A stretch of 64,000 nucleotides of DNA from Arcobacter sp. LA11 (GTDB lineage Bacteria > Campylobacterota > Campylobacteria > Campylobacterales > Arcobacteraceae): contig NZ_BDIR01000002.1 of assembly GCF_001895145.1 (NCBI RefSeq), forward strand, positions 186,001 through 250,000, read 5' to 3'. The translations under genes were made by a program, and so were the position numbers. The notes under the pieces were generated by a model, which worked only from the letters and a program-made list of their open reading frames with translations, was not told the DNA's origin and made no database searches. Of this stretch, positions 1 through 64,000 are shown piece by piece. Numbering within the stretch: position 1 is the stretch's first letter; every line of letters begins with the position of its first letter.

Positions 1-450
1 GAGACTCAAAATATACTCACTCTAAAAATTAATTCATATAAAAATTTTGGATATGAAGGAATTGCTTTTGATAAAGCTGAAAATACATTTTTTATAGTAA
101 ATGAAAAGTTTCCAGTGGAGCTTATAAAAATATCGAATCTATTGAAAAAAGAGGAAATAAATATATCTTTAGATAATGGACTTACAACTCTAAATCATTT
201 TATGAGTGATTTTTCTGGTTTACATTTTGATAATAATTCAAGACATTTACTATTTTTAAGTGATGAGTCAAGTAGTATAGCAGAGGTTTCACTAGATGGT
301 GTTCAAGTAAGTTTTGCAGATTTAGAAAAAGGTTTCTTAGGTTTAAAGAAAGATGTTCCACAAGCAGAAGGAATTACAATGGATGAAGAGGGAACTTTGT
401 TTATTGTAAGTGAACCTAATCTTTTTTATAGATTTAATAAAGCATTATAA
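1..450 (+). CDS. SdiA-regulated-like beta-propeller protein (5' end outside window)
   Basis: The frame is open from base 1 to the TAA at 448-450, so only about 149 C-terminal residues are present; the GTG at 115 is internal and not a start. The visible part has two repeat-like blades: one around GYEGIAFD followed by FFIVNEKFP, the other AEGITMDEEGTLFIVSEP near the end. This spacing of an 'EGI..D' turn and a glutamate after a hydrophobic strand fits the SdiA-regulated / YjiK-like family, whose biochemical role is unsettled. I infer an extracytoplasmic propeller, but the signal peptide would lie upstream. An Fnr-type promoter for the next gene begins 16 bases after the stop. Confidence 0.55.
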   Translation, partial: ETQNILTLKINSYKNFGYEGIAFDKAENTFFIVNEKFPVELIKISNLLKKEEINISLDNGLTTLNHFMSDFSGLHFDNNSRHLLFLSDESSSIAEVSLDGVQVSFADLEKGFLGLKKDVPQAEGITMDEEGTLFIVSEPNLFYRFNKAL

Positions 451-465
451 AATAAAATTTATTTC

Positions 466-507
466 TTGTTTCGTATCAATGCGTATAAATTAAATTTTGT
501 GTATTAT
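466..507 (+). promoter_or_regulatory. Fnr/Dnr-type class II promoter of the FmdE gene
   Basis: Box TTGTTTCGTATCAA at 466-479 and -10 hexamer TATTAT at 502-507. The box centre to the first base of the -10 is 29.5 bp, the same as at nine other sites in this window. Predicted transcription start is near 514 and the ATG is at 528. The sequence is seen directly; control by a Crp/Fnr protein is inferred. Confidence 0.6.
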
Positions 508-527
508 TTATCAAAAAAGAGATACTT

Positions 528-1121
528 ATGAATTACCCAGATTTTTTTAATACAATAGAGAAAATAAAATTAAAAGATGACCTATCTAACTTTTTAGGTG
601 CAACGGAAGATGGAATTATAGAATTTTCATACATTGATGTTGTAAAAACTGCAGGACATTCATGTCCTACTGTTCTAGGTGCATATCTTATGACACTTGA
701 AGGATTAAAAGCTTTATATAAAGATGAACTTCCTAAACGTGGAGAAATTAAAATAGAGTATTCTGAAAAAATTGAAGATGGTGTTGCTGGTGTTATTGCT
801 AATGTTATGACAAATATAACAGGGGCAACAGTAAACACAGGATTTAAAGGAATCATGGGATTATTTTCACGAAATAGTCTAATGGCTTTTGAATCTGATA
901 TAAATTCTAGTGTTAGATTTACACGAAGAGATACAAATGAAAGTGTTGATGTAATTTATGACCCAAGTTCTATTGGCGCTAGTCCTATGATGAGAGAATT
1001 AATGCAAAAATCAATTTCAAGAACTGCAACAGCAGAAGAAGAAAAAGAGTTTGGAAAATTATGGCAACAAAGAGTTGAAGCTATTTCTCAAAATATTCAA
1101 GAAGTTATTAAAATAGTTTAA
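528..1121 (+). CDS. FmdE-domain protein
   Basis: This 197-residue soluble protein has no signal peptide and matches the FmdE family (formylmethanofuran dehydrogenase subunit E-like, PF02663). The GHSCPTVLGAYLM segment at about residues 43-55 carries the His44/Cys46 pair typical of the family's metal-binding face; the later EKIEDGVAGVIANVM and TGFKGIMGLF stretches are the usual glycine-rich core. The family is not confined to methanogens and its bacterial role is unknown. It stands alone: the next gene is on the opposite strand 2 bases after its stop. The upstream Fnr-type promoter links it to the denitrification genes, which is the only functional hint here. The ATG at 528 is the only start compatible with that promoter. 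Confidence 0.75.
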   Translation: MNYPDFFNTIEKIKLKDDLSNFLGATEDGIIEFSYIDVVKTAGHSCPTVLGAYLMTLEGLKALYKDELPKRGEIKIEYSEKIEDGVAGVIANVMTNITGATVNTGFKGIMGLFSRNSLMAFESDINSSVRFTRRDTNESVDVIYDPSSIGASPMMRELMQKSISRTATAEEEKEFGKLWQQRVEAISQNIQEVIKIV

Positions 1122-1123
1122 TC

Positions 1124-2458
1124 TTATAGATGTTCTAATTCTACTCTATTTTTTCCAAGAGCCTTAGCTCGATAAAGAGCTTCATCAGCTCTTTTGAAAA
1201 AATCTATTTTTGAATCAGAGTTATGAAAATGTGCAACACCAAATGAACAAGTAAGATTATTTATTTTTTCAAAATGTTGATTTAAAATAGAAATTCTTAT
1301 TTTTTCAGCCGTGATTGCTGCTTTCTCTAGATTAGTATTAGGAAGAATCACAACAAATTCTTCTCCTCCCCATCTTGCAACAATATCTGTTTCTCTTGAA
1401 GATAAAGTTAGTGTTCTTGCTACTTCTTGTAAAATATGATCTCCAAAAAGATGCCCAAATGAATCATTTATTGATTTAAAGTTATCAATATCAATTATAA
1501 GTATTGAAAAAAGATAATGGTTATCTATTTTAAATCTTTCTATTTCTTTGTCTAATAGTTCTTCAAATTTATTTCTATTAATTAATTTTGTTAAATAATC
1601 TAATGATATTTTTTGTTTAAGCTCTGTTGTTGTTTGAATAAGCTTCTCATTTGTCTTTGACATTTTAGAACCTTCTTCTTTAATAAGCTCAATCCACTTG
1701 TTATATACTATTCTTAATAGTTCTTTTTGAGTAATTATTCCTGAAACTCTTTTTTCTTCATCAACTACAACTATTCTTTTATAATGTTTTTCTTTGATAA
1801 AGTCTAAAGCTTTTGATATGGTAGTGTCATCTGGTAAGGTGTCTACAGGAGAAGTCATATATTTTTTTATAGGTTTTGATAAATCTTTATCAAGATGAAT
1901 AATATCTATAAAATCTTTTGTAGTAAAAATTCCTATTGGATGGCGTTTTTTATTTGTAATAATAATCGCATCACAGCTATTTTGTCTCATGATTTCAATT
2001 GCTTGTATAGTAGAACTATGTTTATCAGTTGTTATTGCTTTATATTGATGTATTAAAGATGAAATTGTTTGTCTTTCCATTAAAAGTTGTGGGTCAATAT
2101 TATTTACAATATCTGTATATGAAATAATACCTAGGAGTTTACCAAATTCAGTAATTACCATATATTCTTCACTAAAATCTATATAGTTTAATACAGTAAG
2201 AAGGTTTAGATTTTTATCTAAAGCCTTACTTTCATTTATAGGTAAATCTTTTAATATAGTTTTTTTGTTTATATTTGCAATTTTAAATTCTAAAAGCTTG
2301 GTTGTTGTTACTATATAATATCTTTTATTTTTTTTATCTTCTACAACGATAGTTCTTAAATTAGTTTTTGACATTAACTCTATTACATCAAATAAAGTTT
2401 TATCATTTGAAATTTTTACTACGTCTTTGATACAGATATCATATACTGTTTGAACCAT
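1124..2458 (-). CDS. Diguanylate cyclase with four CBS domains
   Basis: The 444-residue protein has two Bateman modules (four CBS repeats, about residues 1-265) and then a GGDEF domain (about 280-444). The active-site loop reads RWGGEEFVVILPN, an intact GGEEF signature, with the upstream D-x-D-x-F-K block IDIDNFKSIND. It should therefore make cyclic di-GMP from GTP. CBS pairs usually bind adenine nucleotides, so output may follow energy charge (inference). No membrane segment is visible. It lies 10 bases downstream of trpS on the same strand and may be co-transcribed. An allosteric RxxD inhibitory site before GGEEF is not obvious. Confidence 0.85.
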   Translation of the reverse strand: MVQTVYDICIKDVVKISNDKTLFDVIELMSKTNLRTIVVEDKKNKRYYIVTTTKLLEFKIANINKKTILKDLPINESKALDKNLNLLTVLNYIDFSEEYMVITEFGKLLGIISYTDIVNNIDPQLLMERQTISSLIHQYKAITTDKHSSTIQAIEIMRQNSCDAIIITNKKRHPIGIFTTKDFIDIIHLDKDLSKPIKKYMTSPVDTLPDDTTISKALDFIKEKHYKRIVVVDEEKRVSGIITQKELLRIVYNKWIELIKEEGSKMSKTNEKLIQTTTELKQKISLDYLTKLINRNKFEELLDKEIERFKIDNHYLFSILIIDIDNFKSINDSFGHLFGDHILQEVARTLTLSSRETDIVARWGGEEFVVILPNTNLEKAAITAEKIRISILNQHFEKINNLTCSFGVAHFHNSDSKIDFFKRADEALYRAKALGKNRVELEHL

Positions 2459-2468
2459 AATATACTTC

Positions 2469-3428
2469 TTATAATCCTACTGCATTTCTAATAACATCCA
2501 TTTTTGCAGAGGCTATTTTTCTTGCTTTACTTGCTCCAAAATCTAAAATCTCTTTTACTTCCTTTGGATTATCAAGTAAATGTTGTCTTCTTTGAACATA
2601 TGGCTCAAAATGTTCATTTATTTTATCTAATAAAGTTAATTTAAAATGTCCATAACCTTCACCTGGTGTTGCATATCTTTGTTGTAAATCTTTTAGTTCA
2701 TCATTATTCATAAATAGTTCACAAAGCTTATATACATTACAAGTAGTATGATCTTTAACTTCATCTAACTCTTTAGAATCAGTTACTATTCCCATAACTT
2801 GTTTTTTGATACCTTTTTTTGTTCCAAACATATCAATTGTATTTCCATAAGACTTAGACATTTTAGCTCCATCAGTTCCTGGAACTGTTGCTACCTCTTC
2901 ATCTACTTTTGATTCTGGCATTACAAGAATCTCTCCATATGTATTGTTAAATGAAGTTGCAATATCTCTTGTCATTTCAACATGCTGAATTTGGTCTTTT
3001 CCAACAGGAACTATATTTGAATCATATAATAAAATATCAGCAGCCATTAAAACTGGATAAGAAAATAATCCATGGTTTGCTTGAATACCTTTTGCAGTTT
3101 TATCTTTATATGAATGAGCACGTTCTAATAGACCCATAGAAGTATGATTTGATAATAACCAATATAATTCTAATACTTCTTTTACATCACTTTGTACCCA
3201 GAAAGTTGATTTTTCTGGATCCATTCCAAGTGCTAAAAAGTTTACTGCTGCTTCAAAGATATTTTTTTCTAAAAACTCTTTATCTTTTACAGAAGTTAGA
3301 GCATGATAAGATGCTATAAAAGCAAATAGCTCTCCATCGTTTTGTGCTTCAATCATTTTTTTAATCATTCCAAAATAGTTACCTATATGGATAGTACCTG
3401 AGGGTTGAATTCCTGACAATATTCTCAA
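2469..3428 (-). CDS. trpS: Tryptophanyl-tRNA synthetase
   Basis: The 319-residue class Ic synthetase charges tRNA-Trp with tryptophan. The ATP-binding HIGH-type motif is SGTIHIGNYFG near residue 10, and the KMSKS loop appears as GAKMSKSYGN near residue 190. GKDQIQHVEMTRDIA is the usual tryptophan/ATP pocket segment. Length is normal for the bacterial enzyme. The ATG at 3428 lies just below an AT-rich leader that contains inverted repeats (3482-3518, plus GTTTCC/GGAAAC at about 3449-3467). I see no convincing T-box, which would be unusual in this phylum. The GGDEF gene follows closely on the same strand. Confidence 0.95.
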   Translation of the reverse strand: MRILSGIQPSGTIHIGNYFGMIKKMIEAQNDGELFAFIASYHALTSVKDKEFLEKNIFEAAVNFLALGMDPEKSTFWVQSDVKEVLELYWLLSNHTSMGLLERAHSYKDKTAKGIQANHGLFSYPVLMAADILLYDSNIVPVGKDQIQHVEMTRDIATSFNNTYGEILVMPESKVDEEVATVPGTDGAKMSKSYGNTIDMFGTKKGIKKQVMGIVTDSKELDEVKDHTTCNVYKLCELFMNNDELKDLQQRYATPGEGYGHFKLTLLDKINEHFEPYVQRRQHLLDNPKEVKEILDFGASKARKIASAKMDVIRNAVGL

Positions 3429-3526
3429 AATATATTCCTTTTAATTAGTTTCCAATTAAAAGGAAACCATTTCATTTTGGTCTTCTTTTTAGTAGTAAGA
3501 GTAAATACTCAAAAGAAGCAAAATCC

Positions 3527-3551
3527 TAAAGGGCTCATTTAGAGCCTTTAA
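3527..3551 (-). terminator. Probable rho-independent terminator after the TAXI gene
   Basis: Stem AAAGGGCTC / GAGCCTTT (one bulged base) with an ATTTA loop and A/T-rich flanks, lying in the 174-base gap between the TAXI gene and trpS, both on the minus strand. Confidence 0.5.
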
Positions 3552-3602
3552 TTTGTGGAATTATATCTAAAGTTGTTAAAATAGATAGTTAAAGAGTAGT
3601 GC

Positions 3603-4892
3603 TTATAAGAGTTTTTCTACTCTTTTTTTCACATGGTCTATATGAAGTTGAAGGTTATAGTATTCTCCCATAAAAGAAAGAGGAACTTTTGTCTCTTTTG
3701 AGATTTCACATCTTAATTTCTCAAGTTTTTCTAACTCTTCTTTTAAGTTTATTTTTTCTGTTTCTTCTAATTGATTATCTATTTCTCTAATTTCATCATA
3801 CCATCTATATATTTTAGAACGCATCGACCAGTTATATAAAGGGAAAACCCCTTTAAATAACGGAAATAAAAGTGTTAAAAGAGGAATAAGCAAAATCTTT
3901 AGTCTATCAATATTTGACGCAATCCAATAAGGAAAGATTTTTTCTAAAAAAGTATCTCCATATTCAAAATATCTTTGGGCTTCTTCACTTAAATCTAATT
4001 TCATATTGAAACTATTTGGAAATTGATCAGCTTTTGCAAAAAGTCCTTTTTTATTATGTACTTCAACAACTTTTTTTAAAACTAATCTTGTAAGTTCTTC
4101 TGAGAAGTCATCTCTTACTGCTAGGTTCGCTGTAGTTGCAAGTAAATTGATATTTTCATCTGGAAGATTTCTGTATAAATCTAGTGTTCCTTCATATAAA
4201 GTAAGTGCTTCTAAAAAAGTATATTTTCTACTATATGCCCGTGCACGTTTAAAACTTAGTACATTTATATTTGGATTTGCAAGCAATTCTTTTACTGTTT
4301 GTGATTTATGTGATGATACTACAAACATGGCATCAATTTCATTTTTTAAAAGTGCTTCTTTTGCCTCACTTGTAGAGTATTCTAATATAGTAGAGTTTTC
4401 AGTAGTTATTCCATTATCTTTTAAGATATCCTGTGCTAAATCTCTTGTCCCACTTCCAACTTTTCCTATAGAAATCTTTTTACTTATAAGTTGAATTATA
4501 TAATCTACAGGATAACCATCATTTTTATAGAAAACCCATAAAGGTTCATAATAAATTGAAGCAAGTGATTTTGCACCTTTTGCTTCTTCATTTGTAATTG
4601 TTCCATTTTGTAAAAAAGCTATGTCTGCTTTATTTTCTTGGAGAAGTTTTATATTTTCAATTGAACCAGCAGAGGTTATAATATTTACTTTTACTTTATC
4701 TTGTTCAAGAAGCCTTTTATATTCAAGAGCTGTTTTATAATAATTACCAGTCTTTGAACCTGTAGCAATAGTAATCTCTTTTTTAGGACTAGGTTGAATA
4801 AATTGGGCTGTAAAATAAAAAGCGCCAACAACTAATAGAATAATAGGAACCGTAACTGTAAAAAATCTGTATTTCATTAGTAAAACTTTCAT
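3603..4892 (-). CDS. TAXI-family TRAP-type solute-binding protein with C-terminal membrane segment
   Basis: A membrane-anchored periplasmic protein. From the ATG at 4892 it has about 429 residues: an N-terminal membrane segment, then the TAXI signature EITIATGSKTGNYY, and VGSGTRD later in the fold. A hydrophobic segment near residues 335-360 (LKILLIPLLTLLFPLFKG) is followed by a charged coiled coil, the usual C-terminal tail of the anchored TAXI group. The ligand is unknown; no TRAP permease lies nearby, so it may be an orphan or pair with one elsewhere. The frame stays open upstream to 4967, but that would place odd Cys/Tyr-rich residues before the anchor; an alternative ATG is at 4877. No start has a strong ribosome site. 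Confidence 0.75.
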   Translation of the reverse strand: MKVLLMKYRFFTVTVPIILLVVGAFYFTAQFIQPSPKKEITIATGSKTGNYYKTALEYKRLLEQDKVKVNIITSAGSIENIKLLQENKADIAFLQNGTITNEEAKGAKSLASIYYEPLWVFYKNDGYPVDYIIQLISKKISIGKVGSGTRDLAQDILKDNGITTENSTILEYSTSEAKEALLKNEIDAMFVVSSHKSQTVKELLANPNINVLSFKRARAYSRKYTFLEALTLYEGTLDLYRNLPDENINLLATTANLAVRDDFSEELTRLVLKKVVEVHNKKGLFAKADQFPNSFNMKLDLSEEAQRYFEYGDTFLEKIFPYWIASNIDRLKILLIPLLTLLFPLFKGVFPLYNWSMRSKIYRWYDEIREIDNQLEETEKINLKEELEKLEKLRCEISKETKVPLSFMGEYYNLQLHIDHVKKRVEKLL

Positions 4893-4988
4893 AATGTAAT
4901 AATAACATACTCTATTACAAACTTTATTATAAAATACTAAAAAGTAAACTTTAGATATAATTGCCAAAAATTTAGAAGAAAGATTAAA

Positions 4989-6227
4989 ATGATTGATGTA
5001 AGAGAACTACAAAAAGATTTTGAAAATATTGCTACTGCCTTAAAAAGAAAGGGCGTTGAGCAAGAAACATTAGATGATTTAAAAGCTTTAGCACAAGATA
5101 CAAAGCTCAAAAGACAAGAGATGGAAAATGTTACAGCTGAGCAAAATAAGTTATCAAAAGAGTTTGGAAGATATAAGAAAGAAGGTCTTGATATCGCTCC
5201 TTTACAAGCTAATATTAATGAACTTAAATCAACTAAGCAAGCATTGGAAGATGAAGTTAGAGTATTAGAAGAGAAATTAACTTCAATTGCACTTGGTGTT
5301 CCAAATTTACCCGATGAAAATGTTCCAGATGGGGTGGATGAAGAAGAAAATGTAGTATTAGAAACTATTGGTAAAAAACCAGAATTTTCTTTTGAACCAA
5401 AAGAGCACTGGGATTTAGATAACGGATGGATTGACTTTGAAAGAGGTGTAAAACTAGCTAAGTCTAGATTTGCCGCACTTAAAGGTGATGCAGCTAGAAT
5501 GGAAAGAGCATTAATTAATTATATGCTAGATTTTAATAGACAAAGAGGTTTTGAAGAGTGGTATGTTCCATTTATGGCAAACTCAAATACACTTCAAGGG
5601 ACTGGTCAATTACCAAAATTTGAAGATGATTTATTTAAAATTGAAGGTGAAGATTTATACCTTATTCCAACAGCTGAGGTATCTTTAACTAATCTTTATA
5701 ATGATGAGATTTTAAGTTCAGATGAATTACCTTTAATGTTAACTTCTTATACTCCTTGTTTTAGAAAAGAAGCTGGAAGTGCTGGTAGAGATACAAGAGG
5801 ACTAATAAGACAACATCAATTTGATAAAGTTGAAATGGTAGCAATTACAAAACCAGAACAATCTACTGAGGTATTTGAAAAAATGGTTGCTTGTGCAAGT
5901 GATTTATTAACTTCATTAGGTTTATCACATCAAAAAGTTCAATTATGTACAGGTGATTTAGGATTTAGTGCTGCTACAACTATTGACTTAGAAGTTTGGC
6001 TTCCTGGTCAAAATAAATATAGAGAAATTTCTTCTATTTCTAATACTAGAGAGTTCCAATCTAGACGGGCTAAAATTAGATATAAAGAGGGTAAGAAAAA
6101 TATCTTGACTCATACCTTAAATGGTTCATCTTTAGCTGTAGGGAGAACATTACTAGCTATCATGGAAAATTATCAAAATGAAGATGGAAGTATTACAATT
6201 CCTGAAGTTCTTAAAAAATATATGTAA
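4989..6227 (+). CDS. serS: Seryl-tRNA synthetase
   Basis: The 412-residue class II synthetase charges tRNA-Ser and tRNA-Sec. Residues 1-105 form the long antiparallel coiled-coil arm. Class II motif 2 is in [20 protein letters not shown] and motif 3 is [19 protein letters not shown] near the C terminus. Length and architecture are standard. It is divergent from the TAXI gene and is followed directly by a hairpin that overlaps its stop codon. Confidence 0.96.
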
Positions 6228-6248
6228 AATAGGGATTCCCTATTTTAC
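6224..6248. terminator. Bidirectional hairpin terminator at the serS 3' end
   Basis: Arms GTAAAATAGGGA and TCCCTATTTTAC are perfect inverted repeats separated by one base, with T-rich sequence on the plus side. The structure includes the serS stop codon and, on the minus strand, ends the small ORF at 6245-6337. Its arm shares ATGTAAAATAG with the hairpin at 6388-6423. Confidence 0.6.
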
Positions 6249-6337
6249 TTTATATTAGCCTTTTGGGTTTCCCATAACTTTTTAAATAGTTCATTTGAAT
6301 TATTTGGATGACTTATTATGATATGAGTTTTTTTCAT
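6245..6337 (-). other. 30-codon ORF, possible remnant of an NAD(P)H-oxidoreductase gene or a small protein
   Basis: On the minus strand, ATG at 6337 to TAA at 6245 encodes 30 residues beginning MKKTHIIISHPNNSNELF. The opening looks like the first beta strand and phosphate loop of flavodoxin-like NAD(P)H oxidoreductases (KefF/MdaB type, typically MKKxLIIxxHPN), but the rest of such a protein is missing. It is preceded by AAAAGAAA and lies downstream of the Fnr-type promoter at 6518-6559. It may be a decayed gene end or a real small protein; I cannot decide from sequence alone. Confidence 0.3.
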
Positions 6338-6387
6338 TTTCTTTTATTATTAATTATTGAAGTTGTCTATGTGAAGAAGGATAGAAT

Positions 6388-6423
6388 AAATGTAAAATAG
6401 AATATGGTTTCTATTTTACATTT
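6388..6423 (-). other. Perfect 15-bp hairpin in the orphan transcript
   Basis: AAATGTAAAATAGAA at 6388-6402 and its exact reverse complement at 6409-6423 surround a 6-base loop. It lies about 90 bases downstream of the predicted minus-strand start near 6511. No clear U-tract follows, so it could be a weak terminator or an RNA structural element. The 6228-6567 gap otherwise holds only the 30-codon ORF and the promoter. Confidence 0.55.
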
Positions 6424-6517
6424 AAAAGCTCAATATTTTTTTCTAAAAGAAGTTTTTATTAATTATATTAAATTAGTTAGGAGAGAGATAATATAGTTAA
6501 AACTTCTTTGTATGGAA

Positions 6518-6559
6518 ATTATATAAGTTTTTAATCTTAATAAAAATGATATAGGTCAA
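6518..6559 (-). promoter_or_regulatory. Orphan Fnr/Dnr-type class II promoter
   Basis: On the minus strand the box reads TTGACCTATATCAT (6559-6546) and a perfect -10 TATAAT lies at 6523-6518, with the common 29.5-bp centre-to-(-10) spacing. Transcription would start near 6511 and run left, away from the gene at 6568-6948, through the hairpin at 6388-6423 and the 30-codon ORF. No annotated-size gene lies in its path before serS, which is on the other strand. Confidence 0.6.
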
Positions 6560-6567
6560 AAAAAGTC

Positions 6568-6948
6568 CTATTTCACAAAAACTTTTGTATCATAAAGTTT
6601 ATTTCTAAAAAGAACTTTAAAATAGCCTTTTGTAACTGCATGATGTTTATATGTAAGAACTTCTCCTATTTTTATTTTTCTTTTGTTGTATATGGATTTT
6701 GAGCTTTGAAAGTGTCCTTTAGAGTTTCCTATATATACATCAGGTTTTAATTTAAAGAAAGTACCTACTACAAAGACTTTTGTATAGCAAGTATTATTAT
6801 AATCATGTTTTGTTTTTCTTACATGTTGTACATTTTCACCATTACCACTTTCATCAAATATACCTATTGCATATGCTGCTTTTACATTTGTATTATAAGA
6901 AAATAGTTGTGTTAATGTTAAAATTAATAATAGAATAGCTTTTTTCAT
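6568..6948 (-). CDS. Small secreted protein of unknown function
   Basis: This 126-residue protein starts with a typical signal peptide (MKKAILLLILTLTQLFSYN, cleavage plausible after about residue 18-25). The mature part is basic and beta-rich, with GTFFKLKPDVYIG and KIKIGEVLTYKHHAV segments that might form an SH3-like barrel, but I do not recognise the family. A single Cys remains in the mature chain. It is followed by the orphan promoter region and preceded by the PAS gene's 3' end 45 bases away, so it is probably its own unit. Codon use resembles its neighbours. Confidence 0.65.
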   Translation of the reverse strand: MKKAILLLILTLTQLFSYNTNVKAAYAIGIFDESGNGENVQHVRKTKHDYNNTCYTKVFVVGTFFKLKPDVYIGNSKGHFQSSKSIYNKRKIKIGEVLTYKHHAVTKGYFKVLFRNKLYDTKVFVK

Positions 6949-6993
6949 AGAACTATTCTACTATATTTTTGTGGATGTTTTGTAGATTATTTG

Positions 6994-7449
6994 TTAAGAA
7001 GTATAAGGTTCATAAGAAATTTTCCTTACTAGTTCACCTTCTTTATTTTTCATTTCATCATATTTTTCTTGATAATACATCTTATCATTAAATGAGATAG
7101 GAGTTCTAATTGATTTATATTCTACTAACTGGTCATCTTTATATACCCCAGATACTTCCGCATAAACCCAATAAAAACCAAAGTCTTTCCTTATGTTTTT
7201 TACAAATCCAGACCATCTACCTTTAGTCTCTAAGCTACTCCATAACTCTTTGAAAACGGCTTTTGGCATATCAGGATGTCTTACACAATTATGAGTTTTA
7301 CCAATTAGTTCATCAACTTCATAACCACTAATACTTGCGAATGTTTCATTCGCATAAGTAATAGTTCCTTTTAAATCTGTTCTTGAAACAATCAATTCAT
7401 TTTTAGGAACGATTGTTTCACATAAAAAGCTACTTTGATTGTATTCCAT
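6994..7449 (-). CDS. PAS-domain protein at the end of the nap operon
   Basis: From the ATG at 7449 this is a 151-residue single PAS domain of the Aer type: TDLKGTITYANETFASISGY, then GKTHNCVRHPDMPKAVFKELW and GRWSGFVKNIRKDFGFYWVYAEV. The Aer-like set of residues suggests FAD or redox sensing. There is no output domain and no membrane segment. The start at 7449 has AGGAAA six bases upstream and begins 1 base after napD stops; the longer frame to 7482 would overlap napD. Being the last gene of the nap operon suggests a redox or respiration signal passed to a partner such as a chemoreceptor (inference). Confidence 0.8.
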   Translation of the reverse strand: MEYNQSSFLCETIVPKNELIVSRTDLKGTITYANETFASISGYEVDELIGKTHNCVRHPDMPKAVFKELWSSLETKGRWSGFVKNIRKDFGFYWVYAEVSGVYKDDQLVEYKSIRTPISFNDKMYYQEKYDEMKNKEGELVRKISYEPYTS

Positions 7450-7450
7450 G

Positions 7451-7837
7451 TTACTTTCCTGTTTTATCAAATTGTTTCGCAAAACTTTCTAAATCTTTTT
7501 TCTTTAAATCACCATTATAGATTACATCTTCTGGTTTTAAATCATCATCATGTAACATATGAGGTACTGCATCAGCATTATCTAATACATCCATATGATC
7601 ATCTAATTCATCTTCACTGTAGGCCATTTGCATATCTGCACTAATTACATGTGGGATAGCTTCAATAACTTTTAATTTTTTTAACTCTTCTGATACACCT
7701 TCGCCTTCAATTGTTACAATAATTCTTCCAATTTCATCATGTAAATGATAATCACATACATCACTATTTTTTAAATTCTCTACAACTTCTTCTAAATATT
7801 CTGGTAATGTTTGTATTACTATACTTGATACGTTCAT
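7451..7837 (-). CDS. napD: Nitrate reductase maturation chaperone NapD
   Basis: The 128-residue cytoplasmic chaperone binds the twin-arginine signal of NapA and controls its export. The NapD fold is visible in MNVSSIVIQTLPEYLEEV, then RIIVTIEGEG and IPHVISADMQMAYSE. It is longer than typical NapD (about 80-110 residues) because of an acidic tail from about residue 75 (DELDDHMDVLDNADAVP onward). It lies 10 bases after napL and 1 base before the PAS gene. AGGAAATATAA precedes the ATG. Confidence 0.85.
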   Translation of the reverse strand: MNVSSIVIQTLPEYLEEVVENLKNSDVCDYHLHDEIGRIIVTIEGEGVSEELKKLKVIEAIPHVISADMQMAYSEDELDDHMDVLDNADAVPHMLHDDDLKPEDVIYNGDLKKKDLESFAKQFDKTGK

Positions 7838-7847
7838 TTATATTTCC

Positions 7848-8789
7848 TTATTTTAATTTCCAATAATATACTTCATTGTCATCACTTGAACTATATAATT
7901 CATTTTCATTTTTAAAAAGTATATTAGTCAAAGTCATCTTATGACCTTTTAAAGTATATAACTCTTTTTTCGATTTTGTATTAAAAATTGTGATATCGTT
8001 ATCTTCATTATTTGCAAAACCTGCAAGTTTTCCACTTGGACTTAATCCTACACTATAAATTAAAAAATCTGCTTTTTTATAATATTGATTATATTTTTGA
8101 TAAATAGCACATCTTCTATCTTGACCTGCTGTTATGATAATCTCTTTTTTTATATCAACTTGAAAGACATTATCAACATTTAATCCTGAATAAATCTTTT
8201 CAACTTTTCCATTTTTTGTATTAAGTTGCTTTAAACTACCACTCTCATCTGCAATAATAACTTTTGATTTATCTTCATTTAATACAAAGTTAGAAAACTT
8301 TGATTGAGATGCTTGTACTTCCCATACAAATTTCTTTTCTTTTAAATTATATACAAATATTTGGTTACTAAGAAGACCTAATATAATTAAATCTTCATTT
8401 AGATATTTTGCTTTTGCAATATACATCTTCTTATCAATTGTAATAATTGGAGTTAATTTATTATTAGAATATTCATAAATATTTCTAAAACCTTTTTCTC
8501 CTTGAGCAACCAGAATTACTTTATTTTTCATTACATCAACAGAATAAATCTTTGTATTTATTAAATCACCTATGAAATCTTTGATTTGAGGAATTTTAAT
8601 ACTATTTACAAGTTCAGAACTAGAAACATCAAAAATATCTACAAGACTTGCATCTGTAGAAATATATAAGAGATTTTCTTTTAAAACTAAATCTGTTACT
8701 CCTCCACTTGCAAGATATGTTTGTGTAGGTTTTAGATTTTGTGAGAAAAGTAGTGAAAAACTAAAAAGTAAACTTATTAAAAGTTTCAT
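7848..8789 (-). CDS. napL: NapL, WD40-like periplasmic protein of the nap operon
   Basis: About 313 residues from the ATG at 8789 (AAGG six bases upstream), with a signal peptide (MKLLISLLFSFSLLFS) and WD/YVTN-type propeller repeats such as KELYTLKGHKMTLTNILF and NELYSSSDDNEVYYWKLK at the end. NapL is specific to Campylobacterota nap operons and affects Nap activity by an unresolved mechanism. The frame can start at a TTG at 8795, overlapping napF by four bases. Gene order (napF-napL-napD) supports the name more than sequence identity does. Confidence 0.8.
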   Translation of the reverse strand: MKLLISLLFSFSLLFSQNLKPTQTYLASGGVTDLVLKENLLYISTDASLVDIFDVSSSELVNSIKIPQIKDFIGDLINTKIYSVDVMKNKVILVAQGEKGFRNIYEYSNNKLTPIITIDKKMYIAKAKYLNEDLIILGLLSNQIFVYNLKEKKFVWEVQASQSKFSNFVLNEDKSKVIIADESGSLKQLNTKNGKVEKIYSGLNVDNVFQVDIKKEIIITAGQDRRCAIYQKYNQYYKKADFLIYSVGLSPSGKLAGFANNEDNDITIFNTKSKKELYTLKGHKMTLTNILFKNENELYSSSDDNEVYYWKLK

Positions 8790-8791
8790 AT

Positions 8792-9298
8792 TCAACCTTG
8801 TTCTATAATTTTTATATCTATTGCTTGTGTTGGACAGGCTTTAATACAAAAACCACATGCTGTACATTTATCATCAATTATTTCTGGTCTAAACATTCCT
8901 AGAAATTCAATAGCATCATCTAAACAGGGATCTTTACAAGAAAAACACATTGTTTGATTCCAACTTAAACATTTTATTATATCAATACTTATTTTAGCAT
9001 TGATTTGCTTTTTATCTTCTAGATTTAGAACTTCATATTCACAAGCATTTGCACACTCATCACAATATGTACAACCACTATTCGTAAAATCTAAAAAAGG
9101 TGTTTTGTCTTCACCTATTACTATAATATGTTCTTCACAAAAATTACTACATTTACCATCACAGTTAATACATTCTTTGTGAAAATCAGATTCATCCTTA
9201 AAATATGGAGGTCTTATTAGACTTTGTGATTTTGATTCTTCTCTTGCTTCTTTATTAAATGAAGAAGCAAGAGAGCTAAAAAGCTCTCTTCTTTCCAT
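8792..9298 (-). CDS. napF: Ferredoxin-type protein NapF
   Basis: The 168-residue cytoplasmic iron-sulfur protein has several 4Fe-4S cysteine clusters: CINCDGKCSNFCEEH, CTYCDECANACEYEV, CLSWNQTMCFSCKDPC and the C-terminal CTACGFCIKACP. NapF assists maturation of NapA, probably in Fe-S loading. The N-terminal RRELFSSLASSF is the usual conserved NapF start and not a cleaved export signal. It sits between napB and napL with 2-base gaps. Confidence 0.9.
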   Translation of the reverse strand: MERRELFSSLASSFNKEAREESKSQSLIRPPYFKDESDFHKECINCDGKCSNFCEEHIIVIGEDKTPFLDFTNSGCTYCDECANACEYEVLNLEDKKQINAKISIDIIKCLSWNQTMCFSCKDPCLDDAIEFLGMFRPEIIDDKCTACGFCIKACPTQAIDIKIIEQG

Positions 9299-9300
9299 AA

Positions 9301-9909
9301 CTATTTAAGTGTATCTACACCCTCATTGATATTATCAATAAGATTAGATTTTTTTACATGACTATCAGCTCTAAAGTCTACTTCAAACTCATTTTTAGGA
9401 GCTTCAGACATAGATTGTGGAGCATGACATTGAGAACAATTGAATCTTGTTCCAGATAATTTACTAGTTGGTTTACCAATAACTTTAAAATCACTTGTAT
9501 TTGCAACCATTTTTCCTTCTTTTGTAATCATACCATTTTTAGCTAAAGACGTATCAGGTCTAAAGTTTGTAAAGTGTGATTTTGGAATAGCAGTTGCATT
9601 CATTGATTCTGCAACACCTGGTACGTGACAACCAGTACAAGCATTGTTGTTAATTGTAATTGGTAACATTCCATCAACAGTATGAGGAATCATTGGAGGA
9701 GCATTTTCGAATGCTCTTGCAATTAGTTTACTCTCTCCTGCTGCTTTCTTACTATATTCTGTTTTAACAGGCATAGCATCTGCTTCAGAATATAAACTTG
9801 TATTTCTTAAACCTAAAGACTCTTCGCTCATAGATTGAGTTGCTGAACAACCTACCATGAAAACTGTCGCTGCTGCAAAAAGTCCTAAAGCCATATTAGT
9901 TAATTTCAT
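9301..9909 (-). CDS. napB: Periplasmic nitrate reductase diheme cytochrome c NapB
   Basis: About 202 residues from the ATG at 9909, preceded by GGAGAAAAAA. A lipoprotein-like signal ends in ATVFMVGCS, giving a possible lipidated Cys. Two heme c motifs are present, CTGCH and CSQCH, as expected for the diheme electron donor to NapA. An upstream ATG at 9921 is in frame, but the ribosome site fits 9909. The start overlaps the end of napH by 14 bases, indicating translational coupling. The lipobox is unusual for NapB and should be checked. Confidence 0.9.
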   Translation of the reverse strand: MKLTNMALGLFAAATVFMVGCSATQSMSEESLGLRNTSLYSEADAMPVKTEYSKKAAGESKLIARAFENAPPMIPHTVDGMLPITINNNACTGCHVPGVAESMNATAIPKSHFTNFRPDTSLAKNGMITKEGKMVANTSDFKVIGKPTSKLSGTRFNCSQCHAPQSMSEAPKNEFEVDFRADSHVKKSNLIDNINEGVDTLK

Positions 9910-10726
9910 TTTTTTCTCCATTATTTTTATTTCTTATTGAAAAAATAAGAGCATCATCGTCGCATACTTCTATACATCTAGCACAATTTGTACATTCTCC
10001 TGATAATACAGGGATTGACTCTTTTGTTACCATATGTAAAACTTGCATTTCTGGACAAACTTCTTTACATTCCATACATGCTGTACATTTGTCTGCATCA
10101 TGTTTTACTCTTATTAAACTAAATCTACCTACTAGTGAATAAAATCCACCAAGTGGGCAAATATGACCACACCAGCCATTTTTTAAAACAAAAAGGTCAA
10201 AAAGAAATATTACAAGCATTGCTGCCCAACCAAGACCTAGTCCAAATATTATACCTCTGTGCATCATTGAGATTGGTGATATAAATTCAAATGCAGTGAT
10301 GCCTAAAACAAAAGATATTATAAGACTAAGTCCTATTACCCAATATCTTATATTTCTTGAAGCAGGCTGCTTCTTTTGAATTTGATTAAAACCAAAAGTT
10401 CTTCGTAAATAGTTTGCTAAATCTGTAATCATATTTACAGGACAAACCCAAGAACAAAAAACTCTACCACCTACAATTGCATAAAAAGTCATAATTATTA
10501 GAGCACCAATTATAATGTCAAATGTAAGTATCGCTCCTGCAGAAAACATTTGTAATACTGCATAAGGATCACTTAACGGAATAAGTCCTAAAAACATTGA
10601 AGAACTTAAGTTCCCCATTAAAATATTTATTCCATAAACATTTGCAATTATGTATAAAGCCATAACTAAAACCTGTGTGAATCTTCTTAAAATAAGATAT
10701 CTGTGTTTATATATTAATGTTTTCAT
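9896..10726 (-). CDS. napH: Quinol dehydrogenase membrane component NapH
   Basis: The 276-residue protein has about four membrane segments and two membrane-face Cys motifs (FCSWVCPVN and CGHICPLGG), followed by C-terminal 4Fe-4S motifs CTACMECKEVCP and CTNCARCIEVC. NapH with NapG oxidises menaquinol and feeds NapB in the absence of NapC, which matches the lack of napC here. Its ATG overlaps the napG stop by one base. Confidence 0.93.
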   Translation of the reverse strand: MKTLIYKHRYLILRRFTQVLVMALYIIANVYGINILMGNLSSSMFLGLIPLSDPYAVLQMFSAGAILTFDIIIGALIIMTFYAIVGGRVFCSWVCPVNMITDLANYLRRTFGFNQIQKKQPASRNIRYWVIGLSLIISFVLGITAFEFISPISMMHRGIIFGLGLGWAAMLVIFLFDLFVLKNGWCGHICPLGGFYSLVGRFSLIRVKHDADKCTACMECKEVCPEMQVLHMVTKESIPVLSGECTNCARCIEVCDDDALIFSIRNKNNGEKNEIN

Positions 10727-11583
10727 TAGTATAAACCTTCCATACCACTATTTAAAGAATCAAGTACAGACTTACTGTCTTTTTTCTGTTTTAAATGTTC
10801 TGAATTTGTATTTTCAAGACGCTTTTCATCATTTTTATCCCAGCCTTTGATATAGTAATCACCAGCTTTACCCAATGCTACTTCTCTAGGTAGAACAAAA
10901 ATTGCGGCTTTCTCTGTCACACAAGCTCTTTCACAAAGACCACAACCTGTACAAGCATTTGCATGTACAATTGGTTTCATAAAGGCATGTTTTCCAGTTC
11001 TTTCATTTTTAGAATATTCAATAGTAATTGCCTCTCCTAAGATTGGACATGCTCTATAACAAGCATCACATTGAATACCCCAAAATGCTATACAATTTTC
11101 AGCATCAACAACAGCTAGACCCATATCAGCTTCATTGATATCTAATTCTTTTTTTTCACTTTTTAAGCTCTTAATATCCAGTGCTCCTGTAGGACATACA
11201 GGAACACAAGGGATATCAGGACACATATAACACGGAATTTCTCTTGGAATGAAATAAGGTGTTCCTAAAGGTTTGTTTTCCCCTGGTTTTGCAAGCATCA
11301 ATGTATCAAATGGGCAGGCTTCTACACACATACCACATTTAATACAAGTTGCTAAAAAATCTTCTTCTTTTAGAGCTCCTGGAGGTCTTAGAGTTAACTT
11401 TGATGCAGATACTTCATCTACATAAGCACTCCAAGTAAGACCACCTAGAGTGGCAAGACCAACTGCTCTTGCCATATCTAAGAAGAATCTTCTTCTGCTG
11501 CTAATAGGTTCTTTTTTAGTTACACCGCTTTTCATTTCTTTTTTCAACTTTTGTTTCTTTTCATGAGGATTTATATTGCTCAA
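10726..11583 (-). CDS. napG: Periplasmic ferredoxin-type protein NapG
   Basis: The 285-residue iron-sulfur protein has a twin-arginine signal (SSRRRFFLDMARAVG, about residues 28-42) and four 4Fe-4S clusters, for example CIKCGMCVEACP, CYMCPDIPCVPVCP, CDACYRACP and CTGCGLCERAC. It is the periplasmic partner of NapH in quinol oxidation. The start is a TTG at 11583 with GGGGG nearby upstream. It follows napA by 19 bases. Confidence 0.93.
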   Translation of the reverse strand: MSNINPHEKKQKLKKEMKSGVTKKEPISSRRRFFLDMARAVGLATLGGLTWSAYVDEVSASKLTLRPPGALKEEDFLATCIKCGMCVEACPFDTLMLAKPGENKPLGTPYFIPREIPCYMCPDIPCVPVCPTGALDIKSLKSEKKELDINEADMGLAVVDAENCIAFWGIQCDACYRACPILGEAITIEYSKNERTGKHAFMKPIVHANACTGCGLCERACVTEKAAIFVLPREVALGKAGDYYIKGWDKNDEKRLENTNSEHLKQKKDSKSVLDSLNSGMEGLY

Positions 11584-11602
11584 GACAATATACCCCCATT
11601 AA

Positions 11603-14404
11603 TTATGCTTTATAAATTTTTACCGCACATTTTTTAAAGTCAGTTTGTTTTGATAATGGACAAGTATAATCCGCACAAACTTTATTAATAAATACGTTTT
11701 CATCGAACCATGGAACGAATACTAACCCTTTAGAAGGTCTATTTCTTCCTCTAGTTTCAACTCTAGCTTTTACTTTTCCTCTTCTTGACTCAACCCAACA
11801 AAGAGCACCTTGTGAAACACCATATTTCTTAGCATCAGCAGGATGAATGTAACATAATGCTTCTGGTACAGCTCTGTATAATTCTGGAACTTGCATAGTC
11901 ATAGTTCCTGAATGCCAGTGCTCTAACACTCTACCTGTTGATAACCATACTGGATATTCAGTATCTGGCATTTCAGGTGCATCCATATATGGTCTAGCGA
12001 AAATTTTCGCTTTATTTGGAATAGGGTTCTTTTTCTTATTAGTCACACCTCTTAATGTACCAGTAGGTTGTGCTTTTAAGAATGGTCCATAGAATGCGAA
12101 ATCACCAGTATTTGCTTTTTTAGCATATGGATCGTATTTAGCATTAAATCTCCATTGTGTTTCTTTTCCATCAACTACTGGCCATTTAAGACCTCTTACT
12201 CTATGGTAAGTATCAAAGTCAGCTAAATCGTGAGCATGACCTCTACCGAAATCAGCATATTCTTCAAATAAGTATTTTTGGATAAAGAATCCGTAACCTT
12301 TCCATGGTTTACCATCAGATCCCATAACATTTCTTGAATCTCCAAAACCTTCAGTATTATCGTATCCTGCTTGGATAGGATCATCTTGACTTAATTTGTA
12401 TGATTTTGCTCTATCATTTGCAAATAGAATTTCATACATAGTTGTATCTGGAGTATATCCTGCAGCTTTAACAGCATCAGCAGAAATACCTTTAAGAGTC
12501 TTTTTACCCCAAGCGACTTTAACATCTTTCATCCATAGATCTTTAACAGTAAATCTTTTTGCAAATTCTACCCATTGCCATGTATCAGACATAGATTCAC
12601 CTATAGGTTCAACTTGTTGTCTCCAATGTTGAGTTCTTCTTTCCGCATTACCATAAGCTCCCCATTTTTCATAAATCATAGCTGTTGGTAAAATTAAGTC
12701 AGAAACTTTTGCAGAGATCCCTGGGTATCCATCAGAACAAACGATGAAGTTATCCATTTCTCTTGCAGCTTTAATCCAATGAGATGCAGATGCTGTATCC
12801 ATATAAGGGTTACAAACATTTACCCATGCAAATTTAACATGACCATCTTCAATATCTCTATGGATTTTCATGATGTGTTGACCTTGTTGAGCATTAATAG
12901 TACCAGCTGGAACTCCCCATGCTTTTTCACATATTGCTCTATGTTTAGGGTTTTTAATCATCATATCTGCTGGTAATCTATGTGTAAATGTACCAACTTC
13001 TCTTGCCGTACCACAAGCAGATGGTTGACCAGTTAATGAGAATGCTCCCGAACCTGGTTTAGCTTGTTTATTTAGTAAGAAGTGAACATTATATGCTAAT
13101 GTATTACACCAAGTACCTCTTGTATGTTGGTTCATACCCATAGTCCAGAAAGAAACAACTTTTCTTGATTTTTCAATATATAAGTCAGCCATAGTTTTGA
13201 TTTTTTTCATAAACTCAGCATCAGACTCATCTGGGTTACCTTTAGAAATCTTAGTTACATACTCAGCTGTGTAAGGCTCTAAAGATTTTTTATATTCTTC
13301 GAAAGGAATTTGCCAATGAGGAAGTCCTGGCTTATTCATAACCATTTTATCACCAGCTTTATATCCGTAAGGTGCTAATGCTGGAGCTTCATCTTCAGAA
13401 ACGATTTTACTCATTTCTTTAGCCATAATTTCTTTTTCTTTAGCTGTATATTTATCCATAGATTTTTCATTAGCTTTTCTCATACCGTAACCGATATTTG
13501 TGTTCGCCGCTGCAAATACGATATGTTTATTAACAAAATCCCAATCAATTGAATTAGGGTTATTAAATACAATCTCTCTTGCAATGTAGTTCCATAAAGC
13601 TAAATCAGAGTTAGGTTTGAAAATAATTTCAATATCAGCTAAATCTGAAGTTCTATGTCTATATGTAGATAAGTTAATTACTTTTACATTTTTAGGATCA
13701 GATAATTTTCTATCTGTAACTCTTGACCATAAAATAGGGTGCATTTCAGCCATATTTGAACCCCATGAAATGATTGTATCAGTTAACTCAATGTCATCAT
13801 AACAACCAGAAGGCTCATCAATACCAAATGTTTGATAGAAACCAACAACCGCAGATGCCATACAGTGTCTAGCATTTGGATCGATTGCATTTGATCTAAA
13901 TCCAGCTTTCATCATTTTTTGTGCTGCATAACCTTCTTGGATAGTGTATTGACCAGAAGCAAATACTGCTACAGACTCAGGACCATTTTCATTGAAAGCT
14001 TTTTTAGCATGAAATTCCATTTCATCAAAAGCTCTTTTCCAAGAAACTGGAGCAAATTTACCATTTTTATCAAATTTACCATCAGCGCCCATTCTTAATA
14101 ATGGTTGCTTTAATCTATCTGCACCATACATAATTTTCGCATTGAAGTAACCTTTAATACAGTTAAGCCCTCTATTAACTGGAGCTGCTGGGTCACCTTT
14201 AACCGCAACAATCTTACCATTTTTTGTTGCAAGCATAATCCCACAACCAGTACCACAGAATCGACAAGCTGCCTTATCCCATCTCCAACCACCTTCAGCG
14301 TTTTTAGCCGCTGCTTGTAGCTCAGTAGGTACGTTCATTCCAACCGCAGCTGCCGCAGAAGCTGCTGCTGAACTTTTAAGAAATTCTCTTCTTGAAAGTG
14401 CCAT
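11603..14404 (-). CDS. napA: Periplasmic nitrate reductase catalytic subunit NapA
   Basis: The 933-residue molybdoenzyme reduces nitrate to nitrite in the periplasm. The twin-arginine signal is [17 protein letters not shown] (residues 4-20). The 4Fe-4S motif [12 protein letters not shown] is at about residues 47-58. The molybdenum-ligating Cys lies in [12 protein letters not shown]. The C terminus has the MPT-guanine dinucleotide-binding fold ([20 protein letters not shown]). Length is that of the larger Campylobacterota NapA. It is the first gene of napAGHBFLD-PAS and has a canonical class II Fnr-type promoter. Several small plus-strand frames inside it are antisense shadows. Confidence 0.98.
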
Positions 14405-14434
14405 ATATTTCTCCTTATTTGAAATTCAAGAACA

Positions 14435-14476
14435 ATTTTATCACTTTGACTAAACATAATCTTTGACCCTAGTCAA
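14435..14476 (-). promoter_or_regulatory. Fnr/Dnr-type class II promoter of the nap operon
   Basis: Minus-strand box TTGACTAGGGTCAA (14476-14463), a near-perfect dyad. The -10 TAAAAT is at 14440-14435 with an extended TGA just before it. Centre to -10 is 29.5 bp; predicted start near 14428, 24 bases before the napA ATG. The box shares CCTAGTCAA with the crp promoter at 33678-33719. Confidence 0.75.
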
Positions 14477-14598
14477 TTTATTTAAGTTTAATATAAGACA
14501 TAAAGAGTCCTATTTACTCTGAAACCATCTTTTTATGCTAGTTTATGATAGAATTCTATCTGGTAAATAACCATTCAATTTTAAAATACGGGAATAAT

Positions 14599-15492
14599 AT
14601 GGACTTTTTTAATTATATAAGAGCAGTAGGAACTGGACCTAAATCAAACAGAGAGCTAGATAAAGTTGAAGTTGATGATGCAATTGAATCTATTCTAAAT
14701 CAAAGTGTTCCAAGTGAACAAATAGCAGCATTTTTATTAGGCTGGAGGGTAAGACTTGAAACAGCTGATGAGTTAAGAGCTACTTTTGAAGTATGTGATA
14801 GATATGTAAAGAGAAAAACAATCAAAAACTCAATTGAGCTAGGTTATGCATTTGATGGAAAGTCTGATTTTCCTTATTTATTACCATTGATTGGTAAGTA
14901 TTTAAAAAAGTTTGATTTAAATTTAGTTGTAAGTGGAGATGAATTACAACCTGCGAAAGCTGGTTTAACTGTAAAGCAATTACATGATACTATAGGTTTT
15001 GATGATAATATTCATTATTTTGATAGAGCAGAATATTTTAAAGAATTAAGTGCTTTAACAAAACTTAGAAATATTTTAGGATTAAGAACGGCTTTTAATA
15101 CTGTTGAAAAACTTTTAAATCCTGGAAATTCAGAATATGCAATTAATGCAGCATTTCATAAACCATATGTAGAGAAGTATCATACACTTTTTGGTCCTAA
15201 TTATAAAAATCTAGTTATTGTAAAAGGAAATGAAGGTGCACCTGAAATTTTCACAAAAGCTAAATATTGGATAAAAGATAATGGAGAGATTAATGAACAT
15301 ATAGTTGATCCTGAATATTTTGGGATTAAGTATGTAAGGTCAGTAAACCCAATTTCAATTGAAGAATCTATTGCTATGGTTAAAAATCCAAGTGATGAAT
15401 TAGAAAAACTAGCAAAACTAAATGCAGCAATGTTTTTAATAACTGTAAAAAAAGCAACAAATATAAATGACGCTTTTGAAATGATTGATTAA
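14599..15492 (+). CDS. Anthranilate phosphoribosyltransferase-like (TrpD2-type) protein
   Basis: From the ATG at 14599 (CGGGA six bases upstream) this is a 297-residue protein. It has the N-terminal helical domain of the glycosyltransferase family 3 fold (VDDAIESILNQSVPSEQIAAFLLGWR), then a phosphoribosyltransferase-like core (VVIVKGNEGAPE). The substrate-binding glycine loop of true TrpD, GTGGDG, is not present, so anthranilate activity is unlikely. This resembles TrpD2/YbiB-type paralogs, some of which bind nucleic acid. It is divergent from napA, and a frame extending to 14545 is rejected on ribosome-site grounds. Confidence 0.7.
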   Translation: MDFFNYIRAVGTGPKSNRELDKVEVDDAIESILNQSVPSEQIAAFLLGWRVRLETADELRATFEVCDRYVKRKTIKNSIELGYAFDGKSDFPYLLPLIGKYLKKFDLNLVVSGDELQPAKAGLTVKQLHDTIGFDDNIHYFDRAEYFKELSALTKLRNILGLRTAFNTVEKLLNPGNSEYAINAAFHKPYVEKYHTLFGPNYKNLVIVKGNEGAPEIFTKAKYWIKDNGEINEHIVDPEYFGIKYVRSVNPISIEESIAMVKNPSDELEKLAKLNAAMFLITVKKATNINDAFEMID

Positions 15493-15495
15493 TTC

Positions 15496-15526
15496 ATAAA
15501 AAGAGATTTCTTTAATCTCTTTTTAT
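15496..15526 (+). terminator. Terminator after the TrpD2-like gene
   Basis: Perfect 13-bp stem ATAAAAAGAGATT / AATCTCTTTTTAT with a 5-base loop, starting three bases after the stop codon; the T-run forms the 3' arm. Confidence 0.75.
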
Positions 15527-15581
15527 AAATATATTTAATAATATTATTTATCTATAAGTATTTATTATTAAAGGAAGAATC

Positions 15582-16118
15582 TTGAAAGTATCATCAAATA
15601 TAGAATCTCAATCTATAGGTTTGTTAGAAAAAGTAAATAAAGAAGAGGTATCTAACTCTAAAAGTACTTCATTCCAAAATATACTCACACAGAATGAAGA
15701 TAAAGAAAATATAAAGTTAGAGAAAACATTAGATGACTTACTTGCTGATATTATCTCTTTAATGAAAACTGGTATGACGGTTGATGAATATAATAAATTA
15801 CAAGAACTATTAAGAGAATTAAAAGAGAAAATAGAAGAAGGTAATTATTCAGAAGATGAGATAGAAAAAATACTCTCTAATATCGAAAAAGAAATACAAG
15901 CTCTAAAAAAGGGAATATTAGGACAAGCTATAGAAAAAGCTGAAGATCCTAATTTAAAAAAAGCAAATACTACAGAGGAATCTAGTTTTCTTGATAGAAT
16001 AGAAAAAGCGATGGAAACACTTGAAGATTTAAATACCGGAAAAGTTAAAAAAGAAGGATTAAGAGTCTCTTCTAATGAATCAGAACTTTTACAAATGATA
16101 AAAGATTTTCAAAAATAA
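15582..16118 (+). CDS. Acidic coiled-coil protein of unknown function
   Basis: The 178-residue protein starts at TTG 15582, with AAAGGAAG seven bases upstream. There is no signal peptide or membrane segment. Residues 40-125 are strongly helical and charged (LRELKEKIEEGNYSEDEIEKIL; two shorter heptad blocks) and likely form a coiled coil. The serine/asparagine-rich N terminus with SFQNIL resembles the disordered start of some flagellar or secreted proteins, but I cannot assign a family. It converges on the XRE-cupin gene with a 9-base gap containing the palindrome AAACTATAGTTT. Confidence 0.6.
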   Translation: MKVSSNIESQSIGLLEKVNKEEVSNSKSTSFQNILTQNEDKENIKLEKTLDDLLADIISLMKTGMTVDEYNKLQELLRELKEKIEEGNYSEDEIEKILSNIEKEIQALKKGILGQAIEKAEDPNLKKANTTEESSFLDRIEKAMETLEDLNTGKVKKEGLRVSSNESELLQMIKDFQK

Positions 16119-16127
16119 AACTATAGT

Positions 16128-16709
16128 TTAAAAAGAAACAGGTGTAATTGCAGAAATATACGAAGCTTTTTTAGAACTTCTATTTTCAATTTTATGAGGT
16201 ATCTCTGGATTGAATCTAATGCAGTCACCTTTTTTTAGATTAAACTCTTTATCATTTAGTGTAACAACTATTTCACCTTTTAAAACATAGTTACACTCTT
16301 CTCCACCTTTTGTATGTGGAATAATCTCATTTGTAATTCTATTTGGTTCTAAATTAACAAGTACAAATTCTATATCTCCTTGTAAATCAGGAACTAAAAG
16401 TTCACAATTATATAAAGGGTCAGGAAAAGATATTTTTTTTCTATTATCTTTTTTTACAACATATAATGAGTCGTCATTTGTACATTTTATTTCTAGGTTG
16501 TCTTCATCTGTAAATAGTTGAGCTAAAGTTGTATCCAATACACGAGCAATTTTTCTTAAAGTTTCTACTGAACCTTGAGTCGATCCGTTTTCTAACTGTG
16601 ATAACATACCAACAGAAATTTTAGCTTGTAAGGCTAAATCTTTTGCACTCATATTTTTATTACTGCGTAATTCTTTTATTTTTATACCTACATTAAAACT
16701 ATTTTCCAT
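16128..16709 (-). CDS. XRE-cupin transcriptional regulator
   Basis: From the ATG at 16709 (AAAGGG five bases upstream) this 193-residue protein has an N-terminal helix-turn-helix (IKELRSNKNMSAKDLALQAK then SVGMLSQLENGS) and a C-terminal cupin (HTKGGEECNYVLKGEIVV, CIRFNPEIPHKIEN). This is the PuuR/SutR-like class that senses small metabolites through the cupin. It is divergent from alanine dehydrogenase, and the shared 162-base gap carries three copies of a 16-bp dyad, so ald and its own gene are the expected targets. The substrate could be alanine or a related amino acid (inference). Confidence 0.85.
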   Translation of the reverse strand: MENSFNVGIKIKELRSNKNMSAKDLALQAKISVGMLSQLENGSTQGSVETLRKIARVLDTTLAQLFTDEDNLEIKCTNDDSLYVVKKDNRKKISFPDPLYNCELLVPDLQGDIEFVLVNLEPNRITNEIIPHTKGGEECNYVLKGEIVVTLNDKEFNLKKGDCIRFNPEIPHKIENRSSKKASYISAITPVSF

Positions 16710-16757
16710 CAAAACCCTTTTTTAATCATGTGTAAGTTTAACAAAATATAGATTAAC

Positions 16758-16854
16758 TTTAATAAAATTAAATATTGTCTATAAAATATTCAAATTATTT
16801 AATAAAATTAAATTATATTTCAATAAAATATGCTAAAATTTAATTTAATTAAAT
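16758..16854. promoter_or_regulatory. Three-copy operator array between the XRE-cupin gene and ald
   Basis: Three copies of the dyad TTTAAT-N3-ATTAAA-T start at 16758, 16798 and 16839, spaced 40 and 41 bp, about four helical turns each. The first two are identical over 16 bases. Weaker ATAAAATAT elements sit midway at 16781 and 16823. The array covers the likely promoters on both sides. Binding by the neighbouring regulator is inferred. Confidence 0.6.
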
Positions 16855-16871
16855 AAAAATAGGAGATAATA

Positions 16872-17978
16872 ATGAAAATTGGATTAGTAAAAGAAATTAA
16901 AGTACATGAATATAGAGTAGGATTAACTCCTGATTGTGTAGATGCTTATGTTAGAAATGGACATACAGTATATGTAGAAAAAAATGCAGGTGTTGGTGCA
17001 GGGTTTGAAGATTCTGAGTATGTAGAGTCTGGTGGAATTATTGTAGAGGATAAGAAAAAACTTTTTGATGATAGTGATATGATTGTAAAAGTTAAAGAAC
17101 CATTACCCGAAGAGTATGATTTTTTTCATGAAGGACAAATTTTATATACATATTTACATATAGCAGCAGATAAACCACAAGCCCAAGCTTTACTAGCTAA
17201 AAAAGTTAAAGCTATTGCTTATGAAACTATTACATCTCCTGAAGGTGGATTACCTTGTTTAACTCCTATGAGTGAAATAGCTGGACGTTTAGCAACTCAA
17301 GAGGGTGCAAAATACCTTGAAAAACCATTTGGTGGAAGAGGTGTTTTATTAGGTGGTGTGCCAGGTGTAAAAAGAGGAAATGTAGTAATTATAGGTGGTG
17401 GAATTGTTGGATTAAATGCTTGTAAGATGGCAGTTGGACTTGGTGCTAATGTAACTGTACTAGATATTTCAGCTTCAAGATTAGCTTTTTATGATGATCT
17501 GTTTGATTCAAGAGTTACAACTCTGTTTTCTAATAGAACTAATTTAATTAAATGTATTAAAGAAGCAGACTTAGTAATTGGTGCAGTTTTAATTCCTGGT
17601 GCAGCGGCTCCAAAACTTATATCTAAAGAGGATTTAAAACTTATGAAGAAAAATGCAGTAATCGTTGATGTTGCAATTGACCAAGGTGGTTGTTTTGAAA
17701 CTTCAAAAGCTACATATCATGATAACCCTACATTTGTAGTAAATGATGTTCTTCATTATTGTGTTGCAAATATGCCTGGTGCTGTTTCATTAACTTCTAC
17801 ATTAGCTTTAACTGCAACTACATTGAGACATGGATTAAATATTGCAAATAAAGGTTTAGAAAAAGCATTAGCAGATGATAAACATTTATTAAATGGACTT
17901 AATACTTATGATGGTAAATTAACTAATGAACCAGTTGCTATTAGTTTAGATATTCCTTTTGAACCTGTAACTTTTTAA
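16872..17978 (+). CDS. ald: Alanine dehydrogenase
   Basis: The 368-residue enzyme interconverts L-alanine and pyruvate plus ammonia with NAD. MKIGLVKEIKVHEYRVGLTP is the conserved start with the catalytic Lys/Arg region. The NAD-binding Rossmann loop is VVIIGGGIVGLNA near residue 175. DVAIDQGGCFETS and the H in ADKPQAQA upstream are typical. AGGAGA precedes the ATG. With the serine dehydratase and amino-acid transporter nearby it suggests growth on amino acids. It is likely controlled by the divergent XRE-cupin protein. Confidence 0.95.
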   Translation: MKIGLVKEIKVHEYRVGLTPDCVDAYVRNGHTVYVEKNAGVGAGFEDSEYVESGGIIVEDKKKLFDDSDMIVKVKEPLPEEYDFFHEGQILYTYLHIAADKPQAQALLAKKVKAIAYETITSPEGGLPCLTPMSEIAGRLATQEGAKYLEKPFGGRGVLLGGVPGVKRGNVVIIGGGIVGLNACKMAVGLGANVTVLDISASRLAFYDDLFDSRVTTLFSNRTNLIKCIKEADLVIGAVLIPGAAAPKLISKEDLKLMKKNAVIVDVAIDQGGCFETSKATYHDNPTFVVNDVLHYCVANMPGAVSLTSTLALTATTLRHGLNIANKGLEKALADDKHLLNGLNTYDGKLTNEPVAISLDIPFEPVTF

Positions 17979-17989
17979 TAATACATAAG

Positions 17990-18016
17990 GCCAATAATTA
18001 ATTTTTATTGGCTTTT
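17990..18016 (+). terminator. Terminator after ald
   Basis: Stem GCCAATA / TATTGGC (17990-17996 and 18006-18012) followed by TTTT, beginning 12 bases after the ald stop. Confidence 0.65.
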
Positions 18017-18074
18017 ATTTAAAATTAAATCAAGTAAATATACAATTTTATAAAATTAAAACATAAGGCTACAT

Positions 18075-18845
18075 ATGTCTAAAAAGATTATCTTTGTACT
18101 GCTATTTTTTATTCAAACTATACTATTTTCAGAAGATTTAGAAATAAAAGAAATCTTTGATAAAAACAATATTGAAGGAACGATTGTTTTAGAATCTTTT
18201 AATACTCAAAAAGTTTACATACATAATAAAAAACGTGCCAATGAACTGCTACTTCCTGCTTCAACTTTTAAAATTTTAAATACATTAATTGCGTTAAATG
18301 AGAAAATAGTAAATGAAAATAGTTTAATAAAATGGGATGGGAAAGATAGAGGTTGGGATGTATGGAATAAAGACCAAAGCTTAAAGTCTGCATTTCAAAA
18401 ATCGTGTGTTTGGTGTTATCAAATTTTTGCAAAAGAAATAGGAATAAAAAAATACAGTAATTATCTTAAGAAATTAGATTATGGAAATAAACAAGTTGGC
18501 TCAGAAGTAACAAAGTTTTGGTTATCAGGAGATATTCGAATTACTGCAATACAACAAATAGAATTTTTAAAAAAAGTATATTTAAATAAAATCCCATTTA
18601 AACAAGAAGATATAAATATTTTAAAAGAAATAATGATAAATGAAAAGACAAAAAATTATACTCTTTGGGCAAAAACAGGTTGGAGTACATCTTCTAAACC
18701 TAACCATGGTTGGTTTGTAGGCTATATAGAAAATAAAAATGATACTTGGTTTTTTGCAATAAATTTAATAACTAAAGATAGGTCTGATTTAAAACTAAGA
18801 AAAAAACTTACCTTAGATATATTAAAATTAAAAAATATTATTTAG
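18075..18845 (+). CDS. Class D (OXA-type) beta-lactamase
   Basis: A 256-residue secreted serine beta-lactamase. A signal peptide spans about residues 1-19. The active-site tetrad is S63-T-F-K66, the second motif is S110-C-V, the third Y136-G-N, a tryptophan at 149 fits the omega-loop position, and the fourth motif is K200-T-G. All class D residues are therefore present and the enzyme should be active. Base composition matches the neighbours and no mobile element is near, so it appears resident and not newly acquired, consistent with the chromosomal OXA genes of this group. It converges on sdaA. Confidence 0.9.
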   Translation: MSKKIIFVLLFFIQTILFSEDLEIKEIFDKNNIEGTIVLESFNTQKVYIHNKKRANELLLPASTFKILNTLIALNEKIVNENSLIKWDGKDRGWDVWNKDQSLKSAFQKSCVWCYQIFAKEIGIKKYSNYLKKLDYGNKQVGSEVTKFWLSGDIRITAIQQIEFLKKVYLNKIPFKQEDINILKEIMINEKTKNYTLWAKTGWSTSSKPNHGWFVGYIENKNDTWFFAINLITKDRSDLKLRKKLTLDILKLKNII

Positions 18846-18852
18846 TCAAATA

Positions 18853-20217
18853 TTAACATTCAACATAGTGAACAGCTAAACCGCCTTTTGATGTCTCTTT
18901 ATATTTATTTTGCATATCTTTACCTGTATCGTACATTGTTTTTATAACTGAATCAAGGGAAACATAATGTTTCCCATCTTCATTTAATGCCATACGTGCA
19001 GCATTTACTGCTTTCATAGCTGCCATTGCATTTCTCTCTATACATGGAATTTGTACAAGTCCTCCAATTGGATCACAAGTAAGTCCTAAGTTATGTTCCA
19101 TAGCAATTTCTGCTGCATTTTCTATCTGTTCTATAGATGCTCCTAAAAACTCAGCCATTCCTGCTGCTGCCATAGAACATGCCACTCCAACTTCTCCTTG
19201 GCAGCCTACATCTGCTCCAGATATTGAAGCATTTCTTTGGTATAAAAGGCCAATGGCACCTGCTGTTAATAAAAAGTTTATTACAACTTGTTCTTTATTT
19301 TCTTTTTTTACTAAAAAGTTAATTATATAGTGTAGGACTGCTGGAATAATACCTGCAGCACCGTTTGTTGGAGCAGTGACAACTCTTTTTCCACTTGCAT
19401 TTTCTTCATTTACTGCAAGTGCATATAGATTAATCCAATCAACAAAAGCTAAAGGGTCTATAGTACGTGTATTTTTTAGTTTTTCATGCATTTTAAAAGC
19501 TCGTTTAGGAACTTTTAATCCTCCTGGAAGAATACCATCCGATTTAAGTCCATTATTTACACAAGTTTGCATTACTTGCCATATCTCTAGAAGAGACTCT
19601 TCTATTTCATTTTCTGTTTTATAAACTTTTTCATTTTCTAAAATCAATTCTGCAATTGTAAGTTTGTTTTTTCTACATTTTTCTAATAATTCTTTTGCAT
19701 TAGAAAAATCATATGGAAGAGGTTTTTTATTCTCTTTTTTTTCTAGGTCAATTTCATCTTCACTTATAACTTCTCCACCACCGATAGAATAATATACTTT
19801 TGAAAATAGTTCTTTATTCTTATTATATATTGTAAGTTTTATTCCATTTGGATGATAAGGAAGATATTTTTTTTGATGAAGAACTAAATCTTCTTTTATA
19901 GAAAAATGAATAGTCTGTTCATTTAATAGTTTTATTGAGGAAGTTGTTTTAATATTTTTTATAGTTTCTTCTATATTATCAGTATCGACAGTTTTTGGAA
20001 GATTTCCTAATAATCCTAAAATTATTGCAACATCACTTTGGTGACCAATTCCAGTTGAACCTAAAGAACCATAAAGTTCTATTTTTATTCTAGTAATGTC
20101 CTGAAAATAGTTTAATTCTTTTGTTAAGGTACAAAAGTTTTTAGCAATAATCATTGGACCTACTGTATGGGAACTTGATGGACCAATACCTATTTTAAAA
20201 AGATTTAGTATGCTCAT
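18853..20217 (-). CDS. sdaA: L-serine ammonia-lyase (serine dehydratase), single chain
   Basis: The 454-residue iron-sulfur enzyme deaminates L-serine to pyruvate. The N-terminal beta domain contains GPSSSHTVGPM, the alpha domain carries GADVGCQGEVGVACSMAAAG and GLTCDPIGGLVQIPC, whose cysteines bind the 4Fe-4S cluster. The single-chain form is the common one in Gram-negatives. Serine is a preferred carbon source for many Campylobacterota. It follows aapP on the same strand after a strong hairpin, so it is probably separately transcribed. Confidence 0.95.
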   Translation of the reverse strand: MSILNLFKIGIGPSSSHTVGPMIIAKNFCTLTKELNYFQDITRIKIELYGSLGSTGIGHQSDVAIILGLLGNLPKTVDTDNIEETIKNIKTTSSIKLLNEQTIHFSIKEDLVLHQKKYLPYHPNGIKLTIYNKNKELFSKVYYSIGGGEVISEDEIDLEKKENKKPLPYDFSNAKELLEKCRKNKLTIAELILENEKVYKTENEIEESLLEIWQVMQTCVNNGLKSDGILPGGLKVPKRAFKMHEKLKNTRTIDPLAFVDWINLYALAVNEENASGKRVVTAPTNGAAGIIPAVLHYIINFLVKKENKEQVVINFLLTAGAIGLLYQRNASISGADVGCQGEVGVACSMAAAGMAEFLGASIEQIENAAEIAMEHNLGLTCDPIGGLVQIPCIERNAMAAMKAVNAARMALNEDGKHYVSLDSVIKTMYDTGKDMQNKYKETSKGGLAVHYVEC

Positions 20218-20290
20218 GTTGAAAACCTTAAAATTGAAAATGATTTATAATTAATATATTAACAATATAAAGTGTGTAAAAAGTTGGTAT

Positions 20291-20322
20291 TTAGCAAATA
20301 CCTATATTCAGGTATTTGCTAA
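20291..20322 (-). terminator. Hairpin after aapP
   Basis: Perfect 13-bp stem TTAGCAAATACCT / AGGTATTTGCTAA with a 6-base loop, 16 bases after the aapP stop. It separates the transporter operon from sdaA. The T-tract is weak. Confidence 0.65.
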
Positions 20323-20337
20323 TGAAAATTTCAATTA

Positions 20338-21084
20338 CTAGTGGTCTAAAATTTGTTCTAAGAATAACTTTAATCTATCAGATTGAGGATTATCAAAGAA
20401 TTCATGTGGAGTATTTTCTTCTACTATTTGTCCTGCATCCATAAAAATCACTCTATCTGCAACCTTTTTTGCAAATCCCATTTCATGAGTTACACAAACC
20501 ATAGTAATTCCATCATCTGCAAGTTCTGTCATTACATCAAGAACTTCACCAATCATTTCTGGATCTAGTGCTGCTGTTGGTTCGTCAAATAACATAATTT
20601 CAGGATTTGAACATAAACATCTAGCAATAGCAACCCTTTGTTGCTGACCACCTGATAATTGATTTGGAAATTTATCTGCTTGGTCTGCAATTTTTACTCT
20701 CTCAAGATAATGCATTGCAGTTTCAATTGCCTCTTTTCTTGGTTTTTTAGAAACCCAAGTAGGAGCTAAGATAAGATTTTCAAGAATTGAAAGATGTGGA
20801 AAAAGATTAAAATGTTGAAATACCATACCAACATGTGTTCTAATTTCTCTAATTCTCTTTACATCTTCTGTAAGCTCTAATCCACTTACCATAATCTGAC
20901 CTTCTTGAAAAGGTTCAAGTCTATTCATACATCTAATAGTTGTAGATTTACCAGAACCTGAAGGACCACAAATAACAACTCTTTCACCTTTTTTTACTTT
21001 TAAGTTAACATCTTTTAGTACATGAAAGTCTCCATACCATTTGTTAACATTGTTCATTTCAATCATATATTCTAATTCGCTCAT
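20338..21084 (-). CDS. aapP: Amino-acid ABC transporter ATP-binding protein AapP-like
   Basis: The 248-residue ATPase energises the transporter. Walker [10 protein letters not shown] at about residues 39-47, signature [15 protein letters not shown], Walker [13 protein letters not shown], and switch His in [12 protein letters not shown]. It belongs to the polar amino-acid (GlnQ/AapP) group. It is the last gene of aapJ-Q-M-P. Confidence 0.93.
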
Positions 21085-21107
21085 AATTTTTCCTATATCT
21101 TTCTTCT

Positions 21108-22187
21108 TTATTTATGGTCTGTGTTAAATCTATCTTCAACTGCTTTTGCATATTTTGACATACTAAAACAAATTACCCAGTAAATCATTGTTACAAAAAC
21201 ATAACCTTCTGTTTCAAATCCAAGCCATTGGGTATCACTGTTTGTTAGTGTAACCATTGCTAGAATATCAAATAATCCGATAATTAAGATAAGTGTTGTA
21301 TCTTTAAATAACGAAATAAATGACCCAACAATATTTGGAATTGAAATTTTAAGTGCTTGTGGTAGAATGATTAATCCCATAGTTTGCCAATATGATAATG
21401 CCATAGAATCAGCAGCTTCATATTGTCCTTTTGGAATTGCTTGTAATCCACCTCTTACAACTTCTGCAATATATGCAGCTTGGAATAATGTAATACCTAT
21501 TAATGCTCTAAGTAATTTATCAAAGTCCATATTTTCTGGGAAAAATAGGGGTAAAATAACTGATGACATAAATAGAAGTGTAATTAAAGGAACTCCTCTG
21601 ATAAATTCAATATACATTACAGATATTGTTTTAATAATTGGCATATTAGATTGTCGTCCAAGTGCAAATAAAATTCCAATAGGAAATGATGCAACAATAC
21701 CAACAGATGCAACAATAACAGTAAGAAGTAATCCTCCCCACTTGTCAGTTTCAACATGTTCAAGTCCAAAACCACCTGCAACTAATATATAAGTTATAAT
21801 TGGTAATGAAGTCACAATAAATACTCTTATTTTTGTATTGTTAAAATATTTAAATAAAAATATATATAGTGTAAATATAGCTAATGCTAAGTTTGGTCTC
21901 CAATACAATTCTTCAGGATAGAAACCATAAATGAATTGATTGAATTTTTCAAAAATAAAAATCCATCTTGCGCCATCTTTTGTTATCTCTTCTTTTGTTC
22001 CACTCCAAGTGGCATCAAAAATCATCCAATCTAATAATGGAGGAATAGTTATATATAAAAGATAGAATGAAATAATAGTTAATATTGTACTAACTATTGA
22101 AGAAAAAAGATTTTCTTTCATCCAATTAATTGGACCTTTTGTGCCTAAAGGAGCTGGTTTAGCTTCTAGTTTTTCATAAATTGCCAT
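21108..22187 (-). CDS. aapM: Amino-acid ABC transporter permease AapM-like
   Basis: The 359-residue inner-membrane protein has about eight hydrophobic segments and the permease EAA loop [22 protein letters not shown] (here as two parts around the conserved Gly). It forms the pore with AapQ, whose stop lies 1 base upstream. The large N-terminal extension with a periplasmic loop is typical of AapM and not of HisM-size permeases. Confidence 0.9.
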
Positions 22188-22188
22188 T

Positions 22189-23373
22189 TTATCGCTCCTT
22201 TATTTGCATTTTTGCATTTAAGTAATTCATTAACATTGAAATTACAATACTTAATGTTAAATAAACAGCCATCGTCATTAGAATAATTTCAATTGCTTGT
22301 CCTACTTGATTTAATGATGTTCCAGAGAATATTGTTACAAGTTCAGGATAACCAATTGCGGTTGCTAAAGAGGAGTTTTTAACTAAGTTAAGATACTGAT
22401 TAATAACTGGAGGAATAATTACTCTAAGTGCTTGAGGAAGTACTACTTTTTTCAATATTATATGATCTTTTAATCCCAAGGCATGTGCAGCTTCTTTTTG
22501 TCCTTTTGGAACAGCTTCAATACCAGCTCTTACAGCTTCTGCTATATAAGTTGCTGTATAAATACTAAGTGCAAAAGCAAGGGCTAGTAACTCAGGAATA
22601 AGTGTCCATCCACCTCTAAAGTTAAATCCTTTAAGTTCCGCAAACTCCAAAGTTGCAGGTGTTCCACTTACAAAGAATATTAAAATAGGAGCTGAAATTA
22701 AGATTCCTAATGATACCCAAAAAGTAGGAAATTCTTCACCTGTTTCATCATGTCTTTTATTTGCCCATTTTGTTAAAAATATTACTGCAACGATTGCTAA
22801 AATAAAGGCGATAATTACGGCAGTAAAACCACTTTCTAAAATAGGTTTTGGAATATAAAGACCACGATTATTAAAGAAAATAGAGTCGAAAAAGGAGATA
22901 CTTTGTCTGGGACTAGGAAGTGCGGCTAATACAACATTGTACCAAAAAAGAATTTGTAATAGAATTGGAATATTTCTAAAAGTTTCTACATAAATCATAG
23001 ATAACTTTGCAACCATAAAGTTTTTTGAAAGTCTTCCTATACCAACTAAAAGTCCAATTATTGTGGCAAATATAATTCCAATTACAGAAACTAGAATTGT
23101 ATTTAGGAGACCAACAATAAAAACTTTTCCATGTGAATCTGATTCATCATATGCAATTAACGATTGCAAAATTCCAAATCCAGCTTCACTACTTAAGAAA
23201 TCAAATCCTGTATTAATCCCACGTTTTTCAATATTTATGAACATATTGTTTAAAACAAAATATGTTACAAAAAATATTAGCACTAGTGCTAGTACTTGAT
23301 AGATAATGGCTCTATTTTCGGGGTTGTTATAAAATGCAACCTCGGGTTGACGAGCTTTTTTATGTTTTTTCAT
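22189..23373 (-). CDS. aapQ: Amino-acid ABC transporter permease AapQ-like
   Basis: The 394-residue permease has several membrane segments and the EAA motif KEAAHALGLKDHIILKKVVL. The N terminus is a short basic cytoplasmic tail. It is separated from aapJ by a strong hairpin and from aapM by one base. General L-amino-acid (AapJQMP) systems have this order. Confidence 0.9.
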   Translation of the reverse strand: MKKHKKARQPEVAFYNNPENRAIIYQVLALVLIFFVTYFVLNNMFINIEKRGINTGFDFLSSEAGFGILQSLIAYDESDSHGKVFIVGLLNTILVSVIGIIFATIIGLLVGIGRLSKNFMVAKLSMIYVETFRNIPILLQILFWYNVVLAALPSPRQSISFFDSIFFNNRGLYIPKPILESGFTAVIIAFILAIVAVIFLTKWANKRHDETGEEFPTFWVSLGILISAPILIFFVSGTPATLEFAELKGFNFRGGWTLIPELLALAFALSIYTATYIAEAVRAGIEAVPKGQKEAAHALGLKDHIILKKVVLPQALRVIIPPVINQYLNLVKNSSLATAIGYPELVTIFSGTSLNQVGQAIEIILMTMAVYLTLSIVISMLMNYLNAKMQIKER

Positions 23374-23393
23374 TTTTTTACCTTGTCATTAAA

Positions 23394-23418
23394 AAAGGGG
23401 AAATTTAATTTCCCCTTT
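23394..23418 (-). terminator. Attenuating hairpin between aapJ and aapQ
   Basis: Arms AAAGGGGAAATT / AATTTCCCCTTT separated by one base; on the minus strand the stem is followed by a run of six T. It can end most transcripts after aapJ so that the binding protein is made in excess over the permeases. Confidence 0.75.
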
Positions 23419-23450
23419 CTATTAAATAAATCTAGTATCACAATACTCTA

Positions 23451-24467
23451 TTATCTAATAGGAGCTCCATATTGAAGTCCACCTTGATTCCAAAGTTTAT
23501 TTAACCCTCTATCAATTTTAAGTGGAGAACCTTTTCCAACATTTCTGTCAAATGATTCACCATAGTTACCAACATTTTTAACAATATTATATGCCCATTT
23601 AGCATCTAATCCTAAGTTTTTACCAGCTTCTCCAGAAACTCCAAGTAATCTTTTAATTCCAGGATTTTTACTTTTCATCATAGAATCAACATTTGCTTGT
23701 GTAATACCCATTTCTTCAGCATTTAATAATGCAATATGAGTCCATTTTACAATATTAAACCATTTGTCATCACCTTGTCTAACAACTGGTCCTAAAGGTT
23801 CTTTTGAAATAATTTCAGGAAGTACTTTCACAGAGTTTGGATCTTTTACTTTTAATACTAAACCATATAATTGAGAAGCATCAGAAGTTACAACGTCACA
23901 ACGTCCTGATTTAAATCCTTCAATTGTTTGTCCAGATGTATCATAAGTAATTGGTTTATAAGTCATTTTATTAGCTTTAAAATAATCTGTTAAGTTAAGT
24001 TCAGTAGTTGTACCTGCTTGAATACAAACAGTAGCTCCATCAAGTTCTTTTGCTGAGTTTACTCCAATACTTTTAGATATTAAAAACCCTTGTCCATCAT
24101 AATAGTTTACACCAGCAAAGTTTAGACCTAAAGAAGTATCTCTAGTATTTGTCCAAGTTGTTGATCTAGATAATAAGTCAATTTCACCACTTTGAAGTGC
24201 TGTAAATCTTTCTTTTGCAGTTAATGGAACATATTTTACTTTTGAAGCATCTCCAAATACAGCTGATGCAACTGCTTTACACATATCAACATCTAAGCCT
24301 TTCCATTTACCATTTGAATCAGTAGCAGAGAAACCTGCAATACCTGTAGAAACACCACAACTTAGCATACCTTTGCTCTTAATTGAGTCTAAAGTATCCG
24401 CTGTTGATACTGTTGTCGCTAGAGCTAATGCAGCAACACTTAAAGAGGCAGTTTTTAAAATCTTCAT
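23451..24467 (-). CDS. aapJ: General amino-acid ABC transporter substrate-binding protein AapJ-like
   Basis: The 338-residue periplasmic binding protein starts with a signal peptide (about residues 1-23, ending VSTADT). The SBP family 3 core shows LSCGVSTGIAGFSATDSNG, GLDVDMCKAVASAVFGD and TSDASQLYG. It binds polar L-amino acids for the AapQMP permease. It is the first gene of the operon, with inverted and direct repeats upstream at 24483-24537. Confidence 0.93.
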   Translation of the reverse strand: MKILKTASLSVAALALATTVSTADTLDSIKSKGMLSCGVSTGIAGFSATDSNGKWKGLDVDMCKAVASAVFGDASKVKYVPLTAKERFTALQSGEIDLLSRSTTWTNTRDTSLGLNFAGVNYYDGQGFLISKSIGVNSAKELDGATVCIQAGTTTELNLTDYFKANKMTYKPITYDTSGQTIEGFKSGRCDVVTSDASQLYGLVLKVKDPNSVKVLPEIISKEPLGPVVRQGDDKWFNIVKWTHIALLNAEEMGITQANVDSMMKSKNPGIKRLLGVSGEAGKNLGLDAKWAYNIVKNVGNYGESFDRNVGKGSPLKIDRGLNKLWNQGGLQYGAPIR

Positions 24468-24482
24468 TTTTTTATCCTTTTT

Positions 24483-24537
24483 TTAGTTTGTTCAAACTAA
24501 TTGTATATTGTAATTGTAGCAATTACATAGCAATTAC
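24483..24537. promoter_or_regulatory. Operator-like repeats upstream of aapJ
   Basis: The dyad TTAGTTTG-TT-CAAACTAA (24483-24500) is followed by GTAATTG-TAG-CAATTAC (24510-24526) and a third half site CAATTAC (24531-24537). They lie 16-70 bases upstream of the aapJ start, where a promoter should be. The regulator is unknown. Confidence 0.5.
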
Positions 24538-24659
24538 AATTATAATACTAAAAAAAGAAATTAAAATGATAAATATGTATAATTTATATGCAATTTTATA
24601 AGAATTTTTATGAATGAAGAAAAGTAAAAGAAGTTTTAATTTCTTTTACTTTTAAATGT

Positions 24660-25046
24660 TTATTTTGTTAATGTTACAGGAACATATTTAATACATCTTG
24701 CAGAAAAGAATTCTCTTGTGTAGTTTGGAGAACTAAACATATGATCTTTTAATGACCATTCATTAGATTTTTCGATTGTAACACTTTGTGCTACTTTTCT
24801 AACTGTTCTACTTTCACATACAACTTTTTCACCTTTATGAAATAAACTTTCAACTTCAAACATTCTTGAACTTGTAACATAGTAGTGCATACCAATAAAT
24901 ACAGCAGATGCAGAACCTACTAAAACTAAACCTTTTTTATACGCACCTTTCACTACAAATGGTCTTGTAGTTACGAATAGTGTAATAGCTAATGCAAATG
25001 CAGCAATACCTAAATAACCAGCTTCAAGTTTAAAAAATAGTTCCAT
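24660..25046 (-). CDS. Membrane protein of unknown function
   Basis: The 128-residue protein has two hydrophobic segments near the N terminus (about residues 10-28 and 38-58) and then a mostly extracytoplasmic domain with three Cys/aromatic-rich strands (KVVCESRTVRKVA, FFSARCIKYVPV). The two Cys at about 78 and 117 could form a disulfide. I do not recognise a family. It begins 12 bases after the siroheme decarboxylase fusion on the same strand, so it is likely co-transcribed under the same Fnr-type promoter and may belong to denitrification. Confidence 0.6.
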   Translation of the reverse strand: MELFFKLEAGYLGIAAFALAITLFVTTRPFVVKGAYKKGLVLVGSASAVFIGMHYYVTSSRMFEVESLFHKGEKVVCESRTVRKVAQSVTIEKSNEWSLKDHMFSSPNYTREFFSARCIKYVPVTLTK

Positions 25047-25058
25047 GTCTTTTATCCC

Positions 25059-26060
25059 TTAATTTATATATTTTTCTTCCCACTGTTTAAATTCATCACA
25101 AAAGTATTTGATTCTTACTTTTTTAAATTCTCTTGATGAATAAAGTGGCATATTTGATTTATAATCTATTTCTTTTGCAATATTATTAATCACTTCTTGA
25201 GTATCTTCTTTTGTCTTTCCATGAATCATTGTAAAAAGATTGTAGTTCCATGTAGGGTATTTAGGCCTTAAGTAACAATGAGATACTGCAGAAAAAGATG
25301 CTGCAACTTTTCCAATTTCTTCGCCTTTTGCTCCTTCTTCTATATCCCATACAACCATTGCATTTGCATTGAATCCTGCACGTCGATGATTAAGAATACA
25401 TGCAAATCTTCTCATTACTCCAGCTTCTTGAAATTCTTTTAATGTATTAAAAAACTCTTCATATGATATATTTAGTTTTTCAATTGTATCTTTAAAAGGT
25501 TCCGAAATGATTGCGATGTCATTTTGTGCTTCTTTTATAATGTCATAATGGAATTCATTTAAGACAAGTTCTTTAAAATCTTTTTTAGCTACTTTTTCTT
25601 TTTTTTCTTGTTTATTTGTTGTATCAAGTTTAACAGAGATTTTAAAAAGTTTTAATGTAGGTAAAATAATATAGTCTTTTGCATTTGTTAATTTTGATAA
25701 GATTTCAACTGTTTCTTCTAAGTTAGATTTTGAATTAGGTGCGATTGCTAAAGTAAACCAAATATTATAAGAGTGATTTCTTTCATAATTATGTGATATT
25801 CCAGGATGAGAATTTAAAATTGCTACAGCTGCATCAATATCTTTCTCTTCTATTTCAAATGCAACTAATGAAGACTTATATCCAAGCTTTTTTGTATCAA
25901 AAATAGCAGATGTTTGTCTTATAATATTATTCTTTTTTTCTTCTTTTAATATATTTAATACATTTTCTTCTGTAGTGTTTAATTCTTTTGCAATTTGTTC
26001 AAAAGGTTTCTTTGTAAGTGGAAAGTTTTTTTGAACTCTATATAGTATTTCATCTTTCAC
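25059..26060 (-). CDS. Siroheme decarboxylase, NirD/L-NirG/H (AhbA/B) fusion
   Basis: The 333-residue protein is two AsnC/Lrp-like units in tandem. Residues 1-155 hold one winged helix plus RAM-like domain (RQTSAIFDTKKLGYKSSLVAFE, in two parts), and residues 175-333 the second (RRFACILNHRRAGFNANAMVV; SHCYLRPKYPTWNYNLFTMIHG region). The LNHRRAGF and YPTWNYNLFT signatures are those of NirDLGH/AhbAB siroheme decarboxylases, not of amino-acid-sensing Lrp. It converts siroheme to 12,18-didecarboxysiroheme in heme d1 synthesis. A class II Fnr-type promoter lies just upstream, which fits this role and argues against a plain regulator. Confidence 0.82.
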   Translation of the reverse strand: MKDEILYRVQKNFPLTKKPFEQIAKELNTTEENVLNILKEEKKNNIIRQTSAIFDTKKLGYKSSLVAFEIEEKDIDAAVAILNSHPGISHNYERNHSYNIWFTLAIAPNSKSNLEETVEILSKLTNAKDYIILPTLKLFKISVKLDTTNKQEKKEKVAKKDFKELVLNEFHYDIIKEAQNDIAIISEPFKDTIEKLNISYEEFFNTLKEFQEAGVMRRFACILNHRRAGFNANAMVVWDIEEGAKGEEIGKVAASFSAVSHCYLRPKYPTWNYNLFTMIHGKTKEDTQEVINNIAKEIDYKSNMPLYSSREFKKVRIKYFCDEFKQWEEKYIN

Positions 26061-26088
26061 TAATCTCTCCTAAAATCAATTTTTAAAA

Positions 26089-26130
26089 AGTATATCAGCA
26101 ATTTTTTAGACTTACATTGATTTAAAACAA
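26089..26130 (-). promoter_or_regulatory. Fnr/Dnr-type class II promoter of the siroheme decarboxylase gene
   Basis: Minus-strand box TTGTTTTAAATCAA (26130-26117), -10 TATACT at 26094-26089, spacing 29.5 bp; start near 26082, 22 bases before the ATG. The -10 is the same hexamer as in the DUF2249 promoter. Confidence 0.6.
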
Positions 26131-26236
26131 TTTTGAAAAATTTATTAAATTTAAGAATTAAATTAAAAAATTAAAAAAGAATAGAAAATATACATAAAAT
26201 TTATATTATTTATATACATAAAAAGATATAATTAAT

Positions 26237-26291
26237 AAAAGCAGTATGTAATGATTCCTAATTTGACACTTGGTTATTACATTCTGCTTTT
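26237..26291 (+). other. Large imperfect hairpin in the 26061-26339 gap
   Basis: A 16-bp stem (AAAAGCAGTATGTAAT against ATTACATTCTGCTTTT, one mismatch) with a 23-base loop, followed by T-rich sequence. It lies upstream of the 26340 gene on the plus strand with no gene for it to terminate, so it may end a small RNA or form a leader structure. The rest of the gap is A/T-rich with the promoter of the minus-strand gene. Confidence 0.45.
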
Positions 26292-26339
26292 TTCTTATAA
26301 TATGATCTATATTCAATCCAAAATAAGAAAGAAGATTAA

Positions 26340-26933
26340 ATGTTTAATAAATTTGCAAAAGTCATACGTTGGTCAGTACTATTTGGGATGTTATATACTT
26401 TATATGTAATAACAATTAAAGAAGATATTGAATTTAAAGACCAAACTGATGAAAAAGTTTTAATGAGTTTGGCTAAAGATACTAATATAAATAAAGATAA
26501 ATATCTAATATATAAAAAACTTATAAATTTATATCCTGAAAATAAAGAACATAAAATTAACTTTGAAAAAATATTAAAAACTCAAGCAAATGGTTTACTT
26601 GACGCACATGAAAAAATGTTAATACCTATGCCAAAAGGTAATTATAAATATGTAAATAAAATAGAGTTTGGGAAAGATAAAAATAAAAATTATGTACTTA
26701 TATTAAATCTTTCAAAAATATTTGATGAGAAACTTGATAATAATACGAGGGAAACTTTAAAAAAGATGTTTAATATAACGCATAGAGGTATCTATGAGCA
26801 TTATGGATTTGATAATTCTTTTAAACTCTTATTAGTTCCCACTTTTGATTCAAAAGAAAATATAGAGATTATAAATCTTGGTAGAGTATATGAGGAAAAA
26901 CTTGAAGAAGTACCCAATAGACCTAATAGTTAA
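26340..26933 (+). CDS. Membrane-anchored protein of unknown function
   Basis: A 197-residue protein with one N-terminal membrane anchor (about residues 10-27) and a soluble extracytoplasmic domain rich in Lys/Asn. The C-terminal half has alternating strands (YVLILNLSKIFDEKL, SFKLLLVPTFDSK). No known motif or heme site. Its 3' end overlaps the convergent gene by four bases. It sits beside the NO-reductase-associated paralogs on the opposite strand. The ribosome site AAGAAAGAAG is seven bases upstream of the ATG. Confidence 0.6.
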   Translation: MFNKFAKVIRWSVLFGMLYTLYVITIKEDIEFKDQTDEKVLMSLAKDTNINKDKYLIYKKLINLYPENKEHKINFEKILKTQANGLLDAHEKMLIPMPKGNYKYVNKIEFGKDKNKNYVLILNLSKIFDEKLDNNTRETLKKMFNITHRGIYEHYGFDNSFKLLLVPTFDSKENIEIINLGRVYEEKLEEVPNRPNS

Positions 26934-27526
26934 TCTTTGTAAACTTCTTCATAAGTAAAGTATTTATTTTCTAGGCCAAGCTTTACATATCCTCTAACTT
27001 CTTTTTGTGTATTTATGTATTTGGTATGTTGATTTTTATGGTTCTTAGAAACTTTTATATATCCCCAAATTGACGCTATTAAAACAATTATAAATGAAAA
27101 ATAAACTCCATTTTCATTTGTTGTATATAAATCAGTAGAAACTCTTACCATATTATCAATAACATAAATAGAAGGAAGTGCTATAAATCCTGTCCATGCC
27201 ATATATATAAGTCTTTTTGAAGGAATTTCATACTCTTCACCATTTATTAAATAATCTAATTGTGAGTTTATCTTCTCTTTTATTTCTTTACTATGATTAT
27301 CTTCATTATCTTTTATATTTAAAGGTTTAATATGAATAGAAGACAATTCTCCCCATCTATTTAAGTCTTTATACTCTTTTATATAGTATGGATCATCTTT
27401 TACTAATTGTTCAATTTCTTCAAGCGTCGGTTTATTAGTATTTAGAGCCTTTTTTACATAATCTAAAATAGCATCATATTTACCATTACTTTTTATATCT
27501 TTTGCTACTTTCTTTATACTAACCAT
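26930..27526 (-). CDS. Two-segment membrane protein, paralog of the next gene upstream
   Basis: From the ATG at 27526 (AAGGGATTTAAT upstream) the protein has 198 residues. The N-terminal ~95 residues are cytoplasmic and charged, with EYKDLNRWGELSSIH; two membrane segments follow at about 110-130 and 140-160; the C terminus has NKYFTYEEVY. The same marks recur in the gene at 27528-28127, so the pair arose by tandem duplication. The longer frame to 27553 would run into that gene and is rejected. Function unknown. Confidence 0.65.
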   Translation of the reverse strand: MVSIKKVAKDIKSNGKYDAILDYVKKALNTNKPTLEEIEQLVKDDPYYIKEYKDLNRWGELSSIHIKPLNIKDNEDNHSKEIKEKINSQLDYLINGEEYEIPSKRLIYMAWTGFIALPSIYVIDNMVRVSTDLYTTNENGVYFSFIIVLIASIWGYIKVSKNHKNQHTKYINTQKEVRGYVKLGLENKYFTYEEVYKD

Positions 27527-27527
27527 A

Positions 27528-28127
27528 TTAAATCCCTTGGTAAAATTCTTCATGAGTAAAATACTTATTGTTTAATCCAATAGTTATCATTTCTCTAGTG
27601 TTTTTATGAAGTGTTTTATAGTTTGCATGTTGATCTTCATGATTTGTTTTGGCTTTTCTATATCCCCAGTACGTTAACCATAGAATTATTGCATAGGATA
27701 TATAAACAAGAGTACCATGTGTTGTATAGTATTCAGAAAACAATGCAATGATATTATGTGCCATAAATATAACCATAACTCCAACACTTCCAATCCAAAT
27801 AGAATAAGCAGAATTTTTTGAATTTACTTCAAAGTTTTCTAAGTTTTTTAGTTGTTGTACATTATCGTTTAATTTAGTCTTGAACTCTTTGATATCTTTT
27901 TCTTCATTTTCTTTTATTTCAAGATTTAAAGCATGAACCGAAGAGAGTTCTCCGTATCTATTTAATTCTTTATATTCCCAAATATAATACTCTTTTGTAT
28001 TTAAAAGATTTTCAATCTCTTCTAAAGAAGGATCTTCATTTTTTAACTCTTCTTGAACTTCTATGTATACTGTATTATACATCCCATCATATTTAAGTTG
28101 ATGAGCAACTTTTTTTATATTTACCAT
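27528..28127 (-). CDS. Two-segment membrane protein, paralog of the next gene downstream
   Basis: A 199-residue protein with the shared signature EYKELNRYGELSSVH at about residue 55, two membrane segments (about 110-130, 142-160) and the C-terminal NKYFTHEEFY. I do not recognise the family. It follows the gNOR-like subunit I gene by 80 bases containing a hairpin, so its expression may partly depend on the NO-reductase promoter. The ATG at 28127 has AGAGAAAAAG upstream. Confidence 0.65.
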   Translation of the reverse strand: MVNIKKVAHQLKYDGMYNTVYIEVQEELKNEDPSLEEIENLLNTKEYYIWEYKELNRYGELSSVHALNLEIKENEEKDIKEFKTKLNDNVQQLKNLENFEVNSKNSAYSIWIGSVGVMVIFMAHNIIALFSEYYTTHGTLVYISYAIILWLTYWGYRKAKTNHEDQHANYKTLHKNTREMITIGLNNKYFTHEEFYQGI

Positions 28128-28150
28128 CTTTTTCTCTTATACATTGAAAT

Positions 28151-28178
28151 AGGTTATGAGGAATATCCCTCATAACCT
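28151..28178. terminator. Hairpin after the gNOR-like operon
   Basis: Perfect 11-bp stem AGGTTATGAGG / CCTCATAACCT with a 6-base loop, 30 bases after the subunit I stop on the minus strand. Confidence 0.65.
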
Positions 28179-28207
28179 TATTTAATATTTTATAGTACGA
28201 ACTAATA

Positions 28208-29845
28208 TTATTCAGAAGCTGGTACTAAATCTTTTGTATCAATTTTTGAAGGTGTATAGATTCCTATAAGACCTTTAATTCCGATACTTAGAACAACATT
28301 TACTAAGAATACAGCCCAAGAAACAAGAATCATAGTTCCTGCAATTGCACCTAAAATCATATATAGATTATATTCTCCATCAACATAGATAGTTCTTCTT
28401 AAAGCTCCATCCATAGCAGCAAGTCCCATGAAACAACTCATTCCTAAAGCACCAAGTAGGTGTCCCCAAAAATGGATATCTGCAAGTTTTTGACTGTATA
28501 ACTTTACGTCATTAGTTAAAATTGGCCATAAAGTATAAATAGCTGCATATAAAGTCATTGTAAGACCAATCAAAATAGCTGCATGCACATGTGTAAATAT
28601 TATCCATTGCGTATTATGTAAAATTCTATTTAATCCCATATCTGCTTGTAAAATAGCAGCTGGAATAGCAATCATAAATCCCATAATACCAGCAAGTAAG
28701 AACTTCAATCTATTATCCATCTTAAGAGGTTTTGCACTCCATAATGTTACTAGAGTAATAAATACAGCGATACCTTGAGTTACAAGCTCAAATGCTGTTA
28801 CCATTTCTCCTGAAAGAAGTTTCATGATATTTGGTTGACCTTGATCTCCTAATAAGTGATGCGACCATACCATCCAAGAAACAATTAATTCTAAAAGTAA
28901 AGCAGCTCTTGCAATATTTTGCATAAACAGTTTTTTACCAGTAATCATCATAGCTAAGAGATACCAAGTACCTGCTACATAAATAAGTACAAGTCCATCA
29001 GCAATTAAATCTAACCCCCACCAGAAGAAGTTTTTATATAGTAATGCATTTACAGATGTGTAGTCCATTGCTGCACCACTTAAATCTCCAACAATATATA
29101 CTAAAATTAAAATACCACAAGTTAAGATTACCATTGCATCTAAAAATGTATCAATTGTTCCTCTAAAAATAGCAACAACAGGAAGTGATACTGCAGGCTC
29201 TTTTGCATATGGTTCTCGTCCAGTTATTTTATACCAAATATTTAACATACCATCAATACCAAGAGCAGACAAAATAAGAGGTTTTAAAGGTCTTTTTTCA
29301 TGTCCTTCTTCTGTATAGAATACAGTTGCGAAAGTATTATAAATAAATAATAGTGTTCCAATCATAATAATAGCAATACCAAGTACAAAAACAAGTCCTC
29401 CAATAGGATTAAATTGTTCAAAGTCAACAGGTAATGGCCAGTACAATGTATATAATGGAGCATAGTGATAAATAGCACCACCAAGCCACGACATTAATGT
29501 ACCAGTAGCAATAGACATCCAAGTGATATTTGCAATCTTAATACTGTATAAAGGCTTTTTCATTAAATAAGGTACTAAAAATGTAAAAGCACCAAATACA
29601 ATCAAATAAGTTGAACCAAAAATACCAACAATGGGGTGCACTGTCATAATTGAGAAATAATGATTCTCTTCAAAAAGACCTGGTGCAACACTATTTGCTC
29701 TCATTAGCTGACCTTCAAGAACAGCAAGTCCATAATAAAGTACACCAAAAACAACTGCTCTTAATGTAACTTTTTGCATAGGAGTTAGTCCATCAGTTTT
29801 TAATCCACCTTCTGTTCCGTTGATTAATGTATTAATAAAACTCAT
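28208..29845 (-). CDS. Heme-copper oxidoreductase subunit I, gNOR-like nitric oxide reductase
   Basis: The 545-residue protein has 12 or more membrane segments. The low-spin heme ligands appear as H70 (MTVHPIVG) and H421, and the high-spin heme ligand as H419 (FTHVHAAIL). H329-H330 (WSHH) are two of the usual metal-B ligands. The third, in the WWxxH position of helix VI, is D279 (FFWWGLDLIADG), and the usual cross-linked tyrosine position is D283. Oxygen reductases need that Tyr, so oxygen reduction is unlikely; a His-to-Asp metal-B site is a mark of the gNOR group described from Sulfurimonas. I infer NO reduction to N2O. It overlaps no gene and follows its cupredoxin subunit by 2 bases. Confidence 0.8.
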   Translation of the reverse strand: MSFINTLINGTEGGLKTDGLTPMQKVTLRAVVFGVLYYGLAVLEGQLMRANSVAPGLFEENHYFSIMTVHPIVGIFGSTYLIVFGAFTFLVPYLMKKPLYSIKIANITWMSIATGTLMSWLGGAIYHYAPLYTLYWPLPVDFEQFNPIGGLVFVLGIAIIMIGTLLFIYNTFATVFYTEEGHEKRPLKPLILSALGIDGMLNIWYKITGREPYAKEPAVSLPVVAIFRGTIDTFLDAMVILTCGILILVYIVGDLSGAAMDYTSVNALLYKNFFWWGLDLIADGLVLIYVAGTWYLLAMMITGKKLFMQNIARAALLLELIVSWMVWSHHLLGDQGQPNIMKLLSGEMVTAFELVTQGIAVFITLVTLWSAKPLKMDNRLKFLLAGIMGFMIAIPAAILQADMGLNRILHNTQWIIFTHVHAAILIGLTMTLYAAIYTLWPILTNDVKLYSQKLADIHFWGHLLGALGMSCFMGLAAMDGALRRTIYVDGEYNLYMILGAIAGTMILVSWAVFLVNVVLSIGIKGLIGIYTPSKIDTKDLVPASE

Positions 29846-29847
29846 AA

Positions 29848-30513
29848 CTAATTACCTCCTAACATTGATCGTGAATCATCCACATCACAACCTTTTACTA
29901 CAACAGCATTTTTAATAGTCATATGTCTACCACCTTTTGCTCCTGAATACTCTGTTGATCTAATATGATAAACTCCATTTTTATGGAATTGCCACATAAG
30001 GTCATTTCTACTTCCAGGATTTACTTGCATTTGTGTTACCATTGAACCATCTTGTCTAAATAAACCAAATCCATATGTTAAATCTTCACTCACTACATCA
30101 AATACAACATATTTACCACATTCAATTTCAAGCATTCCATCTGCATTTAACCTATCTTTAGGCAAGATAAATTTTTGTTCTCCATGATTTGGACTATTTC
30201 TATCTTTATTTTGTCTAGCAATGATGTTATACATCTGTTTAGACTTGTCAAAACTAGGATCTTTTTCAATCGTATGACGCTTAAAATCTGTCTCCACCCA
30301 AGGTATTTTATTAAATGTAAATATGTGAATACTTACACCTACAAAAATTAGTAAACCAACATATATATAAAATGTTCCAGGCTTAACAATTCTTGGTTTT
30401 CCTTTAGGATTAGATACTCCTTTTGCAAACCAATATATTAGACTTAGCACTGCAAATACATAAATTGTATAAACAATTTTTAATAAAGCTAAGACTCCAG
30501 CTGAATCTTCCAT
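29848..30513 (-). CDS. Cupredoxin-fold subunit II of the gNOR-like complex, CuA site lost
   Basis: The 221-residue protein has two N-terminal membrane segments (about residues 10-30 and 48-68) and a periplasmic cupredoxin domain. At the CuA loop the two cysteines are S186 and S190 (RSTEYSGAKGGRHM) and the upstream His is Y147 (DLTYGFGLF). So it cannot hold CuA and electrons must enter by another path. The first gene of the pair; the promoter lies in the gap at 30514-30945. Confidence 0.8.
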   Translation of the reverse strand: MEDSAGVLALLKIVYTIYVFAVLSLIYWFAKGVSNPKGKPRIVKPGTFYIYVGLLIFVGVSIHIFTFNKIPWVETDFKRHTIEKDPSFDKSKQMYNIIARQNKDRNSPNHGEQKFILPKDRLNADGMLEIECGKYVVFDVVSEDLTYGFGLFRQDGSMVTQMQVNPGSRNDLMWQFHKNGVYHIRSTEYSGAKGGRHMTIKNAVVVKGCDVDDSRSMLGGN

Positions 30514-30664
30514 TCCTTTCTCCTTAAACTTAAAATTTTATATATTTTATAAACTAATAAAATATATAAGTTTTATTGAATGTTAGCACCAAAGTTATTT
30601 AATGACACTTAAAAATAGTTAAAAAATATACATAAATTTTAATATTTAATATTCATTTAAAAAA

Positions 30665-30705
30665 TTGATATATGTTAAGGAAAACAGTATAGATACTGAT
30701 ATAAT
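30665..30705. promoter_or_regulatory. Fnr/Dnr-type box in the gNOR / receiver gap
   Basis: Box TTGATATATGTTAA at 30665-30678. On the plus strand an extended -10 TGA-TATAAT lies at 30700-30705 (spacing 28.5); on the minus strand TAAAAT lies at 30641-30636 (spacing 30.5). Either direction is one base off the common 29.5. It is the best candidate for the gNOR-like operon, and could also start a plus transcript 235 bases before the receiver gene. The rest of the 30514-30945 gap is A/T-rich without another recognisable feature apart from the box at 30848. Confidence 0.45.
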
Positions 30706-30847
30706 GGTATGTGTAGAAGTGGAGCAAATTATAAAAATTGTATATTTTATATTCAGTTAGTAAATAAATTATTTAATTGTATAAAAAATATATAGAATAT
30801 TAAACAATAAAATAATAAATCATTTTTGAGAATATTGATGTAAATTA

Positions 30848-30889
30848 ATGATTTAAATCATATATTCAGATAATATTTTAGGATATAAG
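30848..30889 (+). promoter_or_regulatory. Fnr/Dnr-type class II promoter of the receiver/kinase pair
   Basis: Perfect dyad ATGATTTAAATCAT (30848-30861), -10 TATAAG at 30884-30889, spacing 29.5 bp, start near 30896. Confidence 0.6.
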
Positions 30890-30945
30890 TTTATAGTAAA
30901 TTAGTTTTTTTGATATACTTATAGGTTCTATTGAAAGGTTTTGTA

Positions 30946-31332
30946 TTGAGTGTTGAAGTATTGAAAAAACTTAATGTTTTATATGTAGAAGATGAAGAAG
31001 AGGTTAGTTGTGAAGTAATTCATAATTTAAAGTTTTTTGTTAATGATATAATTTCTTGTGAAAATGGACAAGAAGGTCTTGATGTATATATAAATGAAAA
31101 AGATAGCATAGATATTATTATAACAGATGTATTAATGCCTGTCTTAGATGGAAAAAAAATGGTAGATGAAATTAGAAAAATTAATCCTACAGTACCTGTT
31201 GTTTTCACAACTGCATTTAACAATTCAGAATTTTTAGAATACACTCAAACACAGGACTTAGTTGAAAATATATCAAAACCAATTGATTTAGAAGAATTAT
31301 TTCAGATTATAATAAAATTAATAAATAAATAA
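30946..31332 (+). CDS. Single-domain response regulator
   Basis: A stand-alone receiver of about 128 residues from the TTG at 30946 (GAAAGG seven bases upstream; a TTG at 30931 is less likely). Acidic pocket in LYVEDEEEV, phosphoacceptor D61 in IITDVLMPVLDG, and the Lys of SKPID near the C terminus. There is no output domain, so it acts by protein contact or as a phosphate sink. It lies 2 bases before the PilJ-type sensor kinase, which is its likely partner. Confidence 0.85.
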   Translation: MSVEVLKKLNVLYVEDEEEVSCEVIHNLKFFVNDIISCENGQEGLDVYINEKDSIDIIITDVLMPVLDGKKMVDEIRKINPTVPVVFTTAFNNSEFLEYTQTQDLVENISKPIDLEELFQIIIKLINK

Positions 31333-31334
31333 AT

Positions 31335-32660
31335 ATGTTTATATCTTTTTTTAATTCATTATCTTTTACTACAAGATATACTTTTGCTTTACTAATTATT
31401 GCTTTATTATCAACCTTAGCGTATTTCAATTTATCTAAATTAATAGAAGAGCAAGCAGATTATGGGAAAATCATAAATATAAGTGGTAAACAAAGAATGT
31501 TAACTCAAAGAATAGCCCTAAATGCAATCTATTATAAGACTAATAAATTATCAAGTTCTTTAGAAACAATGGAAGAAAGCCATAACTATTTAATATCTTT
31601 GCCTATGTCAGAGAAGTTATTTAATATGTATTATTCGAAACCAATTTATTTGGATAGAAGAGTAAAAGAGTTTTTTAAACATGCAAAAGAGTTCAAAGAT
31701 AATAGAAATGGGAAAAGTTTAACTTATATATTACAAAATTCTGAAAAATTACTTATAGATTTTGATAAAGTAGTATCTATTTATCAGAAAGAAGTTGAAG
31801 ACAAAACTTATACTCTAAGTAAAAGAGAATTGTTTATTTTGTTGTTTACTTTTTTTATTTTAATAAATGAAGCATTGTTTATTTTTAGACCTGCAAATAA
31901 TATGATTAATGCAAATAAAATAAAACTACTACAGCAATCAAGGTCATCTGCAATGGGTGAAATGATTGAAAATATTGCTCATCAATGGAGACAACCATTA
32001 AGTACTATAAGTACTATTGCAAGTGGTGCAAAGATAAGAAAAAAAATGAATATGATTGAAGATGATGAAATTATTGAATCCTATGAGAAAATTATAACGC
32101 ATACAAAACACTTATCAACAACAATAGATGATTTCAGGGGATTTTTTAAAGAAGATAATAAACAAACGATATTTAAGATTGAAGATGTTGTAAATCATTG
32201 TAAATCTTTAACTGAAGCTTCTTATAAAAGTAATAATATTGAATTAGTAGTTAAAGAAGAAGCTTCTAATTTAAAAATAGAAGGACGATTTGGTGAAATG
32301 TCGCAAGTAATTTTAAACATATTAAATAATGCAAAAGATGTATTAAAAGAAAAAGATTTAAGTCCTAAAATTGTGAATATAATATTAAAAGAAAAAAAGA
32401 ATAATTATGAAATACTTATTCAGGATAATGCTAATGGCGTTCCTGAAGATATTATAAATAAAATATTTGAACCTTATTTTACAACAAAACACAAATCTCA
32501 AGGCACAGGGATTGGACTTTTTATGAGTAAAGAAATTATTCATAAACATTTTAATGGTTATATAGAAGTTTCAAACCAAGAGTTTAAAGTTAATCAAAAA
32601 AATTATTATGGTGCATGTTTTAAAATTAAATTACCTATAAAAGAGTTTAAAACTACTTGA
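31335..32660 (+). CDS. Sensor histidine kinase with PilJ/NarX-type N-terminal sensory domain
   Basis: The 441-residue kinase has a membrane segment at about 15-32, a periplasmic type IV pilus MCP N-terminal (PilJ-like) domain with INISGKQRMLTQRIA (47-61), a second membrane segment at about 165-185, the H-box with H216 (NIAHQWRQPL), and an ATPase domain with N-box QVILNILNNAKD and G-box GTGIGLFMSKE. PilJ/NarX-type domains bind nitrate or nitrite in characterised cases, so a nitrate or nitrite sensor is a reasonable inference in this locus. Its stop codon overlaps the Fnr box of the next promoter. Confidence 0.88.
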   Translation: MFISFFNSLSFTTRYTFALLIIALLSTLAYFNLSKLIEEQADYGKIINISGKQRMLTQRIALNAIYYKTNKLSSSLETMEESHNYLISLPMSEKLFNMYYSKPIYLDRRVKEFFKHAKEFKDNRNGKSLTYILQNSEKLLIDFDKVVSIYQKEVEDKTYTLSKRELFILLFTFFILINEALFIFRPANNMINANKIKLLQQSRSSAMGEMIENIAHQWRQPLSTISTIASGAKIRKKMNMIEDDEIIESYEKIITHTKHLSTTIDDFRGFFKEDNKQTIFKIEDVVNHCKSLTEASYKSNNIELVVKEEASNLKIEGRFGEMSQVILNILNNAKDVLKEKDLSPKIVNIILKEKKNNYEILIQDNANGVPEDIINKIFEPYFTTKHKSQGTGIGLFMSKEIIHKHFNGYIEVSNQEFKVNQKNYYGACFKIKLPIKEFKTT

Positions 32661-32698
32661 CTTGAATTAAGGTTTGAGCATACTATTTTTGCTAGAAT
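32657..32698 (+). promoter_or_regulatory. Fnr/Dnr-type class II promoter of the siroheme synthase gene
   Basis: Box TTGACTTGAATTAA (32657-32670), -10 TAGAAT at 32693-32698, spacing 29.5 bp, start near 32705, 23 bases before the ATG. Confidence 0.55.
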
Positions 32699-32727
32699 GT
32701 GAAGATTAAATTATATAGGATTCTTTT

Positions 32728-33300
32728 ATGGCATATTTCCCTGCTTTTATAAAATTTGATAATAAAAAGATTTTAATTGTAGGTGGCGGTTATATTGCTT
32801 ATGAAAAATTAGAACATTTGTTAGACTTTACTAATAATATTACGCTTATTGCAAAAGATTATAATGAAAATACTGAAAAATTAATTAATGAGAATTCATT
32901 AGAATATTTTAAAAAACTTTATGTTGAAGGTGATATTAAGGGATTTGATATCATCATAGCAGCAGTTGATGATTTTAATCTTCAAGAATCGATATATAAA
33001 GAATCAAGAAACTATAACTGTTTATGTAATTGTGTTGATTTACAAAAGTATTGTGATTTTATTTTTCCTTCTTATGTAAAAAAAGGTGATTTGACAATTG
33101 CAGTATCAACTTCTGGTTCATCTCCAGCCATGGCAAAACATTTAAGAATATGGCTTAATAAAATGATTCCTGATTCAATTGTAGATTTTTTAAAACAGAT
33201 GAGAGAATATAGAAAAAATATACCAAAAGGAAAAGAAAGAATGCAGTTTTTAGATAAGAAAGCAAAAAATTATATTTCAACTTGGAAGGAAGAAAAATGA
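32728..33300 (+). CDS. Precorrin-2 dehydrogenase / sirohydrochlorin ferrochelatase (CysG-N, Met8p type)
   Basis: The 190-residue protein has a Rossmann fold (KKILIVGGGYIAYEKLE, residues 10-26) and the Met8p-family central segment NCVDLQKYCDFIFPS and TIAVSTSGSSPAMAKHLR. It oxidises precorrin-2 with NAD and inserts iron to give siroheme. In this locus it supplies siroheme for heme d1: SUMT (34418-35149) makes precorrin-2 and the decarboxylase fusion acts next. The downstream gene overlaps by four bases. Confidence 0.88.
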   Translation: MAYFPAFIKFDNKKILIVGGGYIAYEKLEHLLDFTNNITLIAKDYNENTEKLINENSLEYFKKLYVEGDIKGFDIIIAAVDDFNLQESIYKESRNYNCLCNCVDLQKYCDFIFPSYVKKGDLTIAVSTSGSSPAMAKHLRIWLNKMIPDSIVDFLKQMREYRKNIPKGKERMQFLDKKAKNYISTWKEEK

Positions 33301-33677
33301 AGTTAAGTAGATTATTAATAGTAGCATTTTTTATAGTATTTATGTTCTTAGGTTTACAAGCATTAAGACAAGGTATGCCTTCAGAAAAAAATGAACGAAT
33401 ATATACTATGTTACAAAAACATATGCCATATGAAGTGGAAAAAAGAGCAGGTGGATTTTCTATTAAAAGTAAGATTACAGGTATAAAAGAGAAACCACCG
33501 GCAAAAGATATCTTTTTAAGATTAGAACAATTAGAAAAACTGTGGGGAAAAGAGTTCTTAAAACTAGAAAACAATATTTTAGTAGTAATGGATAAAAATA
33601 AGAAAACAGTAACAAAAATATTACTTAAAACAGATGAAGAAAAAAAATGGGTAAAAGAGTACTTTGAATTTAAATAG
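33297..33677 (+). CDS. Small anchored or secreted protein of unknown function coupled to siroheme synthesis
   Basis: From the ATG at 33297 (GGAAGAAAA upstream) the protein has 126 residues: a signal anchor (about 4-22), then a soluble domain ending in KKWVKEYFEFK. The ATG overlaps the stop of the siroheme synthase gene (ATGA), a sign of translational coupling. No Cys and no heme motif are seen. The family is not recognised. Position between siroheme synthase and a Crp gene suggests a denitrification role (inference). Confidence 0.6.
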   Translation: MKLSRLLIVAFFIVFMFLGLQALRQGMPSEKNERIYTMLQKHMPYEVEKRAGGFSIKSKITGIKEKPPAKDIFLRLEQLEKLWGKEFLKLENNILVVMDKNKKTVTKILLKTDEEKKWVKEYFEFK

Positions 33678-33719
33678 TTAATCCTAGTCAAGTTATTTTT
33701 TTGTTTATTTGACTATAAT
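33678..33719 (+). promoter_or_regulatory. Fnr/Dnr-type class II promoter of the crp/fnr-family gene
   Basis: Box TTAATCCTAGTCAA (33678-33691), perfect -10 TATAAT at 33714-33719, spacing 29.5 bp, start near 33726. It shares CCTAGTCAA with the napA box. If the box is read by the protein it precedes, the gene is autoregulated. Confidence 0.6.
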
Positions 33720-33772
33720 TCAAAAAAATAATATAGTACATATTCAAGTATTTGTGAAAATCAGGAGTTTTG

Positions 33773-34405
33773 ATGAAAGTTAAATTAAAAGATGTTTTTT
33801 TATTTAAAGATTTATGCGATGATACAATATCGCAAATTGAAGAAATAACTACTCCTTTAAAATTATCGAAGGATAATATCCTTTTTTATGAAGGAGATGA
33901 ATCAAATTATCTTTATGTGCTTACAAAAGGTATTATAAAGTTATATAAGACAGCTTCAAACGATAAAGAAATTGTAATGAAGTACTTTCATCAAAATGAA
34001 TTAATTGCTGAGGTTGCTAACTTTGATAATATTCCTTATCCCGCAACTGCTCAGTGTTTTACAGATAGTGAATTACTTAGAATAGATTTTGAAAAATTAA
34101 AAGAGATAATATACTCAGATCCAGAATTGTCATTTGTAATTCAAACTTCGTTAATCAAAAAAATTAGAAATTTAGAAAAACTTGTATCTTTACATGTAGT
34201 ATTAGACTCAAAAGAGAGAATTGCAAAATATTTATGTGACCATACAGAAGATTTTTTTAATACAAAAAATATAATAATAGCTGAAATATTAAATATCTCA
34301 CCAGAGACTCTTTCTAGAATTTTAAGGGTATTTAAAAATGAAGGTTTAATAGATAGTAAAGCTAAAACTATCGATAAAGAAAAGTTAGAAAGCTTTTTTT
34401 CTTAA
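33773..34405 (+). CDS. Crp/Fnr-family regulator, Dnr/NnrR type
   Basis: From the ATG at 33773 (AGGAG five bases upstream) the protein has 210 residues: a cyclic-nucleotide-like beta roll (NILFYEGDESNYLYVLTKG), a dimer helix and a winged helix. The recognition helix has SPETLSRIL, giving the E-x-x-S-R pattern of Fnr that reads TTGAT half sites. The Fe-S cysteine cluster of Fnr is absent (only two scattered Cys), so it is likely a heme/NO-responsive Dnr or NnrR-type protein (inference). It lies among siroheme and nir genes with an Fnr-type box in its own promoter. Confidence 0.85.
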   Translation: MKVKLKDVFLFKDLCDDTISQIEEITTPLKLSKDNILFYEGDESNYLYVLTKGIIKLYKTASNDKEIVMKYFHQNELIAEVANFDNIPYPATAQCFTDSELLRIDFEKLKEIIYSDPELSFVIQTSLIKKIRNLEKLVSLHVVLDSKERIAKYLCDHTEDFFNTKNIIIAEILNISPETLSRILRVFKNEGLIDSKAKTIDKEKLESFFS

Positions 34406-34440
34406 CAAATTAAATGGTTATTTAAACCATTTAATTTGTT
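34404..34440. terminator. Bidirectional terminator between the crp-family gene and cobA
   Basis: Perfect 16-bp stem AACAAATTAAATGGTT / AACCATTTAATTTGTT; the right arm lies in the last codons of the minus-strand gene. Confidence 0.75.
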
Positions 34441-35149
34441 CTCTTAATTTAACTACTTCTCCCACAACTATAATTGCAGGTGTTGGTAATTCTTTTGAAT
34501 CTTCAACAATGTTTTCTAATGTTGAAACTACTACTTGTTGTTCCGGTGTAGAACCCTTTGAAATCACAGCACAGGGATAATCTCTAGCTTTACCTAATTC
34601 CATTAATTTATTTGTAATTAGTTTAATATTGTGGAATCCCATTAAAAATACGATTGTTTCATCATTTAAGAATGTTTGCCACTCTATTTGAGAGATTTTT
34701 TTATTAGGTGATTCATGTCCTGTTACAACTCTAAAAGATGTTGTAATACCTCTATGTGTTACTGGAATTCCAGCATATGCAGGAACTGAAACAGAAGATG
34801 TAATACCAGGAATGATTTCAAATTTAATATTTCTATCATATAAATAGATTGCTTCTTCTCCGCCCCTTCCAAATACAAAAGGATCTCCACCTTTTAATCT
34901 TACAACATTTTCATACTTTAGTGCAGCTTGATAAATTATTTCATTTATTTCATCTTGAGGAACAGAATGTTTTCCATCTTGCTTTCCTACATAAATCATT
35001 TCACAATCTTCTTGTGCCATATCTAAAATTTCTGGATTTGCTAATCTATCATAAATTAATACATCTGCTTCTTTTACAACTCTTGCAGCCTTTAAAGTCA
35101 TTAATTCAATATCACCAGGACCAGCTCCCGTTAAGTATACTTTTGCCAT
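34418..35149 (-). CDS. cobA: Uroporphyrinogen-III C-methyltransferase (SUMT, NirE/CobA)
   Basis: The 243-residue enzyme adds two methyls from S-adenosylmethionine to uroporphyrinogen III, giving precorrin-2. Signature VYLTGAGPGDIELMTLKAA at the start, VVRLKGGDPFVFGRGGEE in the middle, and VTHRG later. As the last gene of nirC-J-F-cobA it is best viewed as nirE for heme d1 supply. It is 3 bases downstream of nirF. Confidence 0.95.
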   Translation of the reverse strand: MAKVYLTGAGPGDIELMTLKAARVVKEADVLIYDRLANPEILDMAQEDCEMIYVGKQDGKHSVPQDEINEIIYQAALKYENVVRLKGGDPFVFGRGGEEAIYLYDRNIKFEIIPGITSSVSVPAYAGIPVTHRGITTSFRVVTGHESPNKKISQIEWQTFLNDETIVFLMGFHNIKLITNKLMELGKARDYPCAVISKGSTPEQQVVVSTLENIVEDSKELPTPAIIVVGEVVKLREQIKWFK

Positions 35150-35152
35150 TTT

Positions 35153-36247
35153 TTATTTTCCATCCTCGTATAAAAATATTCCTGAAGGTTTTTTAATATT
35201 TAAAATTTCTTTATTTAAAACCCATTTATTTGTATCTACAACAACTACTTTATTTGTATCATTAACTGAAACATATAGTTTTGGTGAAATATTAGACCAT
35301 CTAATATGTAGTACTTTTCCATCAAAAGTAAATGTTTTTATAATCTCTAATGTTTTAGTATCAATAATTTGAATTGTTGGAAAATCTTTTCCTGAATAAG
35401 TCACTGCTAAAAAATCTTTTTTTGGACTTAAGCTTGTAAATACTGGTAGACCTTGTGTTTCAATATTTCTTAAAAATTTAAAATTATCATCATAAACTAA
35501 AACCTTACTATCTCCAACTGCTGGAACAAATACTTTATCACCACCAATTGACCAGAATCCAAAATGAGGTACTTTAAGAACCATTTTTCGATCTTTATTT
35601 AAATATATTTTTATTTTTTTATAAGTCATTGTATCTAGATCAACAACTCCATAATGGCTAGATGTGAAGAATCCAGCAATATAGTTATTATCTTTAATCA
35701 TAGCATCAAAAGGAAGTTGTCCTACATCTTTGAACTCTTTGTATACTTCAAATTTAGCTTTTCCTTTTCCTTCATTCATATCTTTATAAACTGAGATAGT
35801 ATCGTTATCCATTTGTGAGAAAACTAAATAGTTTTTATAAATTTTAATACCGACATTTTTTGAACCAGTTTTTATTTTTTTGATTGGATTCAAGTCTCTA
35901 TCTAAAATATCTACACTTTTATCATCATAATTTGCTACTGCTACATAATTTTTTCCAATAACAAAACCAATTGCAGATTTTGAAGTTTTATATTCGTTTG
36001 ATATTTTTTCGCTTATTGGGTCAAATTTGATTACATAACCGTCTCTAGAGATTACATAACCATCTTTACCTTCAAATTTTACAACACCATGATTCATATT
36101 TCTCATATTTAAAATTCTTGTACTTTTTACATCATTCACTATTGTTGCAAGAGATGAATCTTCTCTTTCTACTACAAATATTTTTTCTTTTGCGTATACA
36201 GTACTTATTGCTATAACAGCAGCTAAAGCTAATTTAAAAATTTTCAT
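35153..36247 (-). CDS. nirF: Heme d1 biosynthesis protein NirF
   Basis: A 364-residue periplasmic propeller of the cytochrome d1 domain type with a signal peptide (residues 1-19, ending VYA) and no heme c site. It starts with FVVEREDSSLATIVND and has HGVVKFEGKDGYVISRDG. NirF acts as dehydrogenase in the last step of heme d1 assembly and interacts with NirN and NirS. Order and the absence of a CxxCH domain distinguish it from NirN. Confidence 0.85.
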   Translation of the reverse strand: MKIFKLALAAVIAISTVYAKEKIFVVEREDSSLATIVNDVKSTRILNMRNMNHGVVKFEGKDGYVISRDGYVIKFDPISEKISNEYKTSKSAIGFVIGKNYVAVANYDDKSVDILDRDLNPIKKIKTGSKNVGIKIYKNYLVFSQMDNDTISVYKDMNEGKGKAKFEVYKEFKDVGQLPFDAMIKDNNYIAGFFTSSHYGVVDLDTMTYKKIKIYLNKDRKMVLKVPHFGFWSIGGDKVFVPAVGDSKVLVYDDNFKFLRNIETQGLPVFTSLSPKKDFLAVTYSGKDFPTIQIIDTKTLEIIKTFTFDGKVLHIRWSNISPKLYVSVNDTNKVVVVDTNKWVLNKEILNIKKPSGIFLYEDGK

Positions 36248-36251
36248 TTTA

Positions 36252-37373
36252 TTATCTCCTAATTTCTTCTTGTGTTAAATAACATGATGGGTCTTCTTCC
36301 CATAAATCTCCAGTAATTGCATACGCTCTAGAACGTGAACCACCATTACAAATTTCAATATAGTCACATGTAGAACATTTACCTTTTATTTCCCTTGGGC
36401 TTTGTCTTAATTTAGTAAGTAACTCATTACTTGTAGAAGTCCATATCTCATCAAAAGGTGTTTCTAAATAGTTTCCAACGGTAAAAGGAAAAAACGGATC
36501 TGGTTTTACATTTCCTGCCCAATCCATATTTCCAAGTCTATTTCCAGCAGAATTTCCACCCCAAGATTTTAACTTACTTTCTAATAGTTCTACCTTATCA
36601 GGATACTCTTTTTTAAATCTATTTAGGAGTAAAATAGCATCCATTTCCATGTTTCCAGTTACAATATCTATATTACTATCATTTTTATAGTATTCAAATG
36701 CTTTATCAATTATAAACTCGACATATTCTCTTCTTTGTTCTTTAGAAATATCAATAGTTAAATTATCCTCACCACGTCCAGAATAAACTAGATGTGATAG
36801 ATATAGTTTATTTACATTTAATTCTTCACAAAGTTCAAACATCTTATAAAAACTGTCTTGAGTCTCTTTTGTAATTGTAAATCTAATACCTGCATTTCCC
36901 CCATGCTCTTGGATAAGTTTAATTGCAGCTATAGATTTTGCATAAGCACCTTTTTGACCTCTAAAATAGTCATGAACTTCTTCGATCCCATCTATAGAAA
37001 TACCAATGTAGTTAAAAGTATCAATAATTTTATCAACATTATTCTCTTTAATATACATACCATTAGTTGAAAGATATGTCATTATTCCATTGTCTTTCAT
37101 ACATTGTGCAATATCAAAAATATCACTTCTTAATAAAGGCTCTCCACCAGAGAAAATTACAAAGTTAACTCCACCAGTTTTTAATTTTTTAATAGTTTGT
37201 TGTATCTCTTCAAAGGTAAGTGTATCTTTTTCATTTGCATCGGCTTTACTATAACAATGATGACAAAGTAAATTACATCTATTTGTAAAATTCCAAATCA
37301 TAATAGAACCATTTAAAGTTCTAGATTTTTGTTCTTCTAATGTAGTCTTAATTAAATTAGACAATCTAAACAT
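36252..37373 (-). CDS. nirJ: Heme d1 biosynthesis radical SAM protein NirJ
   Basis: The 373-residue radical SAM protein has the cluster motif CNLLCHHC near residue 33-40 and a C-terminal SPASM-like Cys set (CSTCDYIEICNGG, then a final Cys). NirJ replaces propionate side chains on didecarboxysiroheme to make the oxo groups of heme d1. It sits between nirC and nirF without gaps. Confidence 0.93.
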   Translation of the reverse strand: MFRLSNLIKTTLEEQKSRTLNGSIMIWNFTNRCNLLCHHCYSKADANEKDTLTFEEIQQTIKKLKTGGVNFVIFSGGEPLLRSDIFDIAQCMKDNGIMTYLSTNGMYIKENNVDKIIDTFNYIGISIDGIEEVHDYFRGQKGAYAKSIAAIKLIQEHGGNAGIRFTITKETQDSFYKMFELCEELNVNKLYLSHLVYSGRGEDNLTIDISKEQRREYVEFIIDKAFEYYKNDSNIDIVTGNMEMDAILLLNRFKKEYPDKVELLESKLKSWGGNSAGNRLGNMDWAGNVKPDPFFPFTVGNYLETPFDEIWTSTSNELLTKLRQSPREIKGKCSTCDYIEICNGGSRSRAYAITGDLWEEDPSCYLTQEEIRR

Positions 37374-37703
37374 TTAGTTGTCTCCTTTAGATTTGTAAGA
37401 GAGTATAAAATTTGTGATTGCATCTAAATCATCTTGAGATAATTTATCTTTAAAGCTTGGCATAACTGAACGTTTATGACCTAGTTGTTTATATGTAGAT
37501 TTTGGAGCTATTATATGCCCTTGAATTTCACCAATTGTTCTTTTGTTTGCAATCTCTTCAAATGAAGGTCCAAATGCAACAGAAGTTTGATGGTGACACC
37601 CCCAACAATATTGTTTAAATACCTTTTCTCCTGCAGTTTCTGATGCGAAACTAACTGAGCTTAAAAGTATTAGTACAAGCGGTATTTTCTTAATAACACG
37701 CAT
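37374..37703 (-). CDS. nirC: Monoheme cytochrome c, NirC-like
   Basis: The 109-residue periplasmic cytochrome has a signal peptide (about 1-20) and heme motif CWGCHH near residue 33; the axial Met is in RSVMPSFKDKL. NirC-type cytochromes donate electrons to NirS or to heme d1 assembly. It leads nirC-J-F-cobA and has a class II Fnr-type promoter. The extra His after CxxCH also occurs in NirN here. Confidence 0.8.
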   Translation of the reverse strand: MRVIKKIPLVLILLSSVSFASETAGEKVFKQYCWGCHHQTSVAFGPSFEEIANKRTIGEIQGHIIAPKSTYKQLGHKRSVMPSFKDKLSQDDLDAITNFILSYKSKGDN

Positions 37704-37731
37704 TTTGTACTCCTTTTCTTTTGAGTGTATA

Positions 37732-37773
37732 ATAGTAACATAATTAAAAAATCTATTACTTGATTACTGTCAA
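37732..37773 (-). promoter_or_regulatory. Fnr/Dnr-type promoter of nirC-J-F-cobA (possibly bidirectional)
   Basis: Minus-strand box TTGACAGTAATCAA (37773-37760), -10 TACTAT at 37737-37732, spacing 29.5 bp, start near 37725. On the plus strand TAAAAT at 37795-37800 (spacing 28.5) could serve the 61-residue gene. Confidence 0.6.
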
Positions 37774-37826
37774 TTAAATATACTCAAAATTAGATAAAAT
37801 AAAAAATATAATTTATAGGAGATTAA

Positions 37827-38012
37827 ATGGAAATTATAATGACATTAGTTTTTTCAATAGTACTTTTAGTATTTATGATATATCCTGCTATAAAGATAGT
37901 AGAATTTCTTGAAACGAAGATGGAAATTAGTGATAAAATGTATAATATTTTAACTGTAGTCTTAACTATAGTTTTATCATTGATAGTTGGAGCTGGATTA
38001 TATTATTTATAA
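37827..38012 (+). CDS. Small two-segment membrane protein
   Basis: A 61-residue protein of two hydrophobic helices (about 4-26 and 40-60) joined by a charged turn FLETKMEISDKMY. AGGAG lies five bases upstream of the ATG, which supports real translation. It is the only plus-strand gene inside the nir cluster and is divergent from nirC over a shared Fnr-type box. No family recognised. Confidence 0.65.
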   Translation: MEIIMTLVFSIVLLVFMIYPAIKIVEFLETKMEISDKMYNILTVVLTIVLSLIVGAGLYYL

Positions 38013-38025
38013 TCCAGTCTCAAAT

Positions 38026-38832
38026 TTATTTTTTTATAATAGCTTCTTTTTTTAACTTATCTATTTTTTTACTAATTACCGATTGAAATTTTTTCATTTT
38101 GATTTTATTTTCTATTACAGGTTTAATTTGTTCTAACTCAACTGTATATGCTGGTTGTTTTCCATCTACAAAAACAATATGCCATCCATAGTTAGTTTTA
38201 ATTGGTTTTTTTGAATAAGAATTTTCACTAAGATTTTTTGCTTCTTCCCAAAAAGCTTCTAACATAGTTCCTTTTCCAAACCAACCTAAATCTCCACCTT
38301 TGGGTGCAGATGGTCCAATAGACTTGTTTTTTGCAAGTTCTATAAAAGTTTTTTGTACGTCTTTCGATGCATTAAGTTTTTTAATTAAAGCTTGCGCTTC
38401 TTCTTTTTTTTCTACAACAATATGTCTAGCTTTAACTTGTTCTTTTTTATCAAATTCGCTTTTGTTTTTGTCATAGTAGTCTTTTATTTCACTTTCTGAA
38501 ATTTGTAGATTTGCATAGTTGTTTTTCATCCATGTTTCTACAAGCATCTTACTTTTAAAACTATTTAAAGCTGCAAGATAAGAAGGATCATTTTCAATTC
38601 CTTCTTTTTTCGCATTTTGTTGTAATATTTTGTTTTCAATTGTTTGATTAATAATTAAATTTCTTTGTTCTTGTGGTAATTCTGAAAATGAACGTTGCTC
38701 TTTAAATGCTTTAAGCATTGCATTAATATCTTTAATAGTAATTGCTTCATTATTTACTGTTGCAAATACTTTTTGAGCGTAACTTTGTGTTGCTAAACCT
38801 AATAAAATTAATACTGTAAATAGTAGCTTCAT
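38026..38832 (-). CDS. PpiC-type peptidyl-prolyl isomerase in the nir cluster
   Basis: A 268-residue periplasmic foldase: signal peptide (1-19), an N-terminal SurA-like chaperone helix region, and a parvulin domain with KARHIVVEKKEEA and GPSAPKGGDLGWFGKGTM. It is similar in plan to the PEB4/CBF2-like protein at 56209-57033. Its start overlaps the nirN stop, so it is likely devoted to folding of NirN/NirS or other exported nir proteins (inference). Confidence 0.88.
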   Translation of the reverse strand: MKLLFTVLILLGLATQSYAQKVFATVNNEAITIKDINAMLKAFKEQRSFSELPQEQRNLIINQTIENKILQQNAKKEGIENDPSYLAALNSFKSKMLVETWMKNNYANLQISESEIKDYYDKNKSEFDKKEQVKARHIVVEKKEEAQALIKKLNASKDVQKTFIELAKNKSIGPSAPKGGDLGWFGKGTMLEAFWEEAKNLSENSYSKKPIKTNYGWHIVFVDGKQPAYTVELEQIKPVIENKIKMKKFQSVISKKIDKLKKEAIIKK

Positions 38833-40409
38833 TATTTATTTCCCTTTGCTTTTAAAAAATCATTTAAACTTTGTTGTTCATATTTAGTTAGTTTTACATT
38901 TTCACAAGGAAGTTTATTATTACATTTTTCTTCAAATATATCCCAACCAAACAATCTTGGATAAAACTCTCTATTTTTATTAATAAAATTATATTTTCCA
39001 ACAGGAATGTTAGCAGGATATGAAGCTAATTCTTTGAAAGTTTTAGTATCAATTACAACAATTGCTCCATCTTTTTCATAAATACTTAGATATGTATATT
39101 TCCCATCTCCACTATATTCTGTATGGATATATTGTTGACCTTTTCTAGGAACCATTTTTTTAATAGAGTAATCATCTTTATTAATTAAAACTAATTCATC
39201 ACTACCATTATCTGCCCAAAGATAAGGAGTAAAAGGATGTGTCTTAACAAAGAATCCATCTCCACCTATATTTACTTGTTTTTCAAATTTCCAGTCATAC
39301 ATTTTCCATACAGTTACATATGGTTTTCTAATATGAGGTGTTCCAAAATAAAAGTTACCATTATTGTACCAATATGTTGCAGAGAATAAATGAGGCATAC
39401 CTTCCATTTTATGTTCAAATACAGTTTCAAAGTTTTTTAAATCATAAACACTTAAAACTTTTCCACGTCTTGCAGTTCCAATTAAATAGTCTTCAAATGG
39501 ATCAATAAAAAAGTCTTCAATAGGTTCTTTAATTTTTGTATATGTAATATCAAATGTTTTTGTATCAACTTTTGCCATTAAAGGCTTATTTCTAAATGTA
39601 AAAATTGCTTCATCTTTTGAATAGAATTCATAAAGTGCAGATACTTTTCCATCAACTTCTGTGATTTTTTTAGGTTTCATTGTCATTGAATCAAGTACTA
39701 CCATTTGTTCTGGTAATAAACAAGTAGCAAAAACATTTTTACCATCTCTACTTAAAGAGACATTTCTTAGGTTAATACAAGTTCTAACTTTGTTCATCCT
39801 TTGACCAGTTTTTAATGAGTATCTTTGAACCCAACCATCTCTTGTGGGAACATAAATATTTTCTCCATCCATAGTGTATTTAATACCACCGTGAACATTA
39901 TCAAGAGGGAATTTACTTAAAATTCTAGTATCTTCCATAATCCAAACTTTATCACCATCTCTTTCAACTACTGGTAATACTTGTTCAATATCTTTTATAT
40001 CTAAAGGATTAACTGGGTCATTAAAAGGTGTAACTGAATTATTGATCTCTTTGTCTCCCCAAATAATCTTTTCTTTTATTGGAGATTTAATATATCTTGC
40101 TATTTGATTAAGTTGATATGGATTTAAAAATTCATATTTAGGCATAAGAGTTTGAGGAAACCCATTTTTGATTTTTGCAGCTAAATCTTTTTCTTTGTAT
40201 TTTCGTAAAAATTTTGGAATTAATGGTGGTCCATCTAAACCAATTCTTTTTTTATGATGACAATCTGCACAGTATTGATTATATAGTTCTTTTCCAACTT
40301 CTTTTTTAGGCAATGCTTCAACCATATGTCCTGCGGCACCATCTATTGCGTGAGCATTACATAAAAAAAGAGTTACTAAAAAAGATTTAATTAGGATTTT
40401 TGTTTTCAT
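38832..40409 (-). CDS. nirN: NirN-like cytochrome c / cytochrome d1-type protein
   Basis: The 525-residue protein has a signal peptide (about 1-22), a cytochrome c domain with CADCHH near residue 46, and a d1-type eight-blade propeller. NirN is the periplasmic dehydrogenase/carrier that finishes heme d1 and passes it to NirS. It differs from NirS by the shorter c domain and lack of the NirS linker. It follows nirS after a hairpin. Confidence 0.8.
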   Translation of the reverse strand: MKTKILIKSFLVTLFLCNAHAIDGAAGHMVEALPKKEVGKELYNQYCADCHHKKRIGLDGPPLIPKFLRKYKEKDLAAKIKNGFPQTLMPKYEFLNPYQLNQIARYIKSPIKEKIIWGDKEINNSVTPFNDPVNPLDIKDIEQVLPVVERDGDKVWIMEDTRILSKFPLDNVHGGIKYTMDGENIYVPTRDGWVQRYSLKTGQRMNKVRTCINLRNVSLSRDGKNVFATCLLPEQMVVLDSMTMKPKKITEVDGKVSALYEFYSKDEAIFTFRNKPLMAKVDTKTFDITYTKIKEPIEDFFIDPFEDYLIGTARRGKVLSVYDLKNFETVFEHKMEGMPHLFSATYWYNNGNFYFGTPHIRKPYVTVWKMYDWKFEKQVNIGGDGFFVKTHPFTPYLWADNGSDELVLINKDDYSIKKMVPRKGQQYIHTEYSGDGKYTYLSIYEKDGAIVVIDTKTFKELASYPANIPVGKYNFINKNREFYPRLFGWDIFEEKCNNKLPCENVKLTKYEQQSLNDFLKAKGNK

Positions 40410-40449
40410 TTGATAATCCTTTGAATGAAATAAATTTTTTAAAGAAGTA

Positions 40450-40475
40450 TAATACCAAGCCTAAGCTTGGTATTA
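40450..40475 (-). terminator. Hairpin after nirS
   Basis: Perfect 11-bp stem TAATACCAAGC / GCTTGGTATTA with a CTAA loop between nirS and nirN; probably reduces expression of the downstream assembly genes relative to nirS. Confidence 0.7.
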
Positions 40476-40487
40476 CGTAAGTAAAGA

Positions 40488-42134
40488 TTAGTACGTATCT
40501 GTCATTGTGTTAGTTACGTTAAATTTACCTGTAGGAGTAATTAATCTTTTATCATCAATTACTGATTTTAATTTTAAAGTTTTTGAATCAAAAACTAAGA
40601 TTGGAGATGCTTTAAGTTTGTTCCCCCAAATTGAAGTCCATACTTCAGAACCGTCAGCATTGAATTCAAAGTGAACTGGTCCTCTAGATTTAACTTCTTT
40701 ACCATCAGCAGTAAATGCAGACGTTAAGTACTTAGCAGGGATTGGTAAAGTTTTAACAACCTCTAAAGTCTCTTTGTCAATTACGTAAAGCTGAGTTTGT
40801 AATTTTCTATCTGGATTAACTGGTCTATCAGCAAAAATGTATGGTGAATTTGGGTGACCTTTAATAAATAAGTTACCTCCACCTTTACCTGGTAATGCAA
40901 TTTTCTTAACTACTTTCCAAGCATTTTTAGCATGGTTTACAGGGTCAGTACCAATAAATACGATATCGTTAGAACCGATGTGACCTGTTCCCCAAATAGG
41001 ACCATATTGTTTAGAATCAACGTTTACACCTCTACCTGGGTGAGGCTTGTTACCTTGTGAAGGAATATTAGCTACTAATTTACCTTCTTTAGTATCAATA
41101 ACAGAGATAATATTTTTAGCATTTGCTGCTGTCATAAAGTATCTCTTAGATAAATCCCATCCACCATCGTGAAGGTATCTTTCTGCATCAACCATTGTAA
41201 TTTTTGGGTTTTTAACGTTTGAATAATCGTATAACCATACTTGACCTGTTTCTTTTACATTGATTACCCATTCAGGTTTATCATGTGATGCAATAATTGC
41301 AGCAACTCTAGCTTCTCTTGTATACTCTTGAGTATCATAAGTGTAACTTGCAGTTGAAACAATTTTTAAAGGTGCTAGTGTATCAGCATCTAAAGTAACA
41401 ATTGATGGTGGCCAGTAACAACCAACTACTGCATACTTATCTTTAAAGTCATGATGTTTAGAAGTATCGATTGCTCTTGCATCGTTACAAGTTCTAATCT
41501 CAGCAACGTTTTTAGGAACTTTCATCCATAAATCAATAACAGATGCTTTCCCATCTCTACCAATTACATACATGTATCTTCCAGATGCACCAGTTCTAGT
41601 AATGTGTGTTGCGAATCCAGATGGAACAACAGAAACTACGTCTTTAGTAACACCATCAACGATAGCAATTTGACCTACATCTCTTAAGATAACTGCAAAG
41701 TAATCTTTCCAGTTTTTAGCTTCAGGTGCTGTTGGTCTATCTTTAACTGGAATAAGAACCTTGTGAGATTTCTTCATATCAGCCATTGATTTTTCAGGTG
41801 GTTGTGGAGCTTTAACTTGAATATATTTAGCCATTAACTCAGTTTCTTCAGCAGTTAACTCACCAGTTTTACCCCAACCTGGCATTCCACCTGGTGTTCC
41901 GTTGTTAATGATATATTTTAAAGTTTCAGTACCCATCGATTTAGACTTTTCAGCTACTAAACTTGGTCCTAAAGCACCTTTTCTAAGCATACCGTGACAA
42001 CCAGCACATCTATCAAAATATACTTGAGTTGCTTTCTTCATTTCTGCTTCAGATAATTTAATCTCTGCACTTGCAGTCGACACCAATCCAATACAAGCAA
42101 TAGTTGCTAAACTTAATACTTTTGTCAATTTCAT
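40488..42134 (-). CDS. nirS: Cytochrome cd1 nitrite reductase NirS
   Basis: The 548-residue periplasmic enzyme reduces nitrite to nitric oxide. A signal peptide ends in STASA. The heme c site is CAGCH in YFDRCAGCHGMLRKGALGP. The d1 propeller shows RTCNDARAIDTSKHHDF and HDGGWDLSKRYF; the catalytic His pair of the d1 pocket is in TGHIGSND-type and HPGRG segments. Length is normal. It needs the heme d1 genes that flank it. No Fnr-type box was found directly upstream, so it may be read through from nor. Confidence 0.96.
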   Translation of the reverse strand: MKLTKVLSLATIACIGLVSTASAEIKLSEAEMKKATQVYFDRCAGCHGMLRKGALGPSLVAEKSKSMGTETLKYIINNGTPGGMPGWGKTGELTAEETELMAKYIQVKAPQPPEKSMADMKKSHKVLIPVKDRPTAPEAKNWKDYFAVILRDVGQIAIVDGVTKDVVSVVPSGFATHITRTGASGRYMYVIGRDGKASVIDLWMKVPKNVAEIRTCNDARAIDTSKHHDFKDKYAVVGCYWPPSIVTLDADTLAPLKIVSTASYTYDTQEYTREARVAAIIASHDKPEWVINVKETGQVWLYDYSNVKNPKITMVDAERYLHDGGWDLSKRYFMTAANAKNIISVIDTKEGKLVANIPSQGNKPHPGRGVNVDSKQYGPIWGTGHIGSNDIVFIGTDPVNHAKNAWKVVKKIALPGKGGGNLFIKGHPNSPYIFADRPVNPDRKLQTQLYVIDKETLEVVKTLPIPAKYLTSAFTADGKEVKSRGPVHFEFNADGSEVWTSIWGNKLKASPILVFDSKTLKLKSVIDDKRLITPTGKFNVTNTMTDTY

Positions 42135-42188
42135 ATTTCTCTTCTCCTTGATATAAAATCTACACTAAATGCCAAATTATTAATCTTG

Positions 42189-42256
42189 CGTAAAATTCTC
42201 GTTAATATTTGGCGAGTTTTACGAACTTTTTTTAAGGGGGAATTGTTCAATCCCCC
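42189..42256 (-). other. Two stem-loops in the nirS leader
   Basis: Stem 1: CGTAAAA-CTCG against CGAGTTTTACG (42189-42223) with a two-base bulge. Stem 2: GGGGGA-TTG against CAATCCCCC (42236-42256), one bulged base. Neither has a clear T-tract on the minus strand. They lie between the 50-codon gene and nirS and may stabilise or process the mRNA. Confidence 0.5.
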
Positions 42257-42265
42257 GCAAACTTC

Positions 42266-42418
42266 TTAACTTTCTTCTTCTAATCTTTTTTTCTCAGACT
42301 TATAAATCCAAAACATTGGAAGTATAATTATTGTATGAAGAAATAAAGTAAGTGTTAATGGACCTTGATTTAATGTACCAAAAATACTTGGTACAACATC
42401 TGTAAATGGTTCAAACAT
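42266..42418 (-). CDS. 50-residue single-span membrane protein between norB and nirS
   Basis: ATG at 42418 with AAAGGAGAATATT just upstream, an excellent ribosome site; stop at 42266. One membrane helix (about residues 20-41, LTLTLFLHTIIILPMFWIY) followed by a charged tail KSEKKRLEEES. The 'FWIYKSEKK' ending recalls CcoQ/FixQ-type small subunits. It lies 12 bases after norB, so a NorCB-associated small subunit or assembly factor is possible. No homology search was possible. Confidence 0.7.
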   Translation of the reverse strand: MFEPFTDVVPSIFGTLNQGPLTLTLFLHTIIILPMFWIYKSEKKRLEEES

Positions 42419-42430
42419 AATATTCTCCTT

Positions 42431-43849
42431 TTATCTTTCGTGGATTGGATTCTTTGAAGTAGTTAATAAATCTTTTATTAAGAATATAAATCCTATAAAA
42501 GTTAATACTCCAGTTGCAAGTCTCCATCCCATACCTTGAACAAACCATACAAAGTCTTGAGATACAAAATATGCTTCCCATGTAGCACCCATTTGTGCTC
42601 TTTCTACTAGTACTTGTCCATATCCTGCAATAGTTAAAGAAACTGTCATCCCTAAAACACCAATAGTAATTAATGATATCGCCATTTTAGAATCAAAAGT
42701 AGCTCTTAATTTTGTAATACCATTTTTACCTTGAAGTCCCATATAGAACATTCCTATTAAAATTGTAGCATATGCTCCAAAGAATGCCAAGTGACCATGT
42801 GCAGAAGTAAACTGCGTACCGTGTGTATAAATATTTACTTGTGGTAATGTATGGAAGAATCCCCAAACACCAGCACCTAAGAAGTTACCAAATGCATTTG
42901 TAACAAACCATGCGAATGCAGGTGAGTTAGTCATCATTTTTTCTTCATTTTGACCTTCTTTAAGACCAGTTTCTTTACCCCAGTCATAAACTACGTGAAC
43001 GAACATTGCAACTAATGGAACAGGCTCTAATGCAGAGAATAAAGCTCCAATTTCCCACCAGTACTCAGGAGTACCAATCCAGAAATAGTGATGTCCTAAA
43101 CCTAAGATTCCAGATCCAAATAACATTGAAACTTCAATCCATAGCCACATTTCAACTACTTCTCTTCTAGCACCAATAATTTTGATTAATCCATAAGATA
43201 ATAAACAACCAACGAATACTTCCCAAGTTGCTTCAACCCATAAGTGAATTACCCACCACCACCAGTATTGATCCATAGAGATATTATCTGTAAAGAACAT
43301 ACCAGCAAGGTATAAACCTGCAAGTGCTAAAACATCTGCCATAAGTACCGTTACGATACCTGTTTGCTCACCTTTTAATGCTGTAGCAAATAGATTGAAT
43401 ACGAAAACAAGTACAACAACAACAATACCAATATCAGCCCATCTAGGAGCTTCAATATATTCTCTACCTTCATTAATTAACCAGATAGTAGATTCTGATG
43501 CTGGTCCAACTTGAACTAAGATATATACTAAAACAACAACTGTAACAGCCGCAGTTAAAATATAAAATGCTAATTTCCCAAGTTTGATACCAACTGTTTC
43601 AATTCCAGTTTCTTCAGGTAATAGGTAATATACAGAACCAATCATTGCATAAAGCATCCAAACAACTAGTGCATTAATATGTACCATTCTAGCAACAGAA
43701 AAATCAAAGATTTCAAAAAGAAAACTTGGATATAAGAATTGTGTTGCTGCAATAAGCCCCATTAATAATTGTGCACCAAATAAAACAGCAGCTACAAAAA
43801 AGTAGTTAATTGCTAATTTTTGAGATTCAAATTTTAAATTATTTGCCAT
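42431..43849 (-). CDS. norB: Nitric oxide reductase subunit B (cNOR type)
   Basis: The 472-residue 12-helix protein reduces NO to N2O with heme b, heme b3 and FeB. Seen ligands: H in VARMVHINALVVW, WWWVIHLWVEATWEVFVG (metal-B His plus the conserved Glu pair), GLGHHYFW (two metal-B His), and SAHGHLAFFG (heme His). Length and absence of a quinol extension mark the cytochrome c-dependent form. It overlaps norC by 11 bases. Confidence 0.97.
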   Translation of the reverse strand: MANNLKFESQKLAINYFFVAAVLFGAQLLMGLIAATQFLYPSFLFEIFDFSVARMVHINALVVWMLYAMIGSVYYLLPEETGIETVGIKLGKLAFYILTAAVTVVVLVYILVQVGPASESTIWLINEGREYIEAPRWADIGIVVVVLVFVFNLFATALKGEQTGIVTVLMADVLALAGLYLAGMFFTDNISMDQYWWWWVIHLWVEATWEVFVGCLLSYGLIKIIGARREVVEMWLWIEVSMLFGSGILGLGHHYFWIGTPEYWWEIGALFSALEPVPLVAMFVHVVYDWGKETGLKEGQNEEKMMTNSPAFAWFVTNAFGNFLGAGVWGFFHTLPQVNIYTHGTQFTSAHGHLAFFGAYATILIGMFYMGLQGKNGITKLRATFDSKMAISLITIGVLGMTVSLTIAGYGQVLVERAQMGATWEAYFVSQDFVWFVQGMGWRLATGVLTFIGFIFLIKDLLTTSKNPIHER

Positions 43850-44513
43850 GAATCGCTCCTGTTACACCATCAGTTGACATTCTTCCAAAGTTTCTTGGGA
43901 AACCGTTTGTATCAATAGATGACATATGTTTTAAAAATGCTACTAATCCCATAGCTTCTTTCTCAGTAATACCTAAGTTAGGCATCATTCTCTCATGTGT
44001 AGGGTATTGAGAAGGGAACTGTAAAAATTTAGACATAGCTTCTTCTTTAGTTTTTGAGTTTGTCATACCTAAGTATGGTCCATTTGGTCCCCATGCAGGA
44101 TCTAACCATGCTTTAGTTAAATCTGGAGCATAATAAGCACCATTACCAAGTAGTGTATGACAGTTCATACAGTTTTTAGCTTGAGAACCTAGTTTACCTA
44201 AGTGTAATAACTCTCTTGCTTCTTCTTCTGACCAATCATCTCTACCAAAGAATTTTTCTTTTTCACCAATAACTGGCACCTCATGACCTCTTTTATCAGA
44301 CATTTCGTAAGTAATTTTATAATTAATTACTGTTGGTCCTGGTACTCTTTTAGTAATACCATTTTTAAGATCTGCATCTGTTCCCATAGCTATTTGACCC
44401 ATGGTATCAAATGTAAGCCATATTAATAACATCGCTGCAAAACCAGTTACCCAACCTGCTGACCTTCGCCAGAAAGGGATACTAGTCCATACTGAAACAG
44501 TTTTTTTTGACAC
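43839..44513 (-). CDS. norC: Nitric oxide reductase cytochrome c subunit C
   Basis: The 224-residue membrane-anchored cytochrome c has one N-terminal span (about 17-40) and a heme c motif CMNCH in KNCMNCHTLLGNGAYYAPD; axial Met likely in ERMMPNLGIT. It passes electrons to NorB. The gene lies 15 bases after the small membrane gene that leads the operon. It is longer than typical NorC (about 150) because of a 60-residue insert before the heme. Confidence 0.95.
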   Translation of the reverse strand: MSKKTVSVWTSIPFWRRSAGWVTGFAAMLLIWLTFDTMGQIAMGTDADLKNGITKRVPGPTVINYKITYEMSDKRGHEVPVIGEKEKFFGRDDWSEEEARELLHLGKLGSQAKNCMNCHTLLGNGAYYAPDLTKAWLDPAWGPNGPYLGMTNSKTKEEAMSKFLQFPSQYPTHERMMPNLGITEKEAMGLVAFLKHMSSIDTNGFPRNFGRMSTDGVTGAIHGK

Positions 44514-44528
44514 TTGTTCCTCCTAATT

Positions 44529-44855
44529 TTATTGTTCGTATCTTTCTTCTGCACGCTGATTTAAGTAATACCATAAGTGAGGTAGTATTAAATAACACAC
44601 CATAGTTACCATTAATGCTTTAATAGTAAAATGATTACTTTGAATCGTTGTAGCAACGTAGTACATACAATATGTTTGTAAAACCCAAAAAACATACGCA
44701 AAAGGTTGGTATATGCTTTTCAGCTTCTCCATTTTTACTAGCGTATAAATTGCTACGTAAAAAAGTCCAAATATCAGCACAAATGAAGAAGCCAAAAATA
44801 TTGGTAAAAAATCATCAAGTGCAATCTCTGGTCTTACAATTAAAATTGGTTCCAT
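44529..44855 (-). CDS. Small membrane protein leading the nor operon
   Basis: A 108-residue protein with three membrane segments (about 14-36, 50-70, 78-98) and the start MEPILIVRPEIALDDFLP. It is not NorE or NorD by sequence that I recognise. It is the first gene behind the class II Fnr-type promoter and precedes norC, so a NOR assembly or NO-handling role is likely but unproven. Confidence 0.65.
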   Translation of the reverse strand: MEPILIVRPEIALDDFLPIFLASSFVLIFGLFYVAIYTLVKMEKLKSIYQPFAYVFWVLQTYCMYYVATTIQSNHFTIKALMVTMVCYLILPHLWYYLNQRAEERYEQ

Positions 44856-44901
44856 ATCTTCGTTACTCCTCTTTTTTGTAAATATTAAGAACTATGGAAA
44901 A

Positions 44902-44943
44902 ATTTTAGTCTAAACCATGATTAAAAAAAATGACCTATATCAA
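44902..44943 (-). promoter_or_regulatory. Fnr/Dnr-type class II promoter of the nor operon
   Basis: Minus-strand box TTGATATAGGTCAT (44943-44930), -10 TAAAAT at 44907-44902, spacing 29.5 bp, start near 44895. The -10 hexamer and its spacing are the same as at napA. Confidence 0.7.
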
Positions 44944-45030
44944 TTTTTAAAGATATTTTTAAGAAATAGGGTTTTTTATTTGAAAGTTTGAAAATAAAAA
45001 GTTAGAAAAAAATAGTAAAAAGAGTGATTC

Positions 45031-46029
45031 TTAGCTGCTTTTACAGCTAAGAATCAATTTATCAAGTTCTGCTTTTAATTCTTGAAGTTTTTGTGTTGAA
45101 TTTATTAAATCTTCAGTAGATTGAATTACCATATCTTCACTTTTGTTTAATTGTCTTGAGATATCAGTTGAATTATTTAAGTCATCAATTACTTTATCAA
45201 ATTCGTCTGTAATTTCTTCTAGTTTTAGTGAAGCATTTTTAGAGTGTTCTATTGCTTCAGCAGAATAATCCATAGCGGAATTAACTTTATCAATAAAACA
45301 GTTTAATGTATCAGTTGCTTGAACAATTTCAGTTTCAGCTTCTATTTGAATTGGCTTTAAATGATCCACATCAGATTGTATTAATTGTTGTGAATAATCA
45401 AAGAATTTTTTAGCATTTTTTTCCATTGTCTTTAACTGAGATAAACTATATAGAATTAAAATTATAATCATAAATCCAAACCCATATTGGAAATATTTAA
45501 TATATTCTGTTTTATTTTCACTATGATTAGTATACATTGTTACAAGATTATCTACTTCTTGCAGTAGATTATTATTTGTATTATAAACAGAATTAACAGT
45601 ACTTTTAATAATCAATTCATTTTCATTTTTATCTCTTACTATTAAAAGCTCTTTAAATCTTTGTATATTGTTGTAAAAATTATTCCATAAAATTTCAATT
45701 TTTGATATTTGAGCTGCAATCTTATCTGTTGGAGCTTTTGGAATACCTGTTAATGTATTACCATCTTTTAAAGAATTTAAACTATAGATGAACTCTTCTG
45801 TTGCTGAATCAAGTTCTGTAGTATCTTTTGAGTTATTATGGTACAAGTAAAAAATATTTTTAGAGATTCTTTGTGTTAACATTCTCTCTTTTCCTGCAAC
45901 ATTTATAATTAATGCATCTTTTTTATTTTTTGCATTCAGATATATAGTTGTTCCAACTATTGAAAGCATAAGAATTACAAAAAAAGCACCAATAACCTGA
46001 ATTTTTGCTCTAATAGTATTTGTTGTCAT
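45031..46029 (-). CDS. PilJ/NarX-type membrane sensor without output domain
   Basis: The 332-residue protein has membrane segments at about 10-31 and 182-202 and a periplasmic PilJ-like domain with INVAGKERMLTQRI (42-55). The cytoplasmic part (205-332) is a charged helical region without a kinase, methyl-accepting or GGDEF domain. Its ATG overlaps the stop of the upstream Crp-type gene by four bases. Nitrate/nitrite-type sensing is inferred from the domain; how a signal leaves the protein is unknown. Confidence 0.8.
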   Translation of the reverse strand: MTTNTIRAKIQVIGAFFVILMLSIVGTTIYLNAKNKKDALIINVAGKERMLTQRISKNIFYLYHNNSKDTTELDSATEEFIYSLNSLKDGNTLTGIPKAPTDKIAAQISKIEILWNNFYNNIQRFKELLIVRDKNENELIIKSTVNSVYNTNNNLLQEVDNLVTMYTNHSENKTEYIKYFQYGFGFMIIILILYSLSQLKTMEKNAKKFFDYSQQLIQSDVDHLKPIQIEAETEIVQATDTLNCFIDKVNSAMDYSAEAIEHSKNASLKLEEITDEFDKVIDDLNNSTDISRQLNKSEDMVIQSTEDLINSTQKLQELKAELDKLILSCKSS

Positions 46030-46703
46030 ACTCCTACTCCTCTAAATGTAGAGATAAGCATCTCTTCATTTAATATATTTATTTTTCCTTCATTTATTTC
46101 AATTGTGCCATTTCTTGTAAGTCTTTTTAAAACTCTTGATAATGTTTCTGGTTGTATATGTAACATAAAAGAGACTTCTTGTCTTTTTAATTTATTGAAC
46201 ATATCAAGGTCTTGGTTTAGCATAAATGCAACTTTTGCAGTTGCATCAAATACAAGCTCTCTATTTACTATACATTGTAATTGGTGTGTTTTACCAAGTA
46301 AAGTATTCATTAGTTTTATTGTTAAAATGTTTTTATTTAAAAATAGTTCTTTGAACTTTTTATAATCAATTGATAATACAGATGAATCTTCCGTAAATTC
46401 TGCGTTAGAAAAACAATAAATTGATTCATCATCTAATCTTGTTAATTCCGAAATCATAGAATTATTATAAACATGGTAAAGGAAAATTTCATTATCAAAC
46501 TTATCTAATTTATATATTTTAAGAAGACCAGATACTAAAAATAATATTTGTGTATTTGAATCACTCTCATAATATAAAATAGATTTTTTAGGATATGAAA
46601 CAACAGTAGATATTGAAGTTAACTGTTCAATCTGTCCTTCATCTAGTTCATCAAAAAAATCTATTGACTTAATCGTATCTTGTATTGTAATCTCACACCT
46701 CAA
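46026..46703 (-). CDS. Crp/Fnr-family regulator, second copy
   Basis: About 225 residues with a beta-roll sensor (SILYYESDSNTQILFLVSG) and a winged helix with QPETLSRVLKRL, the E-x-x-S-R pattern of Fnr. No Fe-S cysteine cluster. Start is uncertain: TTG 46703 lacks a ribosome site, while AGGTG lies just inside the frame. It is distinct from the protein at 33773 and overlaps the PilJ-type sensor gene, suggesting the two work together. It is divergent from moaA. Confidence 0.8.
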   Translation of the reverse strand: MRCEITIQDTIKSIDFFDELDEGQIEQLTSISTVVSYPKKSILYYESDSNTQILFLVSGLLKIYKLDKFDNEIFLYHVYNNSMISELTRLDDESIYCFSNAEFTEDSSVLSIDYKKFKELFLNKNILTIKLMNTLLGKTHQLQCIVNRELVFDATAKVAFMLNQDLDMFNKLKRQEVSFMLHIQPETLSRVLKRLTRNGTIEINEGKINILNEEMLISTFRGVGV

Positions 46704-46765
46704 AATATTTTTTGTTTAAGGGATTTTATAATATGCTAACGAAATTTTTAATTAAGTAGGATGAT

Positions 46766-47728
46766 ATGTTAGTAGATGGATATGGAAGAGAAGTTGATTA
46801 TCTAAGAGTTTCAGTAACAGAAAGATGTAATTTTAGATGTCAATATTGTATGCCTGAGAAGCCTTTTTCGTGGGTTCCTAAAGAAAACTTACTATCATAT
46901 GAAGATTTATTTAAATTTATAAAAGTTGCAATTGATGAAGGCGTAAAAAAAGTTAGAATTACTGGTGGAGAACCACTTTTAAGAGAAGGTTTAGAGAATT
47001 TTGTAAGAATGATTGCAGAATATAAAGATGATATTGACCTTGCTTTAACTACAAATGCTTACCTTTTACCAAAAGCTGCACAAAAGCTTGCAGATGCAGG
47101 ATTAAAGAGAATAAATGTCTCTTTAGATAGCCTTATCCCTGAAGTTGCACAAAAAATTGCACAAAAAGATGTTTTAGCAACAGTTTTAAAAGGAATTCAA
47201 GCAGCAGATGATGCAGGACTTAAGATAAAAGTAAATTGTGTTCCTATGCAAGGTGTAAATGATAGTGAACTTTGTGATATTTTAGATTATTGTAAAGAAA
47301 GAAATTACCCTGTTAGATTTATTGAATTTATGGAAAATGATCATGCTCTTAGTGGTGCCAAAGGTTATACTTCAATTCAAATACAAAATATAATAAAAGC
47401 AAAATATAAGTTTGAAAAACTTGAAAGAACAGGAAGCTCTCCTTCTCAAGATTATAAAACAGAAGATGGTTATGTATTTGGAATAATTGAGCCGCATAAA
47501 GATGACTTCTGTGCCACATGTAATAGAATTAGATTAACTGCAAGTGGAGTTTTAATTCCATGTTTATATTTTGAAGATTCTCAAAGTATTAAAGAAGCAA
47601 TTCAAAATAATCAAATTGATAAAGCTGCAGCAATACTTAAAGATGTGTTAGCAAATAAACCTGAAAAAAATAAATGGTCTGAAGATACTGAAACTTCTGC
47701 AAGGGCATTTTATGAGACTGGTGGATAA
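46766..47728 (+). CDS. moaA: GTP 3',8-cyclase MoaA
   Basis: The 320-residue radical SAM enzyme starts molybdenum cofactor synthesis from GTP. N-terminal cluster CNFRCQYC, C-terminal cluster [18 protein letters not shown], and the ending YETGG with the conserved GG. It supplies cofactor for NapA. AGTAGGATGAT precedes the ATG. Confidence 0.97.
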
Positions 47729-47753
47729 AAAATAGGTTTTAAAAACCTATTTT
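47729..47753. terminator. Bidirectional terminator between moaA and the membrane protein gene
   Basis: Stem AAATAGGTTTT / AAAACCTATTT with a one-base gap, starting at the moaA stop and containing the stop of the convergent gene. Confidence 0.7.
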
Positions 47754-48554
47754 ATTACGTTTTCCCATTTGTTTTAAAGTTTTTAAATCTTCTTTTCTTG
47801 ATACATTATAAAATTCAACTATATATCCAATTGCATTTGAACGTAAGTATATAAAACTATTTTTTATAGTATCCGAATTTACAAGAAACTCATTGTTTGC
47901 ATTTTTTTGTACATCTTTATACTCTGGATATAGACTCTCTATTTGAAGTCTTAAGCTTAAAAACTCTTTTTTATTTTTAGAAATAACACCTACAAAAAAT
48001 GACTTAGAATCTTTTTTAGTAAAGATTTGCTCTTTTGTTAAATCAATATCCAACTCTTTTGTTAATTTTGCAAATTTTATATCTTGTGTATCTCCTAAAT
48101 TATTGTTTAGTAAAAATTTACAAACATCTTCTGCTTTTTTTAATCCAAAATCATAAAAAAGTCCATCTGTTAGGATAACTTCTTCTTCATTATTCATTTT
48201 AAATAGTACTTGAAAAGATGAATAGATATTTCCTGTTAAATAATTCACCTCTGTATGAACTTCTTTTATATCTTTTCTTTTAACTGAATTCTCTTTGTAT
48301 AGTTTATTATTATCATATATTTTCCAAGATATATTCTCTTCATTAATATGCAACTCAATATTCCTTTTTACTAATAAAACATAAAATATTGATGCTATTT
48401 GGAAAGCACAAAGTGCAAGAGAAGCAAAAAATAAAATACTATATATTCCTTGTTGTGATATATGACCTTGATACATAACCGATGAAAATATAGAAAATGC
48501 TAATAACATAAATAGTTTATATCCAAAGCCTTTTTCTAAAATGTAATTTTGCAT
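47739..48554 (-). CDS. Membrane protein of unknown function in an ABC ATPase operon
   Basis: The 271-residue protein has two N-terminal membrane segments (about 13-30 and 37-62) and a large cytoplasmic domain with mixed strands (EENISWKIYDNNKLYKEN, EVILTDGLFYDFG). A PH-like fold is possible but not proven. It starts 3 bases after the ATPase gene, so the two are co-transcribed. There are too few spans for a normal permease. Confidence 0.6.
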   Translation of the reverse strand: MQNYILEKGFGYKLFMLLAFSIFSSVMYQGHISQQGIYSILFFASLALCAFQIASIFYVLLVKRNIELHINEENISWKIYDNNKLYKENSVKRKDIKEVHTEVNYLTGNIYSSFQVLFKMNNEEEVILTDGLFYDFGLKKAEDVCKFLLNNNLGDTQDIKFAKLTKELDIDLTKEQIFTKKDSKSFFVGVISKNKKEFLSLRLQIESLYPEYKDVQKNANNEFLVNSDTIKNSFIYLRSNAIGYIVEFYNVSRKEDLKTLKQMGKRNKIGF

Positions 48555-48557
48555 TTA

Positions 48558-49355
48558 TTAATCCTTCTCATTTATACTTTTTATAAAGTATCTATCGTTT
48601 TTATTTTCTAGTTCTATATTTATATCAAAAACTTCTGATAAGTTCTTTGAATTTAAAAGTTCTTTTTTCAATCCTTGTTTATAGATAGTTTGATTATACA
48701 TTAGTGCTATATGAGAAATCTCTTTAAATATTTCTTCTACATGATGAGTTACTAAAATGATTGAAGCTTTATAAGAAAGTTTTCTAATTAGTTCTATAAA
48801 ACTATATTGTGCCTTAATATCTAAGCCAACTGTAGGCTCATCTAGTATAAAAGCTTTTGGCTCATGAATTAAGGCACGACCGATTACACACCTTCTTATT
48901 TGTCCTGTACTTATGTGCTGTACTTTTTTATTTTTTATATGAGAAATTTCTAAAAAATCTAAAACTTCAAGTGCTTTTTTGTGCTGTTCTTCTGTAAAGT
49001 CTTGGTGTTTGAAAATTCCAATTGAACTATAATATCCACTAAGTACAACTTCATAAGCACTCAAAAAATTTCCATGTTTTTCAAAATAGTTATGTAAATC
49101 ATTAGTTATAATTCCAAGGTTCTTTTTTAAATCAAAAATACTCCATCTTTCCTTCTCAAAGATTTTCTTTTTAAAAGGGTACTTTGTATTTGGATATAAG
49201 TCATTTGAAATGAGTTTTATTAAAGTTGATTTTCCACTGCCATTTGCTCCTAAAATAACCCAATGTTCACCACTATTTATTTTAAGATTTATATTTTCTA
49301 GTATGGGCTTAACTTCATAACTCACATGGATATTTTCAAAATCTATTATATTCAT
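48558..49355 (-). CDS. ABC transporter-type ATPase
   Basis: The 265-residue ATPase has Walker A GANGSGKST, a variant signature ISTGQIRRCVIG (instead of LSGGQ), Walker B AFILDEPTVGLD and switch VTHHVEE. The variant signature and the absence of a permease suggest the ModF/PhrA-like or soluble ABC group and not a classic importer. Its partner may be the membrane protein at 47739-48554. Confidence 0.8.
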   Translation of the reverse strand: MNIIDFENIHVSYEVKPILENINLKINSGEHWVILGANGSGKSTLIKLISNDLYPNTKYPFKKKIFEKERWSIFDLKKNLGIITNDLHNYFEKHGNFLSAYEVVLSGYYSSIGIFKHQDFTEEQHKKALEVLDFLEISHIKNKKVQHISTGQIRRCVIGRALIHEPKAFILDEPTVGLDIKAQYSFIELIRKLSYKASIILVTHHVEEIFKEISHIALMYNQTIYKQGLKKELLNSKNLSEVFDINIELENKNDRYFIKSINEKD

Positions 49356-49477
49356 TTTCCACCTTTATTTTATGAAATTATGCTAGAACATACTTAAACA
49401 AGCTTTAAAGTTGTTTTATATATAATTCGCGTCCACTTTGTATAAAGTGAGATTAATATACCTATTAGGAGGTCATT

Positions 49478-49750
49478 ATGGCTTTAGATCAGGACGTAAA
49501 AGCAGAAATAATTGCTAAACACAGAAGAGAAGAAAAAGATACAGGTTCAGCAGAAGTACAAATTGCTATTCTTTCAGAGCAAATTAAAGTATTAACAGAT
49601 CATTTAAAAACAAATAAAAAAGATCACTCATCAAGATTAGGTCTTTTAAAAATGGTTGGTAAAAGAAAAAGACTTCTTAAATACTTAAGAAGAACTGACT
49701 ATACTAAATTCGTAGCATTAGTTGCAGATTTAGGAATCAGAGCTAAGTAA
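49478..49750 (+). CDS. rpsO: 30S ribosomal protein S15
   Basis: The 90-residue protein matches S15 across its length: [44 protein letters not shown] and RTDYTKFV. It binds 16S rRNA early in 30S assembly. AGGAGG is placed seven bases before the ATG, the strongest ribosome site in the window. Confidence 0.98.
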
Positions 49751-49770
49751 TTACTAGCATTTGATTATTT

Positions 49771-49809
49771 AAAAAAGGTTGCAAGAGTTTTCTTGCAACC
49801 TTTTTTTTT
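49771..49809 (+). terminator. Rho-independent terminator of rpsO
   Basis: Perfect 16-bp stem AAAAAAGGTTGCAAGA / TCTTGCAACCTTTTTT with a GTTT loop and extra T residues. Confidence 0.92.
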
Positions 49810-49846
49810 AAATTTAACTATAAAATTATAAATTAACTTACAAAAA

Positions 49847-49877
49847 TAATTAATATTAATTAATCTTCTAGTAGAAT
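49847..49877 (+). promoter_or_regulatory. Palindromic operator and -10 before the Rrf2 gene
   Basis: Perfect 16-bp palindrome TAATTAATATTAATTA at 49847-49862 and a -10 TAGAAT at 49872-49877. The palindrome covers the -35 position, as expected of an autorepressor site. Confidence 0.5.
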
Positions 49878-49905
49878 ATTAGTTAAAAATTAAATTAGGA
49901 AATAT

Positions 49906-50307
49906 ATGTTACTTACAAAAAAGAGTGAATATGCTTTACTGTCTTTAATATCTATTGCGAAAAGTGATAGCCCTAAAAACGTGGATGTATTATCACGTGA
50001 GTTAAGTATTCCTAAATCTTTTTTAGCAAAAATTATGCAAAACCTTGCAAAAAATGATATCGTTGTATCTCACAGAGGGGTAAATGGTGGATTTGCATTA
50101 AAAAAACCATATGACGAAATTACAATATTAGAAATAACTACAGTTGCAGAAGAAAGAATACCATCAGTATTTGAATGTTCTCCTTCAATAACTTCTTGTC
50201 CTTCTGATATTGGAAATGCATGTAGTGTATGGCCTCTACTTAATAACCTACAAGGAAGAATTAATCTATTTTTAGAAGAGTTAACTTTAAAGGATATCTC
50301 TCAATGA
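49906..50307 (+). CDS. Rrf2-family regulator (NsrR/IscR type)
   Basis: The 133-residue winged-helix protein has the Rrf2 pattern (SEYALLSLISIAKS, GVNGGFALKKPYDEITILEI) and three cysteines C91, C98 and C106 in the cluster loop. An Fe-S cluster is therefore probable, making it a sensor of NO, iron or redox state. The neighbouring DUF2249/DUF59 genes favour NO or Fe-S stress. The DHH gene overlaps its stop by four bases. Confidence 0.85.
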   Translation: MLLTKKSEYALLSLISIAKSDSPKNVDVLSRELSIPKSFLAKIMQNLAKNDIVVSHRGVNGGFALKKPYDEITILEITTVAEERIPSVFECSPSITSCPSDIGNACSVWPLLNNLQGRINLFLEELTLKDISQ

Positions 50308-51350
50308 AGCTATTTCATTTATCTCATACAGATTTAGATGGATACAGTTGTCAACTTATAACAAAAGAATTTTTCAAAGAGGGATTTTTTTTCAATGCCA
50401 ATTATGGTACAGAAGTTAAACTAAGTATCAAAAAAATATTAAATGATTTACAAGAATTTAAAGAAGAAGAAATTCTTTTTCTAATTACTGATTTAAACTT
50501 AACATTTAACGAATCAAAAGATTTAGAAAAGAATATAAATGGATTAAAAGAAGAAGGTTTTAATATAAAACTCCAACTTCTTGATCATCATGCAACTGGT
50601 AAAAAAAGTGCAGACGCATATGATTGGTATTTTTTAGATACAAAAAGATGTGCAGCAAAGATTACTTATGACTATATGCTTGAAAAATATAATAGCTTTT
50701 CTGCTGAAGTAGCCTCTTGGTTAAGTCCATTAATAGATGCTGTTAATGCAATTGATATTTGGCTTGACCATGAAGAAAAGAATTTTGAGTTTGGAAAAGT
50801 TTTACTTAGTATGATAAGTAAGGTTCGTGAGATAAACAATGTATTGTTTCCAGATTTAAATAGAGAATTTAGACTTTATTTACTAAAAGAAGCTTCGAAA
50901 TATTTAAATGAAATAGATGGAAATATTAGATTAGATAATGATATACACTCTATAAAGAAGAGCTTTTTAAAGCAAGATGAAAATGATAATACAATTGATA
51001 ATTTAAGTGCAAAATATTTAGTTAATTCTTTAGAGGAATTAAAAGATAAATTAACAGTTACATATAAAGAACATAAAGGATTACTTACTTATACTTTAGG
51101 TTCTATTTCTATCCCTGCAAATGCATTTTTAAAAGCAAATTCTGATTATGATTTTTTTATTGATATTAGTAAAAAAGGAAATGCTTCCTTTAGAGCGGAT
51201 GGAAAAGTTGATGTATCTTTAATTGCCCAAAAACTAGCAAATGGGGGAGGACATGTAAATGCTTCAGGAGCTAGATTTGAAGATTTTAAAGAGACTATTG
51301 ATTATAAAGTAGTAAAAGAATTTATACAAAAAAAACTAGATAGTTTATAA
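50304..51350 (+). CDS. DHH-family phosphoesterase
   Basis: The 348-residue protein has the DHH catalytic motifs HTDLDGYSC (residues 8-16) and LLDHHATGK, and the C-terminal DHHA1 motif GGGHVNASGARF. This family hydrolyses nano-RNAs or cyclic dinucleotides; the GGGHxxAxG motif binds substrate. Translationally coupled to the Rrf2 gene. Which substrate it uses cannot be told from sequence. Confidence 0.85.
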   Translation: MKLFHLSHTDLDGYSCQLITKEFFKEGFFFNANYGTEVKLSIKKILNDLQEFKEEEILFLITDLNLTFNESKDLEKNINGLKEEGFNIKLQLLDHHATGKKSADAYDWYFLDTKRCAAKITYDYMLEKYNSFSAEVASWLSPLIDAVNAIDIWLDHEEKNFEFGKVLLSMISKVREINNVLFPDLNREFRLYLLKEASKYLNEIDGNIRLDNDIHSIKKSFLKQDENDNTIDNLSAKYLVNSLEELKDKLTVTYKEHKGLLTYTLGSISIPANAFLKANSDYDFFIDISKKGNASFRADGKVDVSLIAQKLANGGGHVNASGARFEDFKETIDYKVVKEFIQKKLDSL

Positions 51351-51381
51351 AACTTAGGAAGAGAAAACTCTTCAAAGTTTT
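51349..51381. terminator. Bidirectional terminator between the DHH and DUF59 genes
   Basis: Bipartite stem AAAACTT..GAAGAG / CTCTTC..AAGTTTT with an AAAA loop between convergent genes. Confidence 0.65.
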
Positions 51382-51685
51382 AGTTTCCAGATAGAGCTTT
51401 CATTACATGTTCATCTGCCATAGTAATATTCCACGCAGGTTCCCATACAACTTCAGCTTCAGCGTTTTGTGCATTTGGTAACTCTCTTAAGACAGCTTCT
51501 TCAACCCATTGAACTATCATTTGATGTAATGGGCAAGCTTTTGTAGAAAGAGTCATAATAACTTTTACATCACCTTCTTCATTACAAATACCATCATATA
51601 TTAATCCCATCTCGACTAAGTTAAATCCAACTTCGGGATCTTTTACTGTAGATACTGCTTTAAATATTTCTTCTTTTGTATACAT
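51380..51685 (-). CDS. DUF59/MIP18-family iron-sulfur assembly protein (SufT-like)
   Basis: The 101-residue protein matches the family: VSTVKDPEVGFNLVEMGLIY and the reactive Cys in LSTKACPLHQ. Such proteins help mature Fe-S proteins. It starts within the last base of the preceding membrane gene, making an operon with the DUF2249 gene under an Fnr-type promoter. A role in Fe-S repair during NO production is inferred. Confidence 0.85.
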   Translation of the reverse strand: MYTKEEIFKAVSTVKDPEVGFNLVEMGLIYDGICNEEGDVKVIMTLSTKACPLHQMIVQWVEEAVLRELPNAQNAEAEVVWEPAWNITMADEHVMKALSGN

Positions 51686-52920
51686 TATTCATACCTTATC
51701 ATATATATTAAATTTTTAAATAGAAAAATTGCTCCAATAATAAAAAATGAAGCACCTGCTTTAAATAAGTCATTACTAGTAAATAGTAATCCAAGTGTTG
51801 ATAAAACTAATCCTGCAAGACTGAACCAGAATTGAAATTTTGAAGCAGTGTCAGGAAGCATATCTGCTAACATGGGCACTTTTTGTTTCCCTACAAGTGG
51901 TGAGAATTTTTCAAACCAAACTAAAAAAGGAACAATTTTATAGATATGACCACTAATAATAAACGCAAAAAATCCCATAAACATAAGCCACCCAATGGTT
52001 AAAATCAATGGTTGATAGTAAGTAATAAAATATGCAATTGTTAAAAATATTGCTAAAAATAGCGAACCAAAAGAGACAAATAAAGATTTTACATAAATAT
52101 CAATTTCTTTTCTAGCTCTAGTTTTATATATCAAATATACTTCATAGATAAATAATCCCAAAGAAATCATAGATAAGATATAACCTAAATAATCTAATGA
52201 AGCAAGATTAAATACTCCAGATAGGAAAACTAAACTAACAGCTATTGTCATAATTATTACAGCTAAATTCATAGGTTTTTGTGAAAAATTGTGAGATAAG
52301 CCAAACATCGGAAGAAGGACAAGTGATAATGCCATCAAAGTAATACATATATATCCTGCAACTACTGCAAAAACATGAGCTTTTAATAGAAGTGTAATAT
52401 CTGCACTAATAGCACCAGCATAAGTTAATGCTAAAACTATTCCTACTATAACTCCTAAAAATAAAAATACATTTGAAACAATAAGACTTTTTATTACATT
52501 ATTAAATTTTTCCACTTTTTTAATTGTTAAAAATACTTCTGCTAAAAATATAAACATTGAAATTAGAACAATCGTACCTCCGTATGGTAATAGGGCACTA
52601 TAAAAGAAAAAGCCTAAAGACATAAGAATTGTACCAATTAAAAGTAATGGCCATATAATATAATAAAACTCTACACTAAAATGACCTACTTCTAGGGTAA
52701 CAGGTATTAATTGAGCCATTGCTCCAAATATTATCATCATTACAAAGCCAAGCAATAAAATATGTGTCCAGGCTAAGATTGATGAATCCATATAGTGTAA
52801 ATTTTCTAAGTTTATACTAAGAGGTATAAATGTACTAAGTAGGAAAAAAATAGCTCCTATTATAAAATAAGGGGCTATTAATTTAAAAGGTGGTGCAAAA
52901 TCTTGAGAAACTTGTACCAT
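51685..52920 (-). CDS. Polytopic membrane protein, NnrS- or heme-copper-oxidase-subunit-I-like
   Basis: The 411-residue protein has about 12 membrane segments with His residues at helix ends: LAWTHILLLGFVMMIIFG, LLKAHVFAVVAGY and ISGHIYKIVPFLVWFEKFSP. The arrangement is like NnrS or a degenerate heme-copper subunit I, but not all metal-B ligands are present, so I do not claim catalysis. The operon with DUF2249 and DUF59 and the perfect Fnr-type box point to NO tolerance or NO metabolism. Confidence 0.6.
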   Translation of the reverse strand: MVQVSQDFAPPFKLIAPYFIIGAIFFLLSTFIPLSINLENLHYMDSSILAWTHILLLGFVMMIIFGAMAQLIPVTLEVGHFSVEFYYIIWPLLLIGTILMSLGFFFYSALLPYGGTIVLISMFIFLAEVFLTIKKVEKFNNVIKSLIVSNVFLFLGVIVGIVLALTYAGAISADITLLLKAHVFAVVAGYICITLMALSLVLLPMFGLSHNFSQKPMNLAVIIMTIAVSLVFLSGVFNLASLDYLGYILSMISLGLFIYEVYLIYKTRARKEIDIYVKSLFVSFGSLFLAIFLTIAYFITYYQPLILTIGWLMFMGFFAFIISGHIYKIVPFLVWFEKFSPLVGKQKVPMLADMLPDTASKFQFWFSLAGLVLSTLGLLFTSNDLFKAGASFFIIGAIFLFKNLIYMIRYE

Positions 52921-52929
52921 TTGCTTATA

Positions 52930-53274
52930 TTACTGACAAGAATTTTGTGAAAAATCTGTATTTGTAGTTGAATAATTTTTAGAATTAAATTCAACTCTTA
53001 CTTTATCATCTTCAATATTACTTACTTCAAAATTAAAATCATTTTCAATTTTAGGGAATAATCCACTTGGTGCTTTATGGTTAATCATTATAAGTTTTTT
53101 ATCTGCACCTTTTAAAAGCTGTAATCCTAACATTGCATTAATCATTGGTTCTGGTGGTGCACATTCTGATGAATCAAAATAATAAACAGTTGAACCATCT
53201 TCAACAAATTCAAAAAAATCAACTGTAGAATTTTCAATTTCAATTTTTTTAGCATCACTTGGAAGTAGACTCAT
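52930..53274 (-). CDS. DUF2249-domain protein
   Basis: From the ATG at 53274 (AAAGGATTTGAA upstream) the protein has 114 residues. The DUF2249 core is YYFDSSECAPPEPMINAMLG and LIMINHKAPSGLFPKI. These TusA-like proteins often accompany NO and denitrification genes. The longer frame to 53346 is rejected because the ATG there lies in the Fnr box and upstream of the predicted transcription start at about 53298. Confidence 0.82.
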   Translation of the reverse strand: MSLLPSDAKKIEIENSTVDFFEFVEDGSTVYYFDSSECAPPEPMINAMLGLQLLKGADKKLIMINHKAPSGLFPKIENDFNFEVSNIEDDKVRVEFNSKNYSTTNTDFSQNSCQ

Positions 53275-53304
53275 TTCAAATCCTTTTTCTATATATTTGG
53301 AGTA

Positions 53305-53346
53305 AGTATAAAACATATAGAAGTTAATTACATTGATAACAATCAA
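53305..53346 (-). promoter_or_regulatory. Fnr/Dnr-type class II promoter of the DUF2249 operon
   Basis: Minus-strand box TTGATTGTTATCAA (53346-53333), a perfect match to TTGAT-N4-ATCAA; -10 TATACT at 53310-53305; spacing 29.5 bp. This is the best single box in the window. Confidence 0.75.
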
Positions 53347-53450
53347 TAAATGAATAATTAAAAATAAGCTGTACTTATAATCCCTTTTATAAATTAAGTG
53401 TTAATTTAAAAAAATTAAGTAAAATTTATAAAAAGTAAAAGGAAAATACT

Positions 53451-53879
53451 ATGGAATGTGAATTTGCAACAGTTAATTCTGATAATGAAGAAATCAAAGA
53501 GATATTTGAAAATACAAAAACAATTGCAATTATTGGTTGTTCACCAAATGAAGAAAAAGCAAGTAATAGAGTTGCAAATTATCTAAAAAATGCAGGTTTT
53601 AAAATAGTTCCTGTATATCCAAAAGAGGATGAAATATTAGGTGAAAAAGTATATAGAAGTTTAAAAGAAATTCCTTTCAAAATAGATATGGTAGATATCT
53701 TTAGAAAACCAGATGTAATTGGTCTTGTAATAGACTCAGCAATTGAACGAGGCGATATTGATACAGTATGGACTCAATTAGGTTTAGTAAACAATGAAGC
53801 TGCTAAAAAAGCAGTAGAGGCCGGAATGAAAGTAGTACAAAATAAGTGTACTAAGATTGAGCATAACGCTCTTTATTAA
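53451..53879 (+). CDS. CoA-binding domain protein (YccU-like)
   Basis: The 142-residue protein has a Rossmann CoA-binding fold: TIAIIGCSPNEEKASNRVANYL, FKIVPVYPKEDEILG and MKVVQNKCTKIEH. YccU-like proteins bind CoA with unclear function. The stop overlaps the convergent kinase gene by four bases. Confidence 0.85.
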   Translation: MECEFATVNSDNEEIKEIFENTKTIAIIGCSPNEEKASNRVANYLKNAGFKIVPVYPKEDEILGEKVYRSLKEIPFKIDMVDIFRKPDVIGLVIDSAIERGDIDTVWTQLGLVNNEAAKKAVEAGMKVVQNKCTKIEHNALY

Positions 53880-55168
53880 CTAATTTTACAGTTGGGTGTG
53901 TTTGTTAATACAATTGTAGCAACACATCCCGATTTTCCATCAGTTCTATTTTTTAAGAATATTGCAGCACCAAGAGCATCGGCTGCATTTTTAGCTAAGA
54001 ATAACCCAAGTCCTGCACCACTCTCTTCACCCATTCTTTTAAATGGAGCAAAAAGGTCGATATTTTCATCAATACCAGAACCTTCATCTGTAATACTTAT
54101 TGTTGTTACATCTTTTATTTTTTCTAATCTTAATGCAATTGATTTATCATCAGGAGTAAATTTTATAGCGTTTTGTACAAAGTTTTGAATAATCTGATTT
54201 AATAGTGTTGGTTGCACAAATACTTCATGGTGATTAACGTTAGAAAAGAAAGTTAGAATAATCTTTTTCTTTGCACTTAACATTCTATAATCATTTGTTT
54301 TTCTTTGTAAATATTGAACTAAATCAAGCTCTTCAGCTTTTTCAAACTGAGCACCTTCTGCACGACCAATATCTAAAATAGAACTAATCATTTTATTCAT
54401 ATCGTTAATTTGATCTACGCTTAGTTTTAAAGTCTCTTTATACTTTTCAGCTTCTCTATCTTTCATTAGTGTGACTTCATTTTTTAGTTTCATCACCGCA
54501 AGTGGAGTCTTTAACTCATGGGCAACACCAATAAATAACTCTTTTTTAAATCTAATATTTGTTTCAATTCTTGTTGTTAGAGAGTTAATAGAATCTGCTA
54601 ATGGATGAAATTCTATAGGTAGATTATTCTTATTAATTTGTGTTAAAAAGTTTTCATCCATATTTGATAGTTTTTTTGTTATTTGAATAATAGGTTTTAA
54701 TAATGTTTTTGAAACTGTAAATGCATATAGAATAACCATAATCAAACCACCTAGTGAAATTAAAAATAGATTATTAAATATTTTATTTAGCATTTGAATA
54801 GATGAATCAATATTTTTAGAAATTTTTATATATTGGTTTTTATTTGGTTCAAATGGATATAAAATTTGCATAAAATTATTATCTTTAATTTTATATGCTG
54901 TAAATGGATTTTGAGGTACATGTTCAAGTGTAACAATATCTACGTTTATTCCATTATGAGTGATTACATTAAAATTTGCAGTATCTGTATTTGAATTTTT
55001 GCTAATTTTTGATATTAGTTCTGCATCAGCAAGTAAAGAGTCTTTTAGTTCTTCATAGATAGTAGATTTAGTATATCCATAAAAAATAAAAGATAAAATG
55101 ATAATAAGAAGTGAAGTAGCAAGAATTAGTTTTTGGTAAAACTGTTTATATATACTCTTCACTTGCAT
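53876..55168 (-). CDS. OmpR-family partner sensor histidine kinase
   Basis: The 430-residue kinase has membrane segments at about 14-32 and 133-155, a short periplasmic domain, a HAMP-like linker, the H-box VAHELKTPLAVMK and the ATPase motifs NQIIQNFVQNAIKFTP, DEGSGIDENI and GAGLGLFLAKNAA. It is 22 bases after its response regulator. The periplasmic sensor is small and the signal unknown. Confidence 0.88.
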   Translation of the reverse strand: MQVKSIYKQFYQKLILATSLLIIILSFIFYGYTKSTIYEELKDSLLADAELISKISKNSNTDTANFNVITHNGINVDIVTLEHVPQNPFTAYKIKDNNFMQILYPFEPNKNQYIKISKNIDSSIQMLNKIFNNLFLISLGGLIMVILYAFTVSKTLLKPIIQITKKLSNMDENFLTQINKNNLPIEFHPLADSINSLTTRIETNIRFKKELFIGVAHELKTPLAVMKLKNEVTLMKDREAEKYKETLKLSVDQINDMNKMISSILDIGRAEGAQFEKAEELDLVQYLQRKTNDYRMLSAKKKIILTFFSNVNHHEVFVQPTLLNQIIQNFVQNAIKFTPDDKSIALRLEKIKDVTTISITDEGSGIDENIDLFAPFKRMGEESGAGLGLFLAKNAADALGAAIFLKNRTDGKSGCVATIVLTNTPNCKIS

Positions 55169-55190
55169 TATTATTCTGCCTTAATTAATA

Positions 55191-55874
55191 TTAAGCGTTT
55201 TCTTCATCAGTTGTAGGGTAACAAAATCTGTAACCTCTTCTTCTGATAGTTTCAATAGTAGAAATATTTAATGGTTTATCCATTTTTTGTCTAATTTGGT
55301 TAATTGCAACTTCAATTACATTTGGAGTTACTAATTCTGGTTCTTCCCAGATAGCGTCTAATAATTGCTCTTTAGAAACAATTTGATCTCTATGTCTAGC
55401 TAAGTGAGTTAATACTTCAAAAGGTTTACCTTTTAATTCAATTTCTTCACCGTTATATTCAATTTTTTCTTCATCTGGATTAATTGTTAAATCTTCAATT
55501 TCAATTACATTTGTTCCACCGAATCTTAATCTTGCTTCAATTCTTGCAAGTAAAATATCAAAATCAAATGGTTTTTTAATATAGTCATCAGCACCTGATT
55601 TTAAAGCTTCAATTTCAGAGTCTTTATCATCTCTAGCAGAAAGAATTACAACCGCAGTTCTTGAGCTTCTGTTTTTTACAATTTTACATAATTCAATTCC
55701 GTCACCATCTGGTAACATCCAGTCAGTTAAAACTAAATCGTAATTTCTAATATCAATGAAGTACTCTGCATCTTTATAATTTTCAGCAGCATCTACTTGG
55801 TAACCAAAATCAGTTAACCCTTCTTGCAGTGTTCTATTTAATGTAATTTCATCTTCAATAATTAATATTCTCAT
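55191..55874 (-). CDS. OmpR-family response regulator
   Basis: The 227-residue regulator has a receiver (phosphoacceptor D51 in LVLTDWMLPDGDG, K in DDYIKKPFD) and a C-terminal winged helix ending TIETIRRRGYRFCYP. The 334-base upstream gap (55875-56208) contains several TTAAATTT/AAGTTTAAA repeats near its start that could be its own sites, and the promoter of the ppiC gene. Confidence 0.92.
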   Translation of the reverse strand: MRILIIEDEITLNRTLQEGLTDFGYQVDAAENYKDAEYFIDIRNYDLVLTDWMLPDGDGIELCKIVKNRSSRTAVVILSARDDKDSEIEALKSGADDYIKKPFDFDILLARIEARLRFGGTNVIEIEDLTINPDEEKIEYNGEEIELKGKPFEVLTHLARHRDQIVSKEQLLDAIWEEPELVTPNVIEVAINQIRQKMDKPLNISTIETIRRRGYRFCYPTTDEENA

Positions 55875-56152
55875 ATAGATATCCCTTTTTATTACTTAGC
55901 TTAAATTTAAGTTAAGTTTAAATTTTGTCGGCATTATATCACAAATATAGTAAAATTTAAAGGTTTTTTAAGTTAAATTTTAAAATTTTTCTAAATTTCA
56001 CCTATTTTTAGTGCTAAAATGGTTTAAATTTAAGGAAATAAGATATAAAAATGTTACATTTTATGATTATTAAGTAATTTTTAAGATTTTTTTAAAATAA
56101 AAATATTCTTAATTTTAACAGTTTAAAGAAGCTTATTTTTATCAAATTAACC

Positions 56153-56178
56153 TTTTGTTAACAAAATAAGGATAGAAT
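56153..56178 (+). promoter_or_regulatory. Palindrome and -10 before the PEB4-like gene
   Basis: Perfect 14-bp palindrome TTTTGTTAACAAAA at 56153-56166 followed by -10 TAGAAT at 56173-56178. The palindrome occupies part of the -35/-10 spacer. The rest of the 55875-56208 gap is A/T-rich with near-palindromic TTAAATTTAAG repeats near 55900-55925. Confidence 0.4.
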
Positions 56179-56208
56179 ATCGCTTATTAAATATTAATAA
56201 GGAATATA

Positions 56209-57033
56209 ATGATTAAAATTACAAGTAAAAAATTAGTTTCAAGTCTTATTGCTACTTTAGCAATTTCTTCTGCTACATTAAATGCAGCAGAATCTTATGG
56301 AAGTGTAAATGGTGAAAATATTACAAAGCAAGATGTTGCAGTTATCTTAAGAAACCCAAATATCGATTTTAATTCTTTACCAAAAAAGAGTAAAAATCAA
56401 GTTTTAGATCAAGTAATTGAAAAGAAACTGTTAAGTACTAAAGCTATGAAAAGTGGAGTAGATGCAGACGTTCAGTACAAAGATGCTTTAGCAAAATTAA
56501 AAAAAGATTTAGCCTTAGAAATTTGGATGCAAAAAGAGTATAAAAAAGTTACTGTTTCTGAAAAAGAGAAAAAAGACTATTTTAATAAGAATAAAGAGAA
56601 ATTTAAAGTTCCTGCAACTTTAGAAGCAAGACATATTTTAACTAAAACAGAAAAAGAAGCTAAAGATATTATTAAGAAATTAGATAAAGCTTCAAAGAAA
56701 AAAGATGAGTTTATTAATTTAGCAAAAACTAAATCAGTTGGTCCAAGTGGTCCTAAAGGTGGATATTTAGGTAAGTTCCCAGAGACTCAAATGGTACCAG
56801 AATTTTCAAAAGCTGCAAAAGCTTTAAGTAAAGGTAAATACTCTAAGACTCCTGTTAAAACACAATTTGGTTATCATGTTATTTATTTAGAAGATAAAGT
56901 TGCTTCAAAAGCTTTGGCATATGACAAAGTTAAAGATAAAATTAACCAAGCTTTATTACAACAAAAATTTAGAGCACATATCAAAAAACAAGCAGATGCT
57001 TTAAGAAAAAATGCAAAAATAGTAATTAAGTAA
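56209..57033 (+). CDS. PEB4/CBF2-like periplasmic PpiC peptidyl-prolyl isomerase
   Basis: A 274-residue foldase with a signal peptide (1-26), a SurA-like chaperone region, and a parvulin domain with LEARHILTKTEKEA and GPSGPKGGYLGKFPE. It is the counterpart of Campylobacter Cj0596 (PEB4), whose gene is likewise next to fba. It assists outer-membrane protein folding. It is 10 bases before fba. Confidence 0.92.
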   Translation: MIKITSKKLVSSLIATLAISSATLNAAESYGSVNGENITKQDVAVILRNPNIDFNSLPKKSKNQVLDQVIEKKLLSTKAMKSGVDADVQYKDALAKLKKDLALEIWMQKEYKKVTVSEKEKKDYFNKNKEKFKVPATLEARHILTKTEKEAKDIIKKLDKASKKKDEFINLAKTKSVGPSGPKGGYLGKFPETQMVPEFSKAAKALSKGKYSKTPVKTQFGYHVIYLEDKVASKALAYDKVKDKINQALLQQKFRAHIKKQADALRKNAKIVIK

Positions 57034-57043
57034 GGAGTAGAAT

Positions 57044-58111
57044 TTGGCTGTATTAGATATTGTAAATGCTGGAGTATTAAGTGGTAGTGAGGCAAAAAAA
57101 CTTTTTGCCTATGCAAAAGAGAATAAATTTGCGATTCCAGCTGTAAATGTTGTTGGAACTGATTCTGTAAATGCAGTATTAGAAGTAGCAGCAAAAGTTA
57201 ACTCTCCAATTATTGTTCAGTTTTCAAATGGTGGAGCACAATATTTTGCAGGAAAAGGACTTAAAACAGCAGATGCTGCTGTTTTAGGTGGAGTAAGTGG
57301 AGCTATGCATGTTCATACAATGGCAAAAGCATATGGTGTTCCAGTTATTTTACATACAGATCATGCTGCAAGAAAATTATTACCATGGATTGATGGTTTA
57401 TTAGAAGCAGGTAAAGAGCATTTTAATAGAACAGGACGTCCTTTATATACTTCTCATATGCTTGACCTTTCAGAAGAACCTTTAGAGGAAAATATTGGTA
57501 CCTGTGTTGAGTATTTTAAAACTATGAACGAACTTGATATGATGATTGAAATTGAGTTAGGAATTACAGGTGGAGAAGAAGATGGAGTTGATAACTCTGA
57601 TGTTGATAATGCTCTACTTTATACTCAACCAGAAGAAGTATGTTATGCATATGAAGAATTAAAAAAAATATCAGAAAACTTTACAATTGCTGCATCTTTT
57701 GGAAATGTACATGGTGTATATAAACCAGGAAATGTTGTATTAAGTCCTAAAATTTTAGATAACTCTCAAAAATACATTTCTGAAAAACATGGAACTGAAA
57801 TTGAGCCAGTTGATTTTGTATTCCACGGTGGTTCAGGTTCTGAACTTTCTGAAATTAGAGAAGCTATTGATTATGGTGTTATCAAAATGAATATTGATAC
57901 AGATACTCAATGGGCATTTTGGGATGGTGTAAGAGCTTTTGAATCTAAAAACCATGACTATTTACAAGGTCAAATTGGAAATCCAGATGGAGATGATAAA
58001 CCAAATAAAGGTTATTATGATCCAAGAAAATGGTTAAGAGCAGGGCAAGAAGCTATGATAGCTAGACTTGAAACTGCATTTTCTGACCTTTGTTCTATTA
58101 ATAAAAACTAA
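57044..58111 (+). CDS. fba: Class II fructose-bisphosphate aldolase
   Basis: The 355-residue zinc enzyme cleaves or forms fructose-1,6-bisphosphate. Zinc-binding and active-site segments are VILHTDHAARK, ASFGNVHGVYKPG and VFHGGSGS; IKMNIDTDTQWAFWDG is the phosphate-binding part. The start is TTG at 57044 with AAGGAG seven bases upstream. In this phylum it serves gluconeogenesis. Confidence 0.96.
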   Translation: MAVLDIVNAGVLSGSEAKKLFAYAKENKFAIPAVNVVGTDSVNAVLEVAAKVNSPIIVQFSNGGAQYFAGKGLKTADAAVLGGVSGAMHVHTMAKAYGVPVILHTDHAARKLLPWIDGLLEAGKEHFNRTGRPLYTSHMLDLSEEPLEENIGTCVEYFKTMNELDMMIEIELGITGGEEDGVDNSDVDNALLYTQPEEVCYAYEELKKISENFTIAASFGNVHGVYKPGNVVLSPKILDNSQKYISEKHGTEIEPVDFVFHGGSGSELSEIREAIDYGVIKMNIDTDTQWAFWDGVRAFESKNHDYLQGQIGNPDGDDKPNKGYYDPRKWLRAGQEAMIARLETAFSDLCSINKN

Positions 58112-58130
58112 GCATTTTGCTTAGTTTTTA
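58102..58130. terminator. Bidirectional terminator between fba and exbD
   Basis: Perfect 13-bp stem TAAAAACTAAGCA / TGCTTAGTTTTTA with a TTT loop spanning the fba stop and the end of exbD. Confidence 0.85.
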
Positions 58131-58510
58131 TTTTCTTCAGTAACTAAAGCTAGATTATTTAAATTATACTTTTGAAGTAAATCTAAAACTTTTACAACTC
58201 TTTCATATTTTGTATTTTTATCTATTCGTACTATCACAGCTTTTTTATTGTCTTTAATTTCTTTTAGATTATCTTCTAAAGATATAAATGAAACTTCAAT
58301 TCCTTTTATAGCTAATTTATCTTCATTTAATTCTATAAAAATTTGATCATCTTTTACTTCCGTAGCTTTTGCATCTGCTTTTGGTAAATCAAGTATTAGT
58401 GCAAGTTCATCTTTTTTGAATACTGAGGTAACTATAAAAAAGATTAGTAAAATAAAAACTACATCTATAATAGGAGTTAAATCAATCCCTAATGGTTCTC
58501 GTCTTTTCAT
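58121..58510 (-). CDS. exbD: ExbD/TolR biopolymer transport protein
   Basis: The 129-residue protein has a single span after a short N terminus, with the key Asp in LGIDLTPIIDVVFILLIFF. With ExbB it uses the proton gradient to drive TonB or Tol. It overlaps the exbB stop by one base. No tonB follows here. Confidence 0.9.
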   Translation of the reverse strand: MKRREPLGIDLTPIIDVVFILLIFFIVTSVFKKDELALILDLPKADAKATEVKDDQIFIELNEDKLAIKGIEVSFISLEDNLKEIKDNKKAVIVRIDKNTKYERVVKVLDLLQKYNLNNLALVTEENKN

Positions 58511-58986
58511 TATTTACCAATTAGTTCTTTTTTAGCTTTTATCTCAATTGTATCAATCATAGAAATAAAATGGTTGTATGCAATATGATGAGGAATTGCA
58601 ACAATAAGTCCAGCAATAGTTGTTATAAGTGCAATAGAAATACCACCTGAGAATATAGTAGGATCTCCTAAACCTTTTTGTGTAATTACTTCAAAAGCTT
58701 TATATACTCCATATACAGTTCCTAAAAGTCCTAATAAAGGAGCAATAGAAGCAATATTTTTAATATAAGTTAAACCACTTTCTAGTCTTTTTATTTCATA
58801 CTCTATTTGAAATTCTAAAGTTTTAATATTTGTTGTATCTACTTTTGATTCAATTCTTTTAACCATAGCCCTTTTTCTTGGTATTGTTAAAAACTTCCAT
58901 ATAATTATTGTAATACCTATAATATTTAAAAAGATTAAAATATAGACGATAATTCCGCCTTTTTCTATATATTCTAATAAATCCAT
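58510..58986 (-). CDS. exbB: ExbB/TolQ/MotA-family proton channel protein
   Basis: A 158-residue protein with three membrane segments (about 12-32, 78-100, 112-135) and the family block IASIAPLLGLLGTVYGVYKAF followed by ISIALITTIAGLIVAIP. It forms the proton channel with ExbD. Confidence 0.9.
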   Translation of the reverse strand: MDLLEYIEKGGIIVYILIFLNIIGITIIIWKFLTIPRKRAMVKRIESKVDTTNIKTLEFQIEYEIKRLESGLTYIKNIASIAPLLGLLGTVYGVYKAFEVITQKGLGDPTIFSGGISIALITTIAGLIVAIPHHIAYNHFISMIDTIEIKAKKELIGK

Positions 58987-59031
58987 AAAACCTCTTATTA
59001 AATTTTTTAGTATTTTAGTATAATAAAGTTA

Positions 59032-59922
59032 ATGAAAGATATAAATAAATATATAAACTCACCAATTACAGATATAAAATTTAGAGACAAGAAAATATAT
59101 GTTAAAAGAGATGATTTATTAGATGAAGACTTTTCTGGAAATAAAGCAAGAAAGTTTTATTATTTTTTAGTAAATGATTTTCCTAACATAAAAAAGATAA
59201 TAAGCTACGGTTCTGCACAAGCTAATTCTTTGTATTCATTATCTGTATTATCAAAGCTAAAAGGTTTAGAGTTAGACTTCTATGTAAATCATATTAGTTC
59301 ATTTTTAAAACAAAATCCGCAAGGTAATTATAAAGAATCATTAAAAAATGGTGCAAATATAATTGAAAAAGATGAAGAAAATATTCAACAATATATAGAA
59401 AAAAATCTACTTAATGAGGAAACACTTTTTATAGAAGAGGGTGGAAGAATCAAAGAGGCAGAATTTGGAATTAAAATATTAGCTGATGAGATAAAAACTT
59501 GGGCTTTAGAAAATAAAATAAAAGATTTGAAAATTATATTACCAAGTGGAACAGGGACTACAGCTCTTTTTTTACAAAAAAATCTTTCTTTTGAAGTTTT
59601 AACAGTAGCTTGTGTAGGGGGAAGTGAATATTTAAAAAAGCAATTCTTTCATCTAGAAAAAGATGAAAAAATGCATCCTACTATTTTAGAAACATCAAAA
59701 AAATATCATTTTGGAAAATTATACAAAGAGTTTTATCAAATTTGGGAAGAAGTTAAAAATGAAACGAAAATTGAATTTGATTTACTCTATGACCCTTTAG
59801 CTTTTATCTCTTTAGAAAACTCTACTTATTTACAAAATAAGGAGATATTATATATTCATCAAGGGGGAATTTTAGGTAATGAAACAATGATAGAAAGATA
59901 TAAAAGAAAATATAAATTTTAA
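59032..59922 (+). CDS. PLP-dependent enzyme, ACC deaminase / D-cysteine desulfhydrase family
   Basis: The 296-residue enzyme has the PLP lysine in FSGNKARKFYY (K at about residue 41) and the phosphate-binding loop LPSGTGTTALFL. The family degrades D-cysteine or 1-aminocyclopropane-1-carboxylate; residues do not allow a firm choice. It is slightly short for the family (about 325-340). It is divergent from exbB. Confidence 0.8.
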   Translation: MKDINKYINSPITDIKFRDKKIYVKRDDLLDEDFSGNKARKFYYFLVNDFPNIKKIISYGSAQANSLYSLSVLSKLKGLELDFYVNHISSFLKQNPQGNYKESLKNGANIIEKDEENIQQYIEKNLLNEETLFIEEGGRIKEAEFGIKILADEIKTWALENKIKDLKIILPSGTGTTALFLQKNLSFEVLTVACVGGSEYLKKQFFHLEKDEKMHPTILETSKKYHFGKLYKEFYQIWEEVKNETKIEFDLLYDPLAFISLENSTYLQNKEILYIHQGGILGNETMIERYKRKYKF

Positions 59923-59946
59923 TATTAACTTAGTTAGAATATTAAC

Positions 59947-62847
59947 ATGATTAGAATATTACTATTAAGTTTAATTATATTAACTTATTCTTTTTCTTCA
60001 TCAAAAGATTTAGAAGAGATATCTTTACAATTAAATTGGAAATATCAGTTCGAATATGCAGGCTTCCTAGCAGCAAAAGAGAAGGGATATTATAAAGATG
60101 AAAACTTAGATGTTGAAATAAAAGAATTTAATAATCTAGATGTTCTTAATGAAATAGAATCTGGTAATGCAACTTATGGTGTATATGATATATCTTTACT
60201 CTCTTTTGATAATAAAGAAAGCTCAATAAAACTTATTGCAAATTATTTTAAACGTTCTGCTTTGATATTTATAGCAACTCAAGATGTTATTACTCCTGAA
60301 GATTTAAAAAACAAAACTATAATGGCTGAACCTTCACAGATGGCTTCTTCAACATTAAATACATTATTAAAGAAATTTGATATTAAAGAAAATGACTATA
60401 ATTTAGTAAAACATAGTTTTGATGCACAAGATTTTATAGATGGAAAAGTAGATGTGATAAGTGCATATATTTCAAATGAACTTTATTATATAAAAAAATC
60501 TAAAAAACCTTATACTATTATTGACCCTTTATCATATGGAATATATGGTTCTGGGGTAAATGTATTTACTTCAAAATTAGAAACAATAAATAATCCAGAA
60601 AGAGTTAGAAGATTTATAAATGCGACAAATAAAGGCTGGATTTATGCTTTAGAAAACAAAGAAGAGATAGTCGATTTAATTTATGATAAATATTCAAAAA
60701 GAAAATCAAAAGAGGCTTTACTTTTTGAAGCAAAAGAGACTGAAAAACTTATAATGCCTAATATTTATAATATTGGGGAAGTAAATAAAAACTTACTTCA
60801 AAAAAATCTAAAAGAATTTAAGAAAGAAGGTTTATTAGATACTGAAATCAATTTAAAAAATATTGTTTTTGATATAAAAAAAGATGAATCTTTTGATTTA
60901 GTATTTACAAAAAGACAAAGAGATTATATCAAAAATAAAAAAGAAGTCACAATGTGTATTGACCCTGATTGGATGCCTTATGAGAAAATACACAATAACA
61001 AATATATAGGAATGACATCTGATTATATCCCTCTTTTAAGTAAACAAATTGGTTTGAATATTAGGTTAGTTTTAACAAAAAGTTGGTCCGAGTCAATCGA
61101 GTTTGCTAAAAAAAGAAGATGTGATATTTTTTCTCTTGCAATGCCAACAGCTTCAAGATTAAAGTATATGAATTTTACTATTCCGTATATTTCTTTTCCT
61201 TTAGTAATATCAACAAGTATGGATAAGCTTTTTATTCCAAATCCAGAGAGCATTATTACAAAAGAAAAAATTGGTATAGTAAAAGGTTACGCTATAGGTG
61301 AAATTTTAAAAAATAAATATCCAAATCATAAAATAGTAGATGTTCCAAATGTTGATGCTGGAATGCAAATGGTTTTAGAAGGTAAGATATTTGGATTTTT
61401 AGATGCTTTACCTACCGTTGCATATACTTTACAACACAAATATATAAGTGAATTGAAAATTGCAGGAAAATTTGATAGGAAATTAGAGTTAGGAATAGGT
61501 GTTCGTAATGATGATCCAATTCTTTTTGAACTTTTTGAAAAAGCTATACAATCAATTGATGAGGCAACAAAACAAGAAATTTTAAATAAATATATATCAG
61601 TAAAGTTTGAAAAAGGATTTGATTATAAGTTTTTATATCAAGGCTTATTTATCATTTCTATGATAATTCTTTTTGGTTTATACAGACATCGTCAACTTTT
61701 AAAACATAATGAGGTTTTAGAAGAACAACAATTAGCGTTAAATAATTCTAATAAAGAATTACATGTAACTCAAAAGAGGTTGGAGTCTTCTATTAATGAT
61801 TTTGAAATACTTTTAGATTCCCTTGCAGAAGCTATTTTTGTTTTTGAAAATGAGATTTGTATTGATGCAAACAATGTTATGTTAGAAATGTTTGGATACC
61901 AATCAAAAGATGAGGTTATTGGAAAAAGTATAGAAAAATTTGCATATATAAAAGATTTGAAAAAAATAAAAAAGAAATTTTCAAAAAATGTTATTCCTTA
62001 TGAAGTACATGGTATTAGGAAAAATGGTGAGGTCTTTGATATTATGGTCAAAGGAACTAATACTATTATAAATGGTAAAAAAGTAAGAATTTCTTCTGTT
62101 GTGGATATTAGTGAAATGAAATATAAAGAGAAAATGTTATTTCAACAATCAAAAATGGCTTCAATGGGTGAGATGATTGATAATATTGCTCATCAGTGGA
62201 GACAGCCTTTAAGTTTGATTAGTAGTGTATCAACAGGCTTAGAATTAAAAATACAATTAGATATTTCCAATAAAGAAGAAAGTACCAATGATTTAAAGAA
62301 AATAAATAATACAGTACAACATCTGTCTCAAACAATTGATGATTTTAGAAACTTTTTTAAATCAGATAAAGAGATGACAAGATTTTCTGTTTTAGATGCA
62401 ATAAAGAGAAGTCTATTTCTTTTAGATGCAATATTTAAAGATAATAATATTATAGTAGTTTTTGAAACACAAGAAGATGTAATTATAAGTAATTATGAAA
62501 ATGAGTTTACTCAAGCACTGGTAAATATTTTTTACAATGCAAAAGATGCGATGGAAAATAAAACTAAAAATAAATATATATTTATTAATTTAGGTATTAA
62601 TGAGCAAGATGTTGAACTAAAAATAAGGGATAGTGCAGCTGGAATAGATAAAGATATTATTGAAAATATTTTTGAGCCATATTTTACAACAAAACATCAA
62701 TCTCAGGGAACAGGAATAGGCTTATATATGACTCATCAAATTATTGAAAATCATATGAGAGGTTCTATTTTAGTTGAAAATAATACCTATGATTATGAAA
62801 AAGAAAAACTCACTGGTGCAGAATTTATAATTAAACTTCCTTTATAA
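59947..62847 (+). CDS. Hybrid-sensor histidine kinase with NMT1-like and SBP3-like periplasmic domains
   Basis: The 966-residue kinase starts with a signal segment, then an NMT1/THI5-like binding domain (about 25-300: LQLNWKYQFEYAGFLAAKEKG), an SBP family 3 domain (about 325-555: VTMCIDPDWMPYEKI), a membrane segment (about 560-578), a PAS domain (about 620-735) and a kinase core with NIAHQWRQPL and GTGIGLYMTHQ. Two binding proteins of different folds in one kinase suggest sensing of two small molecules (inference). There is no response regulator beside it. Confidence 0.88.
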   Translation: MIRILLLSLIILTYSFSSSKDLEEISLQLNWKYQFEYAGFLAAKEKGYYKDENLDVEIKEFNNLDVLNEIESGNATYGVYDISLLSFDNKESSIKLIANYFKRSALIFIATQDVITPEDLKNKTIMAEPSQMASSTLNTLLKKFDIKENDYNLVKHSFDAQDFIDGKVDVISAYISNELYYIKKSKKPYTIIDPLSYGIYGSGVNVFTSKLETINNPERVRRFINATNKGWIYALENKEEIVDLIYDKYSKRKSKEALLFEAKETEKLIMPNIYNIGEVNKNLLQKNLKEFKKEGLLDTEINLKNIVFDIKKDESFDLVFTKRQRDYIKNKKEVTMCIDPDWMPYEKIHNNKYIGMTSDYIPLLSKQIGLNIRLVLTKSWSESIEFAKKRRCDIFSLAMPTASRLKYMNFTIPYISFPLVISTSMDKLFIPNPESIITKEKIGIVKGYAIGEILKNKYPNHKIVDVPNVDAGMQMVLEGKIFGFLDALPTVAYTLQHKYISELKIAGKFDRKLELGIGVRNDDPILFELFEKAIQSIDEATKQEILNKYISVKFEKGFDYKFLYQGLFIISMIILFGLYRHRQLLKHNEVLEEQQLALNNSNKELHVTQKRLESSINDFEILLDSLAEAIFVFENEICIDANNVMLEMFGYQSKDEVIGKSIEKFAYIKDLKKIKKKFSKNVIPYEVHGIRKNGEVFDIMVKGTNTIINGKKVRISSVVDISEMKYKEKMLFQQSKMASMGEMIDNIAHQWRQPLSLISSVSTGLELKIQLDISNKEESTNDLKKINNTVQHLSQTIDDFRNFFKSDKEMTRFSVLDAIKRSLFLLDAIFKDNNIIVVFETQEDVIISNYENEFTQALVNIFYNAKDAMENKTKNKYIFINLGINEQDVELKIRDSAAGIDKDIIENIFEPYFTTKHQSQGTGIGLYMTHQIIENHMRGSILVENNTYDYEKEKLTGAEFIIKLPL

Positions 62848-62855
62848 AAATTAAT

Positions 62856-62898
62856 TTGATTTTAATCATTAAAAGTTTTACCTAAATTTAGATATAAT
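62856..62898 (+). promoter_or_regulatory. aroK-hisD promoter with an Fnr-like box
   Basis: Box TTGATTTTAATCAT (62856-62869) and -10 TATAAT at 62893-62898; the spacing is 30.5 bp, one more than the group standard. The -10 is convincing; the box may be chance in A/T-rich DNA and aroK is not an obvious target. Confidence 0.35.
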
Positions 62899-62939
62899 CT
62901 TCGGATTTATCATTTATAACATATATTAGGAAACTTAAA

Positions 62940-63452
62940 TTGAGTAAAAAAAGTAATATAATTTTAATTGGTTTTATGGGAGTTGGAAAAGGTACTGTTG
63001 CTAGGGCATTAGTAAAATCCTCTGACTACTTTGCTATAGATACTGATGATTTAATTGAAAGCATGGAAAATAGGAAAGTAAAAAAGATTTTTAAAAAAGA
63101 GGGTGAACCTTATTTTAGAAACCTTGAAAAAAAATGTTCTAAATGGCTTGAAAAAAATGTAGATAATACTATTATTTCTACAGGTGGAGGATTCTTTAAA
63201 CAAGAAAATATCCACAAAATAGGAAAAATAATCTATTTAGAGTCAAGTTTTGAAGGTATTTTACATAGAATTAAAAGTGCTCCAAATGCAAAAGCAAAAT
63301 TAAAAAAACGTCCTTTACTTAAAAATTTAAAAGAAGCAAAAAAACTTTATGAACAAAGAGTTCAAGACTATAAAAGAGTTTCTGATGTTACAATATGTGT
63401 TGAAAATAGGGATATGAAAGATATCATAAAAGATATATTAGGGAATATATAA
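62940..63452 (+). CDS. aroK: Shikimate kinase
   Basis: The 170-residue enzyme phosphorylates shikimate in the aromatic amino-acid pathway. Walker A is GFMGVGKGT, with Gly in place of the usual Ser before Thr; the shikimate-binding DTDD segment is AIDTDDLIE and the Gly-rich loop STGGGFF. The start is a TTG at 62940 with TAGGAAAC before it. The stop overlaps the hisD ATG. Confidence 0.93.
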   Translation: MSKKSNIILIGFMGVGKGTVARALVKSSDYFAIDTDDLIESMENRKVKKIFKKEGEPYFRNLEKKCSKWLEKNVDNTIISTGGGFFKQENIHKIGKIIYLESSFEGILHRIKSAPNAKAKLKKRPLLKNLKEAKKLYEQRVQDYKRVSDVTICVENRDMKDIIKDILGNI

Positions 63453-64000
63453 TGAGAATAATTAATACTACAGATGCAAATTTTGAACAAGAATTTGAAA
63501 ATATACTTGCACGTGCAAAAACAGATATAAAAGAAGTATCTGCAATTGTTACAAATATAATAGATGAGATAGTAGAAGATGGAAATGAAGCACTTAAATC
63601 TCATATAGAAAAGTTCGATAAATGGGAAGTTAAATCTGACGAAGAATTAATGATTTCACAAGATGAAATGAAAGCTGCATATGACAATATCAGTGAAGAT
63701 TTAAAAAATGCTTTACATATTGCTTACGATAGAATTAAAATATATCATGAAAAACAACTTCCAAAATCTTGGATTGATTTTGAAAAGAATGGGACAGTAT
63801 TAGGACAAAAAGTAACTCCTGTAGATAAAGCAGGTCTTTATATTCCTGGTGGGAAAGCTGCATATCCAAGTTCACTTTTAATGAATGCAATTCCAGCAAT
63901 TGTTGCAGGTGTTGAAGAAATTATCGTTTGTACACCAACGCCAAATAATGAAATAAATGAACTACTTCTTGCAGCATGTCATATTTGTAATATAAGCAAA
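63452..64000 (+). CDS. hisD: Histidinol dehydrogenase (3' end outside window)
   Basis: The first 183 residues of HisD, which oxidises histidinol to histidine. GLYIPGGKAAYPSSLLMNAIPA in two parts (about 125-145) is the family signature, and the metal ligands come later, outside the window. The ATG at 63452 shares a base with the aroK stop TAA (TAATG), so it is translationally coupled to aroK. Confidence 0.93.
   Translation, partial: MRIINTTDANFEQEFENILARAKTDIKEVSAIVTNIIDEIVEDGNEALKSHIEKFDKWEVKSDEELMISQDEMKAAYDNISEDLKNALHIAYDRIKIYHEKQLPKSWIDFEKNGTVLGQKVTPVDKAGLYIPGGKAAYPSSLLMNAIPAIVAGVEEIIVCTPTPNNEINELLLAACHICNISK

Follow-up and report, generated by a model that had tools for sequence, protein, structure and literature searches.

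The gNOR type of NO reductase, encoded by norGH, was put forward earlier in Sulfurimonas, Sulfurovum, Persephonella and Methylomirabilis (Sievert 2008, Hemp and Gennis 2008 and Murali 2024, as cited by other authors), whose enzymes share two subunits, an Asp in the active site and a cupredoxin subunit II. The active-site Asp and the two subunits with a cupredoxin also appear under gNOR in a tabulation of the NO reductases (PMC8756737). Quinol has been given as the electron donor (PMC8906906) and a relationship to the B family has been reported (PMC11388526). In the accessible portion of the literature citing the primary gNOR work we found no report of a measured activity. N2O is a greenhouse gas and, to our knowledge, gNOR is one of several proposed N2O sources lacking an assay to date.

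The window analyzed here is a stretch of 64,000 nt from Arcobacter sp. LA11; the gene pair under study and its surroundings are listed in Table 1. Both reading frames start with ATG, are separated by 2 bases and are correct as given in the preliminary description of this DNA, in which all the named residues also stand at their proper positions. Judged by its sequence the pair is a gNOR, a known but little-studied kind of enzyme, and a normal member of it: the proteins are 62-87% identical to homologues on contigs labelled Sulfurimonas or Sulfurovum, and the pair shows no essential difference from the described norGH, although the gene downstream of it, F3, is present here in two copies. Subunit I matched the Pfam family COX1 (E 1.9e-47). 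Subunit II was assigned to no Pfam family and matched CuA domains weakly; its AlphaFold2 model (pLDDT 84.9) consists of two helices and a beta domain, and the best Foldseek matches of this model were oxidase subunits II. The two-subunit organization with a cupredoxin fold replacing the heme c subunit is therefore present. General libraries offer only weak oxidase names for subunit I and leave subunit II almost unnamed, so that gNOR is easily missed in annotation. A BLAST-like match between subunit II and NosZ was rejected as an indication of function, as it reflects the shared cupredoxin fold.

Table 1 Features of the gNOR locus and its neighbourhood in the window
Feature	Coordinates	Strand	Remarks
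Siroheme decarboxylase, NirDL-like (heme d1 synthesis)	25059-26060	-	context
F3, second copy	26930-27553	-	207 aa; 43% identical to first copy
F3, first copy, unnamed membrane protein	27528-28127	-	199 aa; conserved as the next gene after that of gNOR subunit I
gNOR subunit I (norG-like), catalytic heme-copper subunit	28208-29845	-	545 aa; D279, D283, E353; H70, H329, H330, H419, H421 retained
gNOR subunit II (norH-like)	29848-30513	-	221 aa; two N-terminal helices and cupredoxin domain, CuA ligands replaced (Y147, S186, S190)
Precorrin-2 dehydrogenase-like (siroheme synthesis)	32728-33300	+	context
Crp/FNR-family regulator	33770-34405	+	context
Tetrapyrrole methylase	34418-35149	-	context
NirF-like cd1 propeller	35153-36247	-	context
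NirJ-like radical SAM	36252-37373	-	context
Cytochrome c/d1 protein, NirN-like or NirS-like	38832-40409	-	context
NirS, cytochrome c/d1	40488-42134	-	context
Standard cNOR NorB	42431-43849	-	context
Standard cNOR NorC	43839-44513	-	context

When subunit I was aligned with 26 other heme-copper subunits (MAFFT), D279 fell in the column of the helix VI metal-B His, which is kept in all 26, and D283, the Asp that in gNOR takes the place of the active-site Tyr of oxidases, in a column occupied by Tyr in A and B oxidases and by Glu in cNOR and qNOR. The same pairing was obtained by profile-profile comparison (hhalign) with a profile of seven NORs, in which NorB H202 corresponds to D279 and NorB E206 to D283. 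The preliminary description had placed these two residues at the His of the helix VI WWxxH motif and at the tyrosine position, with H70, H329, H330, H419 and H421 remaining; both alignments agree with this placement, and the two Asp and the five His are invariant in 86/86 subunit I sequences (the window and 85 Campylobacterota loci). The loss of the CuA ligands that it reported is equally general, as in 84/84 subunit II sequences the CuA His position is Tyr (Y147), the first Cys position (186) is Ser or Thr and the second (190) is Ser or Ala. Conservation across 86 and 84 sequences, respectively, excludes chance as the source of the D279/D283 and CuA substitutions and makes the window copy a typical family member.

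A further invariant residue, E353 of helix VIII, paired with NorB E275 in both the MAFFT and the hhalign alignments (TAFE with SALE), and its column holds no acid in the aligned A, B and C oxidases. Acids thus occur in gNOR at both carboxylate positions of NorB, D283 for Glu211 and E353 for Glu280. In Pseudomonas aeruginosa NorB, both activity and the uptake of protons depend critically on Glu280 and Glu211 (PMC3431322; see also PMC6713497). No earlier statement of the E353/Glu280 match was found in the accessible portion of the literature citing the primary gNOR work, and E353 as a putative second carboxylate is an addition of the present analysis. The AlphaFold model is of low confidence in the metal-site region (pLDDT 52-57 around residues 261-290), too low for the geometry of the site, which was discarded.

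Phylogenetic position was assessed in a tree of 48 sequences (IQ-TREE, LG+C20+F+G4) rooted at the midpoint only, with references drawn from plasmids and from the window genome; among them eNOR, sNOR and nNOR were represented by no more than two Gln-type proteins, and gNOR of Persephonella or Methylomirabilis was absent. The gNOR proteins, including those from the Sulfurimonas- and Sulfurovum-labelled contigs, formed a single clade on a long branch (100/100), separate from each of the cNOR, qNOR, cbb3, A and B groups. The gNOR identity proposed in the preliminary description is supported, and the outcome it had named as contrary, a place inside an oxygen-reductase clade, was not found. The clade attaches beside A and B (97/97 for the whole group; the exact partner is unsure, 90/72), and profile scores of gNOR reached 1e-22 to A and to B as against 2e-6 to NOR; therefore gNOR, if an NO reductase, is probably of other than NorB descent. 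Members of cNOR and qNOR hold the non-heme iron by three His and one Glu and belong to the NorB clade, whereas gNOR has D279/D283 and lies outside that clade at 100/100. Likewise it lies outside the A, B and C oxygen reductases, which have the helix VI His and, in A and B, a Tyr at i+4. With cNOR and qNOR it shares the heme-copper fold, the heme and His-His ligands and acidic residues at the sites of Glu211 and Glu280; it differs from them in lacking the helix VI His, in having Asp for Glu211 and in having a cupredoxin in place of the c-heme subunit. The fold search was uninformative for the distinction between oxidase and NOR, as cbb3, aa3 and cNOR all gave Z of about 28-32.

The gNOR pair is flanked on one side by a siroheme decarboxylase gene and on the other by heme d1 and regulator genes together with nirS and norBC. 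The distance of 14 kb to NorCB in the preliminary description is right from centre to centre; end to end it is about 12 kb. The host genome contains nosZ on another contig and three COX1-family genes, which are those of cbb3, norB and gNOR. In this setting, that of a denitrifying member of the Campylobacterota, gNOR very probably converts 2 NO into N2O, acting alongside NirS, cNOR and NosZ. Subunit I would bind a pair of hemes. Next to the high-spin one, H329, H330 and D279 would coordinate a non-heme metal, probably iron, and D283 and E353 would occupy the sites of Glu211 and Glu280 of NorB; the quinol pool would probably be the source of electrons. From sequence, residue conservation, tree position, gene neighbourhood and co-occurrence we infer NO as the substrate, the identity of the metal, the geometry of its ligands and quinol as the donor. 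NO reduction is supported by the match of E353 to NorB Glu280, the nir/nor cluster together with nosZ, the co-occurrence of gNOR and cNOR, and the gene content of one genome, G175, described below. Points counted against it are the low-confidence metal site in the model, two gNOR genomes (G058 and G189) with neither a NosZ nor a cd1 match, and a partial match to the quinol site of bo3 oxidase.

The gNOR family was found in 46 of about 398 Campylobacterota genomes, a count made after removal of four weak matches to other proteins, and in 0/15 other genomes of the host genus; this patchy spread suggests gain and loss. Plasmids contained no gNOR, the heme-copper proteins found on them being less than 30% identical. 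A close NorB is encoded in 40/46 gNOR genomes as against 33/352 others; since these genomes are related to one another, a p-value for this contrast should not be taken at face value. The preliminary description had concluded that the cell has two unlike NO reductases: cNOR and gNOR are indeed both present, but the combination is common in this phylum. In the other six gNOR genomes no cNOR or qNOR match was obtained, the search having covered the heme-copper family and the assemblies consisting of up to 170 contigs, for which reason the absence of a gene from them is no proof. In G175 (99% complete; loci L133 and L135) gNOR is the only COX1-family gene, with no cNOR, qNOR or cbb3 match, and is accompanied by NosZ and by a cd1 protein of 569 aa that includes a c-heme domain and matched NirS best among solved proteins (E 4.6e-40). 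G387 has cbb3 and gNOR as its only heme-copper enzymes and also encodes NosZ and a cd1 protein; in G268 and G310 NosZ is present and no cd1 protein was detected. gNOR thus seems to be the sole NOR in some genomes (G175, G387), and where NirS and NosZ occur with gNOR as the only NOR candidate its function could be tested by deletion.

The same NO chemistry might serve detoxification and not respiration, gNOR limiting the NO level at times of cNOR saturation or inactivity and using quinol with no conservation of energy. The presence of gNOR alongside cNOR in most of its genomes would fit such a role, as would its occurrence in the two genomes with neither NosZ nor cd1 matches, the lack of a proton channel in its tabulated description (PMC8756737) and its designation as non-electrogenic (PMC8906906). 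We nevertheless consider it less likely than not, since in G175 and G387 the NirS-NosZ pathway seems to lack any NOR but this one and the window gNOR is sited among nir and nor genes.

A second alternative is an oxygen reductase that is fed by quinol and has a modified active site. Subunit II lacks CuA and neither subunit contains a c-type heme, so the quinol pool is the probable electron source. E44, R49 and H62 of subunit I are invariant and align with the positions of D75, R80 and H98 of CyoB, whereas CyoB R71 and Q101 are unmatched; the quinol-site residues are therefore matched in part only. The bo3-type quinol oxidases (CyoAB) likewise have a subunit II cupredoxin without CuA and reduce O2. 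CuA loss consequently bears on electron entry and does not discriminate between NO and O2 chemistry, and that half of the preliminary argument, in which both losses together spoke for NO, is weak; its conclusion is upheld through the acids at both NorB Glu positions, the nir/nor neighbourhood and G175. The shared absence of CuA in quinol oxidases, the profile scores that favour A and B oxidases over cNOR and qNOR, and the match of E44 and H62 to two CyoB quinol-site positions speak for such an oxygen reductase. It is highly improbable all the same, as gNOR has neither the helix VI His nor the Tyr found in all A and B oxidases of the set, differs from bo3 in lying outside the A-family clade, forms a clade of its own, bears the two acids and is associated with denitrification genes. 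An NO dismutase (yielding N2 and O2) or a reductase of another nitrogen oxide is hardly credible, for although Methylomirabilis has both gNOR and putative NO dismutases, these are listed apart from gNOR (PMC6094997), and the host genome has NosZ, a user of N2O.

The enzyme kind itself being already known, the present analysis adds E353, the genomes with gNOR as seemingly the sole NOR, and F3. The latter two, that is genomes in which gNOR is seemingly the only such enzyme and a conserved unnamed third gene, are the less expected points. The F3 family comprises proteins of about 200 aa with hydrophobic stretches, in which Y17, Y52, N87 and E97 are invariant (48 sequences). In 76/88 loci F3 is the gene after subunit I, in the same orientation, and it is absent from only two of the loci with enough sequence. 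It was detected in 38/397 Campylobacterota genomes, all 38 of which have gNOR; eight gNOR genomes have no F3, and in two of the eight the gNOR genes are fragmented. F3 is clearly associated with gNOR. Its NCBIfam matches (MAG1210 and others) were weak and taken as chance, and no description of such a protein as a component of any NO reductase was found. We tentatively propose, with slightly more doubt than conviction, that F3 is a dedicated third component of gNOR, a subunit or an assembly factor, and that some Campylobacterota (G175, G387) rely on gNOR, with its His2-Asp-type metal site, as their only respiratory NO reductase. F3 may serve as a marker gene for gNOR and may be a missing part for expression of the complex. 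In 52 loci (e.g. L135:6661-7194 and L004:3869-4417), but not in the window, F3 is succeeded by a fourth gene, whose product has about 170 aa and a YcxB-like domain.

Sites of the FNR type (TTGACNNNNGTCAA) gave 36 matches versus 34 expected, none near the operon having fewer than two mismatches, and were rejected as a sign of anaerobic control. The promoter scan gave fewer matches than expected by chance, and no Rfam match was obtained in the window. On the far side of an AT-rich gap from gNOR, and oriented away from it, lie genes (30931-32660, +) for a response regulator and a histidine kinase, the latter containing a PilJ-like sensor region; at a guess they might sense nitrate or nitrite. Among related denitrifiers there are two types of cd1 nitrite reductase, only about 30% identical to each other (window 40488-42134 compared with G229:C5:325768-327060); the window genome and G023 have one type, whereas G229, G175 and G387 have the other.

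Two plasmid-borne heme-copper subunits with Gln replacing the Tyr were found in Thermus and Defluviimonas (L117:1692-3374 and L118:1665-3395). They resemble gNOR in belonging to two-subunit heme-copper systems lacking the oxidase Tyr, and differ from it in keeping the helix VI His, in having the Gln and in grouping with the B family (100/99). They are possibly eNOR-like, a label taken from the Gln alone. The gene of the Thermus plasmid adjoins Rrf2 and DUF542 genes, and in the L117 protein Lys takes the place of H421.
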